From contig NZ_CP031310.1 of the NCBI RefSeq assembly GCF_004799665.1, forward strand, positions 550,887 to 614,886: a stretch of 64,000 nucleotides of DNA. The letters run 5' to 3'. The position numbers and the translations under genes were made by a program. Numbering within the stretch: the first letter of the stretch is position 1; each line of letters starts with the position of its first letter. The stretch comes from Halapricum salinum (GTDB taxonomy: Archaea; Halobacteriota; Halobacteria; Halobacteriales; Haloarculaceae). The notes under the pieces are model-generated. The model searched no databases and had not been told where the DNA came from. It worked only from the letters and a program-made list of their open reading frames with translations. Of this stretch, positions 1 to 64,000 are shown piece by piece.

Positions 1-1
1 A

Positions 2-88
2 CTCGAAAACGTCGGCATCGACGCCCACGCTGGCCCAGACGGGCGCGTGTTCGTGACCGTGGCGTTCTGTCAGACCGCGGCCTCGTAG
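2..88 (+). CDS. 3' end of an unidentified CDS (partial)
   Basis: Frame 2 is open from the window edge to a TAG at 86-88 and would give the last 28 residues of a protein ending FCQTAAS. It overlaps the last 19 bases of rpoL tail to tail. Only the C-terminus is present, so no family can be named, and the open frame is short enough to be chance. Upstream sequence outside the window would settle it. Confidence 0.35.
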
Positions 89-354
89 GCCTCGCTCAGC
101 GCGTCGGTCTTCTCGATGACGCGATCCGTGCCGTCTTCCAGCGCGTCCAGTGCGTCCGTCCCCTCCTCGGTCTTGATCGTCAGCACGGGGTCGGTCTGGC
201 CCCCGGACTGTTCGGGGTTCATGTCGTAGGTCGCGGCGGCGACGCCGTCGGTCTCCAGCAGCGCGCCTTTGAGTACGTTCATGAACGTGTGATCCTCACC
301 AGCAATCTCGATAGAGAGCGCGTTCTCGTCTTTCTCGATGACCCGCAGGTCCAT
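70..354 (-). CDS. rpoL: DNA-directed RNA polymerase subunit L (Rpo11)
   Basis: The product is 94 aa, normal for archaeal RpoL, the counterpart of eukaryotic Rpb11, which pairs with Rpo3 (subunit D) to nucleate polymerase assembly. The N-terminal strand [17 protein letters not shown] is followed by the family motif [15 protein letters not shown] (about residues 20-34). The rest is the alpha-like dimerisation fold with an acidic C-terminal helix. The ATG at 352-354 was chosen because the family begins here; the reading frame stays open further upstream only because it runs through a palindromic repeat array. The gene is transcribed away from that array, which lies between it and the NDH-2-like gene. 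Confidence 0.95.
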
Positions 355-402
355 ACCTACGGGTACGCGTGAGGCGGAATAAGTCTCACGACCTGAATTG
401 AT

Positions 403-670
403 GTCGACGGTCGGCTCGTGAGCGTTTTTATACGCGAACAGTCCAGCCGGGAGACGTAAGGTGTCGACGGCCGACACGGCCACGCGTTTATGCGTGGCCA
501 GTCCAGCCGGGAGACGTAAGGTGTCGACGGTCGGCTGCAAGTGCCGACCGCCCAACTGTCGACGGCCGACTCGTGAGCGCTCTCGTGCGCGAACAGTCCA
601 GCCGGGAGAAGCAGTGTCGACGGCCGACTCGCGAGCGTTTTTATACGCGAACAGTCCAGCCGGGAGGCGC
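403..670 (+). repeat. Tandem array of ~60-bp palindromic units, copy 1
   Basis: Five units start with GTCGACGG at 403, 463, 523, 558 and 616. Four are full length (60, 60 and 58 bp spacing) and run to a conserved CAGTCCAGCCGGGAG. The third is cut to 35 bp. Each unit folds: the outer stem is CGGCT/AGCCG-like, and the inner stem differs by unit (GCGT/ACGC; CACGC/GCGTG; GCGC/GCGC; GCGT/ACGC) yet stays paired around a T-rich loop. The short unit forms its own hairpin (GGTCGGC/GCCGACC). The array fills the gap between rpoL and the stop codon at 671 of the next gene. The same family recurs at 19751-19980. Confidence 0.85.
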
Positions 671-1831
671 CTACATATCGGGCCAGGCTCGCAGCGCCCG
701 GCGGATCGAGGAGACGTCGGCGATCCAGCGCGCGGCGATGGCCTTCTTCAAGAGTTTGGCGGGCAGGCCACCGAACGTCGAGATGGGCAGCAGCATGACG
801 TCGTGGGCGACAGCCTCCTCACCGATGGAGATGGCCGTCCCTTTGTCTTTGAATTTCCAGGGCTTCAACGGCTGGCCGCGCATCTGTCGGGCGATGTTCT
901 CACCGACGAGTTCGGCGGCCTGCCAGGCGGCCTGGGCGGTCGGCGGCGCTGGTTCGCCGTTCTGGTCGACCAGCGCGGCGTCGCCGATGGCGAACACGCG
1001 CTCGTCGTCGGTCTGGAAGGTCGTCTCCGCGCGGACGCGATTGGACCGCTCGTCCTTGTCGAGGGCGACGTGTTGCATGGCCTCGCGACCGGTGATCCCG
1101 CCGGTCCAGACGAGGACGTCGTAGGACATCTCCGCGTCGTCGCCGACGTAGATTTTCTCGGCGTCGACCTCGCCGATGAACTCGCCAGTCTCGATCTGGA
1201 CGTCCCGGGCTTCCAGACGGCTCCTGAGTGCGCCCTGCAGTTCGGGATCGCTCTCGGGAAGGATGTTGTCCAGCCCTTCGACGAGCGTGATGTCGATGGG
1301 GGCACGCGCCTTCTCGCGGTACTCCGCGACCTCGCCGGCGACCTGGATCCCCGAGAGCCCGGCCCCGCCGACGACGACTTCGGCGGGATCGGATTTCGTC
1401 GCCTCGCGGCCGGCCTCGGTGACGGCGTCGTGGATGGCCAGTGCGTCGTCGAGACTCTTGAGGGTGTGGGCGTGCTCGCGGAGACCCTCGATCCCGAAGA
1501 AGGCCGTCCGAGAGCCGATCCCGATCAGCAGGTAGTCGTAGTCGACAGTCCGATCGTCTTCGAGGACGACCGTGCGTGTGTCGGTGTCGACGTCCGTGAC
1601 GGTCCCCTGGAGGAAGCGTGTGTCCGCGGATTTGATCGCGTCGACGGGGACGGTAATCTGCTCCTGCACGCTTGGGTCTTTGATACAGCGGTGAACTTCG
1701 TGAAGGACGAGATGGTAGTCGACGTCCGAGATCCACGTAATATCGGCCTCGTCGCCCAGCTCGGCTTCCAGGCTGTTGATGGCTCCTGCACCCGCGTACC
1801 CGGAGCCGAGGACGACGACCTGCGCTGTCAT
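671..1831 (-). CDS. NDH-2-like NAD(P)/FAD-dependent oxidoreductase
   Basis: The 386-aa protein belongs to the two-dinucleotide-fold flavoprotein family of type II NADH dehydrogenases, single-subunit enzymes that pass electrons from NADH to quinone at the inner membrane face without pumping protons. Visible motifs are the FAD GxGxxG at residues 9-14 (LGSGYAGAG), a second NAD-binding GAGLSG around 156-161, and the late FAD motif FAIGDAA at 280-286. The C-terminal ~60 residues contain an amphipathic basic segment ([14 protein letters not shown]) compatible with peripheral membrane attachment. Exact electron acceptor cannot be read from sequence; sulfide:quinone reductase-like activity is less likely because no redox Cys pair is apparent. 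Its stop codon directly abuts the palindromic array at 403-670. Confidence 0.85.
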
Positions 1832-2049
1832 ACCCGTCGTTCAGGTTCGGCCCGATACAAAGGTGTTGGAATGGCTCCGGCAGTCGGTTAGTCCTCCACC
1901 GACGAGGATGACAAATCCACGGGGGCGAAGAGGCTACCGCCGCCCCTCCTGTGAAATATTCTCGCCGCAGAAACATACGCAACATTTGACTACCCGTCAA
2001 TAGACAGGTGGGGGAACAATAATTACAGAGGGGCGGGAAAGTCAGTTTA

Positions 2050-2985
2050 ATGAGCGACGACGACAGCCCGGAGGGCGAGGACCTTCCGGACAACGTGCTG
2101 TTCGACCTGTATCGACAGTACATCGGGGAGCCAGACGACCGAATCGACGTCTACCTGGGGTTCGGCCTGTTCTTCGGCGGAATCGCGCTCGCCGGGCTGG
2201 CGCTGGTCCTGTTCATCGGCGCCTCGCTGTTCGCCTTCGAGAGCGATCCGTTCTGGCTGTTCCGCGAAATTTCGTTCGGGATGGGGATGATGGCCGTCCC
2301 GACGCTGCTGCTGGGGATTCTGGTGTTGTTGCCAGTCGACAACCGGGCGATCTACGCCGGCGCGGCAGGGACGGCGATCACCTTCGTCGCCGTCATCGGG
2401 TTTGCGATCCTCTATCCCTACAACTTCAACGTTGAGGGTGCCCAATACACCGCCCACGTCGTCGTCTCCTACGCCGTCGGGATGGCGCTCGTGCTCGTCT
2501 CGACCGGGGTGGCGCTGGTCGCTCACCAGATCGAGCGCGCCAAACCCGGGCCGGCGGACATCGAGCCGATGGAAGAGCCCGAGCCCACCGAATCCTACAG
2601 CGACGAGGAGATCCGGCGGGACATCGAGGACGCGATGAACGACGTCGACATCACCTGGGGTGGCGTCGAGAAACACGAGGGGACCTCGCTGACCTTCGAT
2701 CTCGAAGAAGAAGGCTACGACTTCTCAGGCATGCAAGTCGAAGCGAAGAAGGTCACCAGCTCCTCAACGACCGACGACCAGGTCCAGGGCCTGAAAGCGA
2801 TGAAAGGTGGCGAGAACAAGACTGCGACGTCCACCTCGACGGTCGACGACCAGACGACCAAACTCAACGAGCTCCGGCAGAAGCGAAAAGAAGACCAGGA
2901 AAAAGCCAAGACGGCAACCGCTACGAAATCAGTTGGAGGGGGCGGCATTATCGAGCGTCTGAAACGTCTATTGCGCATCTCGTAG
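2050..2985 (+). CDS. Haloarchaeal four-TM membrane protein upstream of salactin
   Basis: The 311-aa protein has a short acidic N-terminus, about four hydrophobic segments (roughly residues 37-65, 75-98, 103-122, 131-158) and a long hydrophilic C-terminal tail. The tail carries two related low-complexity blocks, each a Ser/Thr-rich run, then TTDDQ or TVDDQ, then a basic stretch (about 240-295), and ends in an amphipathic IIERLKRLLRIS helix. No enzymatic motif is visible. It lies 113 bp upstream of and co-directional with the actin homologue. Membrane anchoring of that filament is a reasonable guess but is inference. The start ATG has an AT-rich promoter upstream (2025-2049). Confidence 0.75.
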   Translation: MSDDDSPEGEDLPDNVLFDLYRQYIGEPDDRIDVYLGFGLFFGGIALAGLALVLFIGASLFAFESDPFWLFREISFGMGMMAVPTLLLGILVLLPVDNRAIYAGAAGTAITFVAVIGFAILYPYNFNVEGAQYTAHVVVSYAVGMALVLVSTGVALVAHQIERAKPGPADIEPMEEPEPTESYSDEEIRRDIEDAMNDVDITWGGVEKHEGTSLTFDLEEEGYDFSGMQVEAKKVTSSSTTDDQVQGLKAMKGGENKTATSTSTVDDQTTKLNELRQKRKEDQEKAKTATATKSVGGGGIIERLKRLLRIS

Positions 2986-3004
2986 ATTGGCCGTTTCCGG
3001 CACT

Positions 3005-3074
3005 GAAAGGGGCGAAATCAGCCACGATAAATTTACAGTAATTATCTATTTATCCCCTTTCAAATAGATTTATT
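3005..3074 (+). promoter_or_regulatory. Salactin promoter with nested inverted repeats
   Basis: An AT-rich stretch holds two interleaved inverted repeats: GAAAGGGG (3005-3012) with CCCCTTTC (3054-3061), and ATCTATTT (3044-3051) with AAATAGAT (3062-3069). A TATA-like GATTTATT (3067-3074) sits about 28 nt before the ATG at 3099, so the transcript is probably leaderless. The repeats end at the TATA box, a position where a bound repressor would block TBP. The regulator is unknown. Confidence 0.5.
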
Positions 3075-3098
3075 ACACCACCCTTAGATGCAGAGAAC

Positions 3099-4133
3099 AT
3101 GGCGAAAGGACTAGACGTCGGCACCATGAACATCATTTCGGCACAGCAGGAAGGCAACGAGACCGTCTTCGTTCAGCAGCGGAACTCGTTCGTCGAGATC
3201 GAATATTCGGACATGGCCGAGCAGATGCTTAGCCGTTCGGACGTACTCCACATCCGTAAGGACGACAAGGTCTACGTCGTCGGGGACGACGCCCTGAACT
3301 TCGCGAATATTTTCAACAAGGAGACACGACGTCCGATGAAACACGGGATCCTCTCCTCGGACGAGAAGTCCGCGATCCCGATGATGAAACTCATCATCGA
3401 GCAGGTCGTCGGCTCGCCGAGCCACCCCAACGAGAAGATCTACTTCTCGACGCCGGCCGACCCGATCGACTCGGACCTCTCGACGCTGTATCACCAGAAA
3501 ACCATCGAGAGCTTCCTCGACGACATGGGCTACGACGCCGAACCCATCAACGAGGGGATGTCCGTCATCTATTCCGAACTTGCAGACAACGACTTCACCG
3601 GGCTCGGGATCAGCTTCGGTGCCGGGATGACCAACGTCTGTCTGGCCTACTACGCCGTGCCAGTCATGAAGTTCTCGGTCGCCCGTGGTGGCGACTGGGT
3701 CGACGAGCAGGCCGCCCAGGCCACGGGCACGCCCGTCGACAAGGTCACCTCGATCAAAGAGGAGGACTTCGAGCTGGACTTCACCACCGACGTCGGCGGC
3801 GTCGAGGGTGCCCTGTCGATCTACTACGAGAACCTGCTGGACTACGTCATCGAGAACATCCAGCGTGAGGTCGACGAGGAGGACGTTGAAGAAGGACTGG
3901 ACGTTCCGGTCGTCGTCACCGGCGGGACCTCCTCGCCGAAAGGCTTCACCAAGCTGTTCGAGCGACACCTCGAAGAGGCCAACATTCCGTTCTCGATCAG
4001 CGGCGTCTCCCACGCCGACGAGCCGATGTACTCCGTCGCACGCGGTGGCCTCGTGGCCGCTCGCTCGGACGAAGAGCAGCCCCAGCAAGAGGCAGACGAA
4101 GAGGAAGCCGAAGCCGTCGAAGCCGAGGACTAG
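3099..4133 (+). CDS. Salactin-type actin homologue
   Basis: The 344-aa protein is an actin/MreB/ParM superfamily ATPase. It has the phosphate-1 loop LDVGTMN (5-11), the phosphate-2 loop [11 protein letters not shown] (170-180) and the adenosine motif [12 protein letters not shown] (271-282), in the expected order and spacing, followed by an acidic disordered tail (about 324-344). The N-terminal sequence and length match the haloarchaeal family named salactin in Halobacterium salinarum, reported to form dynamically unstable filaments growing from cell poles. That is established for the relative, not shown here. It is preceded by a membrane protein gene and followed by a T-tract terminator. Identification as salactin rests on recalled similarity, and the actin fold on visible motifs. 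Confidence 0.9.
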
Positions 4134-4160
4134 CGGCACTCGCCGTTTTCACTCCGAAAC

Positions 4161-4174
4161 CCAGACCGTTTTTT
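4161..4174 (+). terminator. T-tract terminator after salactin
   Basis: Six consecutive T (4169-4174) follow a C/A-rich stretch about 35 nt after the salactin stop codon, the usual form of a haloarchaeal terminator. It lies between convergent genes. Confidence 0.5.
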
Positions 4175-4227
4175 CCGTGCGCCACGCTCAGCAGTGACGC
4201 GTCTGTATGGAGTAACGATCGCAGAGA

Positions 4228-4644
4228 TCAGGCTGGCTTCTCGCGCTCTTCGCCGACGTCCTCCGAGGCGTCATCGACGTCGTCATCTTGCACTGCCTCG
4301 TCTGGCCTTCCGTTCTCGTCGGCCGCGACGTCTTTCTCGTCAGACTCCCCTGCTACGGCCTTCTCGTCCACGTCGTCTGTTGGTGGTACCGCTTCGTCCG
4401 CGGATTGATCGCGATCGATCTCGACGAGCGCGGCAGTCTCGCCCGAGCCGACGATGGCGGCGTCACCTTCGACGAACTTCTCGTGGAAGCGCTTCAACGC
4501 GGCTGCCCAGGGTTCCGGCTCCGGCCGTTTTGTCGCCTCGTGCTCGACCGGTGTGTCGGCGAATCCGCAGTCGGTGCACACGTAGGCCTCCTTCTCACCC
4601 AGCGAGTACGTTTCCAGCTCGCCCCCGCACCGGGAACAGTCCAT
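4228..4644 (-). CDS. N-terminal zinc-ribbon protein with acidic tail
   Basis: The 138-aa protein starts MDCSRCGGELETY and carries a second CTDCG at about residues 23-27, giving a CxxC-x17-CxxC zinc ribbon. A short helical region (WAAALKRFHEKFVEGD, about 50-65) follows, and then some 70 residues of Asp/Glu-rich low-complexity sequence. Such ribbons bind nucleic acid or protein; nothing more specific is visible. The ATG at 4642-4644 starts directly at the ribbon; the longer open frame upstream overlaps the divergent ubaA promoter and was rejected. It is divergent from ubaA (82 bp gap) and convergent with salactin. Confidence 0.8.
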   Translation of the reverse strand: MDCSRCGGELETYSLGEKEAYVCTDCGFADTPVEHEATKRPEPEPWAAALKRFHEKFVEGDAAIVGSGETAALVEIDRDQSADEAVPPTDDVDEKAVAGESDEKDVAADENGRPDEAVQDDDVDDASEDVGEEREKPA

Positions 4645-4726
4645 ACGAGCAGGTACAATAGTGAGGAACATAATTCTCCCGCTCCGTTTCCGGGCGCTTA
4701 TTCGCTCGCGCCGCGAAGAGAGTGGC

Positions 4727-5548
4727 ATGGCACTCGGGCTCGACCAGACCCAGCTCGATCGGTACTCCCGACACATCATCCTCGACGACGTCGGCCCCGA
4801 TGGACAGGCGGCACTGCTAGACGCCAGCGTCCTCGTCGTCGGTGCCGGCGGCCTGGGGTCGCCAGTGATTCAGTACCTCGCTGCCGCGGGCGTCGGCCGA
4901 CTGGGTATCGCCGACGACGACGTCGTCGAGCGCTCGAATCTCCAGCGCCAGGTGATCCACGGCGAGCGCGACATCGATCGCCCGAAAGTCGCCAGCGCTG
5001 CCGAGTTCGTCGCCGACCTGAATCCAGACGTCGACGTCGAGACCCACGAAATTCGCATCGGTCCGGAGACGGTCATGGACCTCGTCGACGGCTACGACGT
5101 CGTCGTCGACGCCACCGACAACTTCCAGGCGCGCTATCTCATCAACGACGCCTGCGCCCTCGCCGATATCCCGGTCTCTCACGGCGCAGTCTATCGCTTC
5201 GAGGGACAGGTCTCGACGTTCGAGCGCGGTCCCGATTCGCCCTGTTACCGCTGTCTGTTTCCCGAAGCCCCACCGGAGGGTGCGATCCCGGACTGCGCGA
5301 CCGCCGGCGTCCTCGGCGTCGTCCCCGGAATGATCGGAACGGTCCAGGCCACCGAGACGATCAAGCTCCTGCTCGACCACGGCGACTCTCTTTCCGGCCG
5401 GCTCTGGTGTGTCGACGCCAGCCGGATGGACGTCGAGTCGGTCCCGATCCGAGCAAATCCCAATTGCCCGGTCTGCAGTGAGAATCCCGACATCGAGTCG
5501 GTCCACGACGTGACCTACGCCGATCGCTGTGGAATCCCTGCGGAGTAG
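4727..5548 (+). CDS. ubaA: Ubiquitin-like activating enzyme E1 of archaea (MoeB/ThiF/UBA family)
   Basis: The 273-aa protein is an E1-type adenylating enzyme. It carries the nucleotide loop GAGGLGS (39-45), the RSNLQRQ motif (69-75) and DATDN (128-132), two zinc-binding CxxC pairs (C173/C176, C247/C250) and a cysteine in DCATAGVLG (C190) where the catalytic Cys of the family lies. In Haloferax volcanii the single homologue UbaA activates SAMP proteins both for protein conjugation (sampylation) and for sulfur transfer to molybdopterin and tRNA. The same double role is likely here, and moaA is elsewhere in the window. There is no rhodanese domain, unlike eukaryotic MOCS3. The ATG at 4727 starts the conserved N-terminus; longer in-frame extensions look non-coding. 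Confidence 0.93.
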   Translation: MALGLDQTQLDRYSRHIILDDVGPDGQAALLDASVLVVGAGGLGSPVIQYLAAAGVGRLGIADDDVVERSNLQRQVIHGERDIDRPKVASAAEFVADLNPDVDVETHEIRIGPETVMDLVDGYDVVVDATDNFQARYLINDACALADIPVSHGAVYRFEGQVSTFERGPDSPCYRCLFPEAPPEGAIPDCATAGVLGVVPGMIGTVQATETIKLLLDHGDSLSGRLWCVDASRMDVESVPIRANPNCPVCSENPDIESVHDVTYADRCGIPAE

Positions 5549-5620
5549 TCAGTTATCGATTCTGGGAATCGGGCCACGAAGCTTATATGAAATCTTTCGC
5601 TTTTTTGTAGCATATCACCG

Positions 5621-5986
5621 ATGTCCGTCCGCCAGTTCTCGGCTCCGAAACCCACACTCAGACTCCCCAGCTATGCAGCACTCGTGGCAGCGCTGGTCGT
5701 CGTCTGGGGCGTCGGCGACGCCCTCTCGACGCTGTGGGCTATCGAGGCGACAGGGTCGATCCAGGGCGAAGCGAATCCGTGGATCAAAGCCCTGCTGGCA
5801 CACGACCCAGCGCTATTGCTCGTCCTGAAGGCGGGCGTCGTTGCCGTGGCGGGCGGCCTCCTGCTCACCTGCCAGGAGTTCGTCGAGAGCGTGCCCGGCT
5901 GGCGCGCGTGGTTCCTCAGCATCCTTGGGCTAGGGTCGCTGATCGTGGTGAACAACGTCTACGTCGGCGTGGCTGCGCTGACGTAA
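5621..5986 (+). CDS. Small three-TM membrane protein
   Basis: The 121-aa protein has three or four hydrophobic segments (about 17-42, 61-84, 96-118). The first contains GVGDALSTLWAIEATGSIQGEANPW, similar to the GDxxTT...E.NP signature I associate with DUF5658-type haloarchaeal membrane proteins. Function is unknown. A TATA-like TTATATGAAA lies about 35 nt upstream of the ATG. It is convergent with the BtuF-like gene (9 bp apart). Confidence 0.7.
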   Translation: MSVRQFSAPKPTLRLPSYAALVAALVVVWGVGDALSTLWAIEATGSIQGEANPWIKALLAHDPALLLVLKAGVVAVAGGLLLTCQEFVESVPGWRAWFLSILGLGSLIVVNNVYVGVAALT

Positions 5987-5995
5987 CTCACCGGA

Positions 5996-6913
5996 TTACT
6001 CTCTCGCGGCCGTTTTCGTGAGCGGGACAGTGACGTCTTCGGGCGGCCTCTCGAACTCGTCGGGATAGAGGAGTCCGGCGAGGTGTTCGGCTGTCTCGAC
6101 GAGCCGTGGCCCGGGCCGATTCACGAAGTGATGGCCGTCGAGCAGATAGACGCAGTCGTTCTGGACGGCCGTCAAATCTTGCCAGCCCGGCCGGTCGGTG
6201 AGGTCGGCGAGATTCTCGCGGGTCTGGTCTAGGTCGAACCCACAAGGGGAAACGACGATCACGTCCGGGTCCGCCTCGCGAATCTCGTCCCACTCCCAGG
6301 GCCGGGAGTGTTCGCCCGTCTCCATCAGAGGATAGCGGCCGCCCGCCGCCGCGACGAGTTCGGGGACCCAGTGGCCGGCGACCATCACGGGGTCCATCCA
6401 GTCGAAGACCGCGACGCTGGGTTGCTCCTCGATCGCCGCGACGCGGTTTCGAAGTGCCTCGATTCGCGATTGTAGGTCGGCTACCACTTCGGCGGCGCGG
6501 TCCTCGCGGCCGGTCGCCGCGCCGATCTGCCGGACGTCCTCATACAGGTCGGCCAGCGAGTGGGTGTCGGTCGTGACGATCTCGGCGTCGATCCCCCGGG
6601 CGTCGAGCACGTCGGCGACGAGGATCTGGTCGACGGCACAGACGTCACACAGCCCCTGTGTGATCACGACGTCGGGGTCGATATCGTCGAGGAGATCGGC
6701 GTCGATCTCGTAGATTCCCTCGCCCTGTTCGACGGCCGCGACCTGTTCGTTGATCGCGGCGCTGTCGGTGTCGGGATCGATCCGAACGTCGTTGACGGCC
6801 GGCCTGGATCGGGCTGCCGGCGGGTAGTCACACTCGTGGGAGACGCCGACGGGTTCGACTCCAAGGGCGTAACAGATCTCGGTCGCGGAGGGCAGCAGTG
6901 AAACGACGCGCAT
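5996..6913 (-). CDS. btuF: BtuF-like cobalamin/corrinoid-binding protein
   Basis: The 305-aa protein has the two-lobed helical-backbone fold of class III periplasmic binding proteins. It opens RVVSLLPSATEICYALG, the characteristic BtuF/FepB-like N-terminus, continues with GVSHECDYP and DVVITQGLCDVCAV, and has a long connecting helix (about 150-185) before the second lobe (VAVFDWMDPVMVAGHWVPELV...). There is no signal peptide or lipobox: the ATG at 6911-6913 is directly before the first beta strand. Many haloarchaeal homologues share this, so a cytosolic or non-transport role in corrinoid handling is possible. No permease or ATPase gene adjoins it. Substrate assignment is by family resemblance. 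Confidence 0.8.
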   Translation of the reverse strand: MRVVSLLPSATEICYALGVEPVGVSHECDYPPAARSRPAVNDVRIDPDTDSAAINEQVAAVEQGEGIYEIDADLLDDIDPDVVITQGLCDVCAVDQILVADVLDARGIDAEIVTTDTHSLADLYEDVRQIGAATGREDRAAEVVADLQSRIEALRNRVAAIEEQPSVAVFDWMDPVMVAGHWVPELVAAAGGRYPLMETGEHSRPWEWDEIREADPDVIVVSPCGFDLDQTRENLADLTDRPGWQDLTAVQNDCVYLLDGHHFVNRPGPRLVETAEHLAGLLYPDEFERPPEDVTVPLTKTAARE

Positions 6914-6942
6914 ACCTCGACTATCGCTGCCTCCTACTAAAA

Positions 6943-7530
6943 TTAGCACACCGTCTTCGGATCCAGACCCATGTCGGCCAGCGTCTCGACGTAGTCCTCG
7001 TAGGCGACGGCGATCAGATCGAGCGCCGCGTCGGCGGCAGCCTCGCCTTCGCTCTCGGAGACGGCGTCTTCGCCCGCCGCGAGCAGGTCGTCGAGACCGG
7101 CCCGGATCTCACGGCAGTCGTCGGCTGCGGTCTCGTCGGCCTCGTTGACGAAGAAGCTCACACCCTGGAGCGCCCAGCCGTCGACCACGAGCGGCACGCC
7201 GATCAATCCGGCTCCGACACGCGCTGGCCGCCCCTCGACGTCTCCGAGCGTGCTGACGAGCGGGTGGTCGGTTGCAGGCTCGACGTCGTCGCCAGCGGCT
7301 GCGGTCGCGGCCAGCTCGTGAGCCGACTCGGCCGCCGTCGCGAAGGTCTCGTCTTCGCTGGCCCACCCCTCGTAGACGGTCCCGACACCAGCGAGGGCGC
7401 CCGCGAGTCGTGAGCGGATCGTCTCTGCCGAGAGGTCGGCGTCGGTCAGTGCGATCAGTCCGCGATCGGAGCCGAGCCGTTCGAGTTCGGTCGCTGCCTG
7501 CGCGCGGACGCGGTCCTCGATCGAGTCCAT
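6943..7530 (-). CDS. Conserved haloarchaeal all-alpha protein of unknown function
   Basis: The 195-aa protein is acidic and almost entirely helical by composition, with Ala/Glu/Asp-rich heptad-like stretches at both ends (about 1-60 and 140-190) and a hydrophobic central strand region (GRPARVGAGLIGVPLVVDGWALQGVSFFVN is too long to be a motif; the core is residues 100-128). It ends DPKTVC. I do not recognise a functional family. It precedes the BtuF-like gene by 29 bp on the same strand and may be co-transcribed with it. Confidence 0.7.
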   Translation of the reverse strand: MDSIEDRVRAQAATELERLGSDRGLIALTDADLSAETIRSRLAGALAGVGTVYEGWASEDETFATAAESAHELAATAAAGDDVEPATDHPLVSTLGDVEGRPARVGAGLIGVPLVVDGWALQGVSFFVNEADETAADDCREIRAGLDDLLAAGEDAVSESEGEAAADAALDLIAVAYEDYVETLADMGLDPKTVC

Positions 7531-7635
7531 ATCCCTACGCGGGACGCCAGCGGCTTGAACGTACTCCCGACCCCATCACGTTCCGCCACCGCCGACGCCT
7601 CACCGTTTATTCGGGTTGGCGTGCTACAATCCCAT

Positions 7636-8781
7636 ATGACCGACCAGACGCCCGCGATCACTCCGCGGGAACTCTACGACCGTATCGAGGCCGGCGAGCC
7701 GGTCCGAATTCTGGACATCCGCGACCGTACCGCGGTCGAACAGTGGCAGATCACCGGCGACTCGGTCACGTTCACGTTCCTGCCGCGATCGAAGGTCCTG
7801 CAAGCCAAAGCCATCGGGACGGTCGACGGCCTCGTGGGCGAAATCGATGGCGAAGGACCGATCACCGTCGTCTGCGCGGAGGGGCGCGCCAGCGCGGAAG
7901 TCGCCGACTTCCTGACCGAGGCGGGCCACGACGCACAGAACCTCGCCGAGGGCATGGAGGGGTGGGCCGACCTCTACGTCGGGACGGAACTGGAAACCCA
8001 GGGCGTGCGGATCGTCCAGTACCGCCGGCCCTCCAGCGGCTGTCTCGCCTATCTCATCGTCAGCGACGGCGAGGCCGCAGTCGTCGACCCGCTCGCGGCG
8101 TTCACGGATCGCTACGTCGCCGACGCCACCGGATTCGACGCCGAAATCGAGTGCGTGATCGACACGCACGTCCACGCCGACCACGTCAGCGGCCTCCGGG
8201 AACTGGCCGCAGAGACTGGTGCGAACCCACTGATGTCACCCGAGGCCCGCGAGCGTGGTGTCGCGTTCGAGACCGAGACGATCACCGACGGCGAGACACT
8301 CACAGTGGGCGATGCGACGGTCGAAGCCATGGCCGCACCCGGACATACGACGGGGATGACGGCACTGGTTGTCGACGGCGTCTTGCTGTCGGGCGACAGT
8401 CTCTTCGTCGAGAGCGTCGCCCGGCCGGACCTCGAACGCGAGGACGCGGGCGCGGCCGACCTGGCCCACGAACTCTACGTCACACTGACCGAGCAATTCG
8501 GACTCCTCCCCGACGATGTGCTCGTCGCGCCGGGCCACTACAGCGAGGCGGCCGAGCAGGCCACAGACGGGACCTACAGCGCGACCCTGGGCGAATTACG
8601 GGGGGAGTTGTGGACGTTCGAGACGACCGAAGCGGCGTTCGTCGAGCGGATCCTCGCGGATCTGCCGCCGCGGCCGGCCAACTACGAGCGACTGATTGCG
8701 ATCAACCTCGGCCAGCAGACGCAGACCGAGGACGCGCTCGAACTGGAACTCGGGCCGAACAACTGCGCGGCGACGGCCTGA
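7636..8781 (+). CDS. Rhodanese-metallo-beta-lactamase fusion (persulfide dioxygenase-like)
   Basis: The 381-aa protein has an N-terminal rhodanese domain (about 8-118) with its catalytic Cys in VVCAEGRASAEVA (C80), then a metallo-beta-lactamase domain (about 122-330) with THVHADH (177-183), the later APGHTTG, SGDSLF and APGHY metal ligands. The MBL part resembles ETHE1/persulfide dioxygenases and glyoxalase II, which act on glutathione- or low-molecular-weight persulfides. Bacterial fusions usually place rhodanese at the C-terminus; here it is N-terminal. The C-terminal ~55 residues (LPPRPANYERLIAINLGQ) match the tail of ETHE1-type fusions. A role in sulfide/persulfide detoxification is inferred. 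ATG at 7636 follows a TATA-like stretch (TTTATTCGG) about 30 nt upstream. Confidence 0.88.
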   Translation: MTDQTPAITPRELYDRIEAGEPVRILDIRDRTAVEQWQITGDSVTFTFLPRSKVLQAKAIGTVDGLVGEIDGEGPITVVCAEGRASAEVADFLTEAGHDAQNLAEGMEGWADLYVGTELETQGVRIVQYRRPSSGCLAYLIVSDGEAAVVDPLAAFTDRYVADATGFDAEIECVIDTHVHADHVSGLRELAAETGANPLMSPEARERGVAFETETITDGETLTVGDATVEAMAAPGHTTGMTALVVDGVLLSGDSLFVESVARPDLEREDAGAADLAHELYVTLTEQFGLLPDDVLVAPGHYSEAAEQATDGTYSATLGELRGELWTFETTEAAFVERILADLPPRPANYERLIAINLGQQTQTEDALELELGPNNCAATA

Positions 8782-8789
8782 GAAGCGAG

Positions 8790-9080
8790 CTAAAACGGGA
8801 ACTTTCGGCGGAGCTGGTCGAAGAGGGAGTCGTCGTCGGGCTGGTCGGGGCCGATGACGTCCTCGTCGGGGATGATGACGGTGCGTTCGTCGGCATCGTC
8901 GACGGTGATGAGGTCGTCCGATTTGAGTTCCGCGAGCGCCGATTCGAGGCTATCGATATCCTGATCGACGTGCGAGCGAAGCTCGAAGATCGTCATTCCT
9001 TCGTCACCCCTGTCGGCGAGGGCGTCGAGCACCGCCACCTCCGCGTCGTCGCGGTCGCGGTACTCCGGCTTGGCTTGCAT
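8790..9080 (-). CDS. Small winged-helix protein
   Basis: The 96-aa protein has a winged-helix layout: AEVAVLDALADRGDEGMTIFELRSHV reads as helix, turn and helix, then LESALAELKSDDLITVDD as recognition helix and wing. The tail is acidic. This fits the haloarchaeal DUF6432 type as I recall it. It is convergent with the rhodanese-MBL gene, 8 bp apart. It probably binds DNA; the target is unknown. Confidence 0.75.
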   Translation of the reverse strand: MQAKPEYRDRDDAEVAVLDALADRGDEGMTIFELRSHVDQDIDSLESALAELKSDDLITVDDADERTVIIPDEDVIGPDQPDDDSLFDQLRRKFPF

Positions 9081-9166
9081 ACTCGCTCGTTTGGACGCAG
9101 ATGTCTTGTGCTTGTCCCCCACCCCAAACAGTAGGCTTATGGTCCGAAGGCAGCCACCATACCACA

Positions 9167-9967
9167 ATGGGTATCAAGTGTTCGCTCTTCGGGCACGCGT
9201 TCGGCGAGACGGAAGTCGAGCGCGAGCGTGAAGAACAGGGGAGCGAGGTGGTCAGCACGATCCGTGAACTCCAGACGTGTACCCGCTGTGGCGAGCGACG
9301 CGTCGTCTCGGAGAACAAGGAAGTGACCACGCTCGAGACACCGGACGACGTCGACGCCGACGACGAATCCGCCGAGCCAGCCGACCACGCCAGCGCGGCG
9401 CCGACGATCGCCGAGGCCGAGGCCACCGCGGAGGCAGACGCCGAGGCAGTCGAAACAGCGGAGCCACCAGCTGCGGAGTCGGCAACCGAGAAAGTCGACG
9501 ATCCGGCGACAGACGACGAACTGGTCGAGGAGGAGCCGCCGGTGACCGACGACGCCGAGATTCTGGACGACGAAGACGAGGAAGACGAGCCGGAGCGCGA
9601 ACCCGGCCAGTGGCCCCAGGAGGCCGACGAGGGTGGCGAACCGACCGACGAGGATTTCAACCAGTTCGGGTACGACGACACCGAGGAGACGGTCGACGAG
9701 GAGAAGACCGACGCGGAGTTCATCGACAGCGAGGACGAAGCGGAAGAGTCGACGCCACAGCCCCAGACCAACGAGTGGCCCTCCGAGGAGGAGATCGACG
9801 CCGCGGGCGAGCCTGATTCTGCGGGTCCCGGCGCGGTCACGGTCCCCGAAGGGTCGTTCGTCTGTGAGGGGTGTGGGTTCTCGACGCCGGTCGAGTCATC
9901 GTCGCTGCGAGAGGGGGATTTCTGTCCCGAGTGTCACAAGGAGACGTTGGTGCAAGTTCGAGAGTAG
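9167..9967 (+). CDS. Two-ended zinc-ribbon protein with acidic linker
   Basis: The 266-aa protein begins MGIKCSLFGHAFGET with a CTRCGERR pair at about 38-43. It then has some 170 residues of Glu/Asp/Ala-rich low-complexity sequence with several NQFGYDD- or NEWPSEEE-like blocks, and ends with a second ribbon, FVCEGCGFSTPVE...GDFCPECHKETLV (about 232-262). The first ribbon with its C(x)nH start is typical of a haloarchaeal family (DUF7093 as I recall). The layout suggests two zinc modules tethered by a disordered linker. Function is unknown. The palindromic repeat region begins at its stop codon. Confidence 0.8.
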   Translation: MGIKCSLFGHAFGETEVEREREEQGSEVVSTIRELQTCTRCGERRVVSENKEVTTLETPDDVDADDESAEPADHASAAPTIAEAEATAEADAEAVETAEPPAAESATEKVDDPATDDELVEEEPPVTDDAEILDDEDEEDEPEREPGQWPQEADEGGEPTDEDFNQFGYDDTEETVDEEKTDAEFIDSEDEAEESTPQPQTNEWPSEEEIDAAGEPDSAGPGAVTVPEGSFVCEGCGFSTPVESSSLREGDFCPECHKETLVQVRE

Positions 9968-10123
9968 CGAGACTCCGAGCAGAGCGAGGAGTCTCGAAAA
10001 TCGAGCGAAGAACGCAGTGACTCGCGAGTAGCGAGGACGACCGCAGGGAGTCCTCGAAGAAGCGAGCGGGGAGGAACGACCCGCGAGACGCCGAGCAGAG
10101 CGAGGAGTCTCGAAAATCGAGCG
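9968..10123. repeat. Three palindromic repeats with exact 33-nt duplication
   Basis: A 33-nt sequence beginning CCGAGCAGAGCGAGGAGTCT is present twice without mismatch (9975-10007 and 10091-10123), with a diverged copy between (about 10030-10070). Each copy is part of a hairpin: CGAGACTCC/GGAGTCTCG in the first, GAGGAC/GTCCTC in the middle, CGAGACGCC/GGAGTCTCG in the last. Spacing between equivalent points is about 58 bp. The block starts at the stop codon of the preceding gene and ends about 90 bp before the next one. Confidence 0.85.
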
Positions 10124-10211
10124 GTGACGGAGGGCGACGAGCAACACCAATGAGTGGCGTGTGCGGCGCGAACGCGAAAAGGGTATACCGTCGCCCGAAC
10201 AACGCCATCTT

Positions 10212-10604
10212 ATGCGAGAGTACAAGATGCGGAGGGGCGAGCATCTCTCCGACCGCATCCCGGACATGGAAGCCACAGTGGAGGACTACTTCGGCCCGAT
10301 CACCGGGACTGAAGAGTACAAAAGCAGCGACCTCTACGTGATCGAGGACCCGGATAACGCCGTCTTCAAGCGCGTCACTGTCGGGACAGTCGAATATAGC
10401 GGCAAGAAGGACAAACTCGCGCTCGACATCGAAGAACGACCCGCCGAGGAAGTCATCGCCTCGGGCGACGTCGAGGCCGCCGAAGAGGCCGTCTCGATCA
10501 AGAACGACTTCCTGCTCGAAGCGACCGGACGTGACGCCAAAGCCCGTCGTGACTCGATGAAACGGTCCGTCGAAGACGAGCCGGACGAAGTCGACGACGT
10601 CTGA
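10212..10604 (+). CDS. Conserved haloarchaeal protein (DUF5611 type)
   Basis: The 130-aa protein starts MREYKMRRGEHLSDRIPDMEATVEDYFG, which I recall as the start of the archaeal DUF5611 family. A compact alpha/beta body follows (SSDLYVIEDPDNAVFKRVTVGTVEY), then a charged helical tail. No catalytic motif is visible. The ATG at 10212 is preferred over the upstream ATG at 10161 because conservation begins here. It is convergent with sepF (21 bp apart). Confidence 0.8.
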   Translation: MREYKMRRGEHLSDRIPDMEATVEDYFGPITGTEEYKSSDLYVIEDPDNAVFKRVTVGTVEYSGKKDKLALDIEERPAEEVIASGDVEAAEEAVSIKNDFLLEATGRDAKARRDSMKRSVEDEPDEVDDV

Positions 10605-10625
10605 TCACGATGCGTCTGACGGCGG

Positions 10626-10985
10626 CTATCGCCCGAGCCGTTCGCGGCTGATCGCGACGCCCGACGGCGTGATAATGAGCTGATCGTCGTCTTTCTGGAC
10701 GATGTCGCCACCGACCTCGCGAGCGACCTGTTTGAGTTCGTCCGTGATGTGTTCCATCGTCTGATCTTTCGTCGTGTGTCGCGTGATATCCGCGATGACG
10801 ATATCGCCGTCGTAGACGGCGTCTTTGATCTCGATGACGTCTGCCTGATCGCCGATGCGTGCGATCCGCACGGTAGTGTCGGCTTCCGGTGCGGTCGCGT
10901 CGAAGTCCTCGGCCGTGAGTTCGACGTAGTCCTCGGTCCGTCGGGAGGAACCTGATTCCCCCAGGATTTTGCTCATGAGACCCAT
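10626..10985 (-). CDS. sepF: Cell-division protein SepF
   Basis: The 119-aa protein starts MGLMSKILGESGSS, an N-terminal amphipathic membrane-binding peptide, followed by a linker and the SepF/DUF552 core. The core runs about residues 35-115: VRIARIGDQADVIEIKDAVYDGDIVIADI ... MEHITDELKQVAREVGGDIVQKDDDQLIITPSG. In Haloferax volcanii and other FtsZ-containing archaea SepF anchors FtsZ2/FtsZ to the membrane and is essential for division. The start at 10983-10985 is fixed by the membrane-targeting helix. It is divergent from the lipoprotein propeller (114 bp). Confidence 0.92.
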   Translation of the reverse strand: MGLMSKILGESGSSRRTEDYVELTAEDFDATAPEADTTVRIARIGDQADVIEIKDAVYDGDIVIADITRHTTKDQTMEHITDELKQVAREVGGDIVQKDDDQLIITPSGVAISRERLGR

Positions 10986-11099
10986 ATGCATGGAAGCGTG
11001 GCCTGCCCCAATAGGCTTTACGTCAGACGCACCCGCGCGTGCCGGTCGCAAGCAGACTCCCATACGCTCAAATGGACCGGCCACGTAGCCGCCGACGAG

Positions 11100-12449
11100 A
11101 TGGACGGCCCCTCCGAACCCAGTTCGCGTCGACGGATCGACCGCCGGTCGGTCCTCGCGGGCGTCGCGACCGGCGTCGTCGGCGCGACAGGCTGTATCAC
11201 CCTCCCCGGTGGCCGCGGCCACTACGATCTCTCTCAGAACGGGTTCTATCCCGAGCAGTTGCCCTACGACGAGACCTATCCCCACGACGTCGACATCTCG
11301 ATGTTCCGCCACGGGTTGCGGCGGTTGGGCTACTATCCCGAGGCAACGGTCCCCGGAGCCGTCAGCAAACAGTGGTCGCTGCCGGTCAACTACATCGGCC
11401 ACACGGCCGCCAAATCCAGTCCCCGGCCCGCACCGGGCGAGGACACAGTGGTGGTCGCGGCCGACACCGGCGAGGTCCACGGCGTCTCGACGATGGGCCG
11501 ACACGGCTGGACGACCCAGACCGACGCGACCCACCTGGGCATCCACAGCACACCCACCATCGTCGACGGAACGGCCTACGTCGGCGGCTACGACGGCGAC
11601 CTCTACGCGCTCGACGTCGCGACCGGCAGCCGCGAGTGGGTGCTCCACAACTCGTCGATGGGCTGGCCGACCGCGATCGGCTCCAGTCCCGCCTACTGGG
11701 ACGGCTACCTCTACTTCATGGCGGAGTATCTCGACCCGAACAGGGGTGCGCTGTGGATCGCCAACGCCCACACGGGCAAGCCAGTCTGGAGCGACGACCT
11801 CGATATCGGAGGCATGCCGCACCCTTCGCCAGCGATCTCACCCGTGGACGAACGCCTCGTCGCAGGCTCGAACGACGGCGTCGTCTACGCCTGGGAGTTC
11901 CCCTCGATGGACTTCCAGTGGCGCTTCGAGACCGGCGGCGAGGTCAAGGGTACCCCACCGGTCTACGAGGGGAGTACCTTCGTCGGTTCGTGGGACAACC
12001 ACGTCTACAGCCTCGCGCTCGAAGACGGCCGCGAGGAGTGGACCTTCGAGACGGGCGGCATCGTCATGTCCAACCCGGGGATCGACCCCGACAGTGGGAC
12101 GGTGTACGTCGGCAGCGGGGACGGCTACGTCTATGCACTGGACACCGACACCGGCGAGGAAGTCTGGTCACGCTACGTCGGCGGCACAGTCCTGGGATCG
12201 CTCACCGTCACGAGCGACTGCGTGCTGGTGGGTTCGTACGACACCCACCTCTACGCCCTGGAGAAAGCGACCGGCGAGACGCGCTGGCGCGTCCAGAATC
12301 GTGGGCACGTCACCAGCGAGCCCGTCCCCCACGACGGGAAGATCTACTACGCCGAACGCGCCGATATCTCCGGATACTGGAACGACGACACCGAGACGGT
12401 CCTCGAACAGCCCGGTCACGCCTACTGTCTGGTCCCCGAGCAGCGGTAG
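11100..12449 (+). CDS. Tat-exported lipoprotein with PQQ-like beta-propeller
   Basis: The 449-aa protein has a twin-arginine signal DRRSVLAG (residues 14-21), a short hydrophobic segment and a lipobox ending in Cys32 (GATGC), so it should be exported folded and lipid-anchored on the outer face. The mature part is a PQQ-like/WD-like propeller with repeated blades: LYALDVATGSREW, NAHTGKPVW, YSLALEDGREEW, YALDTDTGEEVW, YALEKATGETRW. The blades carry no recognisable quinoprotein active-site set, so a scaffold or BamB-like role is as likely as an enzyme. The start at 11100 gives a normal-length n-region; an upstream ATG at 10986 would add 38 residues before the Tat motif. Confidence 0.85.
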   Translation: MDGPSEPSSRRRIDRRSVLAGVATGVVGATGCITLPGGRGHYDLSQNGFYPEQLPYDETYPHDVDISMFRHGLRRLGYYPEATVPGAVSKQWSLPVNYIGHTAAKSSPRPAPGEDTVVVAADTGEVHGVSTMGRHGWTTQTDATHLGIHSTPTIVDGTAYVGGYDGDLYALDVATGSREWVLHNSSMGWPTAIGSSPAYWDGYLYFMAEYLDPNRGALWIANAHTGKPVWSDDLDIGGMPHPSPAISPVDERLVAGSNDGVVYAWEFPSMDFQWRFETGGEVKGTPPVYEGSTFVGSWDNHVYSLALEDGREEWTFETGGIVMSNPGIDPDSGTVYVGSGDGYVYALDTDTGEEVWSRYVGGTVLGSLTVTSDCVLVGSYDTHLYALEKATGETRWRVQNRGHVTSEPVPHDGKIYYAERADISGYWNDDTETVLEQPGHAYCLVPEQR

Positions 12450-12480
12450 AGTAAGGTGACCGACGGGCGAAGGCTCGCGC

Positions 12481-13209
12481 ATGACGTTCAGCATCTGCGT
12501 CCGCGAACGTTATCTGGACGAGGAGGGTGACGAACAGATCCGCTTCGGTGTCGCCGTGACGACCCGACTCCCCGGGGTCGGGACGCTCTGTCCGTTCGCC
12601 AGCGAGAACGGCGCCGTCGCCACCCAGAGTCTGGTCAACGTGGAGTTGGGGCGCAAAGGAGTCGAGTACCTCGACGACGGGCTCGCCGTCGCGGACGCAC
12701 TCGACGCACTGCTGAACGCCGACGACGGCAGCGCTCAACGCCAGCTCCACGGCGTCGATCGGAATGGAGAATTCGCCTTCTCGGGCGAGGAATGCAAACC
12801 CTGGTTCGGCGACATCATGGGTGAGAACTACACCGTCGCCGGGAACCTCCTCACCGGCGAGTCGGTGATCGAAGCGACCGCCGCGGCCTACGAGGAGGCT
12901 TCCCCGCCAGCCGACCCAGCCGAGGACGTCGAGCGCCCGCTCGCTGATCGACTGATCGAGGCGCTGGCTGCGGGTAACGCCGAGGGAGGGGACAAACGCG
13001 AGGAGTTGCCCGTCCAGAGCGCGGCGCTGTTGGTCTGCTCGACAGAAGACCGGGCGATCGATCCCTACTACGACGACCTGCGAGTGGACGCGACCGAGAC
13101 GCCGATCGAAGACTTGCGGGAGACCTACCAGCAGGCAAAGCGCGGCTTCGAGATGGCGCTGGAACGCTACGAAGACGCCTACGACGAGGACGAACTGGAC
13201 ACAGAGTGA
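12481..13209 (+). CDS. DUF1028 Ntn-hydrolase-like protein
   Basis: The 242-aa protein starts MTFSICVRE, matching the MTFSI start typical of DUF1028. It continues with GVAVTTRLPGVGTLCPFASENGAVATQS, the conserved glycine-rich core of this Ntn-hydrolase-like family, and GENYTVAGNLLTGESVIEA (about 119-137). Members are suspected amidohydrolases, but substrates are not established. The last ~60 residues are acidic and helical. It lies 31 bp after the lipoprotein gene on the same strand. Confidence 0.85.
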   Translation: MTFSICVRERYLDEEGDEQIRFGVAVTTRLPGVGTLCPFASENGAVATQSLVNVELGRKGVEYLDDGLAVADALDALLNADDGSAQRQLHGVDRNGEFAFSGEECKPWFGDIMGENYTVAGNLLTGESVIEATAAAYEEASPPADPAEDVERPLADRLIEALAAGNAEGGDKREELPVQSAALLVCSTEDRAIDPYYDDLRVDATETPIEDLRETYQQAKRGFEMALERYEDAYDEDELDTE

Positions 13210-13227
13210 GCGAGTGCTGGAGGTTCG

Positions 13228-15234
13228 TTACTCGACTTCGAGACGCTCGACGACGATGTCTTCGAACGTCGCCGTGCTCGTCTCACCCGGGACGGTCGAA
13301 CAGGCCGCCAGCCCGACGTAGACGGTGTCTTCGAGATCGATCCGACGCTGATCGATCGGTTGCCACTCGCCATCGGGGCCGCTGAGGAAGCGTGTCACCA
13401 GGTCGCCCTCGCGGTCGAGTCGGACAGTGCGTTGGGTGTCGTCGCTGACCGTGAGCTGATGTCCTGTCGTCATGTCCGTGGCCGTCGGCTGGTGGAGGAG
13501 TTCGATCACGTGGTCGGCGTTGCGCCCGATATAGGCGTGGCCGCTCTCGGCATCGAGTTCGTCACGGACCATGAGTCCGGCTTTGCTGAACGGTTCGGAG
13601 GCGTCGATCGTCGGAATTTGGGCCTGGATACGAACCGGCCCTTCGACGGCGGCACAGTGAAACGTGAAATCGTTGTGGTCCTGCCAGATGTCGCGCCCCT
13701 CGGCAGTGACGGTGACGCGACTGGCGTCAGTACTGACAGACCCCAGGACGGTCACCGTGCCGACGTCGACGGTCTGGTCGAGCGTGAGCGACGCGGCTGC
13801 CGGAAGTGTGCGGTCAGGCTCGGGCACGAGCAGACAGTTCGTGATCTCGAACTGCGCGCCGTCGCCGTCGCTGTCAGTGATCGATATCCCCCAGTCGTTG
13901 GCGTCGACGATATCCTGCACGATCGTCAGTCCGTCCCCCGTTCGTCCGTCTTCGGAACTGTATCCCTCTGTGAACACCTGTTGGCGCTCCGAGTCCGGGA
14001 TTCCCGGGCCGTCGTCAGCGACGTAGAAGCCGCCGTCGAGAAGGCCGACCGTCACCGTGAGCGGTGTCTGCTCGTCGGCTCGTCCGTGGACGAGCGCGTT
14101 CTTGAACAGATTTTCCAGAAGTGGTCGGAGCGACGCAGCACGTGCGTCGACGAGCGTTCCCTCGGGAACCGCGAGTTCGAGCTCGACAGCGGTCTCCTCA
14201 CGGGCCAGCGGCTCCCACGTCCTGGCCACGACCGCCGAGAGGTCTGCCTGCGGGACGGTCGCGTCGATCTCGCTCCGGTTCTGCGCCATGAGCGAGAGGT
14301 CGTCGATCAACTCACTCATGCGACCGAGGGCGTCCTCGACGCGCTCGAGAGCCGCCTCGTCGCCCTCGGATTTCGCGAGATCGAGATAGCCATCCGCGAC
14401 GATCAGCGGATTCTTCAGGTCGTGAGACAGATACCGCGACAGTTGTTCGAGCCGTTCGCGCTCGCGCTCGAGTCGCTCCTCCTGGGCACGCACGTCGCTG
14501 ATCTCCGTTCGCGAACCGACGACACCGAGCGGCGGCCCAGTCGCGCCGGTCCAGGGGACGAGCGTCGACTCGTACCGGCGATCAGTGCTATCGGGCTCGA
14601 CGATAGTTCGACACTCCGGTTCACCGGAATCCAGCACCTGCCGATCCAGTTCCAACCAGTGCTCACCGAACCCGTCGTGGTCGCGGAGATCGGTATCTGT
14701 CTGCCCCACGACATCGGACAGATCGGCTCGTTCCTCGCCAGGTGCGTACTGCAGATACGTCCCCGTACGATCTTTCAGAAACATCGTCTGATCGGTCCCC
14801 TGGAAGAACGATTCGAGAGCCGCGCGTTTCAGCGCGTCAGCCTGGCAGTCGAGATAGCGCTCGACAGCCGTCTCGACGACTGACTCCAGGGCTTGCTCGG
14901 CTAGCGCGAGGAAGACAGGCCCGCAATCCGCGTCGACGTGTGTCGCCTCGACCGCCGCTCGGTCGGGTTCGTCGACGACGAGGACGACCGACGGCGGGTC
15001 CGACACGGCGATCAGCCGGTCGATCAGTCCGTCCCAGTCTTCGGTCTCGGCCCGGTCGATCACGACACACGCGACACCCAGCTCGTTGGCTCGCTCGACG
15101 ACCGCCGCCGAGTCCACCCCCTGAACGACAGACTCACCGAGGGCCGTGCCGAGGTACTGCACCCGGTCCACCTCGCCTGGCCCGACGACGAGCACGATCG
15201 GGCGTGAATCGAGAAGTCGCCGAACAAGTGTCAC
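13228..15234 (-). CDS. Soluble PAS histidine kinase fused to a C-terminal beta-sandwich
   Basis: The 668-aa protein has an N-terminal receiver-like alpha/beta domain (about 1-110), a PAS domain (about 140-250), a coiled-coil (250-268), the phospho-acceptor His271 in LSHDLKNP and an HATPase domain with N-box NLFKNA (375-380), G1 DDGPGIP (407-413) and G2 GDGLTI (433-438). Unexpectedly, a further ~170 residues (about 498-668) read as an all-beta concanavalin/DUF1349-like sandwich: DIWQDHNDF, SKAGLMVRDEL, GHAYIGR, VYVGLAA. No transmembrane segment or signal peptide is present, so sensing is cytosolic. The receiver-like part lacks an obvious Asp-acceptor context and may be degenerate. Partner regulator unknown; the lone receiver at 44623 is one candidate. 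Confidence 0.85.
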   Translation of the reverse strand: MTLVRRLLDSRPIVLVVGPGEVDRVQYLGTALGESVVQGVDSAAVVERANELGVACVVIDRAETEDWDGLIDRLIAVSDPPSVVLVVDEPDRAAVEATHVDADCGPVFLALAEQALESVVETAVERYLDCQADALKRAALESFFQGTDQTMFLKDRTGTYLQYAPGEERADLSDVVGQTDTDLRDHDGFGEHWLELDRQVLDSGEPECRTIVEPDSTDRRYESTLVPWTGATGPPLGVVGSRTEISDVRAQEERLERERERLEQLSRYLSHDLKNPLIVADGYLDLAKSEGDEAALERVEDALGRMSELIDDLSLMAQNRSEIDATVPQADLSAVVARTWEPLAREETAVELELAVPEGTLVDARAASLRPLLENLFKNALVHGRADEQTPLTVTVGLLDGGFYVADDGPGIPDSERQQVFTEGYSSEDGRTGDGLTIVQDIVDANDWGISITDSDGDGAQFEITNCLLVPEPDRTLPAAASLTLDQTVDVGTVTVLGSVSTDASRVTVTAEGRDIWQDHNDFTFHCAAVEGPVRIQAQIPTIDASEPFSKAGLMVRDELDAESGHAYIGRNADHVIELLHQPTATDMTTGHQLTVSDDTQRTVRLDREGDLVTRFLSGPDGEWQPIDQRRIDLEDTVYVGLAACSTVPGETSTATFEDIVVERLEVE

Positions 15235-15308
15235 ACAACGTGATTCTCGTCGTGAAATATAAATCTACTGCCACACCCAGGGGTAGTATTCAAGTATCGA
15301 TTTCGCTC

Positions 15309-15326
15309 GAAGGTAAATTTACCTTC
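15309..15326. promoter_or_regulatory. Perfect 18-bp palindrome
   Basis: GAAGGTAAATTTACCTTC is a perfect 18-bp inverted repeat without a spacer. It sits between the upstream PUA gene and the kinase gene, about 75 bp before the kinase start and about 45 bp upstream of a TATA-like ATTTATATTT on the kinase strand (about 15255-15265). This fits a dimeric operator or upstream activator site for the kinase; a role as a cruciform or 3' stem for the PUA transcript is possible. Confidence 0.6.
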
Positions 15327-15378
15327 AAAAGTCAGAGACGAAATATTCGAGGTATTCTGCCTGCAGGGTACCAGCCAA

Positions 15379-15858
15379 TCAGACCGCGAACTCGTACAGT
15401 TCGTCCCCCACGTGGTGGATCGAATCGACGACTTTCCCTTCGTCGCCGAGCATCGCCGAGCCCTCGACGCGGGCGCGGCCGATCGCCAGCACTTTGCCGT
15501 GGTTCTCCTCGGCGATGGTGACCAGGTCGCCGGCTTCGATGGAGTCGTCGGCCTCGACGATCCCGGGTCGCATCACGTCCGCACCGTCGGAGACGAACGA
15601 GATTGCACCCGCGTCGACGGTGACGACGTTACGCTCGGGCGGATACTCGTTCGCGCCCTTGACCGTGAGGAATGGTTCGTCCTCTACGTACAGCACAGCG
15701 GGCTCGCCGTCGACGAGGACGACCTCCCAGTTGCTGTCCTCGAACTCGACTTTCTCGAAAGTGTCGGCGTCGATTTCGACGCCCAGCGTTTCGGCGACGC
15801 TGTCGGTGATCTCGTCGATCGCGTCCGCACGGAGGTGATGACGGGACTTGACGTTCAT
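15379..15858 (-). CDS. PUA-domain RNA-binding protein (MCT-1-like)
   Basis: The 159-aa protein has an N-terminal alpha/beta domain (1-75) and a C-terminal PUA domain (about 77-155). The PUA domain shows NVVTVDAGAISFVSDGADVMRPGIVEAD, then AGDLVTIAEENHGKVLAIGRA, the usual PUA core. This arrangement matches the short archaeal PUA proteins related to eukaryotic MCT-1/DENR partners and is likely to contact tRNA or ribosome. There is no catalytic pseudouridine synthase or archaeosine domain. It is divergent from the small zinc-finger gene at 15984. Confidence 0.85.
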   Translation of the reverse strand: MNVKSRHHLRADAIDEITDSVAETLGVEIDADTFEKVEFEDSNWEVVLVDGEPAVLYVEDEPFLTVKGANEYPPERNVVTVDAGAISFVSDGADVMRPGIVEADDSIEAGDLVTIAEENHGKVLAIGRARVEGSAMLGDEGKVVDSIHHVGDELYEFAV

Positions 15859-15983
15859 ACCTGCACGCTCGCTCGCGGCGTGGATAAATCGACCGTTTGG
15901 CCTGCTTGGCCTGGCCGGCCATACTTAAACAGGCTAGTCGGGTGCCGGAAACACCTATGTAGATCCGCTCGATAGGAACGTCC

Positions 15984-16268
15984 ATGTTCGGCTCCCGTCG
16001 TGGCGAGGATTCGTCGGCGACCTGTCCGGCCTGTGGCGAGGCGGTCGACCGGACGGACGCCCGCGAGTACGACAAGTACGGAAACCGGTGGGAACGGGCC
16101 GAAAAGGAGTTCGAATACCTCTGTAAACCCTGCCATCGAGACCTCTGTCACCAGCCACGCCAGGGGCTGGAAGCGGCGCTGGTCGAGTGTGAGGCCGGCG
16201 ATGCCGACCGCGAAACGTTCCTGACGCAGTTTCTGGAGACGGCGACGGCCGACGAGGCCGAGCGATGA
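15984..16268 (+). CDS. Small zinc-finger protein
   Basis: The 94-aa protein carries CPACGEAVDR (15-24) and CKPCHRDLCH (about 47-56), giving a Cys4 or Cys3His zinc site, then an acidic helical tail. It resembles short haloarchaeal zinc-binding proteins of unknown role. The ATG lies directly after a TTAAAC-containing promoter near 15925. It is followed 72 bp later by the RNase R-like gene on the same strand. Confidence 0.75.
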   Translation: MFGSRRGEDSSATCPACGEAVDRTDAREYDKYGNRWERAEKEFEYLCKPCHRDLCHQPRQGLEAALVECEAGDADRETFLTQFLETATADEAER

Positions 16269-16340
16269 CTCTATCGAACTTCCGGGTGAGCCGGTAGGCC
16301 TGTCGAAACGCCTACCTACGGGGTGGGCGTACGCCTCTGC

Positions 16341-17627
16341 ATGACCGACGACGCGAGCGCGCAAGCCGAGGCCGGGACCGCCGAAGGCCAGGGACCCGTC
16401 GAGATCGACGAGGAGCTGGAGCGACATCTCGAAAACAAACGCGAAGAGCTGTTCGAGAAGTTCGACATCCGCGACGCCTTCCCGCCCGAAGTACTGGAGG
16501 AAGCAGAAGAGCGGACGACTGACGTCCAAGCGGAGATCCAGAGCGAGGTCGACGAACGCACCGACCTCCGGGAGAAGACTGCCTTTACCGTCGACCCGAT
16601 CGACGCCCAGGACTTCGACGACGCCATCTCGATCGACGTTCGCGACGACGAGATCGTCCTCTGGGTCCACATCGCCGACGTCACCCACTACGTCAATCCC
16701 GAAACCGCGATGTGGAAGGAAGCCGTCGAGCGCGGGAACACCGTCTATCTGCCCGCCTACACGATCCACATGCTGCCGCCGATCCTCGCCGAGACGGTCT
16801 GCTCGCTCGTGCCCAACGAGGATCGACTCGCCCACACCGTCGAGATGCACCTCGACCCCGACAACCTGGGCTACGAGAACATCGAGATCTACAAATCCGT
16901 CATCCAGAGCGACGAACGCCTGACCTACACCCAGGCCGAGAACCGTCTGGACGATCCGGACGCCCCGCTGCACGACGAGCTCTCGGCAGTGTGGGAGCTG
17001 GCCGACTCGATGCACGAACAGCGCAAAGAGGACGGCTCGCTCGTGCTGAATCCCAAGCGCGACCGCGCCCACACGATCATCGAGGAGTGCATGCTCAAGG
17101 CCAACAAGGCCGTCACGCACGAACTCATGTGGGACCGCGGCGTCGAAGCGATGTATCGTGTCCATCCCCAGCCCGCGCCCGAGGAGTGGGACGAAGCCCT
17201 CACCGAGATCCAGGACCTCGACGGTGTCTCGATCCCCGGGAGCGCCTGGGACGACCCCCGGAAGGCCGTCAACGCCACCTTAGAGCAGGCCCCGGGTCGA
17301 CAACTGGACAAGATCCAGTGGGCCGTGATGAAGGTCATGCCGCGGGCGAAGTACATGAACGACCCCTTCGGCGGCCACCACGCGCTGAACTTCGAGATCT
17401 ACGGCCACTTCACCTCACCCATCCGTCGCCTGTCGGACCTCATCAACCACTGGATCGTCTACTCCAACGACGTTCCCGAGGACCTGGTCGCGCTGTGTGA
17501 TCGGGCGTCCGAGCGCCAGCAGAAAGCCGAGAAGTGCGAACGTGAGTACAAGCAGTTCCTCGAAGAGGTCGGCCTCAATCCGTCGGCGGTCAACAACCGC
17601 GGGATCGAGGTCGTCGACGAAGAATAA
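16341..17627 (+). CDS. rnr: RNase II/RNase R-family exoribonuclease
   Basis: The 428-aa protein is mostly an RNB catalytic domain. It has the acidic metal-binding cluster TVDPIDAQDFDDAIS (83-97), the HIADVTHYV segment, TVYLPAYTIHMLPP, and the late GHFTSPIRRLSDLINH motif. The usual cold-shock and S1 RNA-binding domains of bacterial RNase R are absent. The shortened form is typical for haloarchaea, which lack an exosome-independent alternative and use an RNase R-like 3'-5' exonuclease. The ATG at 16341 is preferred to an upstream start at 16323 because the acidic N-terminus MTDDASAQ is typical. Confidence 0.92.
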   Translation: MTDDASAQAEAGTAEGQGPVEIDEELERHLENKREELFEKFDIRDAFPPEVLEEAEERTTDVQAEIQSEVDERTDLREKTAFTVDPIDAQDFDDAISIDVRDDEIVLWVHIADVTHYVNPETAMWKEAVERGNTVYLPAYTIHMLPPILAETVCSLVPNEDRLAHTVEMHLDPDNLGYENIEIYKSVIQSDERLTYTQAENRLDDPDAPLHDELSAVWELADSMHEQRKEDGSLVLNPKRDRAHTIIEECMLKANKAVTHELMWDRGVEAMYRVHPQPAPEEWDEALTEIQDLDGVSIPGSAWDDPRKAVNATLEQAPGRQLDKIQWAVMKVMPRAKYMNDPFGGHHALNFEIYGHFTSPIRRLSDLINHWIVYSNDVPEDLVALCDRASERQQKAEKCEREYKQFLEEVGLNPSAVNNRGIEVVDEE

Positions 17628-17838
17628 CGCGACCCACGAGACTCCCTGAGACGCTATTCTCGCCCCGTTTCGCGACGTTCGTATCGTCAGATCCACCCAC
17701 AGTACCCTTGAAAATATTCTCGTATTATTTTCCTATACTATGGTTAGTTATTCTGTGTGTTTTGAGAATTCGTCAGATATGTTCGTTCGACTATCCCGTC
17801 GAAATATTTAATATCGAATTTCACAAACAGTATCGTGA

Positions 17839-17845
17839 GGAGGTG
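17839..17845 (+). promoter_or_regulatory. Strong Shine-Dalgarno of the 17854 gene
   Basis: GGAGGTG lies 8 nt before the ATG at 17854, an unusually complete anti-16S match for this window, where many genes look leaderless. A TATA-like AAATATTTAATATC (about 17803-17816) lies upstream, so the leader is roughly 20-25 nt. Confidence 0.6.
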
Positions 17846-17853
17846 CATCGACC

Positions 17854-18099
17854 ATGGCTACTAGTGACAACGCTGTCGACGCTGTGGAGAATCGCTGGAG
17901 TGACTGCTCGCTATTTGCTGCGATGACCAGATACGACCTGATACTCGCAGTGATCCCGTCGGTATTCGTCGTCTCGATGCTGGTCGGTCACCTGTTGGAC
18001 CTGTCGGCCCAGGCGTCGATCGGCGTCGCGTCACTGCTGGGCGCGTTCGCCGTGGCTGATGCCCTGTTCGTCAATCCGCCCTGTACGGGCGAGCGGTAG
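17854..18099 (+). CDS. Small two-TM membrane protein
   Basis: The 81-aa protein has two hydrophobic segments (about 27-47 and 53-72) separated by a short DLSAQAS turn, with a hydrophilic N-terminus and a short CTGER tail. It resembles short haloarchaeal membrane proteins of unknown role. A strong Shine-Dalgarno and an AT-rich promoter support expression. The 226 bp upstream, after the RNase R gene, hold only this promoter. Confidence 0.7.
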   Translation: MATSDNAVDAVENRWSDCSLFAAMTRYDLILAVIPSVFVVSMLVGHLLDLSAQASIGVASLLGAFAVADALFVNPPCTGER

Positions 18100-18160
18100 C
18101 GGCCACCGGTGCGTTTAGGGGAACTCGGCGAGTAGTGGGGTGTATCGGGTTGAGGAGGGA

Positions 18161-19747
18161 ATGGAACAGCACGAACCGCTCGCACGGCTGACACTGGATA
18201 CGCTCCCGATGAATATCGCCGTCCTCGACGGTGACGGGACGATTCTCTTTACCAACCGGTCCTGGGACGAGTTCGGCGAAGAGAGCGCCGATGCGACGGG
18301 ATCGAACTACTTCGCTGGAATCGACATGGCCGGCGACGAGACGGCGTCGAAAGCAGTCGATGGGATTCGCTCCGTGATGGACGGCGAGCAATCGCTGTTC
18401 AGTCTCGAATACCCCTGTGACACGGCCGACGGCTCGAAGTGGTTCTTGATGCGAGTCGTCCCGCTCAGTGAAGATGGCGAGGAAGTGGTCGTCGCGCACA
18501 CCGATATCACCGAGCGGAAACTGGCGGAGTTACGCGCTCAAGAGCGTGCCAGAGAGCTGCAGGCCGAGCGCCAGCGGCTGGAACATCTCATCAGTCGCGT
18601 CAACGGGCTCGTCAGAGACGTCATGGCCGCGCTGATGGGTGCTGAAACGAGCGACGACGTTCGGACAGCGGTCTGTGAACAGTTCGTGGCCGCCGAGCCA
18701 TACGTCCAGGCGTGGATAGCCGACGTCGACCTGCGGACCGGTGGGCTGGTCGGCGTCGCAGGCGCTCCCGACGCACCGACCGACGTCGAGATCGGCCAGC
18801 AGACGCCGGACGATCCAGTCGCCAGAGCCACCGAAACGACGGAGTTGCAGGTCGTGTCTGCGATGGAAGAGGTGCCCGAATCGAGTGTCCATCAAAAACT
18901 CTGCCCCGACGCGAAGGCGATGGCGGCACTTCCGCTGGTCGCCGACGACTCGCTGTACGGTATTCTGGTCGTCTACGCCGACGAATCCGACGCCTTCGAC
19001 GAGCGCGAGCGGGTGATCCTCGAAGCGCTCGGGCGGACAGTCGCCACCGCGATCAACGCCATCGAGCGCAAGCGCCTGTTGACTGCAGATACTGTCGTCG
19101 AGGTCGAACTGGAGATCGCCGATCGAGGGGCGTTCGTCTTCGATCTCAGCAGAGATCTGGACTGTGAACTCACCTACGGCGGGGCCGTCCCGCAGGACGA
19201 GGACACCTACCTGCTGTTTTTCACAGCGAGCGGGTGTGCTACCCAGGCGTTGCTGGAGCAGGCGAGCGAGTATCCGGAGATCAGTGCGGCCGCACACGTC
19301 TCGGATTTCGAGTCGGGATCGTTCTTCGAGTTCGAGGTGGCCGATCCACCGATCGTCTCGACGCTGGCGTCTCACGGCGGTCGGACCAGATCGATCACCG
19401 TCTCGAAGGGGGTCGCTCGCGTCGAGGCCGAGCTCGCCGGCGACGCCAACGTACGGGCACTGGTCGACGCCCTCTCGGAGACGTTCGAGTCGGTCGAACT
19501 GGTCGCCTACCGCGAGCGCGAGCGGCCCACCCAGACCCGCGAGGAGTTCGTCAGCCAGTTGATGGCCGAGTTGACCGATCGCCAACGGACCGCCCTCCAG
19601 AAAGCATTCGTCGGCGGGTTTTTCGAGTGGCCACGAGCGACTTCGGGCGAGGAACTGGCGGCGTCGATGGACATCTCCCCGTCGACCTACCATCAGCACC
19701 TCCGTGCCGCCCAGCGTAAGCTTGTTACCCAGATTTTCGATGGCTGA
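18161..19747 (+). CDS. PAS-GAF-BAT-HTH regulator (bacterioopsin-activator type)
   Basis: The 528-aa protein has an N-terminal PAS domain (about 10-125, ending VVVAHTDITERKLAE), a coiled-coil, a GAF domain (about 150-305), a BAT/GAF-like domain (about 315-465, ERKRLLTADTVVEVELEIAD) and a C-terminal HTH_10 helix-turn-helix (about 470-525: LTDRQRTALQKAFVGGFFEWPR ... MDISPSTYHQHLRAAQRKL). This is the haloarchaeal bacterioopsin-activator family, thought to tune transcription to light, oxygen or redox. Target genes cannot be read, but phytoene synthase lies next downstream. The ATG at 18161 follows GGAGG very closely (2 nt); a GTG at 18140 is an alternative. A palindromic array begins 3 nt after the stop. 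Confidence 0.9.
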   Translation: MEQHEPLARLTLDTLPMNIAVLDGDGTILFTNRSWDEFGEESADATGSNYFAGIDMAGDETASKAVDGIRSVMDGEQSLFSLEYPCDTADGSKWFLMRVVPLSEDGEEVVVAHTDITERKLAELRAQERARELQAERQRLEHLISRVNGLVRDVMAALMGAETSDDVRTAVCEQFVAAEPYVQAWIADVDLRTGGLVGVAGAPDAPTDVEIGQQTPDDPVARATETTELQVVSAMEEVPESSVHQKLCPDAKAMAALPLVADDSLYGILVVYADESDAFDERERVILEALGRTVATAINAIERKRLLTADTVVEVELEIADRGAFVFDLSRDLDCELTYGGAVPQDEDTYLLFFTASGCATQALLEQASEYPEISAAAHVSDFESGSFFEFEVADPPIVSTLASHGGRTRSITVSKGVARVEAELAGDANVRALVDALSETFESVELVAYRERERPTQTREEFVSQLMAELTDRQRTALQKAFVGGFFEWPRATSGEELAASMDISPSTYHQHLRAAQRKLVTQIFDG

Positions 19748-19750
19748 GCT

Positions 19751-19980
19751 GTCGACGGCCGGCTCGCGAACACTCTTGTGTGTGAGTAGTCCGGCCGGGA
19801 GACGTGAGATGTCGACGGCCGGCTCGCGAGCAGTCTCGTCTGCGAGCAGTCCAGCCGGGAGAAGCAGTGTCGACGGCCGGCTCGCGAACACTCTTGTGTG
19901 TGAGTAGTCCGGCCGGGAGACGTGAGCTGTCGACGGCCGGCTCGCGAGCGCGTTTGTGCGCAGCCAGTCCAACCGGAAAA
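19751..19980 (+). repeat. Tandem array of ~60-bp palindromic units, copy 2
   Basis: Four units begin GTCGACGGCCGGCTCGCGA at 19751, 19811, 19869 and 19929 (spacing 60, 58, 60) and end CAGTCCAGCCGGGAG or a close variant. Inner stems differ between units but pair each time: ACAC/GTGT, GCAG/CTGC, ACAC/GTGT, GCGC/GCGC, each around a TCTT-, TCTCGT- or TTT-like loop. Units 1 and 3 are nearly identical over their length. It starts right after the stop of the HTH_10 regulator, in the same orientation. The rest of the 401-bp gap before crtB (19981-20148) holds no recognised gene. Confidence 0.85.
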
Positions 19981-20148
19981 CGACAGTCCGATCCAAACTG
20001 ATGGGGTATCGGACTTATTCTATCAGAGGCCGAAAGGACAGGTATCAGAAATCGCTTCGGGAATCGGGGATGACATAATTGGCGTGATTGATCAGCCCAA
20101 CAATTAACTACGTACGCGACACAGGATAATAGGTATCAACCGACTTCG

Positions 20149-21099
20149 ATGTTAGACGAAACCATCACCACGAGCAAAGAGATCCACAAGCGGACAGGAA
20201 AGACCTTCTACTACGCGACGCGGCTGTTGCCGGAACGGATCCGCCGGGCGACGTACGTCCTCTACGGCTTCTTCCGGGTCGCCGACGAGGTGGTCGACCA
20301 GGCCGACGCGCTGCCGGCCGAGGAGCAGCACGAGCGACTGGAGGACTTTCGGGCGAAAGCGCTGGGCGACCGCGAGGCCGACGACGACGTCCTCACGGCG
20401 TTTCAGTCCCTGCGTGCACAGTCGGACATCGCCGACGACGACGTGAACACGTTCATCGACGCGATGCAACAGGACATCGAGAAAGACCGCTACCGGACCT
20501 ACGAGGAACTGGAGGGGTACATGCGCGGGTCGGCCGTCGCAGTCGGGAACATGATGCTCGACGTCATGGACCCCGAGCAGAAAGACCACGCCAGGCCCCA
20601 CGCCGCCGCGCTCGCGGAAGCGTTCCAGCTGTCGAACTTCCTGCGGGACGTCGGCGAGGACATCACCGAGTACGACCGGATCTACCTCCCACAGGAGACG
20701 CTCGAACAGTTCGGCGCGAGCGAAGACGACATCGTCGAGAAGCGAGCGACCGAGGGGTTCAAGGCTGCCATGCGCGCCGAGATGGCCCGGACCGAACGAC
20801 TCTACCGCGACGGCGTCGCTGGGATCAGATATCTCCCCGACGACTGCCAGTTCGCGGTCCTGTGTTCGGCCGTCCTCTACGCCGAACATCACCGCCAGAT
20901 CAGAGCCATCGACTACGATACGCTGAGCCGAGACGCAAATCTCGGGCGGACGCGCAAACTCTACCTCATCGCCCGGACCTGGTGGCACTGGCGCCAGCAC
21001 CGCGATCCCGAAGCGACGTTCTACGCCGTCAGTGCCGTCCCCGAGGACGCCCCCGCAACCGAGCACCATCACGAGACCGTCACCGACAACGTTGCCTAG
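20149..21099 (+). CDS. crtB: Phytoene synthase
   Basis: The 316-aa protein is a trans-isoprenyl diphosphate synthase head-to-head type (squalene/phytoene synthase). It condenses two geranylgeranyl diphosphates to phytoene, the first step toward bacterioruberin and retinal. Both Asp-rich substrate motifs are present: DEVVDQAD (about 45-52) and DVGEDITEYDRIYLP (about 166-180), with the core AEAFQLSNFLRDVGED. In haloarchaea the next genes are often other crt genes, but here an r-protein gene follows on the other strand. The ATG at 20149 begins the conserved MLDETITTSKEIH. Confidence 0.93.
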   Translation: MLDETITTSKEIHKRTGKTFYYATRLLPERIRRATYVLYGFFRVADEVVDQADALPAEEQHERLEDFRAKALGDREADDDVLTAFQSLRAQSDIADDDVNTFIDAMQQDIEKDRYRTYEELEGYMRGSAVAVGNMMLDVMDPEQKDHARPHAAALAEAFQLSNFLRDVGEDITEYDRIYLPQETLEQFGASEDDIVEKRATEGFKAAMRAEMARTERLYRDGVAGIRYLPDDCQFAVLCSAVLYAEHHRQIRAIDYDTLSRDANLGRTRKLYLIARTWWHWRQHRDPEATFYAVSAVPEDAPATEHHHETVTDNVA

Positions 21100-21190
21100 C
21101 TCGTGGACCTGCCATCCGCTTCTCCTTCTGGACAGCAGACGGACGGCTGGCTCCAAAGTGATCGGGTCGACGAAAAGATGTCGAGAGCGG

Positions 21191-21781
21191 TTACTTGCCG
21201 CGGCCGCGACCGCCGTTGTTGCTCGGGCGCGTGTGCTCGGTGCCCTTGCCCTTCTGCTGGAGACCGCGGTTGGACTGGCCGGCGCTGGTCAGCCCGCGAA
21301 GCGCGCGGTTCTCCTGAGCGTCGTCACAGATCCAGTTGAGGTCGTCGTCGTTCTCGATCGCCGGGTGGTTCGGGTCGAGCAGCACGACTTCGAACCACTT
21401 CTGGCTGCCGTCTTCGCCGACCCAGTAGGAGTTGAGCACGCGGAGGTTGCGGTACTTGCGGGTCGCACGTTCCTCGGCGACGCGCTGGAGATTCTTGCGT
21501 CGGGTGATCCGGTTGACGCCCTGTCGTTTCGAGCGGCGGCCGGCCTTGTGCCGGACCTTGCGGGCGCTGCCCTTGCGGACGCTGACCCGCGCGACGACGA
21601 CGCCCTGCTTGGCCTTGTAGCCGAGCGAGCGCGCCTTGTCCAGTCGCGTGGGGCGCTCGACGCGTTCGATCGCGCCCTGCTCGCGCCACTCCTGCAGTCG
21701 CTGCCACTGTAGTTCCGCCACTTTACCGTCGCCCGGGTCCTTCCAGGCCTCCCGGATGTGTGAGTAGAAGCTCTTTGCCAT
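21191..21781 (-). CDS. rpl15e: 50S ribosomal protein L15e
   Basis: The 196-aa protein starts MAKSFYSHIREAWKDP and has the L15e signature RPTRLDKARSLGYKAKQGVVVARVSVRKG, followed by a basic RNA-binding stretch (KAGRRSKRQGVNRITRRKNLQ) and YWVGEDGSQKWFEVVLLDPNHPAI. The length is typical of archaeal L15e. Unlike its neighbours it is basic, as expected for a ribosomal protein. The ATG at 21779-21781 was chosen over a longer frame because the family begins MAKS. Confidence 0.97.
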   Translation of the reverse strand: MAKSFYSHIREAWKDPGDGKVAELQWQRLQEWREQGAIERVERPTRLDKARSLGYKAKQGVVVARVSVRKGSARKVRHKAGRRSKRQGVNRITRRKNLQRVAEERATRKYRNLRVLNSYWVGEDGSQKWFEVVLLDPNHPAIENDDDLNWICDDAQENRALRGLTSAGQSNRGLQQKGKGTEHTRPSNNGGRGRGK

Positions 21782-21840
21782 GATTTCACCGCGGGCGTCG
21801 AGTGGTTCAGTCGGTCGCCCGACCACATTCCAGCCTGAGC

Positions 21841-21920
21841 GGAGCGATCACGCTCCGTGCAGGTGCCCGCTGGAGCCCGCCACCAGCGAGTTATCGAGTC
21901 TTCTGCGTTGGCGAGTTTAA
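21841..21920 (-). promoter_or_regulatory. L15e promoter and structured leader
   Basis: On the minus strand a TATA-like CCTTAAAC (about 21915-21921) would start transcription near 21890, leaving a leader of about 100 nt before the ATG at 21781. That leader contains two short hairpins: GCTGG/CCAGC (21869-21887) and GGAGCG/CGCTCC with a 4-nt loop (21841-21856). A long structured leader is unusual in a window where most starts are close to the promoter. Confidence 0.45.
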
Positions 21921-21935
21921 GGGCTTCGAACTGAG

Positions 21936-22715
21936 TTACAGGTCGTTCGCGAGCGTCGACTCCGCGACGTCGACGACATCACCGTCGGCAGTCCCGATGG
22001 CCTCGTTGTTCGCGACGAGGCTCTCGGGGACGTGGGCGTCCGACCCGCGGACGAACTGGACATCGTAGCTCGAAAGCACCTCGCGGAACTCGGATCCGGG
22101 ATGGAACTGACCGTAGTCCTCGTGATAGCGGCCGGCGTTCAGTTCCGTCACCGTCCGGGAGCCCTCGAGCGCCTCGCCGATCCGATGGTAGTGTTCGTCG
22201 GTGAACAGCCCTCGAAGAGCCTCGTTTCGCTGCGGGAGGTCCAGGTGGGCCGCGATCTCAAACAGCTCGGAGTCGATCAGCGAGACCAGACGGTCGACGT
22301 AGGTGTCGATCACGGCCTCGCGTTCGCCGCGAGATTTCTCGCCGAAGTAGCGTTCGTCGTGGAGATTCCGGTTCTCGACGGTGTGGACGCTGCCGATCGC
22401 GTAATCGAAGCCCGCTTCGTCGAGAAAGTCGGCGATGGCGTCCTCGTCGGTGGGACGATAATCCATCTCGACAGCGTCGTAGATCGTGATGTCGTGGCGC
22501 TCTCTGAGGGATTCGATCCCGGCTCGGCGACGCTCGTAGGTGAGATCCAGATTGAAGCCGTAGGCCTCCCTGACCTCGGGAAACGGAGAGGTCTGGGTGA
22601 CGTTGCAGTGGTCGGCGAAGCCGATGGCCGCCAGTCCGGCGGCCTCGGCGCCGCTGACCATCTCGGGCATGAGTCGGCCGTCCGAGTAGTTCGAGTGGAC
22701 GTGATAGTCGTGCAT
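21936..22715 (-). CDS. PHP-domain phosphoesterase (histidinol-phosphatase-like)
   Basis: The 259-aa protein is a PHP-fold metal-dependent hydrolase. It has the N-terminal HDYHVHSNYSDG motif (2-13), GFADHCN (about 32-38), the mid GSVHTVEN and late AHLDLP and GSDAHVPESL metal ligands in the usual order. Polymerase-type PHP domains have the same metal site, but this stand-alone length and the GSVH/SDAH spacing fit HisK-like histidinol-phosphate phosphatase or a nucleotide phosphoesterase. No his genes are nearby, so the pathway is open. The ATG at 22713-22715 starts the conserved motif at residue 2. Confidence 0.85.
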   Translation of the reverse strand: MHDYHVHSNYSDGRLMPEMVSGAEAAGLAAIGFADHCNVTQTSPFPEVREAYGFNLDLTYERRRAGIESLRERHDITIYDAVEMDYRPTDEDAIADFLDEAGFDYAIGSVHTVENRNLHDERYFGEKSRGEREAVIDTYVDRLVSLIDSELFEIAAHLDLPQRNEALRGLFTDEHYHRIGEALEGSRTVTELNAGRYHEDYGQFHPGSEFREVLSSYDVQFVRGSDAHVPESLVANNEAIGTADGDVVDVAESTLANDL

Positions 22716-22773
22716 AGCTACTGGTGCTCGGTCGCGGCAAAAACTCGTTTCGGTCGTTCGGACCGCCCGGTTC

Positions 22774-23235
22774 CTATATGGATTCGGCGAGGACGCCGCC
22801 CAGGCCGCCGAAGACAATCGGGAAGACGACTCCGGCAAAGACCATGTCGACGATTTCGAACCAGCGTGAGTCGATGATCAGAACGGTGGTCAGCCCCGCC
22901 ATGAGGGCGTACCCCACCGCGACCGTCGTACCGTGTTTGAACCCCGTCGCCGGGTCGCCAGCAGTGCCGGGCGCGACGGACATTCCGCCGATTACGAGCA
23001 ACCCGGCCGGGATGACCACCAGCCAGCTAATACCGGTCGCGAGCGCGCCAGAGTGTAAGTAGATGAATGCGGCCAGTGTCCCCTCGAACGGTGCGATTCG
23101 GAAGAGCAATCCGATGCCGACATCGATAGCCAAGAGCCCGACCACGAACGTCACCACGAGACCGGTGACCCAGGCGAGAGCACCCGTTGCGATGCTATTT
23201 GATATCGACACGCCGTCAGTTCGACTGTGAGCCAT
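22774..23235 (-). CDS. Four-TM membrane protein of unknown function
   Basis: The 153-aa protein has four or five hydrophobic segments (about 13-40, 50-85, 100-122, 127-150) joined by short loops; one loop carries GTAGDPATGFKHGTTV. No motif indicates function. It is a plain haloarchaeal integral membrane protein. The Ser/Thr-rich N-terminus precedes the first segment without a cleavage signal. Confidence 0.65.
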   Translation of the reverse strand: MAHSRTDGVSISNSIATGALAWVTGLVVTFVVGLLAIDVGIGLLFRIAPFEGTLAAFIYLHSGALATGISWLVVIPAGLLVIGGMSVAPGTAGDPATGFKHGTTVAVGYALMAGLTTVLIIDSRWFEIVDMVFAGVVFPIVFGGLGGVLAESI

Positions 23236-23303
23236 CTGTATTCTCGGCCAACACGAACCTGTTATTAATATGTTCCGTCGTAACGCTCTCCATCACGTGG
23301 GAC

Positions 23304-23654
23304 TCAGATCGACGGTGTCTCGTGCAAGAACGTCTGGACCTCGAACGATCGGCCGTCGGGATCGGTCCCGAAGAAGTTGTAGATCCGGTACTCCTCGTTC
23401 TCGGTCGGTGGCCCCTCGGCGACGTCGTCGAGTCGGTCGTGCCACGCGTCGACCGTTTCGCGGTCGTCGAGGACGACTGTGAGGAGCCCCTCAGTTTCTG
23501 ACGCCTCGCGCTCGCAAAAGCCCACGAGGAGATTGTCGTACTCGAGGATCGTACAGCCGGGTTGTTCGAGCCAGACCGAGAAGTCCAGTCGCTCGGTGTA
23601 GAACTCGACGATCCGCGCTCTGTCTGTGGTCCCGAAGAAGACGATACCGGACAT
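23304..23654 (-). CDS. VOC/glyoxalase-fold protein
   Basis: The 116-aa protein is a single vicinal-oxygen-chelate module: VFFGTTDRARIVEFYTERLDFSVWLEQPGCTILEYDNLLVGFC, then DWHDRLD...YNFFGTDPDGRSFEVQTFL, the usual paired beta-alpha-beta-beta-beta repeats. The terminal Glu in FEVQTF is the common metal ligand position; the first His/Glu ligand is less clear. Substrate is not indicated. It ends 33 bp downstream of the lactate permease start side on the same strand, so it follows the permease in no common operon order but could be co-transcribed upstream of it. Confidence 0.8.
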   Translation of the reverse strand: MSGIVFFGTTDRARIVEFYTERLDFSVWLEQPGCTILEYDNLLVGFCEREASETEGLLTVVLDDRETVDAWHDRLDDVAEGPPTENEEYRIYNFFGTDPDGRSFEVQTFLHETPSI

Positions 23655-23687
23655 ACGACCGAAGAAGCGCGCCGGGTGGAAAAACCC

Positions 23688-25403
23688 TCAGAACGCGCCG
23701 GGCGCGACGACGTAGACCAGGATCGTCCCCACAGCGCCGGCGAAGAGCGCGAAGATCACCGTCGGCACGATCACCTTCCGGAGGATATCGCCCTCGCGGC
23801 CGGTGATCCCGACGACGCCACAGATCGCGGCGATGTTCTGGACCGAGACCATGTTCCCGACCCCACCGCCGACGTTCTGGATCGCGACGACGATCGACCG
23901 GGAGACGCCGACGTCGCCGGCGGCGTCGTACTGCAGCGAAGCGAACAGGATGTCCGAGACGGTGTTCGACCCAGTGACGAACGTCCCGAGCGCGCCGATC
24001 CAGGGCGCGACCATGGGCAACGCCGCGCCGGCCGCGTCCGCCACCGCGATCGAGAGCGCGTCCATCATCCCGTACTGGATGTTCTCGGCGTTGAACTGCC
24101 CGGACTGAATCATGATCTGGGTCAGTGAGACGACGATCACCAGCGTCAGCGCGGCCGGGGCGACCTGTCGAATCGACTCTCCCCAGGCTTTCCGGGTCTT
24201 CTGGCCGTTCATCCGGTAGAGCAGTCCGGTCAGGATCGCGATTGGGATGAACGGCATCGTCCCCGGGAGATAGAGATACCGGATCGACCACTCCAGTTCC
24301 TCGTAGCCCAGAACGGCGGGAATGCCGACGGTAAACTCCTGGAGCACCGGTACGAGATCCAGGGTCGGCCAGCGGGTCACCAGCAGGACCCCGCCGACCA
24401 ACAGGTACGGCGTCCAGGCCAGCCACACGGGCATCTCCTTCTGTGGATCGTCGTCCTCGATACTGTCGAGGCTGAGGCCGCCCAACCACTTATCGGACCA
24501 CGACTCGCGATCGGGGAACTCCCAGGTGTCGTCAGGGACCAGAATCCTGCGAGAGGCCATCACGAGACCGAGTCCGAAGACGACGAACCCGGCGACGATC
24601 GAGGGCAGTTCGGTTCCGACGAACCACGCGACTGCCCACTGCGTCACCCCGGCGACCGTCCCGAGTACGAACGCGAACGGTGCGACGGGTGCAGCCGCAC
24701 GCGCCGCCCCGCGCAGTGACCGTTCGCTCTCGTCACCGAACCAGTAGACCAGCAGGAACACTCCAAGTGCACCCCAGAACACGAACGTCAGGCCGGTCAT
24801 CACGCCGGAGTACGCCGAGACCAGCCCCTGGAACTCCGTCTGGGTGATCGGTTCGGACGCCTGCGCGAGCTTTTCGGGTCCGATGACCGAATTCACGCCA
24901 CCAAGGATCGGCGTCCCGGCCGCCCCGAACTGCGGATTCGGCGCGTTGAAAAACAGCGCGAACACCGCAGCCCCGAGCGGCGGGAACCCGAGACCGATCA
25001 ACAGCGGCGCGGCCAGTGCGCCAGGCGTTCCGAAGCCTGCGACGCCTTCGATGATCGTCTCGAAGCCGAGGCCGATCAACAGCAACTGGATCCGCCGGTC
25101 GGTCGAGATCCCGCTGAAGTGCCAGCGGATCGTCGAAATCGCCCCGCTGACGTCCAGATAGTTCATCAGCAAGATCGCCCCGAAGACGATCAAAATGATC
25201 GGGAGCGCTTCGAGTGCGCCGTAGATCGCGACTGCGGCCCACCACGACGGCTCCATCTGCCAGTACGCGAGACCGAGACCCGTCGCGACGATCCATCCCA
25301 CGCCCATCGAACGCGCTGCCGACCACCGTGCGATCACGAGCAACCCGAACGCGATCGCGATCGGCACGACGGCCAACAACGCCAGTACTCCAGTGCTCGC
25401 CAT
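23688..25403 (-). CDS. lctP: L-lactate permease (LctP/LldP family)
   Basis: The 571-aa protein has about 13 hydrophobic segments and the family landmarks ALEALPIILIVFGAILLMNYL (about 60-80), GFETIIEGVAGFGTPGALAAPLLI (113-136) and NPQFGAAGTPI (about 159-169). The C-terminal half has APWIGALGTFVTGSNTVSD and NVGGGVGNMVSVQNIAA, which match the lactate:H+ or Na+ symporter family. It is a plasma-membrane importer of lactate (or glycolate). The ATG at 25401-25403 opens the first TM segment. Its downstream neighbour on the same strand, across 33 bp, is the VOC protein. Confidence 0.92.
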   Translation of the reverse strand: MASTGVLALLAVVPIAIAFGLLVIARWSAARSMGVGWIVATGLGLAYWQMEPSWWAAVAIYGALEALPIILIVFGAILLMNYLDVSGAISTIRWHFSGISTDRRIQLLLIGLGFETIIEGVAGFGTPGALAAPLLIGLGFPPLGAAVFALFFNAPNPQFGAAGTPILGGVNSVIGPEKLAQASEPITQTEFQGLVSAYSGVMTGLTFVFWGALGVFLLVYWFGDESERSLRGAARAAAPVAPFAFVLGTVAGVTQWAVAWFVGTELPSIVAGFVVFGLGLVMASRRILVPDDTWEFPDRESWSDKWLGGLSLDSIEDDDPQKEMPVWLAWTPYLLVGGVLLVTRWPTLDLVPVLQEFTVGIPAVLGYEELEWSIRYLYLPGTMPFIPIAILTGLLYRMNGQKTRKAWGESIRQVAPAALTLVIVVSLTQIMIQSGQFNAENIQYGMMDALSIAVADAAGAALPMVAPWIGALGTFVTGSNTVSDILFASLQYDAAGDVGVSRSIVVAIQNVGGGVGNMVSVQNIAAICGVVGITGREGDILRKVIVPTVIFALFAGAVGTILVYVVAPGAF

Positions 25404-25489
25404 ACAGTGGCTGTACAATCGATGGGGTCTTTGAAAAAACCACGATTCGCAGCAACTGAGAAAATCAGCGCAGACGCTCGCTAACTTAT

Positions 25490-27322
25490 TTACTCGGGCG
25501 CGTAGTAATATTCGCCAGCCTGTTTCTGCTCTCGGTCGAGGTTGCTCCCGGGCTTGTTGATCCGGGGGCGTCCGGTGCGCTCGTCGCGGCGGAACGTGAC
25601 GTCGAGGTTCGCGAGGAACTCGTTCATGCCCTCGCGCATCCCCTGGGGCGTGGCGGCGTGGCCGTGCTCGGCGGGCTCGCCGTCGAAGACCAGCAGCCGA
25701 TCGGAGAGGAGGTCGATCATGTAGATGTCGTGATCGATGACCATCGCCGTCGCGTCGTGGTTCTCCGCGTAGCGGCGGATCGCACTCGTCGCGAGCACAC
25801 GCTGTTCGACGTCGAGGTGTGCCGAGGGCTCGTCCAGCAGGTAGAGGTCGGCGTCCTTCGAGAGACACGCCGCGATGGCGACGCGCTGGCGCTCCCCGCC
25901 GGAGAGGTCGGTGAGATTCTGCTCCATCACCCGCTCCAGCTGGAGGGGCTGGGCGATCTCGGTGTTCCAGTACGAGGAGCCGAAGTCGTCGGTGATCGAC
26001 GAGAGGAACGCGTCGACGCGCATCGGCTGATCGATCTCGATGTACTGTGGCTTGTACGCGATGTCGAGTCTGGCGTCGATCTCGCCCTCGTCCGGTTCGA
26101 GTCGGCCTGCGAGCAGTTGCGCGAACGTGGACTTGCCGATCCCGTTCGGGCCGACGACGCCCAGCACTTCGCTCTTTTTGATCTCCCCTGCTTCGACTTC
26201 CAGGGAGAACTCGCCCTCCCCGTAGCTCTTTGTCAGGGCTGGATATTCGATCGCGACGTCGCCGCGCGTGACGTTGCGCGGGGCGTGCTGCTCGAACTCG
26301 ATGGCCTCCTGGCGGATCCGCATGTTCTCGTTGTCGAGATACCCTTTGAGGTACTCGTTGATGCCGTTCTTCGTGGATTTGGGGTCGGTGATGACACCGA
26401 ACGCCCCCGGCTCACCGTAGGCGACGTGCAGCGCGTCGGCCAGCAGGTCGAGGATGGCCAGATCGTGTTCGACGACCAGCATCGAGCGGTCGCCGTCCTC
26501 GGCCAGTTCCTGGATGAGCCGGGCGGCGGTCATCCGCTGGCCGATGTCCAGATAGGGCGTGATCTCGTCGAGGAAGTAGAAATCCGCGTCACGAGCGAGC
26601 GTGGCGACGAGCGCGACGCGCTGCAATTCCCCGCCGGAGAGGGTGTCGATGTCCTGGTCGACGACCGGCTCGATGCCGACCCGCTCGACGAGGGCGTTGA
26701 GTTCACCCCGTTCGTCCGTCCGCTCCAGTAGCTGGCGGGTCGTCCCGTCGAACTGGTCGGGGATCTGGTCAACGTACTGCGGCTTGCGGGCAACCTCGAC
26801 CTCGTCGTCGACGAGCGCTTCGAGGTAGTCCTGCAGGGCGGTTCCGCGATACTCGTCGAGGACTTCGTCCCAGCCAACTTCGGCGGCGTACTCGCCGAGA
26901 TTGGGCGTGAGTTCGTCCGCGAGAATCCGGACAGCGGTAGTCTTCCCGATGCCGTTCGGCCCGAGGATGCCAGTGACGCGGCCTTCCTGGGGGGCGGGCA
27001 GGCCGTAGAGGGCGAAGGCGTTCTCGCCGTAGCGGTGGATCGGTTCGTCGGTCAGTTCCTGGGGGAGGTTGATGATCTCGATGGCGTCGAACGGGCACTT
27101 CTCGACGCAGATCCCGCAGGTCTCGCCCAGACAGATCTCTTCGGAGATGCGGACCTGGTCGGGTCCGCCCTCGAACGGTTCGTCTTCGTCGTAGTGCTCG
27201 TCGCGCGGAACGATGCACTCCTTGCCCGTCCGGTTGGGCGGGCAGAAGTTCATACACTCGTAGTTGCAGCGGTCGGGCTGGCAACGGTCGAGGTCGACGA
27301 CGGCAATGCTATCTTCAGCCAT
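25490..27322 (-). CDS. ABCE1/Rli1 ribosome-recycling ATPase
   Basis: The 610-aa protein has an N-terminal Fe-S domain with two 4Fe-4S motifs (CQPDRCNYECMNFCPP about 14-29; CLGETCGICVEKCPF about 65-79), then twin ABC domains. Walker A loops read GPNGIGKTT (about 123-131) and GPNGIGKST (about 390-398), and signatures read LSGGELQR and LSGGERQR. ABCE1 splits the post-termination 70S ribosome together with aRF1/Pelota and is essential in archaea. It lies 14 bp after the EMC6-like gene in the same direction. Confidence 0.97.
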   Translation of the reverse strand: MAEDSIAVVDLDRCQPDRCNYECMNFCPPNRTGKECIVPRDEHYDEDEPFEGGPDQVRISEEICLGETCGICVEKCPFDAIEIINLPQELTDEPIHRYGENAFALYGLPAPQEGRVTGILGPNGIGKTTAVRILADELTPNLGEYAAEVGWDEVLDEYRGTALQDYLEALVDDEVEVARKPQYVDQIPDQFDGTTRQLLERTDERGELNALVERVGIEPVVDQDIDTLSGGELQRVALVATLARDADFYFLDEITPYLDIGQRMTAARLIQELAEDGDRSMLVVEHDLAILDLLADALHVAYGEPGAFGVITDPKSTKNGINEYLKGYLDNENMRIRQEAIEFEQHAPRNVTRGDVAIEYPALTKSYGEGEFSLEVEAGEIKKSEVLGVVGPNGIGKSTFAQLLAGRLEPDEGEIDARLDIAYKPQYIEIDQPMRVDAFLSSITDDFGSSYWNTEIAQPLQLERVMEQNLTDLSGGERQRVAIAACLSKDADLYLLDEPSAHLDVEQRVLATSAIRRYAENHDATAMVIDHDIYMIDLLSDRLLVFDGEPAEHGHAATPQGMREGMNEFLANLDVTFRRDERTGRPRINKPGSNLDREQKQAGEYYYAPE

Positions 27323-27336
27323 ACTGTGTCACCGAA

Positions 27337-27639
27337 TTAGACGGTCGAGGCCGTCAGAACGAGCGTCCAGGAGACGAACCACAACGAGAAGGTCATGAAC
27401 GCGATGTAGAGGTAATCCTTCGTCGAGAAGTCGTCGGTGTCGATCCCGGTAGCCTTGAGGATGGGGAGCTGGACCGCGATCGCACCGAGGACGACGAACA
27501 GGGAGACGTTGCTGCTCGGGTCGACTCCGATCGCGTACTCGGAGGTCAACATCGCCACGATCCCCGCGAGCGAGGCGAGCGTGGTGACGGTCACGCTCCG
27601 GACGTGACCGCTGTCTCTCTCGACCGTCTCTGTAGCCAT
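27337..27639 (-). CDS. EMC6-like membrane protein
   Basis: The 100-aa protein has three hydrophobic segments (about 14-33, 43-62, 74-96) and a conserved KDYLYIAFMTFSLWFVSW C-terminal segment. That layout fits the archaeal EMC6-like family, relatives of the eukaryotic ER membrane-protein-complex subunit. A role in membrane-protein insertion is inference by homology. It is the first gene of a probable two-gene unit with ABCE1. Confidence 0.75.
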   Translation of the reverse strand: MATETVERDSGHVRSVTVTTLASLAGIVAMLTSEYAIGVDPSSNVSLFVVLGAIAVQLPILKATGIDTDDFSTKDYLYIAFMTFSLWFVSWTLVLTASTV

Positions 27640-27803
27640 ATCCACCAGTCGGCCACCCGGAGTGAAAAGCAGTTCGTTACGCCACGCCCGCCAGCAGCCG
27701 GCGACGGAGACTCGTTCAGAGACGAATACGCTAGTAAAACCGCTTTCGCCACAGGAATCCGTTGCCTCAATCTTTATACGGGGCCGGGCCGTGTTGTCAG
27801 CCA

Positions 27804-28070
27804 ATGTCTGAGACCGATGGGGAGGCCATCTCCGATCTGCCGCCGAGTGCGAAACTCGTCTTCAAGGTACTGGAGTACAAGGGGCCGCTGACACAGAAGG
27901 GGATCGTCGAGGAGTCGATGCTCTCGGCGCGGACGGTGCGGTACGCGCTCGAACGACTCGAAGAGGTGGGGGTCGTCGACGAGGACGTCTACTTCGCCGA
28001 CGCGCGACAGAACCTCTACGAACTGAACACCGAGGACGTCGAACAGGCCGAACAGGCAATCTCCGACTGA
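27804..28070 (+). CDS. Small MarR/ArsR-like winged-helix protein
   Basis: The 88-aa protein is one winged helix: LPPSAKLVFKVLEYKGPLTQKGIVEESMLSARTVRYALERLEEVGVVDEDVYF, where SARTVRYALERLEEVG is the recognition helix. A short acidic tail follows. A TATA-like TTTATAC (27773-27779) lies about 28 nt before the ATG at 27804, so the transcript is probably leaderless. It is divergent from the EMC6-like/ABCE1 unit. Target unknown. Confidence 0.85.
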   Translation: MSETDGEAISDLPPSAKLVFKVLEYKGPLTQKGIVEESMLSARTVRYALERLEEVGVVDEDVYFADARQNLYELNTEDVEQAEQAISD

Positions 28071-28175
28071 CGGTTGCTGATTCTTCAGTGTCAGGGAGGG
28101 ATACGTTGACAACCGACCAGCGTGACGATTGTGGAGATAGCAATCCACATTAAGGTCGGACACGAACCGTCTGGC

Positions 28176-29417
28176 ATGACCACGTCGCACGTGATCCTCG
28201 GTGACGGGATCGCGGGGAGTTCAGCGGCCGAGACGATCCGCGAAGCCGACCCCGACGCGGAGATCACGGTGATCACCGAGGAGGGCGAGGCACTGTACAA
28301 CCGGATCCTCATCAAGGAGTTCGCCAAGGGCAAACTGCCCGAAGCCCCAGTATCGATCCACGAACCCGAGTGGTACGACGAACGCGACATCGACCTGCGG
28401 CTCAACACCCACGTCACGGGCGTCGACACCGACGAAAAGGTCGTCCGCACCCACGGCGGCGAAGACGTCGGGTACGACAAACTGCTCGTCGCCACGGGAG
28501 GAACGCCGACCCAGCTCCCGGTCGAGAACGCCGACGCCGAGGGAATCCACCACTTCTGGACGTTCCAGGACGCCCGGGCCATCCGCGAGCACGCCGCCGA
28601 AGCTGACAGAGGGGTCGTCATCGGCGCAGGCCTGCTCGGGATCGACCTCGCCGCGATCTGTGGCGCCCAGGACGTCGACGCGAAGTACCTGATGCGTGGC
28701 AACCGCTGGTGGCGCTACGCGCTCAGTCTCGACGGCGCGGAGATCATCCACCGCGCACTCGAAGACATCGGCGTCGAGCCGGTCTTCGAGAGCGGCCTCG
28801 ACCACTTCGAAGTCGACGAGTCGGGCCACGTCGACTCGGTGATCGACTCCAACGGGGACGCCCACGAGGCCGAGTTCGTCGGCATCGCCGTCGGCCTGAA
28901 CTACAACACGGAGTTCCTCGAGGACACGCCGGTCGAACTGGACGACGGCATCGTCGTCGACCAGTACATGCAGACCGGCGTCGAGGACGTCTACGCCGCC
29001 GGTGACATCACCAAGTACCACGACGTCATCCTCGAAGATCAGACCCAGAACGGCGCGTGGGGCTCGGCCAAAGAACAGGGAATCGTCGCCGGCAAGAACA
29101 TGGTTGCCGACGACACTGTCAAAGAGTTCCGCTACGTCCCCTCGTACTCGATCACGCACTTCGACTTCCCGTTTCTCTCGTTTGGCCATCCGACGATCGG
29201 CGACGACGAGGCCGAGCGGAAGTACTCCGACGACGAGTGGCGCCGCCTCACGTTCAACAACGGCAAACTCGTCGGCGGCGTCCTGATCGGCGATCTCTCC
29301 CAGCAGAGCACGTTCAAGAAGATCATCCGTCAGGAGCGCCCCGTCGCCGACCAGAAGGAACTCCTACTCGAGGAGGACGTCGAGCTCGACGCACTCGCCC
29401 CCTCGCCGATCGAATAG
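28176..29417 (+). CDS. NirB/rubredoxin-reductase-like FAD oxidoreductase
   Basis: The 413-aa protein is a two-dinucleotide-fold flavoprotein: FAD loop GDGIAGSSAAE (9-19), NAD loop GAGLLGIDLA (about 150-159) and the late FAD motif VYAAGDITKYHD (about 270-281). The EALYNRILIKEF segment matches the nitrite reductase NirB/ferredoxin-NAD reductase family rather than NDH-2. Its electron partner is unknown; no ferredoxin or nitrite reductase gene adjoins it. The ATG at 28176 begins the first strand; an upstream frame is not conserved. Confidence 0.87.
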   Translation: MTTSHVILGDGIAGSSAAETIREADPDAEITVITEEGEALYNRILIKEFAKGKLPEAPVSIHEPEWYDERDIDLRLNTHVTGVDTDEKVVRTHGGEDVGYDKLLVATGGTPTQLPVENADAEGIHHFWTFQDARAIREHAAEADRGVVIGAGLLGIDLAAICGAQDVDAKYLMRGNRWWRYALSLDGAEIIHRALEDIGVEPVFESGLDHFEVDESGHVDSVIDSNGDAHEAEFVGIAVGLNYNTEFLEDTPVELDDGIVVDQYMQTGVEDVYAAGDITKYHDVILEDQTQNGAWGSAKEQGIVAGKNMVADDTVKEFRYVPSYSITHFDFPFLSFGHPTIGDDEAERKYSDDEWRRLTFNNGKLVGGVLIGDLSQQSTFKKIIRQERPVADQKELLLEEDVELDALAPSPIE

Positions 29418-29454
29418 GCCACGCTTTTGTTCCGACCGGCCGCATCGACGACCG

Positions 29455-30156
29455 ATGGATCGCCCCGTCCGGATCTTCGCCGACAGTCGGAGCCGGTGGA
29501 CCGTCGCCCTTCTCGTCGTCCTCGTGATTCTCTCGCTGCTTGCGGCACGGACCATCTTCGCCCAGTACGCCGCGTGGCTGTCCGACCCCGACGCAGTGCG
29601 GTCGTTCGTGGCGGACTTTGGTATCTTCGCGCCGCTGACGTTCGTCTTCCTGCAAGCCTGCCAGGTGATCTTCGCGCCGATTCCCGGGCAGGCGCTCGGG
29701 TTCGCCAGCGGCTGGCTGTTCGGGGCCTACTGGGGAACGGTCTACAGCCTCGCCGGTGCGACGATCGGTAGTTTCGTCGCCTTCCACCTCTCACGGCGCT
29801 GGGGACGACCGTTCGTCGAACGGGCGATCACCGCGTCAGTGCTGGATCGGTTCGACGACTTCTCGTCGAATCACGGCTATCTGACGCTGTTTATCGTCTT
29901 TCTCATCCCGGGGATGCCCGACGACGTCATCTGTTTCGTCGGCGGGACGACCGATCTCGACATCAAGCGTATGACGGCCATCTCCCTGTTAGGGCGGGTT
30001 CCTGGCTACTTCCTGACGAACCTGGCCGGAGCCTCCGTCGCGTCAGAAGACTACACCGCTGCAGCCGTAATCGTCGTCGTGATGGCCGCCATTGCACTCG
30101 TCGTCTACCTCCGACGCGAGGAACTGACTACGCGGCTGTTTCCGCCCGCCCGATAA
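29455..30156 (+). CDS. TVP38/TMEM64 (VTT-domain) membrane protein
   Basis: The 233-aa protein has five or six hydrophobic segments and the VTT-domain landmarks PIPGQALGFASGWLFGAYWGT (about 75-95), FHLSRRWGRPFVERA (about 109-123) and VFLIPGMPDDVICFVGG (about 146-162). Family members act as scramblases or transporters in eukaryotes (TMEM41/VMP1 relatives); the archaeal role is unknown. Its last 52 bp overlap the 3' end of the convergent gene at 30105-30743. Confidence 0.85.
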   Translation: MDRPVRIFADSRSRWTVALLVVLVILSLLAARTIFAQYAAWLSDPDAVRSFVADFGIFAPLTFVFLQACQVIFAPIPGQALGFASGWLFGAYWGTVYSLAGATIGSFVAFHLSRRWGRPFVERAITASVLDRFDDFSSNHGYLTLFIVFLIPGMPDDVICFVGGTTDLDIKRMTAISLLGRVPGYFLTNLAGASVASEDYTAAAVIVVVMAAIALVVYLRREELTTRLFPPAR

Positions 30157-30743
30157 CGCTCGGGGACGTACGGCAGAACCTGCTCGGGGAGCACCCCGGC
30201 GACCACAGCCGCGAGCGTCGCCAGTCGCTTTCGCAGCAGGGTGTAGGTCGCCGAAACGACCAGCGTCACACCGACTGCGACCTGGAGAAGACCGCTGGTG
30301 ACCGCGAGTCCCGGCACGCCGAGTGCGAACACGAGCGCGAGGTCGTGCGGCGAGCCGTCGTAGGGGACGAGCCGTCGGGGCGCGAGCCACCGGTCGTGAT
30401 AGTGAGAGTAGACAGCTCGTTGCGAGCCAGCCTCCCAGGGCCGGAGTTCGAGTCCGCCGCCGAGAACGTCACTCGCGGCGTGGAGCGCGGCCGCGAGGAG
30501 GAACGAGGCGACCGCGAGCGAGCCAGGTGTCGGCGCCACCAGAGCGGCGCCGACGGCGGCCAGCGCAGCCACCGTCCCGTAGACCGGGAAGTGAAGCGTC
30601 CGGCGGTGGCCCCAGTAGAGATCGAGGTCGGGTGCCAGCCCCCCAGCTAGCCCCGCTGCAAGCAGGAGCGACGTCTCACCGGGTGCGACCGCGGCGAAGA
30701 CGGCCCCGACGAGCAGACCGGCCAGACCGTGGGTCGTCGCCAT
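30105..30743 (-). CDS. DUF457/YdjM-like membrane-bound metal-dependent hydrolase
   Basis: The roughly 212-aa protein starts MATTHGLAGLLVGAVFA and has the DUF457 layout of N-terminal His, a DLDLYWGHRR motif (about 42-51: Asp and His metal ligands), and HAASDVLGGG (about 87-96) in the second half, with several hydrophobic segments between. Proteins of this type are annotated as membrane-bound metal-dependent hydrolases without proven substrate. Starts at 30743, 30746 (ATG) or 30752 (GTG) are all in frame; 30743 gives the common MATTH start. Its 3' end overlaps the VTT gene by 52 bp. Confidence 0.75.
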   Translation of the reverse strand: MATTHGLAGLLVGAVFAAVAPGETSLLLAAGLAGGLAPDLDLYWGHRRTLHFPVYGTVAALAAVGAALVAPTPGSLAVASFLLAAALHAASDVLGGGLELRPWEAGSQRAVYSHYHDRWLAPRRLVPYDGSPHDLALVFALGVPGLAVTSGLLQVAVGVTLVVSATYTLLRKRLATLAAVVAGVLPEQVLPYVPERYRAGGNSRVVSSSRRR

Positions 30744-30810
30744 CATGTGCACCGGAGTATGTGATCACACCGTAAATCCGTATCGCCCAGCGCGACGATC
30801 CCGTATCCAT

Positions 30811-31461
30811 ATGTCGCCAGGGACCCTCACCGTCGAGCGTGACTGTGCCGTGAGACGGTTCGTTCTCCCCACGGGCGGCCCTCGCCGGATCGTGCTGGCC
30901 CTCCAGGCGGCACTCGTGGTCGTCCTCCTGGTGGGGATCGGCCTGCGAAACACCAGCGTCGTCGTCAACGCGACGTTCTCGCTGGCGGTGACGCTGTTGC
31001 CGGCGCTGCTGGCCCGGGACTTCGGCGTGCACTTCGATCCCTGGCTCGTCCTCTGGATCACGCTCGCAGCGCTGTTGCACTCGCTGGGGATGGTCGGCGT
31101 CTACGAATCCGTCTGGTGGTGGGATCATCTCACCCACGCCTTCTCGGCGGCGCTGGTCACCGCGATCGGCTACGCCATCGTCGTCGCCGTCGATCGCCAC
31201 AGCGAGACCGTCCACCTCCCGCGGGCGTTCCTGTGGCTGTTCGTCTTCCTCCTGACTGTCGCAGTCGGCGTCGTCTGGGAGACGATGGAGTTTCTGACGC
31301 GCGAACTCGCTCGCGTGGCCGGAATGCGTCCGGTATTGATCGTCTACGGAGTCGAGGATACCATCCTGGATCTCGTCTTCGACTGTGTCGGTGCGCTCCT
31401 CGCTGCGGTGTTGCTCCACTTCGGGGGCGGGCGATCGCTGGTCGCCCGCCTGCGGCCCTGA
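30811..31461 (+). CDS. Polytopic membrane protein (DUF2238-like)
   Basis: The 216-aa protein has about six hydrophobic segments and a central VYESVWWWDHLTHAFSAALV motif with the Trp/Asp/His cluster of DUF2238-type membrane proteins. Later HLPRAFLWLFVFLLTVAVGVVWETMEFLTRE and DTILDLVFDCVGALLAAVL continue the pattern, with acidic residues inside membrane helices that suggest a metal or proton site. Function unknown. The ATG at 30811 was chosen over an upstream in-frame ATG because that prefix is not hydrophobic and overlaps the divergent promoter. Confidence 0.7.
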   Translation: MSPGTLTVERDCAVRRFVLPTGGPRRIVLALQAALVVVLLVGIGLRNTSVVVNATFSLAVTLLPALLARDFGVHFDPWLVLWITLAALLHSLGMVGVYESVWWWDHLTHAFSAALVTAIGYAIVVAVDRHSETVHLPRAFLWLFVFLLTVAVGVVWETMEFLTRELARVAGMRPVLIVYGVEDTILDLVFDCVGALLAAVLLHFGGGRSLVARLRP

Positions 31462-31512
31462 AAACGGCGCTGGACCGACACCGTTTTGCGCGCGCCACCG
31501 CGAGAGGCGAGT

Positions 31513-31926
31513 ATGGACGGCGGTGGCAGCGGCGAGATGACTCTCGCCTTCGATCTGGAGGCACTGAAACGACTGGCCCGCCCGGACGCGGTGTTCACCG
31601 ACGCGCGCCAGTGGAGCGAGTACGTCGGCGTCGTCTCCGAGAAGCCGACCTACGTCGTGACTAACTTCACGCGCAAGCATCGCATCCGACAGGACTTCTT
31701 CTCCGGTCCCCGGGGCCGCAAGGAGAGCCTCGAAAACGTCAAAGAACAGTTCGACACCCCCCGACACGTCTACGTCGGCACCACCGACGAGGACGCGGAC
31801 CTCGCCGAGCGCGTCGGCTGGGAGTTCCTGCACGTCGAGGATGCGGCCGAGGCCGCCGAGTGGGAACTGGGCGAACCCGAGAGCCCGGCACAGGAAGACG
31901 AGCAGGCCCGCGAAGACTGGCCGTAG
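31513..31926 (+). CDS. Conserved haloarchaeal protein (DUF7124 type)
   Basis: The 137-aa protein has the core MTLAFDLEALKRLARPDAVFTDARQWSEYVGVVSEKPTYVVTNFTRK (about 9-55), then RIRQDFFSGPRGRKESLENVKEQFDTPRHVYVGTTDEDADLAERVGWEFLHVEDAAEAAEW. It reads as a compact alpha/beta domain with an acidic tail. I recall this as a haloarchaea-specific family without known role. The first in-frame ATG at 31486 is less likely than 31513. Confidence 0.75.
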   Translation: MDGGGSGEMTLAFDLEALKRLARPDAVFTDARQWSEYVGVVSEKPTYVVTNFTRKHRIRQDFFSGPRGRKESLENVKEQFDTPRHVYVGTTDEDADLAERVGWEFLHVEDAAEAAEWELGEPESPAQEDEQAREDWP

Positions 31927-31995
31927 CAGCCCGGGAACGAACGCGGTCGCACGCGAGGCCGGATTTTTTGTCGTTGGTCTGTGAAGAGAGGATCG

Positions 31996-32352
31996 ATGTC
32001 TGATCTCAACGTCGACGTCGAAGTAGAAGTCGAAGTGGACGAGGACGAACTCGAAGTCGAACTGAACAATCCGACGACCGCCGAGGCCGAACTGCAAGCC
32101 CCCGGACTGGAGATCGAAGTCGAAGTCGAAGCCGAGATCGAGGGGACGCCGGAACTCGAAGACGAGGACGAAGCGCCTGAGGCCGACGAGGAAGAAGAAA
32201 CCGCGCCTGAGGCCGACGAGGAAGAAGAAACCGCGCCTGAGGCCGACGAGGAAGAAGAAGCCGAGGAAGAAACCGACGAAGAGACTGAAGCCGACGAGGA
32301 AGAGGAAGCCGACGAAGACGACACAGCCGGAGCCGAAGACGACGAAGCGTAG
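31996..32352 (+). CDS. Hyperacidic low-complexity protein with 30-nt tandem repeats
   Basis: The 118-aa protein is about half Glu plus Asp. The N-terminal third alternates valine and glutamate (DVEVEVEVDEDELEVEL) in a beta-strand-like pattern; the middle carries the decapeptide APEADEEEET three times, encoded by nearly perfect 30-nt tandem repeats (about 32173-32262); the end is Glu/Asp/Ala-rich. No fold is recognised. A GTG start at 31981 is possible, but ATG at 31996 is preferred. Repeat number probably varies between strains. Confidence 0.7.
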   Translation: MSDLNVDVEVEVEVDEDELEVELNNPTTAEAELQAPGLEIEVEVEAEIEGTPELEDEDEAPEADEEEETAPEADEEEETAPEADEEEEAEEETDEETEADEEEEADEDDTAGAEDDEA

Positions 32353-32484
32353 AATCCGGCACGGAGACGAGCAGTCCGGCCGGAGGCGCCGACGGAGGAT
32401 CACCGGGAGCAATTCGCGTGGTGCCGATCCCCTGTGTGACCAATACTGGAGCTTTTATTTCGGTCGTGGCCGAACGGTCGCACA

Positions 32485-33327
32485 ATGTCAGTCGACGACG
32501 AGTTCGACGATCCGACCGAGACGACATCACTGGACGTCGCCGACCCGCTCTCAGAAGGCCTGGACTCGCTGCTATCGGCGACGGGTGCGCAACTGGTCGC
32601 ACTGCTCACGCTCGTCGGTTTCGGCAGCACCGTCCTCAGCCAGTCGCTGACTGTTCAGGTCGGCAGAGACGTGCTGGAGTACATCCGCGAGACTGCCGAC
32701 ATGTCCCAGCCAGAAACTCAAGAGGCGGTCGCGGAGTTCGAGCGGTTGCTCGATAACACGGGATTCGCCCTCGACGTCTCGATTCCGGTGCTTCTGGCGG
32801 GACTGCTCGTCCTCGCACTCGTGAGTGAAGCCGTCTTGATCGTCGCGGTCCGGGTGTTCGCCAACGCCGAGCAGGACGGCATCCCGGTCGATCTCGCGAC
32901 CCGTCGACTCCCGATCGCGACCCTGTATGGTTTCATCGGTGGCATCCTGCTGGGAATCGCGGTCGTATTCGGTCTACTCCTGTTCATCGTTCCCGGGATC
33001 CTGATCTTCATCGGGACGCTGTTCTTCCGCCAGGAGATCGCTCTCGCCGACAAGGGCCCGATCCAGGCGATCTCCGGAACGTGGGCAGTGACCAAGGGCA
33101 ACCGCTGGACGCTGTTGCTGCTGGTCGTCATCCTGTGGGCGATCGGTTTCGCCATCGGACTGGTGCCCGGCTTCATCCCCGGAACGGTCGGGCTTGTCCT
33201 CACCGTGCTCGTCTCCAGCGTGATGAGCGTCTTCACGATCGCCGTCGTCACGGACGCGTACGTCCGCCTGAGTGATCAGCCGGCTGAAACCGACCAGTCC
33301 ACCGAGACGAGTACGGATATGCTGTGA
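32485..33327 (+). CDS. Multi-TM membrane protein of unknown function
   Basis: The 280-aa protein has an acidic N-terminus, then five or six hydrophobic segments (about 30-52, 98-126, 143-180, 203-222, 228-260). Between them is a conserved FFRQEIALADKGPIQAISGTWAVTKGNRW loop (about 182-210), seen in haloarchaeal membrane proteins of the DUF7847/glycerophosphoryl-membrane-domain type. Function unknown. A TATA-like CTTTTATTTC (about 32452-32461) lies about 25-30 nt before the ATG, so the leader is short or absent. Confidence 0.7.
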   Translation: MSVDDEFDDPTETTSLDVADPLSEGLDSLLSATGAQLVALLTLVGFGSTVLSQSLTVQVGRDVLEYIRETADMSQPETQEAVAEFERLLDNTGFALDVSIPVLLAGLLVLALVSEAVLIVAVRVFANAEQDGIPVDLATRRLPIATLYGFIGGILLGIAVVFGLLLFIVPGILIFIGTLFFRQEIALADKGPIQAISGTWAVTKGNRWTLLLLVVILWAIGFAIGLVPGFIPGTVGLVLTVLVSSVMSVFTIAVVTDAYVRLSDQPAETDQSTETSTDML

Positions 33328-33437
33328 TCGAGCCCCCTGCCACCTAACTCGGTGTTCTTTTCGGCGTCTGGGTAGTGGGCGAGACCACATCCGCAGGACC
33401 CTCCGGTTTCATTTAGTATCGGCTCGAATCCAGAGAC

Positions 33438-35657
33438 GTGTCGGGGTCGTTGTTACCAGTCGTCGCGGCGATCCTGGTCGTCGGGATCGGCGCGCAGCTA
33501 CTCGCCCGGCGGCTCCGAGTGCCGAGTGTCGTCTTCTACCTGGTCGCCGGCCTCCTGCTCGGTCCCGACGGCGCGGGGATGGTAACACTGGAGACGTTCG
33601 GCGACGGACTGGAAGTCATCGTCGGACTGGCCGTCGCCATCATCGTCTTCGACGGCGCGTTCGCGTTGCAGTTCGGCCGTATCCGAGAAGCCTCTCGGAC
33701 CTCCCTGCGACTGGTGACGGTCGGCGCGGTCGTGATGTTCGCAGGCACCACCGTGGCCGTGCGGGTCCTGACGGGGTCGACGTGGGAGATTGCACTACTC
33801 GTTGGTGCGCTGCTGGTCGCGACCGGTCCGACGGTCATCACGCCGATCCTCGAAGTCGTCCGGGTTCGCGAGCACGTCGCCGCGGCACTGGAGACGGAGG
33901 GTATCGTCAACGACGTGACCGCAGCGATCGGCGCGGTCGTGATCTTCGAGACGCTCTTGCTGGATGACCTGGGACTCCCTGCGACGTTTCTGACGTTCAT
34001 CGAGCGGCTCGGTATCGGCGTCGCCGCCGGACTGGTCGCGACGGCGATCGTCTACGCGCTACTCGAAGCCGACGACGAGATCGATCCCGACAGGCGCGTC
34101 GTCAGTATGCTCACCGCTGCCAGCGGCCTCGGCTCGGCCGCACTGGCGGGCATCCTCGCGTTCGAGGCCGGGATCGGGACGCCCGACTGGGCGCTGGTGG
34201 GGCTGGCGACAGGGGTCGTCGCAGCCGCCGTCACCGCGGGACTGCTGCGCTACGACATCGGACCCGAAGCCGATCGACGGGTCGGGTTGGCGTTCGGCCT
34301 CGCCGGCGGTGCCGGGGCAATCGCAGTGACGTGGGTGCTGACCACCGAAACGCTCGCCGGCTCCGTTCGCTCCGGGCTCGCGCTCCTGGCAGGCGCCCTC
34401 GTCGCCTGGGCCGTCTTCGAGCTCTTCCGTAGCGACGTCGCGCCCGGCGAGGAGCCACAGGCCGCCCGGTTCCTGACGATCGCCGCCGCCGTCGGCTCGT
34501 TCGCGCTCGCCGAGACCGTCGCCGCCGAGGCCGGGATCGCGGCGGCGGCCACAGCCGGCATCGCGCTGGGCAATCTCGACCTGCCACAGCGAGAGTTGAT
34601 GGAGGAGTTCGGCCGCGACGCGACCCTGCTCGTGCTGGCGTTCGTGTTCGTCTCGCTGGCGGCGCTGATCGATCTCAGCGCGATCGCAGACCTCGGCGTC
34701 GCCGGCGTAGCACTCGCGGCCGTCGTCATCCTCGTGTTGCGCCCGCTCGTCGCAGCGATCGCAACCGTTGGCGTCGATCGGTTCTCCCGGCCGGAGCGGC
34801 TGTTCCTCGCGGCGGTCGGCCCGCGCGGGATCATCCCGGCCAGCGTCGCGACGCTGTTCGCGATCGAACTGGCGACGGCGGGCAACGAGAGCGCGGCCCA
34901 GGTCCTCCTCGGGACGGTCTTCGTCGTCATCTTCGCGACCGTCTCGATCGAGGCGGGACTGGCGCGGCAGATCGGCGACTTACTCGGAGTGACACCAATG
35001 CGCACCATACTCGTCGGCGGTGGCCGGGTCGGCCGGGCGCTCGCCACACGACTCGACCGGAGAGGAGAGTTCGTCGTCATCGTCGAAGACGACGAGAACG
35101 CGGCCGCCGAGGCCAGAAGAGCGGGCTTCACCGTTCACGAGGGCGACGGCACCGAGAGCGACGTCCTCCGGGCGGCCGGGATCGAGGACGCCAAGATCGT
35201 CGTCGCGGCGACCGGCGACGACGACGTCAACGCGCTGATCACGCAACTGGCGTCGACGAAGTTCGGCGTCGGGAAGATCTACGCGCGAGTGAACGACCCC
35301 GAGAACGTCGAGGCGTTCGACTCGGAGGTGGTCACGGCGATCGACTCCTCGATGGCGACCGCCTACGCCATCGACAACGAGATCGAGCGGCCCGAACTGG
35401 CCCACTGGATGAACGACCTGGGCGACGGCCACGACATCCAGCAGGTCACCGTGACCGCCGAGGACCTCGTCGGCAAGACCATCGAGGAACTGCGCAAGGA
35501 GATTCCACGCGGGTGTCTGGTCGCGGAAGTCGGCGAGGGCAGCGAGGCCCACGTCCCGGAGCCCGACCACCGGCTGGCCGACGGCGAGGTCGTGACGTTC
35601 CTGGGAGACAGCGACGCCGTTGCCGAGGCTGTCAGGCGCTTCCACCCGCGGGAGTGA
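33438..35657 (+). CDS. CPA-type cation:proton antiporter with TrkA regulatory domains
   Basis: The 739-aa protein has about 12 transmembrane segments (1-490) with the antiporter landmarks GLLLGPDGAGMV, FDGAFALQFGRI, GALLVATGPTVITPIL and EGIVNDVTAAIGAV. A cytosolic TrkA-N Rossmann domain follows (about 515-635; MRTILVGGGRVGRALATRLDRR, with NAD loop GGGRVG), then a TrkA-C domain (about 650-735). This is the KefC/NhaP-type architecture of an Na+ or K+/H+ antiporter gated by nucleotide, suited to cation balance in a salt-in halophile. The start is GTG at 33438, the only start before the first helix. It is preceded by a TATA-like CATTTAGTAT 25-30 nt upstream. Confidence 0.9.
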   Translation: MSGSLLPVVAAILVVGIGAQLLARRLRVPSVVFYLVAGLLLGPDGAGMVTLETFGDGLEVIVGLAVAIIVFDGAFALQFGRIREASRTSLRLVTVGAVVMFAGTTVAVRVLTGSTWEIALLVGALLVATGPTVITPILEVVRVREHVAAALETEGIVNDVTAAIGAVVIFETLLLDDLGLPATFLTFIERLGIGVAAGLVATAIVYALLEADDEIDPDRRVVSMLTAASGLGSAALAGILAFEAGIGTPDWALVGLATGVVAAAVTAGLLRYDIGPEADRRVGLAFGLAGGAGAIAVTWVLTTETLAGSVRSGLALLAGALVAWAVFELFRSDVAPGEEPQAARFLTIAAAVGSFALAETVAAEAGIAAAATAGIALGNLDLPQRELMEEFGRDATLLVLAFVFVSLAALIDLSAIADLGVAGVALAAVVILVLRPLVAAIATVGVDRFSRPERLFLAAVGPRGIIPASVATLFAIELATAGNESAAQVLLGTVFVVIFATVSIEAGLARQIGDLLGVTPMRTILVGGGRVGRALATRLDRRGEFVVIVEDDENAAAEARRAGFTVHEGDGTESDVLRAAGIEDAKIVVAATGDDDVNALITQLASTKFGVGKIYARVNDPENVEAFDSEVVTAIDSSMATAYAIDNEIERPELAHWMNDLGDGHDIQQVTVTAEDLVGKTIEELRKEIPRGCLVAEVGEGSEAHVPEPDHRLADGEVVTFLGDSDAVAEAVRRFHPRE

Positions 35658-35728
35658 GCCGACATGCCATCGCGGTGAGTTGGCCCACCATCGCGGAATT
35701 TAACCGCGCGCTCGCCCAAGCCGGCCCA

Positions 35729-36262
35729 ATGGCAGAACCACGCGTCCCTGGCGGCCCCGGCGCGGACCTCGAACTACCCTGCGGCGAGACCGTCTCCCTG
35801 CGGCAGTTCGACCTCGGTATGCGGGAGTTTTCCTGTGACTGTGGCGACACCCACGCCATCGTGATGGACGTCCACCCGCTGGCGAGGTTCGTTCCCGAGG
35901 ACATCGTCGCCCAGTTGCGATCCGTGATCGACACCGACGACGACTACGAGGAGTTCTCGATGCCCCACCTCATGGGCAGCGTCATGGAGGAGTTCCCCGA
36001 AGAGATCGCCGTCGCAGACGTCTCGGACGACGGCCAGGTCGGTGCGGCGCTGGTCTGGATCAGTGATTTCGACGCCGAGCGCCTGCACTACGTCGTCGTC
36101 GAGTTACTAGTCGAACTGATGGAACACGCCATCAGCCACGTCGAGAACGACGACATGGCCCGTGAATTCGAGACTCAGATGGCCGAATTCGACATCGAGG
36201 GCTTTGTCCAGGCCTACCGCGCAGAGCGTAACCTCGAAGACGAGTTCGACCAGCCAGTGTGA
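35729..36262 (+). CDS. Conserved haloarchaeal protein (DUF5815 type)
   Basis: The 177-aa protein starts MAEPRVPGGPGADLELPCGETVSLRQFDLGMREFSCDCGDTHAIVMDVHP, with Cys residues in LPCGE and CDCGDTH that may bind metal, then an alpha/beta body and a helical C-terminus. It matches what I recall as DUF5815, haloarchaea-specific, no known role. The ATG at 35729 begins conservation; a far longer frame upstream is in the antiporter's coding sequence and is rejected. Confidence 0.78.
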   Translation: MAEPRVPGGPGADLELPCGETVSLRQFDLGMREFSCDCGDTHAIVMDVHPLARFVPEDIVAQLRSVIDTDDDYEEFSMPHLMGSVMEEFPEEIAVADVSDDGQVGAALVWISDFDAERLHYVVVELLVELMEHAISHVENDDMAREFETQMAEFDIEGFVQAYRAERNLEDEFDQPV

Positions 36263-36307
36263 CACGTCCACACACCATCGTCTGACATCGATTCTCATGG
36301 AGGGGCG

Positions 36308-36366
36308 GACGGCGTCGTGCGATTTTCGCTGAGACGCCGTCTGACGGATGTCTGACGCCGTTTAAT
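36308..36366 (+). promoter_or_regulatory. Palindrome and TATA box of the 36392 gene
   Basis: GACGGCGTC (36308-36316) and GACGCCGTC (36333-36341) form a perfect 9-bp inverted repeat with a 16-bp spacer. A further half-site, TGACGCCG, follows at about 36353-36360 and ends at the TATA-like TTTAAT (36361-36366). The ATG at 36392 lies about 28 nt downstream, so the transcript is probably leaderless. The site overlaps the TFB recognition region, as expected for a repressor operator. Confidence 0.5.
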
Positions 36367-36391
36367 GGGGGAGTAGGCCTATTGTAAGCGT

Positions 36392-36622
36392 ATGCGCATA
36401 CGTCACGGGGAGTTCGAGCGGATCCGGTCGGTGTTAGAGCAGGCCGACGCCGACGAACCGCTGACAGCGCGCGAAATCCTCGACTTGCTTGAGCAGCACG
36501 GCGAGGAGTTCGACAGCGCCCACCGCATCGCCACCGTGCTCGGGCGGCGCGCCCAGCGCGGCGACGTCGAGGTCATCCGTGACCAGCCCTACCGCTATCG
36601 CTTCCGGGACGTCAACAACTAA
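36392..36622 (+). CDS. Small winged-helix protein
   Basis: The 76-aa protein reads as a single winged helix: FERIRSVLEQADADEPLTAREILDLLEQHGEEFDSAHRIATVLGRRAQRGDVEVIRDQPYRYRF, with two helix-turn-helix helices and a C-terminal wing. It may autoregulate through the palindrome just upstream. The ATG is fixed by the TATA distance. Target otherwise unknown. Confidence 0.8.
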   Translation: MRIRHGEFERIRSVLEQADADEPLTAREILDLLEQHGEEFDSAHRIATVLGRRAQRGDVEVIRDQPYRYRFRDVNN

Positions 36623-36701
36623 ACAGCGGTATGGCACTCTCTGTCGAGAGGTTGTGAGTGGCGTCTGGACGTCTGCTCTTTATTCGATCCTCGTATCTAC
36701 G

Positions 36702-36899
36702 CTATCCGAGGAAGTACGAGATGCCGCCGAGAAACAGCACACCGCTGGCGATCAGCATTATAATCATGAGCAAGACAAGGAGGTCGCCACCCCCTAGTAC
36801 TACACTGCCAGCTACTGGTACGGCGATAAGGATATACAGTGCTACAAGGAGCAGGCCGATTCCGTTGAGTTTCCGATGAATTGCTTCATTCGTCTCCAC
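36702..36899 (-). CDS. Small two-TM membrane protein
   Basis: The 65-aa protein starts with GTG at 36897-36899 (METNEAIHRKLNGIG) and contains two hydrophobic segments (about 15-32, 39-61) separated by GGGD. The local GC content is lower than in adjacent genes. It is the only open frame in the interval between the winged-helix gene and metG. The repetitive Leu/Ile/Val composition and a good charged N-terminus support it as a real membrane protein; function unknown. Confidence 0.5.
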   Translation of the reverse strand: METNEAIHRKLNGIGLLLVALYILIAVPVAGSVVLGGGDLLVLLMIIMLIASGVLFLGGISYFLG

Positions 36900-37030
36900 T
36901 CGCCGACCCTCCCTGTCTCTGCATACGCGTTCCGTCTCGTGTCTCTGGGTTAGTAGTTACGACGAAATCGTTCAGTACACGTTCGCCCGAAACCAGCGGG
37001 TTTTTGACTCGTTTCACAGTAACAGAGGGT

Positions 37031-39127
37031 ATGAGCCACGAGGACTTTCCGACCGAGGAGCCCGCGGTGGTGACCTGCGGGTTGCCCTACGCCAACGGCG
37101 ACCTGCACATCGGCCACCTCCGGACGTACGTCGGCGGCGACGTGTTCAGCCGCGCCCTGGAGAACCTGGGCCAGCAGACCGCCTTCGTCTGCGGGTCGGA
37201 CATGCACGGCACGCCCATCGCCGTCCAGTCCATCCAGCAGGGCGTCGACCCCGCCGAGTTCGCCCTGGAGTACCACGAGCAGTACCAGGAGACCTTTCCC
37301 AAGTTCGCGGTCGAGTTCGACAACTACGGCCACACCCACGACGAGACCAACCGCGAGCTGACCCACGAGATCGTCCGCGCCCTCGAATCGGAGGGGTACG
37401 TCTACGAGAAGGAGATCAAGGTCGCCTGGGACCCCGAGGACGACCAGCCCCTCCCGGATCGCTACGTCGAGGGGACCTGCCCCTACTGTGGCGCACAGGC
37501 CCGCGGCGACGAGTGCGACGAGGGCTGTGGCCGCCACCTCGAACCCGGCGAGATCGAGGACCCCATCTCGACCATCTCGGGCAACCCCGCGGAGTACCGC
37601 GACCGCACGCACAAGTTCTTCGAGGTCTCGGAACTCTCGGAGTATCTCACCGACTTTCTCGACCGCCTCGAAGGCACGAGCAACGCCCGGAATCAGCCCC
37701 GCCAGTGGATCGAGGACGGCCTGCAGGACTGGTGTATCACCCGGGATCTGGACTGGGGCTTTGACTACCCGGAAATTGAGGGCGACGAATCGGGCGCTAG
37801 CGACGACCTCGTCTTGTACGTCTGGGTCGACGCCCCCATCGAGTACATCGCCTCGACCAAGCAGTACACCGAGCGCGTCGGCGCCGACATCTACGACTGG
37901 GAAGAGGCCTGGAAAGCAGATGGTGAAATCGTCCACATCATCGGGCGGGACATCATCCAGCACCACACCATCTTCTGGCCGGCGATGCTGAAGGTCGCGG
38001 GCTACGACGAGCCCCGCGCCGTCATGGCCAGCGGCTTCATGACCCTCAACGGCAAGGGCTTCTCGACCTCCCGGAATCGGGCGGTCTGGGCCCGCGAATA
38101 TCTGGAGGAAGGGTTCCACGAGGACCTGCTGCGGTACTATCTCGCGACGAACGGCGGCTTCCAGCAGGACGTGGACTTCTCGTGGGCGAAGTTCCGCGAG
38201 CGCGTCAACGGCGAGTTGGTGGGCACAGTCGGAAACTTCCTCTATCGGTCGCTCCTGTTCGCCCACCGCAACTTCGACGGGACGCCGGACGCAGAAGTGA
38301 GCGAGGAAGTCGAAGACCGCATCGACGAGGCCGTCGAAGAGTATCAGGCCGCGCTCAACGAGTACTCCATCCGGAAGGCCGGCGGTGCGGCGGTCGACCT
38401 CGCGGCGTTCGGCAACGAGTACATCCAGCGTAACGAGCCCTGGAAGTTGACTGACGACGATCCCGAGCGGGCGGCCCAGGTCATCCGGGACTGCGTCCAG
38501 ATCGCGAAAGCGCTGGCCATCTTGCTGGAGCCCTTTACTCCCGGGAAGGCCGCGGCGCTGTGGGACCAGCTCGCAGAAGACGGGAGCGTCCACGAAGCCA
38601 CGGTCGCGGACGTCCACGAGGCCCCGCCAGGCGCGTTCGACGAACCCGGCGAACTCTTCGAGAAGATCGAGGACGAACGCGTCGAACAGCTCAACGAGAA
38701 GCTGCAGGCCCGCGTCGAGGAAGCGACCGAGAGCGAGGACGATGGAACCGAAAGCGACGAAGGCGCCGACAGTGAATCAGAGAGCATGGATATCGAATCG
38801 CTCGTCGAGGATCGGATCAGCTTCGAGGATTTCCAGGGAATCGACATGCGCGTCGGGCGGATCGAGACCGCCGAGGACGTCGAGGACTCGGACAAGCTCC
38901 TCCGGCTGGAAGTCGACATCGGCGTCGAGACCCGACAGGTCGTCGCTGGCCTGAAACAGCTCCACGACGTCGAGGAGCTCCCCGGGACGAAAGTCATCCT
39001 GTTGGCGAACATGGAGCAGGCGGAACTGTTCGGCATCGAGTCCAACGGGATGGTCCTGGCTGCGGGCGAGCAGGCCGACCTGCTGACGACCCACGAGGAC
39101 GCGCCGGTCGGGACGCGCGTGAAGTAG
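37031..39127 (+). CDS. metG: Methionyl-tRNA synthetase
   Basis: The 698-aa class I synthetase charges tRNA-Met. It has YANGDLHIGHLRTYVGGD (about 20-37) containing the HIGH motif, a zinc knuckle CPYCGAQARGDECDEGCG (about 147-164), the GKGFSTSR version of KMSKS that archaeal MetRS normally uses, and the anticodon helical domain. The last ~110 residues (about 588-698) form a tRNA-binding EMAPII/Trbp111-type OB fold: FQGIDMRVGRIETAEDV ... GVETRQVVAGL. A Glu/Asp-rich linker joins the two. The ATG at 37031 starts the conserved region; the longer open frame is not conserved. Confidence 0.97.
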   Translation: MSHEDFPTEEPAVVTCGLPYANGDLHIGHLRTYVGGDVFSRALENLGQQTAFVCGSDMHGTPIAVQSIQQGVDPAEFALEYHEQYQETFPKFAVEFDNYGHTHDETNRELTHEIVRALESEGYVYEKEIKVAWDPEDDQPLPDRYVEGTCPYCGAQARGDECDEGCGRHLEPGEIEDPISTISGNPAEYRDRTHKFFEVSELSEYLTDFLDRLEGTSNARNQPRQWIEDGLQDWCITRDLDWGFDYPEIEGDESGASDDLVLYVWVDAPIEYIASTKQYTERVGADIYDWEEAWKADGEIVHIIGRDIIQHHTIFWPAMLKVAGYDEPRAVMASGFMTLNGKGFSTSRNRAVWAREYLEEGFHEDLLRYYLATNGGFQQDVDFSWAKFRERVNGELVGTVGNFLYRSLLFAHRNFDGTPDAEVSEEVEDRIDEAVEEYQAALNEYSIRKAGGAAVDLAAFGNEYIQRNEPWKLTDDDPERAAQVIRDCVQIAKALAILLEPFTPGKAAALWDQLAEDGSVHEATVADVHEAPPGAFDEPGELFEKIEDERVEQLNEKLQARVEEATESEDDGTESDEGADSESESMDIESLVEDRISFEDFQGIDMRVGRIETAEDVEDSDKLLRLEVDIGVETRQVVAGLKQLHDVEELPGTKVILLANMEQAELFGIESNGMVLAAGEQADLLTTHEDAPVGTRVK

Positions 39128-39199
39128 CGCTCGGCGGTTCGCGACGACCCTGCACGACCAGAGCGCCACGCATTTTGGGACGCAACCCAGAGAGAGGGT

Positions 39200-39529
39200 A
39201 TGGCAGACGACGAGGACGACGGGTGGTCGTTCGAAACAGGCGAGGTTGGAGCAGACGCCGACGCGGCAGCTGACGACGACCAGTCTGCGAACGCCGAGCA
39301 GCCCGGTGACGAAGACGGCGAGTGGCGCTACTCGCTGTCGGATCTCGAAGACGACGAGGCCGACGAGACAGAACAGAGCGCAGTAGGCGGTAACGTCTTC
39401 GGCTCGTTCTCCAGCGACAGCGAGGCCATCGAGGCCGGCTCGCCGTCGGTCGAGGGGACGCTGTTCGTCGTCGCGGGCGCGGTCCTCGCACTCCTGTTCT
39501 TCCTGCAGTTCTACCTCCTGATGGGGTAG
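39200..39529 (+). CDS. Acidic tail-anchored membrane protein
   Basis: The 109-aa protein is highly acidic for its first ~80 residues, with GEWRYSLSDLEDDEAD as the only ordered-looking motif, and ends in one hydrophobic segment (about 87-109, GTLFVVAGAVLALLFFLQFYLLMG). It is therefore probably tail-anchored with its body in the cytoplasm. I recall a similar conserved haloarchaeal family but no function. It lies 46 bp before nfeD in the same direction. Confidence 0.7.
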   Translation: MADDEDDGWSFETGEVGADADAAADDDQSANAEQPGDEDGEWRYSLSDLEDDEADETEQSAVGGNVFGSFSSDSEAIEAGSPSVEGTLFVVAGAVLALLFFLQFYLLMG

Positions 39530-39575
39530 CGGCGTCGACCGAAGGATTATCCTGCCGGCGACCGAACGCGGAGAT

Positions 39576-40142
39576 ATGGTAGAGTTGCTCGGACTCGATC
39601 TGCCGACGCTGTTGTTACTGGCGGGTGCCGGGCTCGTCGTCGCCGAGGCCTTCGCACCGGGCGCGCACTTCATCGTTCTGGGAATCGCCCTGCTCGGGGC
39701 CGGCCTGGTGGGACTGGCCCTGCCGGCATCGCTGGGCCTGTTCGCGACCACACTTGTCCTCGCCGCGACGGTCATGATCCTCGGCGGTGTGGCGATGTAC
39801 GGCTATCGCGAGTTCGACTTCTACGGTGGCAAGGGGACCGCCCAGACGAGTGACTCGGACTCGTTGCGGGGCAAGACGGGGCGAGTGACCGAACGCGTCA
39901 CCGGAACGGGCGGGCAGGTCAAACTCGACGAGGGTGGCTTCAACCCGAACTTCCAGGCGCGCGCGATGGACGAGCCGATCCCGAAAGGCACGCAGATCAT
40001 CGTCGTCGATCCCGGTGGAGGGAACGTCCTCACAGTCGCTAACTACGAAGATCTCGACGAAGTAGACGAGATCGATCGCGAACTGGCACGAGAGCGCGAC
40101 CGTGCCGACGAGGAGCCCGAGCAGGATCTCGACACTGCCTGA
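39576..40142 (+). CDS. NfeD-family membrane protein
   Basis: The 188-aa protein has three or four hydrophobic helices (about 10-65, 70-86) followed by an NfeD-type OB-fold domain (about 100-160; GKTGRVTERVTGTGGQVKLDEGGFNPNFQARAMDEPIPKGTQIIVVDPGGGNVL), then an acidic tail. NfeD proteins partner with stomatin/SPFH proteins; the stomatin gene follows 51 bp downstream, so they probably form one complex and transcript. There is no N-terminal serine protease domain, so this is the short NfeD type. Confidence 0.88.
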   Translation: MVELLGLDLPTLLLLAGAGLVVAEAFAPGAHFIVLGIALLGAGLVGLALPASLGLFATTLVLAATVMILGGVAMYGYREFDFYGGKGTAQTSDSDSLRGKTGRVTERVTGTGGQVKLDEGGFNPNFQARAMDEPIPKGTQIIVVDPGGGNVLTVANYEDLDEVDEIDRELARERDRADEEPEQDLDTA

Positions 40143-40193
40143 CAATTGTATTCACCGAACACTTTTAGTTAGGAACCCCGAAGCCCCGGATGT

Positions 40194-41390
40194 ATGCTCG
40201 AACTGGTCCCGCTGCAAGTAGGTGGGTTCGACAGTCTACTACTGGTCGGCGTCGTGCTGCTGGCGATCGCCGTCGCAGTAGTCTGGCAGATGGTCGTGAT
40301 CACCGACGCGACGGAGAAGAAGGCGCTAACTGTCCTCGGGGAGTACCGCAAGCTTCTGGAGCCGGGGATCGCGTTCGTCCCGCCGTTCGTCTCGAACACG
40401 CACACTTTCGACATGCGAACGCAGACGCTGGACGTGCCCCGACAGGAAGCGATTACTCGTGACAACTCTCCCGTTACGGCCGACGCGGTCGTCTACATCA
40501 AGGTCATGGACGCCAAGAAGGCGTTCCTGCAGGTCGACGACTACAAGCGCGCCGTCTCGAACCTCGCCCAGACCACGCTGCGCGCAGTGCTGGGTGACAT
40601 GGAACTGGACGACACGCTGAACAAGCGCCAGGAGATCAACGCACGCATCCGGAAGGAACTGGACGAGCCCACCGACGAGTGGGGCGTCCGAGTCGAGAGC
40701 GTCGAAGTTCGGGAGGTCAACCCGAGCAAAGACGTCCAGCAGGCCATGGAGCAGCAGACTTCCGCCGAGCGCCGCCGCCGTGCCATGATCCTGGAAGCCC
40801 AGGGAGAACGGCGCAGCGCCGTCGAGGAGGCCCAGGGTGAGAAGCAGTCCAACATCATCCGCGCCCAGGGTGAGAAGCAGAGTCAGATCCTCGAAGCACA
40901 GGGTGACGCCATCTCGACCGTGCTCCGCGCGAAATCCGCCGAATCGATGGGCGAGCGGGCTGTCATCGAGCGCGGTATGGAGACCCTCGAAGAGATCGGG
41001 AAGGGCGAGTCGACGAAGTTCGTCCTCCCGCAGGAGCTGACGTCGATGATCGGCCGCTACGGCAAACACCTCACCGGCAGCGACGTCAAGGATAACGGCC
41101 ACGTACTCGAAGGACTCGACTTCGACGCCGAGACCCGCGAGATGCTCGGTCTGGACGACATCGAGGAGATCCTCGGCCAGATCGACAGCGAGGCCGAGGT
41201 CGACGTCGAGGAGATGGAAGAGCAGGCCCAGGCCGTCAAACACGGCGCCGACGACACGAACATCAAGGATCCGGACGAGGTCATCGAAGAGATGGACGCG
41301 GACATGCCCGGCTCGGAGACGTTCAACGAACAGGACGGGACCGGGCAGAGCGACGACGGCAGTTCCGACGACAGCCCGCGATCGAGCTAG
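40194..41390 (+). CDS. Stomatin/SPFH-domain membrane protein
   Basis: The 398-aa protein has one N-terminal membrane segment (about 16-38), the SPFH/Band-7 domain (about 42-200; VVITDATEKKALTVLGEYRKLLEPG ... FDMRTQTLDVPRQEAITRDNSPVTADAVVYI), then a long coiled-coil with repeated EAQGERRS, EAQGEKQS, RAQGEKQS, EAQGDAIS blocks. It ends in an acidic tail. This is the archaeal slipin/stomatin partner of NfeD, thought to organise membrane microdomains. The start codon is ATG at 40194. Confidence 0.92.
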   Translation: MLELVPLQVGGFDSLLLVGVVLLAIAVAVVWQMVVITDATEKKALTVLGEYRKLLEPGIAFVPPFVSNTHTFDMRTQTLDVPRQEAITRDNSPVTADAVVYIKVMDAKKAFLQVDDYKRAVSNLAQTTLRAVLGDMELDDTLNKRQEINARIRKELDEPTDEWGVRVESVEVREVNPSKDVQQAMEQQTSAERRRRAMILEAQGERRSAVEEAQGEKQSNIIRAQGEKQSQILEAQGDAISTVLRAKSAESMGERAVIERGMETLEEIGKGESTKFVLPQELTSMIGRYGKHLTGSDVKDNGHVLEGLDFDAETREMLGLDDIEEILGQIDSEAEVDVEEMEEQAQAVKHGADDTNIKDPDEVIEEMDADMPGSETFNEQDGTGQSDDGSSDDSPRSS

Positions 41391-41462
41391 ACGAGCGACA
41401 CCCCCGCCGTCGGGGTCTGTATTGCGAAGTTATTTTAGGCGTGGATCGCTTACAAGGGTGCA

Positions 41463-42089
41463 ATGAGCGATCAGGGGGTCGACGAGAGCAAGCGGGCGAC
41501 CCTCCGACGATTCGCCGCGTTGGGGACGGCCGGATCGTTCGCCCGCTTCGCCGGGGGTGCAAGTGCTGAATCCGACGACGAGTCGGACGCACGCGCAGCC
41601 ATCGCCGGTTACCTCGAAGCGACTCCCGGCGCGCACTTCTCGAAGGTTCGCGACGACCTCCAGTTGGGGACCGGCGAGACTCAGCACCACCTCCGACAGC
41701 TACTCGAGGACGACCGGATCGAGAGCTACAAAGACGGGGACTACCGCCGATTCGTGCCCGCTGGTCGATTCGACGACTTCGAAAAAGCGGCGCTGTCGCA
41801 TCTTCGCCGGAAGACGCCGCGCGGGATGATCCTGACCCTCCTCGAAGACGCCGACGCGGCCGGCGGCGACATCGCCGAGGCCGTGGACGTCTCGCGGCCG
41901 ACGGTCAGCAAGTGCGCGGCGGAACTGGAGTCCGCGGGTTTGCTGACGCGAGAGTCCGGATACAGGCTGGTCGACCCCGAGCGTGTCCTCCTGCTGGTCG
42001 TTCGCTATGCCGACTCGTTCGGCCCCGACGCCGTCGCGCTCGCTGAAGACGCCGCCGACCTCGTCACAATGGGCAGCCGCGAGCAATAG
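41463..42089 (+). CDS. Double winged-helix regulator with a Tat-like N-terminus
   Basis: The 208-aa protein contains two winged-helix modules: residues about 46-95 (IAGYLEATPGAHFSKVRDDLQLGTGETQHHLRQLLEDDRI) and about 103-165 (DFEKAALSHLRRKTPRGMILTLLEDADAAGGDIAEAVDVSRPTVSKCAAELESAGLL). The first 35 residues (KRATLRRFAALGTAGSFARFAGGASA) resemble a twin-arginine signal, with RR at 15-16 and a weakly hydrophobic stretch that is interrupted by Arg28. Export of a DNA-binding protein is implausible, so this may be a relic or chance. A TATA-like TTATTTTAGG lies about 30 nt before the ATG. Confidence 0.8.
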   Translation: MSDQGVDESKRATLRRFAALGTAGSFARFAGGASAESDDESDARAAIAGYLEATPGAHFSKVRDDLQLGTGETQHHLRQLLEDDRIESYKDGDYRRFVPAGRFDDFEKAALSHLRRKTPRGMILTLLEDADAAGGDIAEAVDVSRPTVSKCAAELESAGLLTRESGYRLVDPERVLLLVVRYADSFGPDAVALAEDAADLVTMGSREQ

Positions 42090-42095
42090 CTGTCT

Positions 42096-42776
42096 TCAGG
42101 GTGTCCACAGCCGGTCGAATCGATCGGCAATGTCGGGATACGATTCCTTCAACAGCGAGACGTCAGTTTCACCGGCGACGTTGATCACGTGGATCTCGCC
42201 GCGTCGGCCGTCGTAGACGTCCTGAAAATCGTAGACGACACCGACGACGTCGACGTGATCGGGGACGTCCGGGCTTTCGAGTAGGGCATCGACCTGCCGG
42301 TCGACGTTGTACTCGACGAGTCGGTTGATCGCCGCCGCGCGGGAAACGTCGTCGGCAAGCGCGTCGACGCCGGCTTCGAGGGCGGGCGCGAGCAAGCCGA
42401 TGCAGTGTTCGATCCCCGGTGCGTCCGAGAGCCCGCTGGTGAGATGATCGTAGGTCGCCGTAACAGCGCCACAGCCGGTGTGACCGACGACGATGGCGGT
42501 GTCAGTTTCCGTGTGGACGAGCGGATAGAGGACGTCACCGGAGACGACCTCGCCGTGGTCGGTACGCTGGATCACGCGGTTGCCGATATTGGCGCAGGTG
42601 AACAACTGTCCGGGCTCGTCGTTTCCCCAGATGTGGTCCTGGAGGACCCGAGAGTCAGAACAGCAGACAGTGACGGCGTCGGGATACTGGGCGTCCTGAA
42701 CGTGGTCGAATCGCGAATCGAACGCGGCGGCGTGGGCGTCGTTCGCGGCCAGGAGGTCCCGAACGGTGTCGTTCAT
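42096..42776 (-). CDS. Beta-class carbonic anhydrase
   Basis: The 226-aa protein has the beta-CA zinc and active-site residues: C39-x-D41-x-R43 (CCSDSR, 38-43), H99 and C102 in GHTGCGAV, and the standard GNRV segment (65-68). It hydrates CO2 to bicarbonate. It is convergent with the winged-helix gene (6 bp between stops). The ATG at 42774-42776 starts a short helix typical of the family; an upstream frame adds an unlikely 19 residues. Confidence 0.93.
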   Translation of the reverse strand: MNDTVRDLLAANDAHAAAFDSRFDHVQDAQYPDAVTVCCSDSRVLQDHIWGNDEPGQLFTCANIGNRVIQRTDHGEVVSGDVLYPLVHTETDTAIVVGHTGCGAVTATYDHLTSGLSDAPGIEHCIGLLAPALEAGVDALADDVSRAAAINRLVEYNVDRQVDALLESPDVPDHVDVVGVVYDFQDVYDGRRGEIHVINVAGETDVSLLKESYPDIADRFDRLWTP

Positions 42777-42915
42777 ACTGGGACACGGACGCGCCGCGAA
42801 ATGAGTGCTCCGGACTGCGCCAACAGCCATCACGGCCCTGTCCGAATGTCAACGCTGGTCACACGCCGCGAGAGTCACACCCCTTTTGGTGCTGGCTCGG
42901 GTAGCTGTACTCACA

Positions 42916-43089
42916 ATGGGCTTTGGGAGCTACGACGAATCCGAACAGGAGAACCAGCAGAGTGACGCAGACTACGACGACGACGAAGCCGTCAACGTCC
43001 ACGAGAACGACCACGACGGCAGCATCGACTTCGAGTCCGACGCCGACCAGAACGAACTACTGGACAAGCTCCAGCAGATGAAAGACTAG
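42916..43089 (+). CDS. Small acidic protein (DUF5786)
   Basis: The 57-aa protein starts MGFGSYDESEQENQ and ends LLDKLQQMKD, the pattern of haloarchaeal DUF5786. It has a short N-terminal motif, an acidic middle and a C-terminal amphipathic helix. Function unknown. It is convergent with surE (33 bp gap). The ATG at 42916 is chosen because conservation begins MGFGSYD. Confidence 0.85.
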   Translation: MGFGSYDESEQENQQSDADYDDDEAVNVHENDHDGSIDFESDADQNELLDKLQQMKD

Positions 43090-43122
43090 CCGCCGGCGTC
43101 TATTCTTTCGTTTTCGAACGGT

Positions 43123-43944
43123 TCACCAGGCGTCCGGATACGTCTCGGCCAGCGCGTCCAGTGCCTCGTGATGCTCAGTCGTGTGCGGGGCCGTCAGTGG
43201 CGAGACACTAACCTTCCCGTCGACGACTGCGCGGCGGTCGGTTCCGTCCCGATCCGGAATGTCGCCGTCGGCCATCCGTTCCCAGATACGGTCGTGCAAC
43301 TGGACGTGGTCGCCCTCGCGGACGGCGTCCATCTGATAGACAGTCGACGGTTCGGTGATCTCGATAGGGGCTCGTTCGCCGTCTTTCAGGGGCCCGTGCT
43401 CGCCGCCCGCCATCGGCGCGTTGACGTTGAGGTAGTCGGCGTGGTCGAACACGCCGGCCCCGAAGGCATGTTTCGCGAGATATTCGGTCGCGCGCGCGGC
43501 CTCGCTGTAGGCGTCGTACTCCGCCGAGATCGACTGGAAGGTGACGTCCTCGCGGACTGGAATGTACATCGAGACGGCGATTGCCGGCACGTCGAAAAAG
43601 GCGGCTTCGACGGCCGCGCTCACAGTGCCGGAACGGCCCAGCACGTACGCCCCGAGGTTCGCGCCGTCGTTACAGCCCGCGACCACGAGGTCGACGTCCG
43701 GGACCAGTGCCTCGACGCCGGCGACGACGCAGTCGGCGGGCGTGCCGGCGACGGCGTAGCCGAGTTCGTGTTCCTCGACCGAGACCGAACTCGACATGGC
43801 ACGCCCGACAGCGCTCTTGTCGCTGTCGGGCGCGACGGCCGTGACGTCCCCCACGTCGCTCAAGGTATCGTAGAGAACGCGAAAGCCAGTCGTGTCGATC
43901 CCGTCGTCGTTCGTCAGAAGGATGGTCGGCGCGGCCTCGTCCAT
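43123..43944 (-). CDS. surE: 5'/3'-nucleotidase SurE
   Basis: The 273-aa protein has the SurE catalytic N-terminus ILLTNDDGIDTTG (8-20; metal-binding Asp13-Asp14), the conserved VAPDSDKSAVGRAMS (38-52), TPADCV (68-73) and AGCNDGANLG (89-98) motifs. SurE is a metal-dependent nucleoside monophosphatase. The C-terminal region carries VSPLTAPHTT, typical of the family. Start at 43942-43944. Confidence 0.93.
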   Translation of the reverse strand: MDEAAPTILLTNDDGIDTTGFRVLYDTLSDVGDVTAVAPDSDKSAVGRAMSSSVSVEEHELGYAVAGTPADCVVAGVEALVPDVDLVVAGCNDGANLGAYVLGRSGTVSAAVEAAFFDVPAIAVSMYIPVREDVTFQSISAEYDAYSEAARATEYLAKHAFGAGVFDHADYLNVNAPMAGGEHGPLKDGERAPIEITEPSTVYQMDAVREGDHVQLHDRIWERMADGDIPDRDGTDRRAVVDGKVSVSPLTAPHTTEHHEALDALAETYPDAW

Positions 43945-44062
43945 ACGCTCGCTGAGGCGGGCGACCGCAAAAACACCACGGTCGTTCTTTCATGCAGGTA
44001 TCCTTCTGAACCAGCCACCCACTATGATAACGTAGTACGGCCCTATTTCGACTATAGATTTC

Positions 44063-44437
44063 ATGGAGTATACGAAGAGAGAATTTGTGGTGTGTGCTGC
44101 GGGTGTGATCTCGCTGAGTATTGCTGGCTGTACAGGAACAGATGCCGAGGGTACAATCCCGATCTCGATAGACAATAAATCGACACAGGCCCACACACTC
44201 GCGATCATCGTAACTGACCAAGATGGGAATACGGAGTATCACGCCACCACAGCAGAGATACGAGGAGAGACTGAGAAGACACTGGAAGAGAGGATTGTCC
44301 TTCCGGACTCAGTTCCGAAAGACGTGTCCGTGAGAGTGTTACTGGACACGGGAGAATACCTCGAATTCACGTCGACGTTGGACACCGACGCGAGAATAGC
44401 GGTCGAAATCTCGGAGTCGGACGAACTGTCCGAGTAG
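44063..44437 (+). CDS. Small putative lipoprotein
   Basis: The 124-aa protein has a signal-like start (KREFVVCAAGVISLSIAGC) with a lipobox ending in Cys23, so it should be lipid-anchored outside the membrane. The body looks like a small all-beta domain of about 90 residues (IPISIDNKSTQAHTLAIIV ... VRVLLDTGEYLEFTSTL). Base composition is less GC-rich than flanking genes. Only Lys-Arg, not Arg-Arg, precedes the hydrophobic segment, so Sec export is as likely as Tat. Confidence 0.75.
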   Translation: MEYTKREFVVCAAGVISLSIAGCTGTDAEGTIPISIDNKSTQAHTLAIIVTDQDGNTEYHATTAEIRGETEKTLEERIVLPDSVPKDVSVRVLLDTGEYLEFTSTLDTDARIAVEISESDELSE

Positions 44438-44622
44438 CTATTCGAAGTGAAAAGGAAGGCAGAGGCGGTCAAACCCCCTTGGACGTTCGACTCGGGGTCC
44501 GCCCAGGCTGGATACGGTCCGGATCGACCAGACCACGCTGCGGTCGGGAGGACGATGTCTGGAATCTGAACACGCCACGGAGGGTCAAACTACAAGTCCG
44601 TCCTTCCCCTACTGGACCGTAG

Positions 44623-45006
44623 ATGGCCGACACGATCACCGTCTTGCTCGTCGACGAAGATACGGAGGTCCTGGAGTTGACCCAGACCTTCCTCGAACGC
44701 GAAGACGACGCACTCGATGTCGAAACTGTCACGAGTGCACCAGCGGCGCTGGAGGAACTCGAAGCAGCGTCGTTCGACTGCGTGGTCAGCGACTACTCGA
44801 TGCCCGAGATGACCGGTGTCGAGTTTCTCGAAGCCGTCCGCGAGCGCTCGCCGGGACTCCCCTTCTTCTTCTTTACCGGCAAGGACAGCACGGAGATCGA
44901 AGCCGTCGCCGAGTCGGCCGACATCACCGGCTACGTCCAGAAGGGAACGGGAACGGAACGGTACGGCGATCTCGCCCGGGAGATCAGAGCCGCCGTGGAA
45001 GGATAA
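44623..45006 (+). CDS. Stand-alone response-regulator receiver domain
   Basis: The 127-aa protein is one receiver domain: acidic pair in LLVDEDTE (about 8-15), phospho-acceptor Asp in CVVSDYSMPEMTG (about residue 57), conserved Thr in FFFTGKD (about 85) and Lys in GYVQKGTG (about 107). No output domain is attached, so it must signal by binding a partner, as CheY does. No kinase gene is adjacent; the PAS kinase at 13228-15234 is one candidate. The 185 bp upstream hold no other gene. Confidence 0.9.
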   Translation: MADTITVLLVDEDTEVLELTQTFLEREDDALDVETVTSAPAALEELEAASFDCVVSDYSMPEMTGVEFLEAVRERSPGLPFFFFTGKDSTEIEAVAESADITGYVQKGTGTERYGDLAREIRAAVEG

Positions 45007-45032
45007 TCGACACGCACCGCGAGAACAGACAG

Positions 45033-45416
45033 CTACTCGATCTGCTCGGCGTAGGCGTCGGCGTCGAGCAAGTCCTCGAGTTCGCTCTCGTCTGTGAGGT
45101 CGATTTCGACGAGCCACCCCTCGCCGTAGGGGTCTTCGTTGATCAGTTCGGGTTCGTCGAGCAGCGTCTCGTTGACGGCCGTCACCGTTCCGGAGACGGG
45201 CGCGTAGATGTCAGAGACCGCCTTAATGGACTCGACGACGGCGAAGTCATCGTCGGCACTGATCTCGTCGCCTTCCGCGGGAAGTTCGACGAAGACGACG
45301 TCGCCGAGTTCGTCCTGTGCGAAGTCGGAGATGCCGATCGTTGCGCTGCCGTCGGTCGTGCGGACCCACTCGTGGGAGTCGAGGTAGCGCAGGTCCGCGG
45401 GGATTTCGAAGCTCAT
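45033..45416 (-). CDS. gcvH: Glycine cleavage system H protein
   Basis: The 127-aa lipoyl carrier of the glycine cleavage complex has the standard HEWVR start (15-19) and lipoylation Lys65 in [14 protein letters not shown]. It shuttles the aminomethyl group between P, T and L proteins. Its ATG overlaps the gcvT stop by 4 nt (ATGA), so it is translationally coupled and downstream of gcvT. No gcvP lies in the window. Confidence 0.96.
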
Positions 45417-46492
45417 CTATCTACGAATGGCGTGGTCCTGATACGTGCTTTCTTCGGTTCGTCCCGGACGACGACTCTGACCAGCGTGTCCGCGCTCGCG
45501 TGCTCGCTATCGACGTAGCCCAGTCCGATGGGATCGCCCAGGGTCGGGCTCATCGTGCCGCTCGTCACGTGGCCGATCTCCTCGCCCGCCGGGGTGGTGA
45601 TCGGATGGCCGTGTCGCGGAATCCCGCGGTCGATCAGTTTCACGCCGACGAACTCCGCGGTCGGGCCCTCCTCGTAGACGGCTTCCAGCGCGTCTCGGCC
45701 GACGAACTCGGTGTCGAGATCGACGACGAACCCGAGCCCGGCACTGAAGGGATCACGGGGTTCGTCCTCGGGGTCGAAATCCTGCCCGGAGAGGAGAAAG
45801 CCCATCTCCATCCGGAGGGTGTCACGCGACCCGAGCCCGCAGGGCTGGCAGTCGAAGGCGTCCCACACTGTAGGGGCGTCCCCCCACGGAGCCAAAATCT
45901 CGAACCCACGCTCGCCCGTGTAGCCCGTCGACGCGACGAGGCAGTCGACGCCCGAGAGCTCGCGCTCTCCGATCTCGAATCGGCCGAGGTCGAACGGGCT
46001 GCCGGCCACTGCCTCGAAGCGGTCGATCGCGTCGGGCCCCTGGACGGCGAGCATCGCCCAGCCGGTCGTGGCGTTGTCGACTGTGGCCTCGAGGTCCCAC
46101 TCCTCGCGGATCCACGCACAGCGCTCGGCCATCGCCTCGTCGTGGCCGGCGTTGGGAACGAACAGGTAGGTCTCGCCGTCGGGGAGACGGTAGACCACCG
46201 TGTCCTCGAGCATGATCCCGTCCGCGTCGGTGATCGCCGTGTACTGGGCCTCGCCGGGGTCAAGTCCCGAGACGTCGTTGGTCGTCAGTCGCTGGAGGAG
46301 TTCGGGCGCGTCCGGACCCCCGAGTTCTATCTCACCCATGTGCGAGACGTCGAACTTCCCGACGGTCTCGCGGACGCTGTCGTGTTCGTCGCGGATCGAG
46401 TCGAACTCGACGGGCATCTCCCAGCCCCCGAAGTCCGTAAAGCGCGCCCCCCGATCGGTGTGGCGCTGGTAGAGCGGTGTCTGGCGGGACAT
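45413..46492 (-). CDS. gcvT: Aminomethyltransferase (glycine cleavage T protein)
   Basis: The 359-aa protein has the GcvT folate-binding features: [26 protein letters not shown] at the start, the Asp in [18 protein letters not shown] and [11 protein letters not shown] and [21 protein letters not shown] near the C-terminus. It transfers the methylene group from the H protein to tetrahydrofolate or the archaeal pterin analogue. The ATG at 46490-46492 gives the standard [11 protein letters not shown]; the longer frame is non-conserved. It overlaps gcvH by 4 bp. Confidence 0.95.
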
Positions 46493-46595
46493 ACCGAAAG
46501 CGGGGACGGGCACGGAGGTAACTCTTTGGTCGTCGATCGTCTCCGAGACCGACAGCTTGCGAGAAGAGGATAAACGCAGGGCGCGTAGAGTATGC

Positions 46596-47000
46596 ATGTC
46601 AACAGCACCCGCACGCCGGAGCGACAGCGTCGTCAGTGCCGCGAGAACGACCCTCGGTGACTCCCTGCGGAGCGTGATCACTTTCACGCCTAGCGACCAC
46701 GAAGTCGTCTACCTCCGTCGTGACCTGGCCGACGATCCGGTCGGCCGCCGGACGCGCTCGGAGTTCGTCGACGTCGAGCGCTTCGGCTTCGCCAGCCAGG
46801 GACGGTTCAACAGGCTCTCGGCAGAACACGGGACCGAACCCGAGATCGGCGAATATGTGGCGACGATCCGCGTGTGTTCGAACGGCTTCGTCGCGCGAGT
46901 CATCGTCGGCGACCACGGGGTTCTCGTCACGACCGACGAACTCGACATCGGTTCGTTCGAGGAACTCGCGGTGACGCTACGAAAACTGCTCGCCGCCTGA
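46596..47000 (+). CDS. Conserved haloarchaeal protein of unknown function
   Basis: The 134-aa protein is a small alpha/beta domain: LRSVITFTPSDHEVVYLRRDLADDPVGRRTRSEFVDVERFGF, then IGEYVATIRVCSNGFVARVIVGDHGVLVTTDELD. No catalytic motif. I recall related proteins only in haloarchaea. It is convergent with the fused beta-oxidation gene by 6 bp and divergent from gcvT. ATG at 46596 begins a short acidic-neutral N-terminus. Confidence 0.7.
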   Translation: MSTAPARRSDSVVSAARTTLGDSLRSVITFTPSDHEVVYLRRDLADDPVGRRTRSEFVDVERFGFASQGRFNRLSAEHGTEPEIGEYVATIRVCSNGFVARVIVGDHGVLVTTDELDIGSFEELAVTLRKLLAA

Positions 47001-47006
47001 GCGTCC

Positions 47007-48983
47007 CTACTTCCCTTCGAACTCCGGCTCCTCGTCGCCGAAGAAGGCGTTGATGCCCTCGTGGACGTCCTCGCTGCCGACGACGTGGCCGAAGCCCATC
47101 GACTCGACTTCCAGGCCGGTCTCGTGGTCGTCCCAGCCTTTGCTCATCGCGCGCTTGGTGTAGCGCATCGCCAGTGGCGGGCCGCCGGCCAGTTTCGCGG
47201 CGTACGCCTGGGCTTGCTCCTCGAACTCAGCTGGCTCGTAGACCTCGTTGACGAAGCCGAACTCTTCCATCTCCTCGGCGGGGTAGCGCTCGGCCGTGAA
47301 GATGATCTCCTTGGCACGGCCCATCCCGATGATCCGCTGGAGGCGCTGGGTGCCGCCCCAGCCCGGCAGCAGTCCGAGGTTGAACTCCGGCTGGCCGAAC
47401 TCGGAGCGAGTCGTGGCGACGCGAACGTCTGCACAGGTCGCTAGCTCCATCCCGCCGCCGAGACAGTAGCCGTCGATGGCGGCGACCACGGGCATCTCGA
47501 TCTCCTCCAGTCGGCCGAAGGTCTCCTGGCCGAACTTCGAGAGTTCGACCGCCTCGAATGGGTCCGCACCGCTCCCGGCGATGCTCATGAAGTCCGCCCC
47601 GGCGGAGAACGCCCGGTCGCCAGCGCCCGTCAAGAGTAGCGAGCGGACCGAGTCGTCGTCCGCGACGACGTCCAGCGCGGCGTCCAGCTCCTCGATGAGC
47701 TCCAGCGAGATGCTGTTCATCTGCTGGGGGCGGTTCAGTTCGATGTGTGCGACTTTCTGTCCGGGATAGCTCAGCGTGATCGTCTCGAAGTCGACGCTCC
47801 CCTCCTCGTCACCCGAATCGTCGTAGAAGCCGCCCTGCTCTGCGAACTCCGCGAAGTGTTCGTAGGGTTCGTATCGCGGATGGCCGCTGGATTCGTGAGC
47901 CTCCTGGATCACGTCGTAGAGCTCGGCGAGTCCGTACTCGTCGGCCATCTTCGCCGGCCCCTTCGGCCAGCGGCCGCCGAGTTTGACCGCGGTGTCGATC
48001 TCTTCGGCGGAGGCGACGTCCGCCCCGATGAGGTAGGCCACTTCGTTGGCGAGCGCGGCCAGGAGCCGGGCTTTGACGGTCTCGTCGGCCTCGTCCATCG
48101 GGACGTCAGCACCATCGCCGTCCTCGTAGTCGTAGAAGCCCTCGCCGGATTTCTGGCCGTACTGTTCGGCCTCGACTTTCTCGACCATCAGCGGACAGGG
48201 CTCGTAACGCTGGCCCAGTTCGTCGTTCATGTAATCGAGGACGTGGTAGCCGACGTCGATGCCGACGTAGTCGGCCAGTTCGAAGCTTCCCATCGGGAGC
48301 CCGATGTCGAACTTCGTGGTCGAGTCGACCTCGGCGATCGAGGCCACGTCGTCTTCGACCAGCCACGCCGCCTCGTTCATCAGCGGCACCAGGATGCGGT
48401 TGACGATGAACCCGGGAACGTCCTTGCGGACGCGAACCGGCGTCTTGTCCATCGCCACGGCGAGGTCTTCGATAGCGTCGAGCGTCTCCCCCGAAGTGTG
48501 CGCGCCGGAGACGACCTCGACCAGGTCCATCCGCACCGGGGGATTGAAGAAGTGCATCCCGCAGAACTGCTCGGCTCTGTCGGTGACCTCCGAGAGGTCG
48601 GTGATCGAGAGACTGGAGGTGTTGGTGGCGAAAATCGCCTCCTCGGGGGCGTACTCGTCGATTTCGGTGTAGACCTCCTTTTTGATGTCCATGACCTCCG
48701 GGACGGCCTCGATCACGACGTCCGCGTCCGAGACTGCCTCTTCGAGGTCCACCAGCGGCGTGATCCGCTCGATGGCCGCCTCAGCTTCTTCGTCGGTCAG
48801 CTGGTCCTTCTCGGCGAGTTTGTTCAGGCTCCACTCGATCTGCTCGTAGCCGTCCTGCACCAGTTCCTCTTCGATGTCCCGCAACACGACGTCGTAGCCC
48901 GCCATCGCCGCGACCTCCGCGATGCCGTGGCCCATGTTTCCGGCACCCAGTACCGAGATTGTAGTGATATCGTCGATGTCCAT
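47007..48983 (-). CDS. 3-hydroxyacyl-CoA dehydrogenase/enoyl-CoA hydratase fusion
   Basis: The 658-aa protein fuses an N-terminal 3-hydroxyacyl-CoA dehydrogenase (NAD loop GAGNMGHGIAEVA about 13-25; catalytic His in GMHFFNPP; second domain PGFIVNRILVPLMNEA) to a C-terminal crotonase (about 400-658; ELNRPQQMNSIS, oxyanion segments AFSAGADF and GYCLGGGMELATCADVRVA with catalytic Glu). It catalyses two consecutive steps of fatty-acid beta-oxidation. The domain order is the reverse of bacterial FadB, as is usual for archaeal fusions. The acyl-CoA dehydrogenase lies divergently next to it (137 bp), so the two could share control. Confidence 0.94.
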   Translation of the reverse strand: MDIDDITTISVLGAGNMGHGIAEVAAMAGYDVVLRDIEEELVQDGYEQIEWSLNKLAEKDQLTDEEAEAAIERITPLVDLEEAVSDADVVIEAVPEVMDIKKEVYTEIDEYAPEEAIFATNTSSLSITDLSEVTDRAEQFCGMHFFNPPVRMDLVEVVSGAHTSGETLDAIEDLAVAMDKTPVRVRKDVPGFIVNRILVPLMNEAAWLVEDDVASIAEVDSTTKFDIGLPMGSFELADYVGIDVGYHVLDYMNDELGQRYEPCPLMVEKVEAEQYGQKSGEGFYDYEDGDGADVPMDEADETVKARLLAALANEVAYLIGADVASAEEIDTAVKLGGRWPKGPAKMADEYGLAELYDVIQEAHESSGHPRYEPYEHFAEFAEQGGFYDDSGDEEGSVDFETITLSYPGQKVAHIELNRPQQMNSISLELIEELDAALDVVADDDSVRSLLLTGAGDRAFSAGADFMSIAGSGADPFEAVELSKFGQETFGRLEEIEMPVVAAIDGYCLGGGMELATCADVRVATTRSEFGQPEFNLGLLPGWGGTQRLQRIIGMGRAKEIIFTAERYPAEEMEEFGFVNEVYEPAEFEEQAQAYAAKLAGGPPLAMRYTKRAMSKGWDDHETGLEVESMGFGHVVGSEDVHEGINAFFGDEEPEFEGK

Positions 48984-49120
48984 GATTCTCCATTCGGATT
49001 CACATCTGGGGGACGGTTTAACGTTTCTCTCAGGGGGGAACCTGCCAGCCGTTTATGAACGCGTTGTAGATTTATTTGTGATTACAAACCATTATGGTTT
49101 GGTGATTGTAACACACCCAC

Positions 49121-50278
49121 ATGGATTTCGAACTCGAGGATCACCAAGAACAGGTTCGCGAAGAGGTACGGAAGTTCGCCGCAAACGAGATCGAGCCGGT
49201 CGCCACGGAGTACGACGAGGCCGAGAAGTTCCCCCACGAGATCGTCGACAAGGCCGCCGAGATGGGGCTCACAGGAGCAAACATCCCGATGGAGTACGGC
49301 GGGGCGGGCTACTCGACACTGGACGTCGCGATCATCACCGAGGAACTGTTCGCAGTCGATCCCGGGATCGCTCTCTCGATCATCGCCGCCTCGTTCGGCT
49401 CGGACGCCATCATGGGCTTCGGCACCGAAGAACAGAAAGAGCGCTGGCTCGAACCGGTCGCTGCCGGCGACGCCATTATGGGCACGGCCATCAGCGAGCC
49501 CGATACCGGTAGCGACGTCTCCTCGATCTCGACTCGCGCCGAGAAAGACGGCGACGAGTGGGTCATCAACGGGAACAAGATGTGGATTACCAACGGCACA
49601 GTCGGCGACTACTTCGTCGTCATGACCAAGACCGACCCCGAGGCCGAGGGGCGGTACAACGGCTTCTCCCAGATCGTCGTCGAATCGGATCGCGACGGCT
49701 TCGAAGCCGAGAAGATCACCGGCAAGCTCGGGATTCGCGCCTCCGATACCGCTGAACTGATCTTCGACAACGTCCGCGTCCCCGAGGAGAACCTCGTCGG
49801 CACGCGGGGCGGCGGCTTCCTCCAGCTCATGCAGTTTTTCGACGAGACCCGGACCGCCGTGGCCGCCCAGGGCGTCGGGATCGCCAAAGGCGCGGCCGAG
49901 GCCGCACTCGATTATGCCCAAGAACGCGAGCAGTTCGGCAAGCCCATCGGCGAGTTCCAGGCCATCCAGCACAAGCTCGCTGACATGTACACCCAGACCG
50001 AGGCAGCCCGCCAGCTCACCTACAAATCGGCCTGGAGCGTCGACAACAAGAGCGATCAGCTCACCATGCTCGCCTCGATGGCCAAGGAGTACGCCTCCCG
50101 CGTGGCCGTCGAGGTCGCCGACGAGGCCGTCCAGATCCACGGCGGGGCGGGCTACGTCAACGACTTCCCCGTCGAGCGGTTCTACCGCGACGCCAAGATC
50201 ACCCAGATCTACGAGGGCACCACCGAGATCCAGAAGAACATCATCGCCCGCGAACTGATGGGCAAGGGGATGTTCTAG
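49121..50278 (+). CDS. Acyl-CoA dehydrogenase
   Basis: The 385-aa FAD enzyme performs the first step of beta-oxidation. Landmarks: [38 protein letters not shown] (about 128-165, FAD/substrate loop), [26 protein letters not shown], and the C-terminal [44 protein letters not shown] with the catalytic Glu in YEGT. Electrons would go to ETF (not in window). It is divergent from the fused HADH/ECH gene; the AT-rich 49060-49120 region probably holds its promoter. Confidence 0.95.
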
Positions 50279-50297
50279 AGACCACTTTTTCCCGCTC

Positions 50298-50412
50298 GGG
50301 TTTCCTCGGGCCGTCTTCGACGGCCCTGCGGGAACCCATCGCGGCAAAAACTTGGGGAAAAGGCCGGACTCGCCGTTGGCGAGTCCGGGGAAACGCGGCG
50401 CTATGCGCCGCG
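50298..50412. repeat. Cluster of three near-perfect hairpins
   Basis: Three consecutive stem-loops follow the acyl-CoA dehydrogenase stop. The first has two stacked 8-bp stems (GGGTTTCC with GGGAACCC, allowing one G-T pair; GGGCCGTC with GACGGCCC around a TTC loop; 50298-50337). The second is an 11-bp perfect stem, CCGGACTCGCC/GGCGAGTCCGG, with a GTT loop (50364-50388). The third is an 8-bp stem, CGCGGCGC/GCGCCGCG, with a TAT loop (50394-50412). All loops have 3 nt. The rest of the 305-bp gap (to 50583) holds no recognised gene. IS-end, attachment or structured-RNA functions are possible. Confidence 0.75.
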
Positions 50413-50583
50413 TATGCTTGTCGTTGTTCAAACGGTATCCGGGAATTGATCACAGAGAGACACATTCCATCAGAATCTCGTCACACTCGCCGTGCAAGAT
50501 ATAGAGAGTGAAGCCAGCACAGAGGCTACATTTGTTCCAGACCTGTACCCCTGAATCAGCTGCTCAGCGTGCGTCCGAAATGA

Positions 50584-50871
50584 CTACTCGATTTCTAACT
50601 GTCCACTTCCGCCACCCTCCTGACCGTCGTTTTCGTCCCATTCGAGTTCGAACTCGATACTTCGTTCAGTCATGTTGCCAGCCGGGCCTTCGCGTTCAGC
50701 TTTGACTTCGAAGGTCGGTCGGGCAGGGGGATTCAGCGTTACAGATTCGGAGCCTGCTTTCAGCTTGAGAGCGTTACCGCTGTCGAGATTGTCCGCGACT
50801 TTCCGAAGGTACGATGCAATCTCTTCTCGACTCTGGTCGCTCTCTGATTTGAACAGAACTTCTTCAGGCAT
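50584..50871 (-). CDS. Amphi-Trp domain protein
   Basis: The 95-aa protein begins MPEEVLFKSESDQSREEIASYLRKVADNLDSGN and has FEVKAEREG ... EFELEWDEND, the pattern of the small amphi-Trp domain. The role of that domain is unknown. It ends Gly-rich and acidic. It lies in the lower-GC patch after the hairpin cluster. The ATG at 50869-50871 starts the conserved region. Confidence 0.8.
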   Translation of the reverse strand: MPEEVLFKSESDQSREEIASYLRKVADNLDSGNALKLKAGSESVTLNPPARPTFEVKAEREGPAGNMTERSIEFELEWDENDGQEGGGSGQLEIE

Positions 50872-51045
50872 ACAGGAGACGGTACACAACCTGCACAAAT
50901 AAATGCGCCCGCCGTATTGAGTGGATAGGACTGGCCAGTGTGTTCACACCTGTTTGGCCATCCCCTATTCATGATGCCTGTTACTGAAATCGCTACACAC
51001 CCGAATGCTATTCAAATTCGCGCTTGAACACTACTGTAGAGCCGT

Positions 51046-51777
51046 ATGGAAAGGAATCGCGGTATCGGTATCCTGTGTCAAAAGAGCAAGCCGGTGTTCC
51101 GCGACGTAGGCGAGCGTCTTCGGAATGCAGGCTTTCAGGTTCGATTCTTCCATCCCCAATCACCCCTCTCACCAGAACAGATCACCGATCTCTCGTTGAT
51201 TGTTAACAAGAAGACACTCCCGAGTGCACTCCCAACTCTCAGGCATGCTCGACGGACGGGAATAGTGCTGTGGAACAACTTGCAGGCGTTGATTTTGTTC
51301 AGTTCACGGCTTGTCGGTCTTCGGGCGCTTTCGGAGATGGGATTTCTCACACCAGAAGTCTCCTTCGAGAAACCTGATGGCGAGTACGTCGCTAAAGGCT
51401 ACTACATCTGGAACCACGAACCCGAACTCAACGGCGAGGGTGATTTCTATCAGGAACTGATTCCGACGGAACCAGTCGATTACAAGTATTATGCCGTCAA
51501 CGACGGGTCACAGATACACGTCGCGGGGCGGCGCGTCACCTCGAAGCTCTACGGGGAGAAACAGTTCATCGGCCAGATAGAGATCAGGCCAGAACTTGCA
51601 GCGTCGCTCCGAGAACTTGTTGAACGATTTGACCTTCGGGGTGTCGGGGTTGATCTGGTCAAAGATGACAATGGTCAATATTGGGCTGTCGATGTCAACC
51701 TCGCAGCTGGATACCGGGACACTGGACTGGAGCCTGCCCTCACCGAATCGATTATTGCGAGTTTGTCAAGCAAGTGA
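51046..51777 (+). CDS. Orphan ATP-grasp (RimK-like) ligase
   Basis: The 243-aa protein resembles a compact ATP-grasp enzyme. An N-terminal alpha/beta region (about 1-65) is followed by a linker SSRLVGLRALSEMGFLTPEVS (RimK-type), then a Lys in EYVAKGYY (ATP-binding), FYQELIP (hinge Glu), DYKYYAVND, and a C-terminal metal-binding pattern GVDLVKDDNGQYWAVDVNLAAGYRDTG, where ExN is replaced by DVN. Substrate is unknown; RimK-like enzymes ligate amino acids or small acids. Codon usage is less GC-rich than for the neighbours, and no partner gene (peptidase, carrier) is adjacent, so it looks acquired. Confidence 0.75.
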   Translation: MERNRGIGILCQKSKPVFRDVGERLRNAGFQVRFFHPQSPLSPEQITDLSLIVNKKTLPSALPTLRHARRTGIVLWNNLQALILFSSRLVGLRALSEMGFLTPEVSFEKPDGEYVAKGYYIWNHEPELNGEGDFYQELIPTEPVDYKYYAVNDGSQIHVAGRRVTSKLYGEKQFIGQIEIRPELAASLRELVERFDLRGVGVDLVKDDNGQYWAVDVNLAAGYRDTGLEPALTESIIASLSSK

Positions 51778-52018
51778 AAAAAGTAACTACGACTTCGGGA
51801 GGACGGCCACTGTGGTGAATTACTGGCTGAAATTGTAACTCATAGTGGCTTTCAAAAAAGCAGTTTGACCAACCGATGAGTATTGCTTGATTCACGCCGG
51901 GACAACCGACGTGGTTTTGCTGTAGACGCGCCCTGTATCTTGCACGGCACTCAGGACATGATGCCTGGTTGTTAGACTCCCCAGTACAACCAACCGACGC
52001 ATCGTAGAACTACCTGTC

Positions 52019-52043
52019 AAGGGGATGTTTTAATACCCCCCTT
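52019..52043 (+). promoter_or_regulatory. Inverted repeat around the TATA box of the 52073 gene
   Basis: AAGGGG (52019-52024) and CCCCTT (52038-52043) flank the TATA-like TTTTAATACC (52028-52037), with the ATG at 52073 about 36 nt downstream. A protein bound to such a site would cover the TATA box. The preceding 51778-52018 is a gene-free stretch with several short GACCAACCG- or ACAACCGAC-like motifs (for example near 51875, 51905 and 51987). Confidence 0.45.
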
Positions 52044-52072
52044 CCACCTACATCAATGCAGCAAGGTGTGCA

Positions 52073-53620
52073 ATGGGATCGCAAGGTGTCGACGACGAAG
52101 CGGCCGCTCGTGAACGGATCGCAGCACTCGTCCGCTCGCCCGCCGAGAGCCGTCGTCTCCTCCCGGGAGTGGTCGGACTGCTCGAAGCCGAGGACGACCA
52201 TCTCAGGCTCAGTGCCGCCTGTGGCATCTGTCTGGCAGGCCGTGCCGACCCTGAGCTGTTGCCGTATCTGATCCGTCGCCTTCTCAACCGGCTCCACGCC
52301 GATTCGGTCCGCGCTGAGGCGATGTTCGCCTTCGAGTATCTGGCCTCACAGTTTCCCGAAGAAGTCGACGAAATCGTCGACGAGCTACGCGAGGAGAACG
52401 ACGGACGCGAACCGCTGTCGTACGCCCGGCCCGGCGGATTCCGGCGGAGCCACATCTACTCGCCGTCGAGCAATCGACACGACGTCGGCCGGACACGCCT
52501 CGCGGGCGACCGTCGAGACCCCGGCCCCCAACAAGTCTACAACGACGACGGCGAGCCGGTCAAACGCCAGCCCGGCCCGAAAACGGCCGCCGAAGAAGGC
52601 GCGCATGAGACTGACGACGACGAATCCGACCCAGACACGAGCGCTGACGAGGAGTCCAGCACAGACGCGACAGATGACGACACAGCGACGCCGGAAGCGC
52701 CCGACGGGCAGTCAGGCGGAGTCCACGCTTCCCCGGACGAGCGTCCAGACTGGATACTAGACGAAGAGACACTAGAAGCGATTCTCGCCGAAAGCGCCTT
52801 CGAAGACATCACGATTCTCGCGGGGCACGAACAGGGCCTATTTTCCGAGAACTACCGAACGCTGGCTGTCGCCCGCGGGACCGAACGTGCAACGGCGCTG
52901 CGACTGTTTCGCCAGCCTGAGTCGAACACCGACGGCTTCGAGCGGTATCTCTCGGTCGCGCTCGACCGGTGGAACCGGGTCAGCGCAGCCAGCAACGTCA
53001 TCTCACTGTACGATTACGGGCAGCGACCACAGCCGTGGGCTGCCGTCGCCTACACCGAACAGACGCTGGCCGATCGCGACCGGCTCCCGATCGGCGAGGC
53101 GCTCTGGAACGCGATTACACTCACGCGGACGGTCGAGACGCTACACGACAACAACGTGATTCACGGCGGCCTCGATCCGGGTAGCATCGCCTACACTGGT
53201 GCGATCATGGACGAGAACGAACGCCTGACGCCGCTGATCGATCACGTCGGACTTATCGAAGCGTTTCGCTTTCACTTCGACCCCTCCGAGTATCTCGATC
53301 CACGGTACGCCGCTCCGGAGTACTTCGACGCCACGTTCGGCGAGATCGACCACGCGACGGATATCTACCAGCTCGGGGCGATCCTGTACCGACTCTTTAC
53401 CGGGGAGGCCCCCTACGACGGGGACGACCGTCCCGTTCAGCGACAGATACTCGAAGGGTCCGCTGTGGCTCCGTCCGAGCAGGTCGAAACGGTTCCCCGG
53501 TCGGTCGACAACGTCATCTCGAAAGCGATGGCCGCCCAGAAGCTCACGCGGTACGAGACAGTAGCGCACCTGGAGCAAGATTTACTGCAACTGCGCGACC
53601 ATCTGGTGACAGATGGCTAG
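52073..53620 (+). CDS. HEAT-repeat protein with C-terminal pseudokinase domain
   Basis: The 515-aa protein has a HEAT-like helical N-terminus (about 10-110; RRLLPGVVGLLEAEDDHLRLSAACGICLAGRADPELL), an acidic disordered linker (about 150-230) and a protein-kinase-fold domain (about 240-515). In the kinase fold the key residues are lost: the beta-3 lysine is Arg (ALRLF, about 275-279), the HRD motif reads HGG (364-366, VIHGGLDPGSI) and DFG reads DHV (390-392), while the APEYF and HATDIYQLGAILYRLFTGEAPY landmarks are kept. It is therefore a pseudokinase, likely a scaffold or allosteric sensor. It overlaps the next membrane-protein gene by 8 bp. Confidence 0.85.
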   Translation: MGSQGVDDEAAARERIAALVRSPAESRRLLPGVVGLLEAEDDHLRLSAACGICLAGRADPELLPYLIRRLLNRLHADSVRAEAMFAFEYLASQFPEEVDEIVDELREENDGREPLSYARPGGFRRSHIYSPSSNRHDVGRTRLAGDRRDPGPQQVYNDDGEPVKRQPGPKTAAEEGAHETDDDESDPDTSADEESSTDATDDDTATPEAPDGQSGGVHASPDERPDWILDEETLEAILAESAFEDITILAGHEQGLFSENYRTLAVARGTERATALRLFRQPESNTDGFERYLSVALDRWNRVSAASNVISLYDYGQRPQPWAAVAYTEQTLADRDRLPIGEALWNAITLTRTVETLHDNNVIHGGLDPGSIAYTGAIMDENERLTPLIDHVGLIEAFRFHFDPSEYLDPRYAAPEYFDATFGEIDHATDIYQLGAILYRLFTGEAPYDGDDRPVQRQILEGSAVAPSEQVETVPRSVDNVISKAMAAQKLTRYETVAHLEQDLLQLRDHLVTDG

Positions 53621-54347
53621 TGAGTGGCTCGGCCTCAACGAGATTGCCGGCAGTGCGAATTTTACGTTCGTGGCGTTCATCACCTACGTCCTCCTGACCG
53701 TGATCGGCCTCCGGTTCGGCCTCTATGCCTACTGGAACGGCCGAGCCACCGAGTCCGACGCCCAGATCACGCTGTGGGGCTATCTCCTCTTCATCGGGGT
53801 TGCCGCGATTCTGTCCGGCGTGGTGGGCATCCTCAGGATCGTCCTCCGCGTCTTCGGCGACGTCTTGCTCAACCTCGTCGGGGGGTTCATACTGGTCATG
53901 GTCCTGTGTCTCGTGCTCGCGCTCCGGGCGGTGTACATCAGCAGCAGCGGAGTTTCGGCACCGAGCGACCGACTCCTGATCGGCGTCTTCGTGGTCGCGG
54001 TCGCGGTCTCGACGCTCGGGATGCTCGCACTCGATTCGATGCGAACGCCCTTCGCGGGACTCCAGGGAGCGACCGGGGTGGCGCTCCTGGCCTACGGCTA
54101 TCGGTTCGGCTCGCGCCAGCTCGCGAACACCCGCGTCCAGGGGACGCTGCTCGATACCCTCCTGCGCCACCTGCTCCCCGTGCTGTTGTTCGGGTCGATG
54201 ATTCCCGTCTCGGAGCTTGCGGTCGTCGCCGGACTGGATCGAGCGATCGTCCTGCACGTCCAGATTGTCTTCGTCATCATGACCGCGACGACGTTGATGA
54301 CGGCGACGATCAAACTCCGGCAGAACCTCGTCGGGATGGGCGGTTAG
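53613..54347 (+). CDS. Polytopic membrane protein coupled to the pseudokinase
   Basis: The 244-aa protein has about seven hydrophobic segments (about 16-40, 50-74, 80-108, 118-140, 145-162, 180-205, 212-236) with conserved charged residues in loops. It is not recognised as a transporter family. The 8-bp overlap with the preceding pseudokinase gene means the two are translationally coupled and probably act together. Confidence 0.75.
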   Translation: MASEWLGLNEIAGSANFTFVAFITYVLLTVIGLRFGLYAYWNGRATESDAQITLWGYLLFIGVAAILSGVVGILRIVLRVFGDVLLNLVGGFILVMVLCLVLALRAVYISSSGVSAPSDRLLIGVFVVAVAVSTLGMLALDSMRTPFAGLQGATGVALLAYGYRFGSRQLANTRVQGTLLDTLLRHLLPVLLFGSMIPVSELAVVAGLDRAIVLHVQIVFVIMTATTLMTATIKLRQNLVGMGG

Positions 54348-55006
54348 TCCAGACAGGCCGCCGGCTCCTCGGCGATGATCCCGTCGACGCCCATCTTCTC
54401 GTACTCGCGGGCCTTCTCGGGATCGCTGACCGTCCAGACGTTGACGTTCAGGTCCGAGCGGTGGGCCCGTTCGAGCAGCGCGAAATCGACCAGCCGCCAG
54501 TGAGGGTGGATGGCCGCACAGTCGAGACTGGCCGCGCGTTCGATCCCCGCCTCAGAAGAGGAATCGACCAAGAGTGCGCGATCGACGTCCGGGTCGGCCT
54601 CCCGGGCAGCCCCCAGGGCGTCGATATCGCGTGAGGACAGCAGAATCTCGGTGTCGAAGTCGCTAGTGAGATCGATCACCGACTCGACCAGGTCGCGCTC
54701 TTTAAGATCGATGTTGAGCCCGACGCCGTCAGGCATAGCCCGGAGGACGGCTTCCAGCGACGGGACGCCCTCACCCGTGCCGAGGACGTCCATCGACTGT
54801 AGCGTCGCCAGCGAGATGTCCGCGACGGGTCCAGTCTCGTCGGTCACGCGGTCGACCATCTCGTCGTGGATGACGACCGGATCGCCCGAGCGACACTGCC
54901 GGACGTCCACCTCGATCATGTCCGCCTGCTGGCCGGCCTGTCGCACCGCTGTCAGTGTGTTCTCCGGATACAGCCCCGCGAAGCCGCGATGGGCGATACA
55001 GCGCAT
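54344..55006 (-). CDS. Glycerophosphodiester phosphodiesterase
   Basis: The 220-aa protein is a GDPD: MRCIAHRGFAGLYPENTLTAV (1-21) contains the catalytic HR and the ENT motif, IEVDVRQCRSGDPVVIHDEMVDRVT carries the metal-binding Glu and Asp and the His-Asp pair, and the last part has VNVWTVSDPEKAREYEKMGVDGIIAEEP. It hydrolyses glycerophosphodiesters released from lipid turnover. There is no signal peptide. It is convergent with the membrane-protein gene (4-bp overlap). Confidence 0.92.
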   Translation of the reverse strand: MRCIAHRGFAGLYPENTLTAVRQAGQQADMIEVDVRQCRSGDPVVIHDEMVDRVTDETGPVADISLATLQSMDVLGTGEGVPSLEAVLRAMPDGVGLNIDLKERDLVESVIDLTSDFDTEILLSSRDIDALGAAREADPDVDRALLVDSSSEAGIERAASLDCAAIHPHWRLVDFALLERAHRSDLNVNVWTVSDPEKAREYEKMGVDGIIAEEPAACLD

Positions 55007-55151
55007 ATGCAGGGCGACGAACGGGGGCCAAATAGGGTTTTGGTGGCACTACCGTGGTAGAGTCGCCTATGAAGATAGTGTTGACAGATAAAAAGAAATA
55101 TGTGGATACATATAAAATCCACATGCGAGTTCACATAAGAGGGCGATAGAT

Positions 55152-56900
55152 ATGAGATATGAAGATATATTCACTTCTGGAAGCACAATTACAGAGCCCT
55201 ACCAGACTGGCGATTCGTTAGTGTGTACTTTCCAGACAGGCGATAGTATATACTCGATAGATAGTCAGACTGGTGAAAAAAATGGGGTAGCAAATCAATT
55301 GGGCGAGCTTACCACTAGTTTTCGGTATCAGGGAACTGTGTACGTCGGAACAAACAGTGGAAATGCGTATGCGATAGATGCGAACACAGGCAATAAGCAA
55401 TGGTCCTACACGGAACCAGCGAATCGGATTTTTGTATACCCGCCTTATCTAAATGATAATATACCTATATTTAGTTCAAACACTTTGTACATTGTTGATC
55501 GGAGGACAGGGACAGAGCAATGGCAATGGGCTAATACGAACGGGGGTAGCTGGTTCCCCGATAATGACACAGTATACATTGGTGATAATAATCTATATGC
55601 AGTCGACGCAACAACAGGCGCAGAACAGTGGACTTATGAAGAACCACTTGGCCCCATTGGACAAATTGAGGTAGTGAACGGAACTGTCTACGTAGAGGAT
55701 GATGTACATGTTTTGTATGCAGTGAATGCAACGTCCGGCACTGAAGAGTGGAGATATGACGTCTCAAACGATTTTCTCATTGATGGATTTGATGAGGAGT
55801 CTGGAATTCTCTATTTTGTTACTCTCCCCGACGATAGCCAACATGACGTATATGCCATTGATATGGCCGATGGCTCAGAATTGTGGGCTGCTGATGGATC
55901 AGGTCAGGCTCAATTGCGAGGGATTGTCAATGGAGCGTCATATCTGACTATTGATGGCATGGTATTGGCTGTGGATGGAAAGACGGGTAATATTCAATGG
56001 ACCTACTCGAAGCCCAGTGCGGATGTAATCTTTGGCGAAGATCATATCACTAACGGAACAGTATATATGGATGATAACAGTAATGTGTATGCAGTAGATG
56101 CAGAGACAGGGAATGAACGGTGGGTTTATACTGGACTTAGTGATAGTGGGAGTAGTTACATTAGAGAAGTTACTAACGAAACAGTATACGTCGAGGAGAA
56201 TGTTGATAACAGTGAAAACGCTTATGCAGTGGACGCAGAGTCTGGAAACGAACAGTGGTCTGTCACTGGATCAAGTGATGCTTCGATTGGCACGGTAATT
56301 AATGGATTTGCATATGTAAGTCTCGATGAAATTGTATTCAAGATTGCTCCAGATCAAGACCCAAGTTGGTCATATACTGCTTCAAATGAACCGTCCGCCG
56401 TTGACGTCGTAGACGGGACTGTTTATATTCGCGATAATGGAACTGATTCGGACAGCTATCTATATGCAGTGAACGCAGAAACGGGCAACGAAGAGTGGAA
56501 CTATGGCATCCTCAGTGAATTCATAAATAATGTAAATATCAAACCAATAATCACTAATGAGGGAATTTCTGTGAATTCTAACGGCGATATTATACAAACT
56601 GGTGGACAGGCAACGATAGATATTTCAGCACTACAAGTGAACGAAATTGAAATTGAAGGTCTTTGGACTGACTGGGATAGCTTAGTCAATAAAAATCTGG
56701 ATGGTGGGACTGCAAACAATAACATAGCAAATGATGGTATCTTTAGGATTGAATGGGGCAGCACTCAAGGAGAAGTGACGCCGTCAATAGTTATTGCACC
56801 ACCACAGGACACCTATATTGGTGGTGAATACGTAGTGACAGTTACCGGAACGGATGGAACGAACTCTGACACCGATGAAGCGATCATCGAGATCGCGTAA
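55152..56900 (+). CDS. AT-rich PQQ-like repeat protein of probable foreign origin
   Basis: The 582-aa protein is a beta-propeller with about ten PQQ-like blades, each ending xxAVDAETGNExWxY or similar (AIDANTGNKQW, IVDRRTGTEQW, AVDATTGAEQW, AVNATSGTEEW, AVDGKTGNIQW, AVDAETGNERW, AVDAESGNEQW, AVNAETGNEEW), followed by a C-terminal Ig-like beta-sandwich (about 490-582, EIEIEGLWTDWDS ... YVVTVTGTDGTNSDTDEAIIEIA) like the domains at the ends of haloarchaeal surface proteins. It is clearly AT-richer than its neighbours and uses codons rare elsewhere here. No signal peptide is visible, so the exported form is unclear; an N-terminal truncation is possible. An AT-rich promoter (TATAAAAT near 55111) precedes it. 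Confidence 0.8.
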   Translation: MRYEDIFTSGSTITEPYQTGDSLVCTFQTGDSIYSIDSQTGEKNGVANQLGELTTSFRYQGTVYVGTNSGNAYAIDANTGNKQWSYTEPANRIFVYPPYLNDNIPIFSSNTLYIVDRRTGTEQWQWANTNGGSWFPDNDTVYIGDNNLYAVDATTGAEQWTYEEPLGPIGQIEVVNGTVYVEDDVHVLYAVNATSGTEEWRYDVSNDFLIDGFDEESGILYFVTLPDDSQHDVYAIDMADGSELWAADGSGQAQLRGIVNGASYLTIDGMVLAVDGKTGNIQWTYSKPSADVIFGEDHITNGTVYMDDNSNVYAVDAETGNERWVYTGLSDSGSSYIREVTNETVYVEENVDNSENAYAVDAESGNEQWSVTGSSDASIGTVINGFAYVSLDEIVFKIAPDQDPSWSYTASNEPSAVDVVDGTVYIRDNGTDSDSYLYAVNAETGNEEWNYGILSEFINNVNIKPIITNEGISVNSNGDIIQTGGQATIDISALQVNEIEIEGLWTDWDSLVNKNLDGGTANNNIANDGIFRIEWGSTQGEVTPSIVIAPPQDTYIGGEYVVTVTGTDGTNSDTDEAIIEIA

Positions 56901-56987
56901 ATGAGAGACGGACTCGCAAGAGTGAGTGAATAAAAGCGACGTGGTATAGAACCAGAAAATCATCACCGACAGAGAAGTTGACCTCCT

Positions 56988-57995
56988 CTAGTCGTCACCG
57001 GGTAACGGCTGCTCCGTCACCGCCGGCTCGCCCACGTACTCCTCGTTCAGCACCCACTCGCCGTCTTCCTCGATCATGTACTCGCCGTAGTATGGCACCC
57101 GGTCGGCCACCACCTCGCGGAAAGCCGCCCGAATCTCGGGTTTGGTCATCTCACCCATCGGATGGACCCGCGGCCGGTTCAGACAGCCCTTCAGCGATCC
57201 GTCGTGGGTCACCCGCACCCGGTGGCAGTTCGCACAGAAGTCGGCGTTCTCTACTGGGTCGACAATCTCCACCATCCCTTCGCCACTCCCGGACTCGTCG
57301 CTCACGAAGTAGCGCTTGCGGTCGTGCATCTCGCGGGTCTCGATTCGGTCGGCCTTCCCGTCGAGCCAGTCGTGGACCCGCTGGATGTCGATCGCCCACT
57401 CCGGATGACCCGCGATCTCGGGCATGTACTCGATCAACTGGAGCTGCAGGCCGTCGTTTGCAGCGACGTGCTCGACCATCTCGGGCACGTAGCCGGCCGT
57501 GGCCTCGAAGACGACCATGTTCACCTTCACGGGAGCCAATCCTGCATCGAGCGCCGCCTCGACGCCCTCGATCACCCGGTCGTACGCCCCCGATTTGGTG
57601 ATCTCCGCGAAGGCTTCGGGGTCGATCGCGTCCTGAGAGACGTTCACCCGTTCGAGTCCCGCATCCACGAGGTCCTCGGCGCGGCCCGGCAGGAAGGTCC
57701 CGTTGGTCGTCAGCGAAACCTCTATTGAGTCAGGCGCGCGCCGGACGATTTCCTCCAGATCCTGGCGGAGCATTGGCTCCCCGCCGGTGAGCTTGACCTT
57801 CTGGATGTCGAACTCCGCGGCGATCTCCAGCAGCCGGACGACCTGCTCTGTCGACATCTCCGCGTCCTGAGCGGCCATCGGCCCACGAGTGTCACCCAAC
57901 CCCTCGTTGTGACAGTAGACGCAATCGAAGTTGCACCGATCGGTCAGCGAAACGCGAATACCCGACACTTCGCGACCGAAATCGTCGACGAGCAT
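56988..57995 (-). CDS. moaA: GTP 3',8-cyclase (MoaA)
   Basis: The 335-aa radical SAM enzyme starts the molybdopterin pathway. The SAM cluster motif is CNFDCVYC (C21, C25, C28), followed by [14 protein letters not shown]. The C-terminal cluster motif is [19 protein letters not shown], with the GTP-binding region RPRVHP. The extreme C-terminus reads PLPGDD, without the Gly-Gly tail seen in many bacterial MoaA proteins. The ATG at 57993-57995 was chosen over a TTG codon immediately upstream. UbaA elsewhere in the window could supply sulfur for later MoaD-type steps. It is divergent from the Mrp-like gene. Confidence 0.94.
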
Positions 57996-58155
57996 CAATT
58001 AGTAGATGATACTCAGAGCCCACGCTTAAACTACCTGCCGAATACCAGTTCGTGGTAACCCTCGATAGTTACGCCCAGAACAGTTTCGGACGGGAATCGA
58101 TCACGCGGAGACGACTGTCACAACCCTTATCGCCCGCCGAGAGCCACACTAGTGT

Positions 58156-59196
58156 ATGGACGAAGCCGCCATCCGCGAGACGCTGTCGGCCGTCGAGGAC
58201 CCCGATCTTGGCGACGACATCGTCTCGCTCGGACTGGTCAACGCGATCAGCGTCGAGGACGACCACGTCGCGATCGATCTGGCACTGGGCGCACCCTACT
58301 CCCCAAACGAGACGGCTATCGCCGACGACGTTCGGGCCGTCCTGGCACAGGAATATCCCGACGTCGAAGTCGAGCTGTCGGCCTCGATCGACAGCAGTCT
58401 CGACGCCGACGAGCAGGTCCTGCCGAACGTCGAGAACATCATCGCCGTCGCCTCCGGGAAAGGCGGGGTCGGCAAGAGCACCATCTCGGTGAATCTCGCC
58501 GCCGGCCTCGCAGACATGGGCGCACGGGTCGGCCTGTTCGACGCCGACATCTACGGCCCGAACGTCCCGCGGATGCTCGGCTCCGAGGAGACTCCCCAGG
58601 CCACGCCCGACGAGACGATCATCCCCCCGGAGAAGTACGGGATGAAACTGATGAGCATCGACCTGCTGATGGGCGAAGACGCCCCTGTGATCTGGCGCGG
58701 CCCGATGGTCCACAAGGTCCTCACCCAGCTCTGGGAGGACGTCCAGTGGGGCAGTCTCGACTACATGATCGTCGACCTCCCGCCCGGGACCGGCGACACC
58801 CAGCTCACACTCCTGCAGAGCGTGCCCGTCTCCGGGGCCGTGATCGTCACGACCCCCCAGGAGGTCGCCATCGACGACGCCCGCAAGGGCCTGCAGATGT
58901 TCGGCAAGCACGAGACCCCCGTTCTGGGAATCGTCGAGAACATGAGCCGCTTCAAGTGTCCCGACTGCGGCGGCGAGCACGCCATCTTCGGTGAGGGCGG
59001 CGGCCGAGCCTTCGCCGAGGAGAGCGACATGCCGTTCCTGGGCGAGATCCCGCTCGATCCGGCGATCCGCGAGGGCGGCGACGAGGGCAAACCGATGGTG
59101 CTGGGCGAGGGCGAGACTGCCGAGGCGTTCCGGGACTTCGTCGAGCGAACTGCGAACAATCAGGGGATCATCCACCGGCGACGCGTCTCACGATAG
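58156..59196 (+). CDS. Mrp/ApbC-type Fe-S cluster carrier ATPase
   Basis: The 346-aa protein has an N-terminal DUF59/MIP18 domain (1-85), a deviant Walker A P-loop GKGGVGKST (about 99-107), a DADIYGPNVPRML loop, DLPPGTGD, and a CxxC pair in FKCPDCGG (about 270-277) that can hold a bridging Fe-S cluster. Members deliver 4Fe-4S clusters to target proteins. It is a stand-alone protein, as in other archaea. Near its stop the sequence is partly duplicated downstream (59174-59233). Confidence 0.93.
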   Translation: MDEAAIRETLSAVEDPDLGDDIVSLGLVNAISVEDDHVAIDLALGAPYSPNETAIADDVRAVLAQEYPDVEVELSASIDSSLDADEQVLPNVENIIAVASGKGGVGKSTISVNLAAGLADMGARVGLFDADIYGPNVPRMLGSEETPQATPDETIIPPEKYGMKLMSIDLLMGEDAPVIWRGPMVHKVLTQLWEDVQWGSLDYMIVDLPPGTGDTQLTLLQSVPVSGAVIVTTPQEVAIDDARKGLQMFGKHETPVLGIVENMSRFKCPDCGGEHAIFGEGGGRAFAEESDMPFLGEIPLDPAIREGGDEGKPMVLGEGETAEAFRDFVERTANNQGIIHRRRVSR

Positions 59197-59233
59197 AGCG
59201 GGCACCGGCAGCGCGTCTCGCGATTGAACAGGG
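59174..59233 (+). repeat. Imperfect ~30-bp tandem duplication at the Mrp gene end
   Basis: The end of the gene (CCACCGGCGACGCGTCTCAC at 59174-59193, then GATAGAGCGGG) is repeated with few changes as GCACCGGCAGCGCGTCTCGC then GATTGAACAGG (about 59205-59234). The first copy encodes the last codons and stop, the second lies outside the gene. This is a replication-slippage type duplication. Confidence 0.6.
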
Positions 59234-59234
59234 A

Positions 59235-59514
59235 TACTCACGCTCTCGAAACGAAGAGAACGGGAGTAGTGCGCCAGAAGATCTGACGCGGGGTGATGAT
59301 GGATCGGAATCGAGATGTCGTGGTGCCACCCCCAAGTGGTCACGTGCGGCCGCCGTTCCCCCCAGAACGACGGTGATGATCCTTTCCCCCGCTTGCGACA
59401 CTATCCCGTGATATCGACTGTTTCGGATGAAGTATAAAATAGTTACGGATAATTGCTACACAGTTCTATCGAGCCGGGCAGAAGCAATACGAAAAGAGAG
59501 CGCTCGGCGTCAGA
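59235..59514. other. Gene-free interval with an isolated TATA element
   Basis: No gene is supported between the Mrp gene and the cytochrome oxidase gene. An isolated TATA-like TATAAAAT (59433-59440) sits in it, readable on either strand. On the minus strand it would start a transcript near 59410, 10 nt before a GTG that opens a 77-codon frame to 59168, which looks weak. Two GGTGATGATS-like motifs (about 59294 and 59371) flank the region; I can assign no function. Confidence 0.4.
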
Positions 59515-60393
59515 CTACAACTCAGCGCCGACGTACAGCGTGACGACGAGGAAGACCCACACCAGGTCGACGAAGTGCCAGTACATCGAGACCGTCGTGA
59601 CCGAGGTGTGTCGCTCCGCGGAGTACTGCCCGTAGATGCTGCGGACGAAGACGATGCCGAGCAGGAGTGCGCCGAGGGTGACGTGAGCGCCGTGGAGGCC
59701 GGTCAGGCCGTAGAAGGCGCTGCCGAAGACGCCGTCAGTGAGCGTGAAGCCATCGTGGACGATGAACTCGTAGTACTCGTAGATCTGCCCGCCGATGAAG
59801 ACGATTCCCAGCAGGAGGGTAATCCCGAGCAACCGGATGTAGCGCGTGCGGTTGCCGTTTCGAAGTGCGACGTGCGCGAAGTGCAGCGTCACACTGGACG
59901 CCAGCAGGATCGTCGTGTTGATCAGGATGAGACTCCCCAGCAGCTCGGGGAACCCGTCGGTACTCCAGGCTCCGGCCCGGATGAAGAAGTAGTAGACGAA
60001 ACCGGCCCCGAAGGTGGCGATCTCCGAGCCGAGGAACAGTACCATCCCGAACCTGAGGCCGCTGCTCCCGTGACCCTCGGTCCCGTGCTCCCAGTAGTTG
60101 ACGACGAACGCGTGATATAGCCAGCCGTAGATTCCGACCAGCAGCGTCAGGACGCTGAGTGAGACCACCGCACCACCGACGATCTGCATGGTGACGGCCG
60201 TCCCTCCGATCGAGGTCAGCGTCATGTTGTCGTTCATACCCCAGACCAGCAGGGCAGCACCGACGTAGATCATGCTGCCGCCGACGGCGGCCACGAACGG
60301 CCACCAGCTCGCCTCGCCGAACCCGCGGGGCCAGTCCTCGACCGCCGGGAGGTGGTGATCCCCGTGGTCGTCTGTTTCTGCAGCCATATCCAT
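59515..60393 (-). CDS. coxC: Heme-copper oxidase subunit III
   Basis: The 292-aa protein has seven transmembrane helices and the subunit III landmarks: PWPxGxGEASWWPF (about 20-33), FGMVLFLGSEIATFGAGFVYYFFI (about 115-138), HFAHVALRNGNR, YYEFIVHDGFTLTDGVFGSAFYGLTGLHGAHVTLGALLLG and SMYWHFVDLVWVFLVVTLYV. It stabilises subunit I of the terminal oxidase. No subunit I/II gene lies next to it in this window. A second in-frame ATG six nt downstream (60387) is possible. Confidence 0.93.
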   Translation of the reverse strand: MDMAAETDDHGDHHLPAVEDWPRGFGEASWWPFVAAVGGSMIYVGAALLVWGMNDNMTLTSIGGTAVTMQIVGGAVVSLSVLTLLVGIYGWLYHAFVVNYWEHGTEGHGSSGLRFGMVLFLGSEIATFGAGFVYYFFIRAGAWSTDGFPELLGSLILINTTILLASSVTLHFAHVALRNGNRTRYIRLLGITLLLGIVFIGGQIYEYYEFIVHDGFTLTDGVFGSAFYGLTGLHGAHVTLGALLLGIVFVRSIYGQYSAERHTSVTTVSMYWHFVDLVWVFLVVTLYVGAEL

Positions 60394-60472
60394 GCGTTAC
60401 GAGTCGACCGCTAAAAACCCTCCCAACTTCGCTTCGGAACATACTCGGGTCCGGGACCCCCAGGACCGACAC

Positions 60473-61852
60473 ATGCACAGCCGGCGAGTACGTCGCTGGG
60501 AGACGCTCGCGTCGTGGCTCGCGCTGCTGGTCGTCGCCGTCGGCCCGGCGGCCGCCCACGGCGCGTCTCTCGGCGGATCGCGCGAGACTGTCTCGATCCC
60601 GGCGTGGCTGTTCCTCCTCACTGGTGGCGCGGCCATCGGCGCGTCGTTCCTGCTGGCGTCGCTGGTCACCGACCGCGCTCTCATCGACGCCATCCACGGC
60701 TGGCGGCGGCCGATCCCGCTCCCCGGCGAACGCCTGCTTCGCGGGCTCCTGCAGCTCGTCGGCGTCGTCGGACTCGGTTTCGTCCTCGTCGTCGGATTTC
60801 TCGGCCCCGATCGGGGGACCGCCAACGCGGCCGTCCTGCTGGTGTGGGTCGGCTGGTGGGCCGGCTTTACGGCCACGACGTACCTCGTGGGCTCGATCTG
60901 GACAGCGCTGAACCCCTGGCGGACGATCGCCGAGCTATTGCCCTCGCTCGATCGGCCCTATCCCGAGCGACTCGGTGCCTGGCCCAGCGTGGCCGGACTC
61001 CTGGGACTGGTCTGGCTCGAAGTCGTCAGCCCCGTCGCCGACGCGCCGGGCGTGCTGGCGACGGTCGTCGCCGGGTATACAGTCTTCACGCTCGCTGGCG
61101 CGCTCGCGTACGGCTCGGAGATCTGGTTCGAGACGGTCGATCCCATTTCGCGGGTCTTTCGCTACTACGGGCGACTCGCGCCGCTGGCACGGGAAGACGG
61201 GAAAATCCGAGTTCGACTTCCGGGGACGGCGCTCTCGGAGACGCGGCTGGTCGACGGGCTCGACGAGGTCGCGTTCGTGATCGCGCTGGTCTGGGTGACG
61301 ACCTACGACGGCTTCGTCGCGACGCCGACCTGGCGCTCGCTGGCCGACCCGTTCGTCGCGGCCGGCGTCCCGCCGCTGGCCCTCTACCTTCTCGTCCTGC
61401 TCGCCGGGTTCGGCCTCTTCTTCGGTGTCTTCATCCTTGGCGCACGCTACAGCCGCCGACTCGCGGGGACGTACCTCTCCGCCACGGCGTTGACCCGTCG
61501 GTTCGCCCCGCCGCTGCTCGCGATCGCCGCCGGATACCACCTCGCGCACTACCTGGGGTACTTCCTCACGCTGGCCCCGTCGCTGGCAACCACGGCGGTA
61601 GCACCGTTGACACTCCTCGATACTGTGCCGGTGCTCGCGCTACCGGGGTGGTTCGACGGGATCGCGCTGGCGAGTGTCCTGCTCGGCCACGTCCTCGCGA
61701 TCTGGGCTGCCCACGCGACGGCGTTCGACCTCTTTCCCGGACGGCTGCAGGCCATCCGAAGCCAGTACCCCTACACTGTCGTCATGGTCGTCTACACCAT
61801 GTCCAGCCTCTGGATCGTCTCCCGACCGACCATCCCGCCCCCCTACGTATGA
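60473..61852 (+). CDS. Large polytopic membrane protein
   Basis: The 459-aa protein has an N-terminal signal-anchor-like segment (about 10-30, WLALLVVAVGPAAAHGA) and about eleven further hydrophobic segments to residue 450. Trp- and Asn/Pro-rich loops such as SIWTALNPWRTIAELLP and SEIWFETVDPISRVFRYYGRLAPL suggest a conserved fold, but no transporter or enzyme family is recognised. It lies head to head with coxC (79 bp apart) and overlaps the next gene by 4 nt, so it may contribute to oxidase assembly; that is speculation. Confidence 0.75.
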   Translation: MHSRRVRRWETLASWLALLVVAVGPAAAHGASLGGSRETVSIPAWLFLLTGGAAIGASFLLASLVTDRALIDAIHGWRRPIPLPGERLLRGLLQLVGVVGLGFVLVVGFLGPDRGTANAAVLLVWVGWWAGFTATTYLVGSIWTALNPWRTIAELLPSLDRPYPERLGAWPSVAGLLGLVWLEVVSPVADAPGVLATVVAGYTVFTLAGALAYGSEIWFETVDPISRVFRYYGRLAPLAREDGKIRVRLPGTALSETRLVDGLDEVAFVIALVWVTTYDGFVATPTWRSLADPFVAAGVPPLALYLLVLLAGFGLFFGVFILGARYSRRLAGTYLSATALTRRFAPPLLAIAAGYHLAHYLGYFLTLAPSLATTAVAPLTLLDTVPVLALPGWFDGIALASVLLGHVLAIWAAHATAFDLFPGRLQAIRSQYPYTVVMVVYTMSSLWIVSRPTIPPPYV

Positions 61853-62109
61853 CCAACGACCGCTACGACGTTCCGGCCGACGCAGAAGTCCACGAATGTC
61901 CATTCTGCAGCAGACCGTTCGCCGACTCGAAATCGCTGACGCTCCACGAAGGCCTCGACCATCCCGACCAACTCGGTGACGACGAACGAGTGGCGTTCGA
62001 GCGCGTCTACGACGAAGAGACCGACGATCTCCGGCGCTATCAGCTCATCGCGATCGGCGCGATCGTCCTGCTGTATTTCAGCCTTCTCATCGTCTACGCA
62101 CTCATTTGA
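61849..62109 (+). CDS. C2H2 zinc-finger protein with a C-terminal TM segment
   Basis: The 86-aa protein has a C2H2-type finger CPFCSRPFADSKSLTLHEGLDH (about 17-38) and one C-terminal transmembrane segment (about 65-85). Its ATG overlaps the stop of the preceding membrane-protein gene (ATGA), so the two are translationally coupled. A small tail-anchored zinc protein paired with a polytopic membrane protein suggests a complex. Confidence 0.8.
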   Translation: MTNDRYDVPADAEVHECPFCSRPFADSKSLTLHEGLDHPDQLGDDERVAFERVYDEETDDLRRYQLIAIGAIVLLYFSLLIVYALI

Positions 62110-62237
62110 TCGAATATATTCCATTATACACTACGTTCGTGAAATAGGTCCGTTTCGAGAGTCGTCATTCCAAACCATCCGGCCAAATGTCGACCAGTCG
62201 ATAGAGCCTCCGAAACGACGTTTCTCGATGGAAAATA

Positions 62238-62272
62238 GCCAAGAATATTAATACCCTTATTTGGCTTTAATA
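62238..62272 (+). promoter_or_regulatory. gltB promoter with inverted repeat
   Basis: GCCAA (62238-62242) and TTGGC (62261-62265) flank a TATA-like AATATTAATACC (62244-62255), and a second TATA-like CTTTAATAC follows (62265-62273). The ATG at 62329 lies some 55 nt downstream of the second one, giving a leader of about 30 nt. The rest of the 219-bp gap shows no gene. Confidence 0.4.
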
Positions 62273-62328
62273 CTCCCTTACCCCTTGAAGGATACCCTCT
62301 TATTACTGGAGACGTAAGTGAGGCGCAC

Positions 62329-64000
62329 ATGGCTGGACATCGATCAGGCGATGCTCCGGGCGGAGCCGGACCCGGGGTATCACAACTGGACGAACGGTCG
62401 AATTGCGGCGTCGGGGTCGTGATGGACCTCGACGGCGGTCGCGACCACTGGGTCGTCGCGGACGGCCTCGAACTGCTGGAGAACCTCGAACACCGCGGGA
62501 CCACCGGCGCCGAGGAGAATACGGGCGACGGCGCAGGGATCAAACTCCAGATCCCGCACGAATTCTTCGCCGACGAAGTCGACGCCGAGCTGCCCGACCC
62601 TGGGGCCTACGCTGTCGGGACGATCTTCTTCCCCCAGGACGACAGCGCGAGAGCTGAACTCCAGACGCTCGTCGAGGAACAACTCGCTACGGAAGGACTG
62701 GACGTGCTGGCGTGGCGAGAGGTCCCCACCGTCAACGGCGACCTCGGGGCGACCGCACTGGAGTCCGAGCCGGCCGTCTGTCAGGTATTCGTCGAGTCTT
62801 CGCTGGGCAACACTGGCGAGCAACTCAGCCGCCAGCTCTACGTCGGTCGCCGCGCCGTCGAGAACGGAATCGAGTCCCTCGCCGGCGACCAAGAGGGCGT
62901 CGAGCGCTTCTACTTCGTCTCGCTGGATCACAAGACCGTCGACTACAAGGGTCTGCTCAAGGCCGAGCAACTCCCCGTCTACTACCCCGACCTGACCGAC
63001 GAGCGCTTCGAGTCGACGTTCGCGATGGTCCACGCCCGCTTCTCGACGAACACGCTCGGTGCGTGGCACCTCGCTCACCCCTACCGGCGGATCATCCACA
63101 ACGGCGAGTTCAACACCATCGAGGGCAACATCAACTGGATGCGTGCTCGGGAAACCGACCTCGACAGCGATGTCTTCGAGAGCGCGGTCCCGGACGACGA
63201 GACGCCGGCCATCGAGAAGATCAAACCCATCATCGACGATCCGGACCAGTCCGACACCGCCAGCGTCGACAACGCGCTGGAACTCCTGCTGGAGTCGGGT
63301 CGTGATCTCCCCCACGCCCTCCGGATGTTGATTCCCGAGGCCTGGCGTCACGAAGACAACGACGTACCCGAGAAGCGCCGGGAGTTCTACGACTACCACG
63401 CCTCGCTGGTCGAACCGTGGGACGGTCCCGCACTCGTCGCGGCGACTGACGGCGAGCGGATCGGCGCCGTCCTCGATCGCAACGGCCTGCGGCCCTGTCG
63501 GTACGACCTGCTGGAAGACAACACGCTGGTCATGGCCAGCGAGATGGGCGCACTCCAGTACGACGAGAGCGAGATCCGCGAGCGCGGCCGTCTCCAGCCT
63601 GGCCAGTGTTTCCTCGCCGATCCAGAGGAAGGCCGGATCGTCCCCGACGAGGAGGTCTTCGAGGGGCTGATCGACGACAAATACGGCGAGTGGGTCGACC
63701 AGGAGCAGGTTCGGCTCCCCGAGATCGCCGCACAGGAAGATCACGGCCTTCACAACGACGTCCCGGGACTGCGTAACCAGCAGGCCCTGTTTGGCTACAC
63801 CTACGACGAGGTCGACCACCTGATCGAGCCGATGGCCGAGAAGGGCAAGGACCCGATCGGCTCGATGGGCGACGACACGCCGCTGTCGGTACTCAGTCAG
63901 CACAACCGCCCCCTGTTTAGCTACTTCAAACAGCTGTTCGCACAGGTGACGAACCCGCCGCTCGACTACATCCGCGAGGAGGTCGTCACCAGTCTGGAGT
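62329..64000 (+). CDS. gltB: Glutamate synthase large subunit (5' part)
   Basis: The open frame runs past the window edge, with 557 codons visible. The first 25 residues form a short propeptide ending RSN, followed by Cys26 in CGVGVVMDLDG, the N-terminal nucleophile of the class II glutaminase domain. Typical glutaminase segments follow: LENLEHRGTTGAEENTGDGAGI, SSLGNTGEQL, FAMVHARFSTNTLGAWHLAHPYRRIIHNGEFNTIEGNINWM, and the RNGLRPCRYDL region. The central and synthase (TIM-barrel) domains begin near the window end (PLFSYFKQLFAQVTNPPLDYIREEVV). It makes glutamate from 2-oxoglutarate and glutamine. Confidence 0.95.
   Translation, partial: MAGHRSGDAPGGAGPGVSQLDERSNCGVGVVMDLDGGRDHWVVADGLELLENLEHRGTTGAEENTGDGAGIKLQIPHEFFADEVDAELPDPGAYAVGTIFFPQDDSARAELQTLVEEQLATEGLDVLAWREVPTVNGDLGATALESEPAVCQVFVESSLGNTGEQLSRQLYVGRRAVENGIESLAGDQEGVERFYFVSLDHKTVDYKGLLKAEQLPVYYPDLTDERFESTFAMVHARFSTNTLGAWHLAHPYRRIIHNGEFNTIEGNINWMRARETDLDSDVFESAVPDDETPAIEKIKPIIDDPDQSDTASVDNALELLLESGRDLPHALRMLIPEAWRHEDNDVPEKRREFYDYHASLVEPWDGPALVAATDGERIGAVLDRNGLRPCRYDLLEDNTLVMASEMGALQYDESEIRERGRLQPGQCFLADPEEGRIVPDEEVFEGLIDDKYGEWVDQEQVRLPEIAAQEDHGLHNDVPGLRNQQALFGYTYDEVDHLIEPMAEKGKDPIGSMGDDTPLSVLSQHNRPLFSYFKQLFAQVTNPPLDYIREEVVTSLE

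Follow-up and report, generated by a model that had tools for sequence, protein, structure and literature searches.

A strand-specific hairpin repeat in extragenic arrays of the haloarchaeal genus Halapricum

REP-like repeats are well known in bacteria. In the passages of PMC3733652 that describe them, REP and BIME sequences (RAYT; GTAG and CGTC families) are short extragenic palindromes, mostly located downstream of genes, present in many copies and limited to close relatives; the families reported there are bacterial, and their dimers are mostly HH or TT. The closest archaeal kind is that of the PATEs and small mobile repeats (SMRs) of Haloquadratum walsbyi, short repeats without a transposase, of which the mobilisation of SMRs has been called enigmatic (PMC3119063). 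Prokaryotic satellites, such as those of Methanocella conradii and Leptospira interrogans, are non-coding tandem repeats of more than 30 nt occurring at several sites, according to the relevant passages of PMC6749651. The terminators of Haloferax volcanii are hairpins at RNA 3' ends, one of which terminates in vivo (PMC7237163), and do not form a repeat family.

The repeat family that we identified in Halapricum resembles REP/BIME sequences, as an earlier note on this locus had proposed, in consisting of dispersed extragenic palindromes, mostly behind genes, in many copies, limited to close relatives and probably transcribed as hairpins (compared with the same passages of PMC3733652). The likeness fails in two respects: all Halapricum arrays are head to tail, and the genome richest in copies has no Y1 transposase. 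The unit also differs from REP in its size (60 nt with a 42-nt hairpin) and in its fixed distance of 2-3 nt from stop codons. As to the GTAG/CGTC foot tag, no constant GTAG is present; CGTCTCCCGG appears on the reverse strand of units of the GAGACG spacer class only. Because inverted dimers and RAYT were both tested for and neither was found, the repeat is not filed as REP. With PATEs and SMRs, which make no target duplication, it shares the nature of a short haloarchaeal repeat containing palindromes or inverted repeats; no clear target duplication was seen for the Halapricum unit. However, PATEs have palindromes near both ends and derive from IS605-type ends, and SMRs have terminal inverted repeats, whereas the Halapricum unit contains one internal hairpin and occurs in tandem arrays (PMC3119063). 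Like satellites, the family consists of non-coding tandem repeats spread over several sites, but the passages of PMC6749651 on satellites report neither strand-specific hairpin covariation nor stop-codon spacing.

Repeat units and their fold

The window analysed here is a stretch of 64,000 nt, positions 550887-614886 of the single-contig 3.45 Mb genome of Halapricum salinum (G000). The four tandem units described in the earlier note are present at 19750-19980 (Table 1), and the joint changes of the inner arms in units 1 to 4 are exactly as claimed. The distance of 3 nt given for the array from the preceding stop codon is correct for the first GTCGAC at 19751, and becomes 2 nt if counted from the constant T. 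This array proved to be merely one of 21 in the genome. Another one lies within the window at 402-674, and the motif of the 3' half of the unit occurs 7 times in the window, where 0.08 matches would be expected by chance. The nine units previously counted in the window correspond to eight full units plus a short hairpin of 35 nt in the second array. A similar 35-nt hairpin lies on both sides of the array of a congener, G004 (L122, ~4020-4054 and 4170-4204), and this short hairpin is possibly a second, related element.

Table 1. Coordinates of the two arrays of the window and of their neighbouring genes
Feature	Position	Strand	Remarks
RNA polymerase subunit L-type gene	70..354	-	Pfam RNA_pol_L_2; upstream of the gene, array 2 begins 47 nt from the start codon
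Array 2, unit 1, type A	402..461	+	79.9 bits
Array 2, unit 2, type B	462..521	+	Fully paired 8-bp stem GGCCACGC/GCGTGGCC; covariance model and fold
Array 2, short 35-nt hairpin unit	522..556	+	Shared 5' end, TGTCGACGGTCGGCTG
Array 2, unit 3, type A	557..614	+	Covariance model
Array 2, unit 4, type A	615..668	+	Followed after about 5 nt by the TAG stop of the oxidoreductase gene on the minus strand (671-1831)
Pyr_redox_2 oxidoreductase gene	671..1831	-	Stop codon adjacent to array 2, at its 3' end; Pfam and gene caller
PAS-GAF-BAT-HTH_10 regulator gene	18161..19747	+	Pfam PAS_4, GAF, BAT, HTH_10; start codon from codon-usage caller
TGA stop of the HTH_10 gene	19745-19747	+	Abuts array 19750-19980
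Array 19750-19980, unit 1, type A (tandem G.A stem)	19750..19809	+	Inner arms ACAC/GTGT; 77.5 bits
Array 19750-19980, unit 2, type A	19810..19867	+	Inner arms GCAG/CTGC; 58-nt form, spacer GAAGCAG; 79.5 bits
Array 19750-19980, unit 3, type A	19868..19927	+	Nearly identical to unit 1; inner arms ACAC/GTGT; 78.2 bits
Array 19750-19980, unit 4, chimera (5' half type A, 3' half type B)	19928..19980	+	Inner arms GCGC/GCGC; decayed 3' end; 63.6 bits
Squalene/phytoene synthase gene, downstream of array 19750-19980	20149..21099	+	Pfam SQS_PSY

Other repeated sequences were also seen in the window. At 9968-10120, a different hairpin, CGAGACTCC GAGCAGAGCGA GGAGTCTCG, begins directly behind a TAG stop (9965-9967) and recurs near 10086-10115; it is the strongest post-stop fold of the window (z -4.4). 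An acidic coding tandem repeat with a 30-nt period occupies 32173-32348.

The fold was examined on 86 matches from G000 and its relatives, of which 77, comprising 65 distinct hairpin sequences, were kept after removal of decayed ones. Each unit contains one conserved 42-nt hairpin on the + strand, composed of CGGC/GCCG (positions 7-10 with 45-48), GRC/GYC (12-14 with 40-42), an 8-step stem (17-24 with 31-38) and a loop of 6 nt. These CGGC/GCCG and GRC/GYC helices took the place of an outer helix CCGGCT/AGCCGG for two reasons: in every case the A at position 13 is opposite T, and the bulged C of the new structure is a base, one C of GGCCGG, that is deleted in some units. Over the 13 pairs and 65 distinct units, 743 cells are Watson-Crick, 83 are G.T, 15 are A.C and 4 are other. 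In an alignment of 18 units, both-side changes affect 25 cells, compared with 6.3 after shuffling; the paired fraction of this alignment drops from 82% to 20-35% once one side is slid. With 80 distinct units, the both-side changes amount to 88 against 25.9 in shuffles, with 96% paired against 20-44% when slid; kinship of the units inflates such covariation counts, but the slid control retains that kinship. The earlier statement that the covariation is hard to explain by chance is thus confirmed by both kinds of control. We regard it as strongly supported by these alignments that the arm changes are compensatory and that there is selection for a folded + strand.

The folded strand can be specified because, read on the + strand, G.T pairs (83) exceed A.C pairs (15). 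The proposal of a folded RNA or a cruciform DNA therefore holds in its first part, RNA or single-stranded DNA of the + strand being a good fit, while the one-strand bias led us to reject cruciform DNA as the main form. Positions 19-20 and 35-36 form a tandem G.A motif (GA/GA) in 60 of the 77 units (type A). In type B, this motif is replaced as a block by two Watson-Crick pairs, CT/AG (11 units) or CC/GG (5 units); the two positions go together in 76 of the 77 units, the remaining one being mixed. Type B is confined to G000, where there is usually one per multi-unit array (12/17 arrays, P ~0.02). A kink-turn was considered and rejected, there being no 3-nt bulge beside the G.A pairs. Single units reach the consensus fold by energy alone; the folding energy of entire arrays (z -1.7 on the + strand, -2.4 on the - strand) gives weak evidence. 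The outer sequence of the unit is near-constant, which together with the conserved strand-specific fold suggests a binding partner, and plain neutrality is therefore unlikely.

Position and polarity of the arrays

Genes were called in 8-kb regions around the arrays with a simple codon-usage caller. All 21 arrays of G000 are outside predicted genes. Fifteen of them come after the stop codon of a gene on their own strand, with a gap of 2 nt in 10 arrays, 3 nt in 3 arrays, and 9 and 14 nt in the remaining two, and the other six begin 32-92 nt upstream of a divergent gene. The chance of at least 13 arrays at 2-3 nt is ~1e-13, or 4e-10 with 40 nt reserved for the next promoter, in a calculation that assumes uniform insertion and uses estimated free intervals, two of them set by hand. 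Many 60-nt units have a TGA in their spacer in the same register as the stop codon of the gene. Array sites not at 2-3 nt are without TGA in that register. One frame is open in the 60-nt units, as would be expected of coding repeats; however, unit lengths of 57-63 nt break the frame and many units have an in-frame TAG. With no array inside a predicted gene, we give practically no credence to coding repeats or an alignment artefact.

The neighbouring genes are functionally unrelated (chemoreceptor, BAT/HTH_10 regulator, ThiC-like, MsrB with a SelR domain, NUDIX, MatE, ThyX, PAP2, DUF1508 and others). A family B DNA polymerase gene in L113 (4359-8288, + strand) probably contains an intein, because it has Hint and LAGLIDADG domains.

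These positions raise the alternative of a functional 3' UTR element, in which chains of hairpins would be retained for their use as mRNA stabilisers, as terminators or as insulators between convergent genes. The 15 arrays at 2-14 nt behind a same-strand stop codon agree with this, as does the identity of the folding + strand with the strand of the upstream gene. One hairpin of Haloferax volcanii terminates 59% of transcripts (PMC7237163), which shows that hairpins can act as terminators there and makes a 3' UTR effect plausible for these 15 arrays. The stabilising 3' UTR suggested in the earlier note thus keeps a possible role there, but it does not extend to the six arrays that precede a divergent gene and have no same-strand gene before them. 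Moreover, the neighbouring genes have no common function, and orthologues in sister species manage without an array. A T stretch is the main termination motif in H. volcanii (PMC7237163); by inspection, the Halapricum hairpins have no U-tract of the intrinsic terminator type and are followed by GGGAGAC. Genes of the window are also generally without an excess of post-stop structure (mean z -0.36, n=40). Retention for such a function appears unlikely to us as the explanation of the arrays.

The arrays are polar. By inspection, the 5' end is clean, always with a complete first unit, and more than half of the arrays finish with a truncated or decayed unit. The 4 nt preceding the first unit resemble the spacer ends of their own array (mean identity 0.65) more than those of other arrays (0.40), a likeness reached in 0 of 20000 permutations (P <5e-5). 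Flank-like spacers are compatible with two modes, duplications that take in the 5' flank as the array grows, and insertions that are guided by short homology. No clear case of target duplication was found at the 3' ends of the arrays. The surprising features are the exact stop-codon spacing, the flank-like spacers and a one-strand fold without transposase.

Distribution in Halapricum and comparison with sister species

A covariance model built from 18 units was used to search G000 and its relatives. In G000 it gives 65 matches, of which ~62 are real units; they form 21 arrays, some on either strand, with 1 to 5 units in each. Among the weakest matches examined, two fall inside predicted genes. 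A lone decayed 3' half of a unit was noticed in an intergenic position (L058 ~1500; G000:C1:1148125). Four of the five congeners have the family: G001 (5 units), G002 (16), G003 (2) and G004 (2), with none in G005, and it is down to one site in G001, G003 and G004 (G004 being 78% complete). The family was not found outside the genus among 391 genomes of the class, in a scan that scored the best candidates per genome only. The covariance model found no unit in the genomes of the family and order, its weak matches in G007 and G040 being inside genes. An exact pattern search of 84,980 species genomes, from which near relatives were perhaps left out, returned a single match, in Nonomuraea, which is not unit-like. 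Viral carriage was rejected, there being no exact pattern match in IMG/VR. Rfam gave no match at the gathering threshold for the window, nor at E up to 1 for the array. Consistent with the earlier remark that no haloarchaeal family of this kind had been described, none was found in Rfam or in the literature searched. The repeat is a real, well-supported archaeal hairpin repeat, undescribed as far as searched.

The arrays are unevenly placed on the chromosome (scan P ~0.003), with 17 of 20 in 42% of its length, from 2.6 Mb across position 0 to 0.6 Mb. BIMEs bind gyrase or IHF, and such clustering is what speaks for BIME-like arrays of protein-binding DNA sites involved in chromosome structure. 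But double-stranded binding predicts neither the compensatory changes, nor the bias of G.T over A.C, nor the swap of G.A for Watson-Crick pairs, and a role in chromosome structure agrees poorly with the lack of the family in G005 and the single site in three congeners. We consider this explanation very improbable.

For ten arrays, the orthologous gene ends were fetched from relatives. Array-free orthologues exhibit the same gene end and the same C-terminus, with no array after it. Clean empty sites were obtained for the MsrB gene (L105 compared with G003 and G005), the ThiC-like gene (L104 with G005) and the HTH_10 gene of the window (L101 with G004). Since the gene ends are unchanged without an array, the arrays are additions behind existing stop codons. 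An element that itself supplies the stop codon was rejected, the C-termini being equal to those of array-less relatives. A class-III aminotransferase gene, which we take as hemL, is preceded on its upstream side by an array in G000-G004, and the array at this locus is probably ancestral. The copy number of units differs between species.

Arrays L117, L118, L119, L120 and L121 (G001-G003) are found at rearrangement breakpoints between sister species. For instance, at the G001 array L117, sequence matching the left flank of the G002 array L119 (94% over 4.3 kb) meets sequence matching the right flank of another, L120 (93% over 3 kb), and the right flank of a third G002 array is that of the G003 locus (88%, 2.5 kb). 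As array flanks have been re-joined between G001 and G002, arrays are points of chromosomal exchange.

Mobilisation and origin

No Y1 transposase (PF01797) was found in G000, whereas the search was positive in control genomes and found 12 in relatives; none of these 12 loci has unit-like ends or a unit nearby. Neither reverse transcriptase nor IS110-type transposase was found in G000. A search for IS91-type Y2 was silent in the control genomes as well. Among TnpB loci of three genomes, the 30 examined out of 51 (10 of 11 in G000) are without unit-like ends. RAYT, IS605, IS110 and reverse transcriptase were rejected as mobilisers, their genes being missing from G000 or without unit-like ends at the loci examined. 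Features of a MITE are likewise absent: TGTCGA and GGGAGACSTGANN, with which the unit begins and ends, do not form an inverted repeat, and duplication of a target was not seen.

These searches bear on the possibility that the repeat is a core-deleted IS605-type element (PATE), with subterminal palindromes moved as single-stranded DNA by TnpA in trans, at a target such as TGANN. In its favour are the strand-specific hairpin, the single orientation, the clean 5' end behind what may be a short target, and the lack of a clear target duplication. PATEs are as short as 52 bp in Haloquadratum, where insertions occur despite nearly all IS200-type transposases being pseudogenes (PMC3119063). However, known PATEs are not tandem hairpin arrays, no credible IS605-type end matching the unit was found at the 12 Y1 and 30 TnpB loci, and G005, the genome with the most Y1 genes (5), is without the unit. 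A PATE origin is accordingly quite improbable in our judgement.

We moderately favour the interpretation of the arrays as a genus-specific, lineage-expanded, transposase-less extragenic hairpin repeat, putatively transcribed as 3' UTR hairpins behind genes. A unit or short array would be inserted by some activity, perhaps via short homology between the TGANN preceding many units and the TGA at gene ends. The insert would survive only where neither a coding sequence nor a promoter is broken, and the array might thereafter expand or contract by slippage or unequal exchange. Behind genes, the result would be a chain of transcribed 3' UTR hairpins, which might slow 3' exonucleases or aid termination, such an effect of the post-stop arrays being likely a by-product. 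Several observations speak against this interpretation. A mobile parent element was not found among Y1, reverse transcriptase and IS110 in G000 or at the sampled Y1/TnpB ends, no target duplication is clearly visible, and slippage alone accounts neither for 20 new sites nor for the exact 2-nt spacing; the signs of a binding partner mentioned above also count against a plainly neutral repeat. A more specific alternative, possible but doubtful, is a mobile hairpin addressed to stop codons, which would insert exactly behind stops without Y1, IS110-type transposase or reverse transcriptase, and would grow by copying its 5' flank into each spacer, leaving a clean 5' end and a ragged 3' end.

To address how such repeats spread, a clean system would be offered by an archaeal REP-like family of this kind, whose strand-specific fold is unusually well supported, which keeps a fixed distance from stop codons and which has no transposase. 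It would also be a case of a repeat that shapes 3' UTRs and chromosome breakpoints in haloarchaea. Both questions, that of spread and that of shaping, are directly testable with the empty and filled sites of sister species.

Follow-up and report, generated by a model that had tools for sequence, protein, structure and literature searches.

In this study, we identified in Halapricum salinum a pair of overlapping genes, one for a pseudokinase with HEAT-like helices and the other for a seven-helix membrane protein, that has been kept together in several families of Halobacteria. The pairing, the gene overlap, the loss of catalytic residues, the membrane topology and the folds of the models were all established by computation. 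We infer, with a probability of about 0.5, that the two genes make up one unit, in which a receptor-like seven-transmembrane (7TM) protein would do the sensing and would be in contact with a pseudokinase adaptor. The pair lies in a 64,000-nt stretch of DNA (the window; positions 550887-614886 of the 3.45 Mb single-contig chromosome, G000 C1), in which the following features were distinguished.

52028..52035, + strand: TTTTAATA, candidate TATA box about 40 bp ahead of the first ATG (by eye)
52073..53620, + strand: HEAT-pseudokinase gene, 515 aa, ATG start (ORF, Pfam, PknB alignment, AlphaFold model)
52082..52396, + strand: HEAT/ARM-like helical block, residues 4-108 (six helices in the model; relatives pass Pfam cut-offs)
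52403..52762, + strand: low-confidence linker of acidic composition, residues 111-230 (pLDDT mostly <50 in 118-224; D+E 24%)
52763..53614, + strand: catalytically degenerate kinase-fold domain, residues 231-514 (structure match, best Z 28.9)
52901..52903, + strand: Arg277 at the beta-3 Lys position (PknB alignment, family counts)
53162..53185, + strand: HGGLDPGS (residues 364-371) replacing HRDxKxxN (PknB alignment, family counts)
53243..53245, + strand: His391 at the DFG-Asp position (PknB alignment, family counts)
53613..53620, + strand: 8-bp gene overlap, the second gene's ATG lying within the 3' end of the first gene (ORF list, sequence)
53613..54347, + strand: seven-helix membrane protein gene, 244 aa, ATG start; N-out/C-in, GPCR-like bundle in the model
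54344..55006, - strand: GDPD (glycerophosphodiester phosphodiesterase family) gene, convergent, a conserved downstream neighbour outside the proposed unit

The first of these may be a TATA box, judged by the motif and position usual in haloarchaea. The 8-bp overlap, already pointed out in an earlier note on this DNA, is exact (ORFs 52073-53620 and 53613-54347).

A kinase fold without its catalytic residues

In the AlphaFold model of the first protein, six N-terminal helices (residues 4-108) are followed by a low-confidence stretch (118-224) and then by a kinase fold (231-514), most blocks of which have pLDDT values above 90. The best structural match of the kinase fold had a Z score of 28.9 (9ymt; 258 residues aligned, rmsd 2.6), Stk1/PknB gave Z scores of 28-29, and a 13-sequence profile retrieved PknB at E 5e-30. 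The Pfam Pkinase match of the window protein (E 2.5e-7) covers only part of the kinase domain, residues 338-495, and at 30.8 bits falls just under the cut-off of 31.7. The HEAT label leans on relatives, because the N-terminal block of the window sequence alone yields only E 0.3 against HEAT_EZ in Pfam; in distant partners the block at the same position passes the Pfam cut-offs (HEAT_2 in L103, 38.6 versus 27.7 bits; Arm in L112, 27.0 bits against a cut-off of 20.6). Asp and Glu make up 24% of the linker (residues 111-230). The fusion of HEAT-like helices and a disordered acidic linker to a kinase fold, as the earlier note had it, stands on the six helices, the pLDDT values and this composition. 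One paired kinase-fold gene (L085, 5083-5952) lacks the HEAT block and linker and starts just ahead of the kinase domain.

Alignment of the window protein with PknB placed Arg277 at the beta-3 Lys, Gly366 at the HRD Asp, Asp368 at the catalytic-loop Lys and His391 at the DFG Asp. These positions were counted in 51 deduplicated paired kinases, comprising 35 from the window's family and 16 from other families. Neither the HRD Asp nor the catalytic-loop Lys is kept in a single one (0/35 and 0/16 for each), and the beta-3 Lys is kept in 0/35 and, elsewhere, in 3/16, with 3 gaps. The Asp of the DFG column is retained in 6/35 of the window's family and 9/16 elsewhere; most relatives have Asn in this column, where the window protein has H391. 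The Asp that replaces the catalytic-loop Lys (Asp368) is kept in 34/35 of the window's family and 3/16 elsewhere. The APE Glu, the helix-F Asp and the helix-I Arg are present in every paired kinase (35/35 and 16/16). Constancy of these residues together with disappearance of the catalytic ones suggests selection on the structural core but none on the catalytic residues, and the family-wide counts, taken with a clade separate from intact kinases (see below), indicate that the loss did not come about by chance. By its modelled fold and its aligned residues, the protein is a Hanks-type pseudokinase. Since the DFG Asp survives in a minority of the window's family and in over half of the others, some of these kinase-fold proteins may still bind metal or nucleotide, to judge from their sequences.

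Much of this had been anticipated: the replacement of the beta-3 Lys by Arg and of the HRD Asp in an HGG motif proved correct (R277, G366), as did the persistence of structural motifs (APE Glu, helix-F Asp and helix-I Arg in 51/51). Of the claim that the DFG motif reads DHV, the loss of the Asp from its column holds; the residue in the DFG-Asp column is H391, however, and D390 of 'LIDHVGL' precedes it by one position.

The retained DFG Asp residues (6/35 and 9/16) could also be taken to mean that the kinase-fold protein is an enzyme of non-canonical chemistry (e.g., nucleotidylation) acting on the membrane protein, and pseudokinases with other transferase chemistry are known, SidJ being one named in a review (PMC12599244). 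We regard this as highly improbable: across families, no other residue that might take over catalysis is conserved (Asp368 is found in 34/35 of the window's family versus 3/16 elsewhere), the beta-3 Lys has mostly gone and the HRD Asp always.

Pairing and descent

After deduplication, 52 of the 55 loci with the membrane gene (35/37 for the window's family, 17/18 for other families) had the kinase-fold gene directly upstream and on its strand. Loci of other families were picked among the 69 genomes, out of 194, that gave a match, with three others added; L055, L059, L060, L063, L066, L099 and L118 were excluded as duplicates or near-copies, L101 was too short to be counted, and L110, in which the 3' end of the kinase gene lies at the contig edge, was counted as paired and is absent from the motif table. 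The unpaired loci are two from Halovenus (L080, L083) and L067, in whose genome a kinase relative lies about 92 kb off on the same contig. Of 26 named paired loci, 23 show an overlap of 1-11 bp between the two genes and the other three have gaps of 3, 3 and 57 bp, figures that depend on the start codons we chose. A search of 392 genomes of the phylum gave 27 matches, all from the same order, and no homologue outside it; among the genomes searched, the unit is restricted to Halobacteria.

Relatives with intact catalytic motifs (HLDLKPxN, DWG and the beta-3 Lys) do occur in Halobacteria, the nearest being L021, L023 and L024. In a 69-row kinase tree, in which rows with long branches are placed unsurely, one branch (support 100/99) splits all 51 paired kinases from these three. 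When the membrane gene was looked for in the genomes of the intact kinases, G028 and G036 gave no match, and in G032 it adjoins a different kinase-fold gene, not the intact relative. Six unpaired pseudokinase rows are nested within the paired clade and a seventh (L070) falls in the same open fork; for five of these seven paralogues (L068-L072), no membrane gene was found within 18-20 kb. The position of the unpaired pseudokinases within the paired clade suggests that the pair probably arose once and that some copies later lost their neighbour.

Close relatives with intact HRD and DFG motifs, and a lack of conserved pairing with the membrane gene, were named in the earlier note as evidence that would tell against it. 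Neither appeared: the pairing is conserved in 52 of the 55 loci, the HRD Asp is found in 0/51 paired homologues, and the intact kinases branch off as a clade of their own that lacks the membrane gene. Conserved pairing, universal loss of the HRD Asp and a separate intact clade together indicate that, at the level of sequence, this is an inherited pseudokinase/membrane pair, and that it does not represent the decay of a gene within an accessory patch.

A partner of receptor-like shape

The AlphaFold model of the 244-aa membrane protein consists of seven long helices (mean pLDDT 92), so that separate modelling of the two proteins, which the earlier note had proposed, gave a kinase fold with a helical block and a seven-helix bundle. 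The loops and tail assigned to the inside carry 2.0-3.0 K+R each, versus 0.2-0.7 for those outside, indicating an N-out/C-in topology. The chain ends after helix 7, at residue 244, with no fused histidine kinase output. Over the 55 loci, W55, G162 and T178 are near-invariant (55/55 each), and R105, where helix 3 ends on the cytoplasmic side, and D181 are conserved in 53/55 and 51/55. A conserved cytoplasmic docking face was also looked for, and the inner half of the helices was no more conserved than the outer (p 0.32).

The assignment to no known family also holds. The window protein matched no Pfam family, with only scattered weak matches among 16 members, and no NCBIfam model; 21 members gave six scattered NCBIfam matches, taken as chance, the best of them (3.9e-5) to a mitochondrial import receptor model. 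A profile search of the PDB gave 0 matches at E<=1. Foldseek E-values of the model were weak (best 3.6e-3), and the best 50 matches listed were all GPCRs, rhodopsins or adiponectin receptors. The best 50 matches from VIA ran from Z 17.5 (8jgf_R; 215 residues aligned, rmsd 4.2) down to 15.4 at rank 50, all of them GPCRs but for one designed soluble GPCR-like fold (8oyy_B, Z 17.0), and are to be read against VIA's own warning that unrelated helical bundles reach Z of about 13-14; the absence of a family from the VIA list does not count against that family. We describe the protein as a receptor-like 7TM bundle by the shape of its model, not by homology to GPCRs.

Two named families were considered. 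The protein is not a microbial rhodopsin: there was no PF01036 match in 16 members and helix 7 has no retinal Lys midway along its length, K234 lying at the cytoplasmic end of that helix and being Arg in many relatives. Nor is it a demonstrable homologue of HisKA_7TM, which gave no Pfam match and hhalign probabilities of 3-12% in comparisons made with 8 and then 34 sequences (one of 35 was removed by a stop/hydrophobicity filter); the weak collinear match of the family to PF16927 (183 columns, P 0.014, probability only 3%) is suggestive at best. A sister 7TM family in other haloarchaea (L120, L121 and L146-L154, with L120 and L154 the same gene) was set apart from the counts and has a kinase-fold neighbour in 0/9 loci. 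A conserved EGT...TRHLLP-like motif marks its members (L146-L154), as does the tail IRQQ..E...D.TTWR.

It is conceivable, if somewhat unlikely, that the membrane protein is no signalling receptor at all, and instead a transporter, channel or lipid enzyme with the HEAT-pseudokinase as its regulatory or assembly subunit. The lack of a Pfam family or real NCBIfam match would fit, as would the conserved polar residues in or near the helices (W55, R105, T178, D181), and the GDPD-family gene that frequently lies downstream might point to lipid metabolism. With adiponectin receptors being enzymes, the structure matches are compatible with an enzyme too. However, the best 50 Foldseek matches listed include no transporter apart from rhodopsins, and the best 50 from VIA are GPCRs and the one designed GPCR-like fold.

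Genes around the pair

An HtrII-like transducer is the divergent adjacent gene in 29/37 loci of the window's family and in 0/18 of the others, with sensory rhodopsin II (SRII) behind HtrII wherever the DNA reached far enough. Neighbouring genes were clustered with a composition filter from rough gene calls, and an apparent conserved block emerged, comprising TFB, SRII, HtrII, the pair and then GDPD or an oxidoreductase/SDR. In the window, the upstream side of the pair lacks the HtrII/SRII operon.

This neighbourhood raises the question of whether the pair serves blue-light phototaxis as an accessory that works with the complex encoded by the divergent HtrII/SRII genes, for instance by tuning or docking to an HtrII array. 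The adjacency in 29/37 loci, the domains of the neighbours (Bac_rhodopsin, E 3.4e-54; MCPsignal/HAMP) and the retention of HtrII-SRII elsewhere in the window genome (L122) speak for such a role. On the other hand, adjacency is absent from all 18 loci of other families, the wider block may be plain inherited gene order, and in the window genome the pair and HtrII/SRII lie about 600 kb apart. The two modules also come apart in other genomes: six SRII-HtrII loci from genomes without the membrane gene (L123-L128) have neither gene of the pair nearby, and L123, read gene by gene, has the rest of the block without the pair, while L061 and L093 have TFB and the pair but no HtrII. As the modules were lost independently of one another, a role in phototaxis is only possible, and we consider it unlikely.

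In 21 loci, that of the window among them, the membrane gene is followed by a GDPD gene, which is convergent in 20. This conserved neighbour and the age of the unit, which is common to several families, leave the idea of an accessory patch unsupported. The possible operator of the earlier note fared no better, as the region holds nothing beyond a 9-bp direct repeat and, some 220-270 bp upstream, an imperfect inverted repeat (8 of 9 bp), neither of them outstanding. A defence system was considered and rejected: PADLOC gave only kinase-wide matches (PD-T4-6, MkoA, PglW) and none for the membrane protein, NCBIfam cross-matches to MAD6/PknB were far below the cut-offs, and no defence genes were present among the neighbouring genes examined.

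How the pair may work

Under our preferred reading of a receptor-like protein with a pseudokinase adaptor, the 7TM protein, with its N terminus outside and C terminus inside, would act as a sensor or receptor-like input. Its cytosolic partner, which appears to have lost the chemistry of phosphotransfer and kept the structural core, would dock through the kinase fold on the cytoplasmic face of the 7TM protein, and a protein further downstream would be held by its HEAT block and acidic linker. In this way, changes in the 7TM bundle would be relayed by conformation, not by phosphorylation. The scaffold function and the contact between the two proteins are what we infer here. Over 29 loci, the correlation of kinase (K) and 7TM (TM) distances given HtrII was 0.245, with 1 of 2000 permutations as high, which speaks for a single unit. 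Against it count the stronger correlation of K and HtrII given TM (0.491), the unpaired pseudokinase paralogues, the three membrane genes without an adjacent kinase and the 0/9 of the sister 7TM family; against docking on the cytoplasmic face counts the conservation of that half of the helices, no higher than that of the outer half; against a receptor count the weak Foldseek E-values and the general resemblance of seven-helix bundles to one another. A still wider proposal, doubtful though possible, is that Halobacteria have a GPCR-like system of their own, a small family of 7TM receptors each produced with a dead-kinase adaptor that would read the cytoplasmic face through its shape and not through phosphorylation. 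Such a system would date back to the split of the haloarchaeal families and, in Haloarculaceae, be wired beside SRII/HtrII.

Eukaryotic pseudokinase scaffolds have been studied in depth, and the cataloguing of bacterial ones is under way. SCYL1, VPS15 and STRAD-MO25 are eukaryotic scaffolds that combine a pseudokinase with HEAT/ARM helical repeats, so that HEAT-pseudokinase scaffolds as such are known, and a scaffold role for the present protein would be in line with them. However, the kinase domain of SCYL1 and VPS15 is N-terminal, whereas here the HEAT block (4-108) precedes the kinase fold (231-514), and none of the three is known to have a coupled 7TM partner gene. The membrane protein resembles GPCRs in fold only, by its seven helices, N-out/C-in topology and the order and packing of helices in the model (Z 17.5); unlike them, it has no detectable sequence similarity (0 PDB profile matches at E<=1) and no helix 8 in the model, and a G protein is not expected. 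With SRII/HtrII the pair would share the plan of a seven-helix signalling system with a separate transducer, and the two adjoin in relatives, but there is no sequence similarity (hhalign P 0.14) and the 7TM protein lacks the retinal lysine in mid-helix 7. HisKA_7TM (PF16927), a haloarchaeal 7TM sensor to which the profile match is weak, differs by the fused histidine kinase that is missing here.

Bacterial membrane pseudokinase scaffolds are likewise known: the review describes membrane-tied pseudokinases of the STK type, the MviN pseudokinase domain with FhaA (ActPs3) and EssB/YukC (PMC12599244). Like these (PMC12599244), the present protein has a kinase fold with degraded VAIK, HRD and DFG motifs and, if our reading is right, a scaffold role at the membrane. 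In MviN and EssB/YukC, however, the pseudokinase forms part of the membrane chain (PMC12599244), whereas the archaeal system has a separate soluble HEAT fusion paired with a 7TM protein. The terms HEAT and Halobacteria have 0 occurrences in the main text of that review. A literature search at the level of listings and the starts of abstracts found no pseudokinase scaffold described for haloarchaea and no paper on the pair, and neither the domain order, the 7TM partner nor the lineage was found there. As the conserved pair occurs in genetically tractable Haloarcula/Halapricum relatives, it offers a testbed for kinase-fold signalling without catalysis, and it could reveal whether receptors of GPCR shape that work with protein adaptors have also evolved outside the eukaryotes.

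Further observations

In one other family (L067 and L102-L106), the membrane gene is followed at a distance of 0.3-2.3 kb, on its own strand, by a receiver-domain response regulator in 5/6 loci (L067, L102, L103, L104 and L106), a loose hint of signalling. The SRII and HtrII genes of the window genome are near the start of the contig (G000:C1 2169-5209, L122), about 600 kb from the pair, and adjoin an apparent SecY/ribosomal protein operon. Two genes downstream of the pair is a PQQ/BamB-like beta-propeller gene (window 55152-56900).

Kinase-fold genes are clustered densely at G028:C2 27861-119637 and G032:C1 1466792-1497968. Of the kinases with intact catalytic motifs, L021 lies elsewhere in G028, and L023, which carries repeats resembling a PQQ propeller, lies within the G032 cluster. 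The window genome itself has a second pseudokinase-like domain (HGSLSPTD, DEWG) at L003 1264-3429 (G000:C1, about 2.52 Mb), followed on the same chain by SBP_bac_5, an extracellular solute-binding protein domain. At L001 1-2220 (G000:C1, about 0.415 Mb), a kinase-like domain (HGNLTDET, DDWG) is C-terminal to DUF7282 and CARDB, an arrangement that looks as though the kinase-like domain were on the inside, on a membrane-anchored surface protein.
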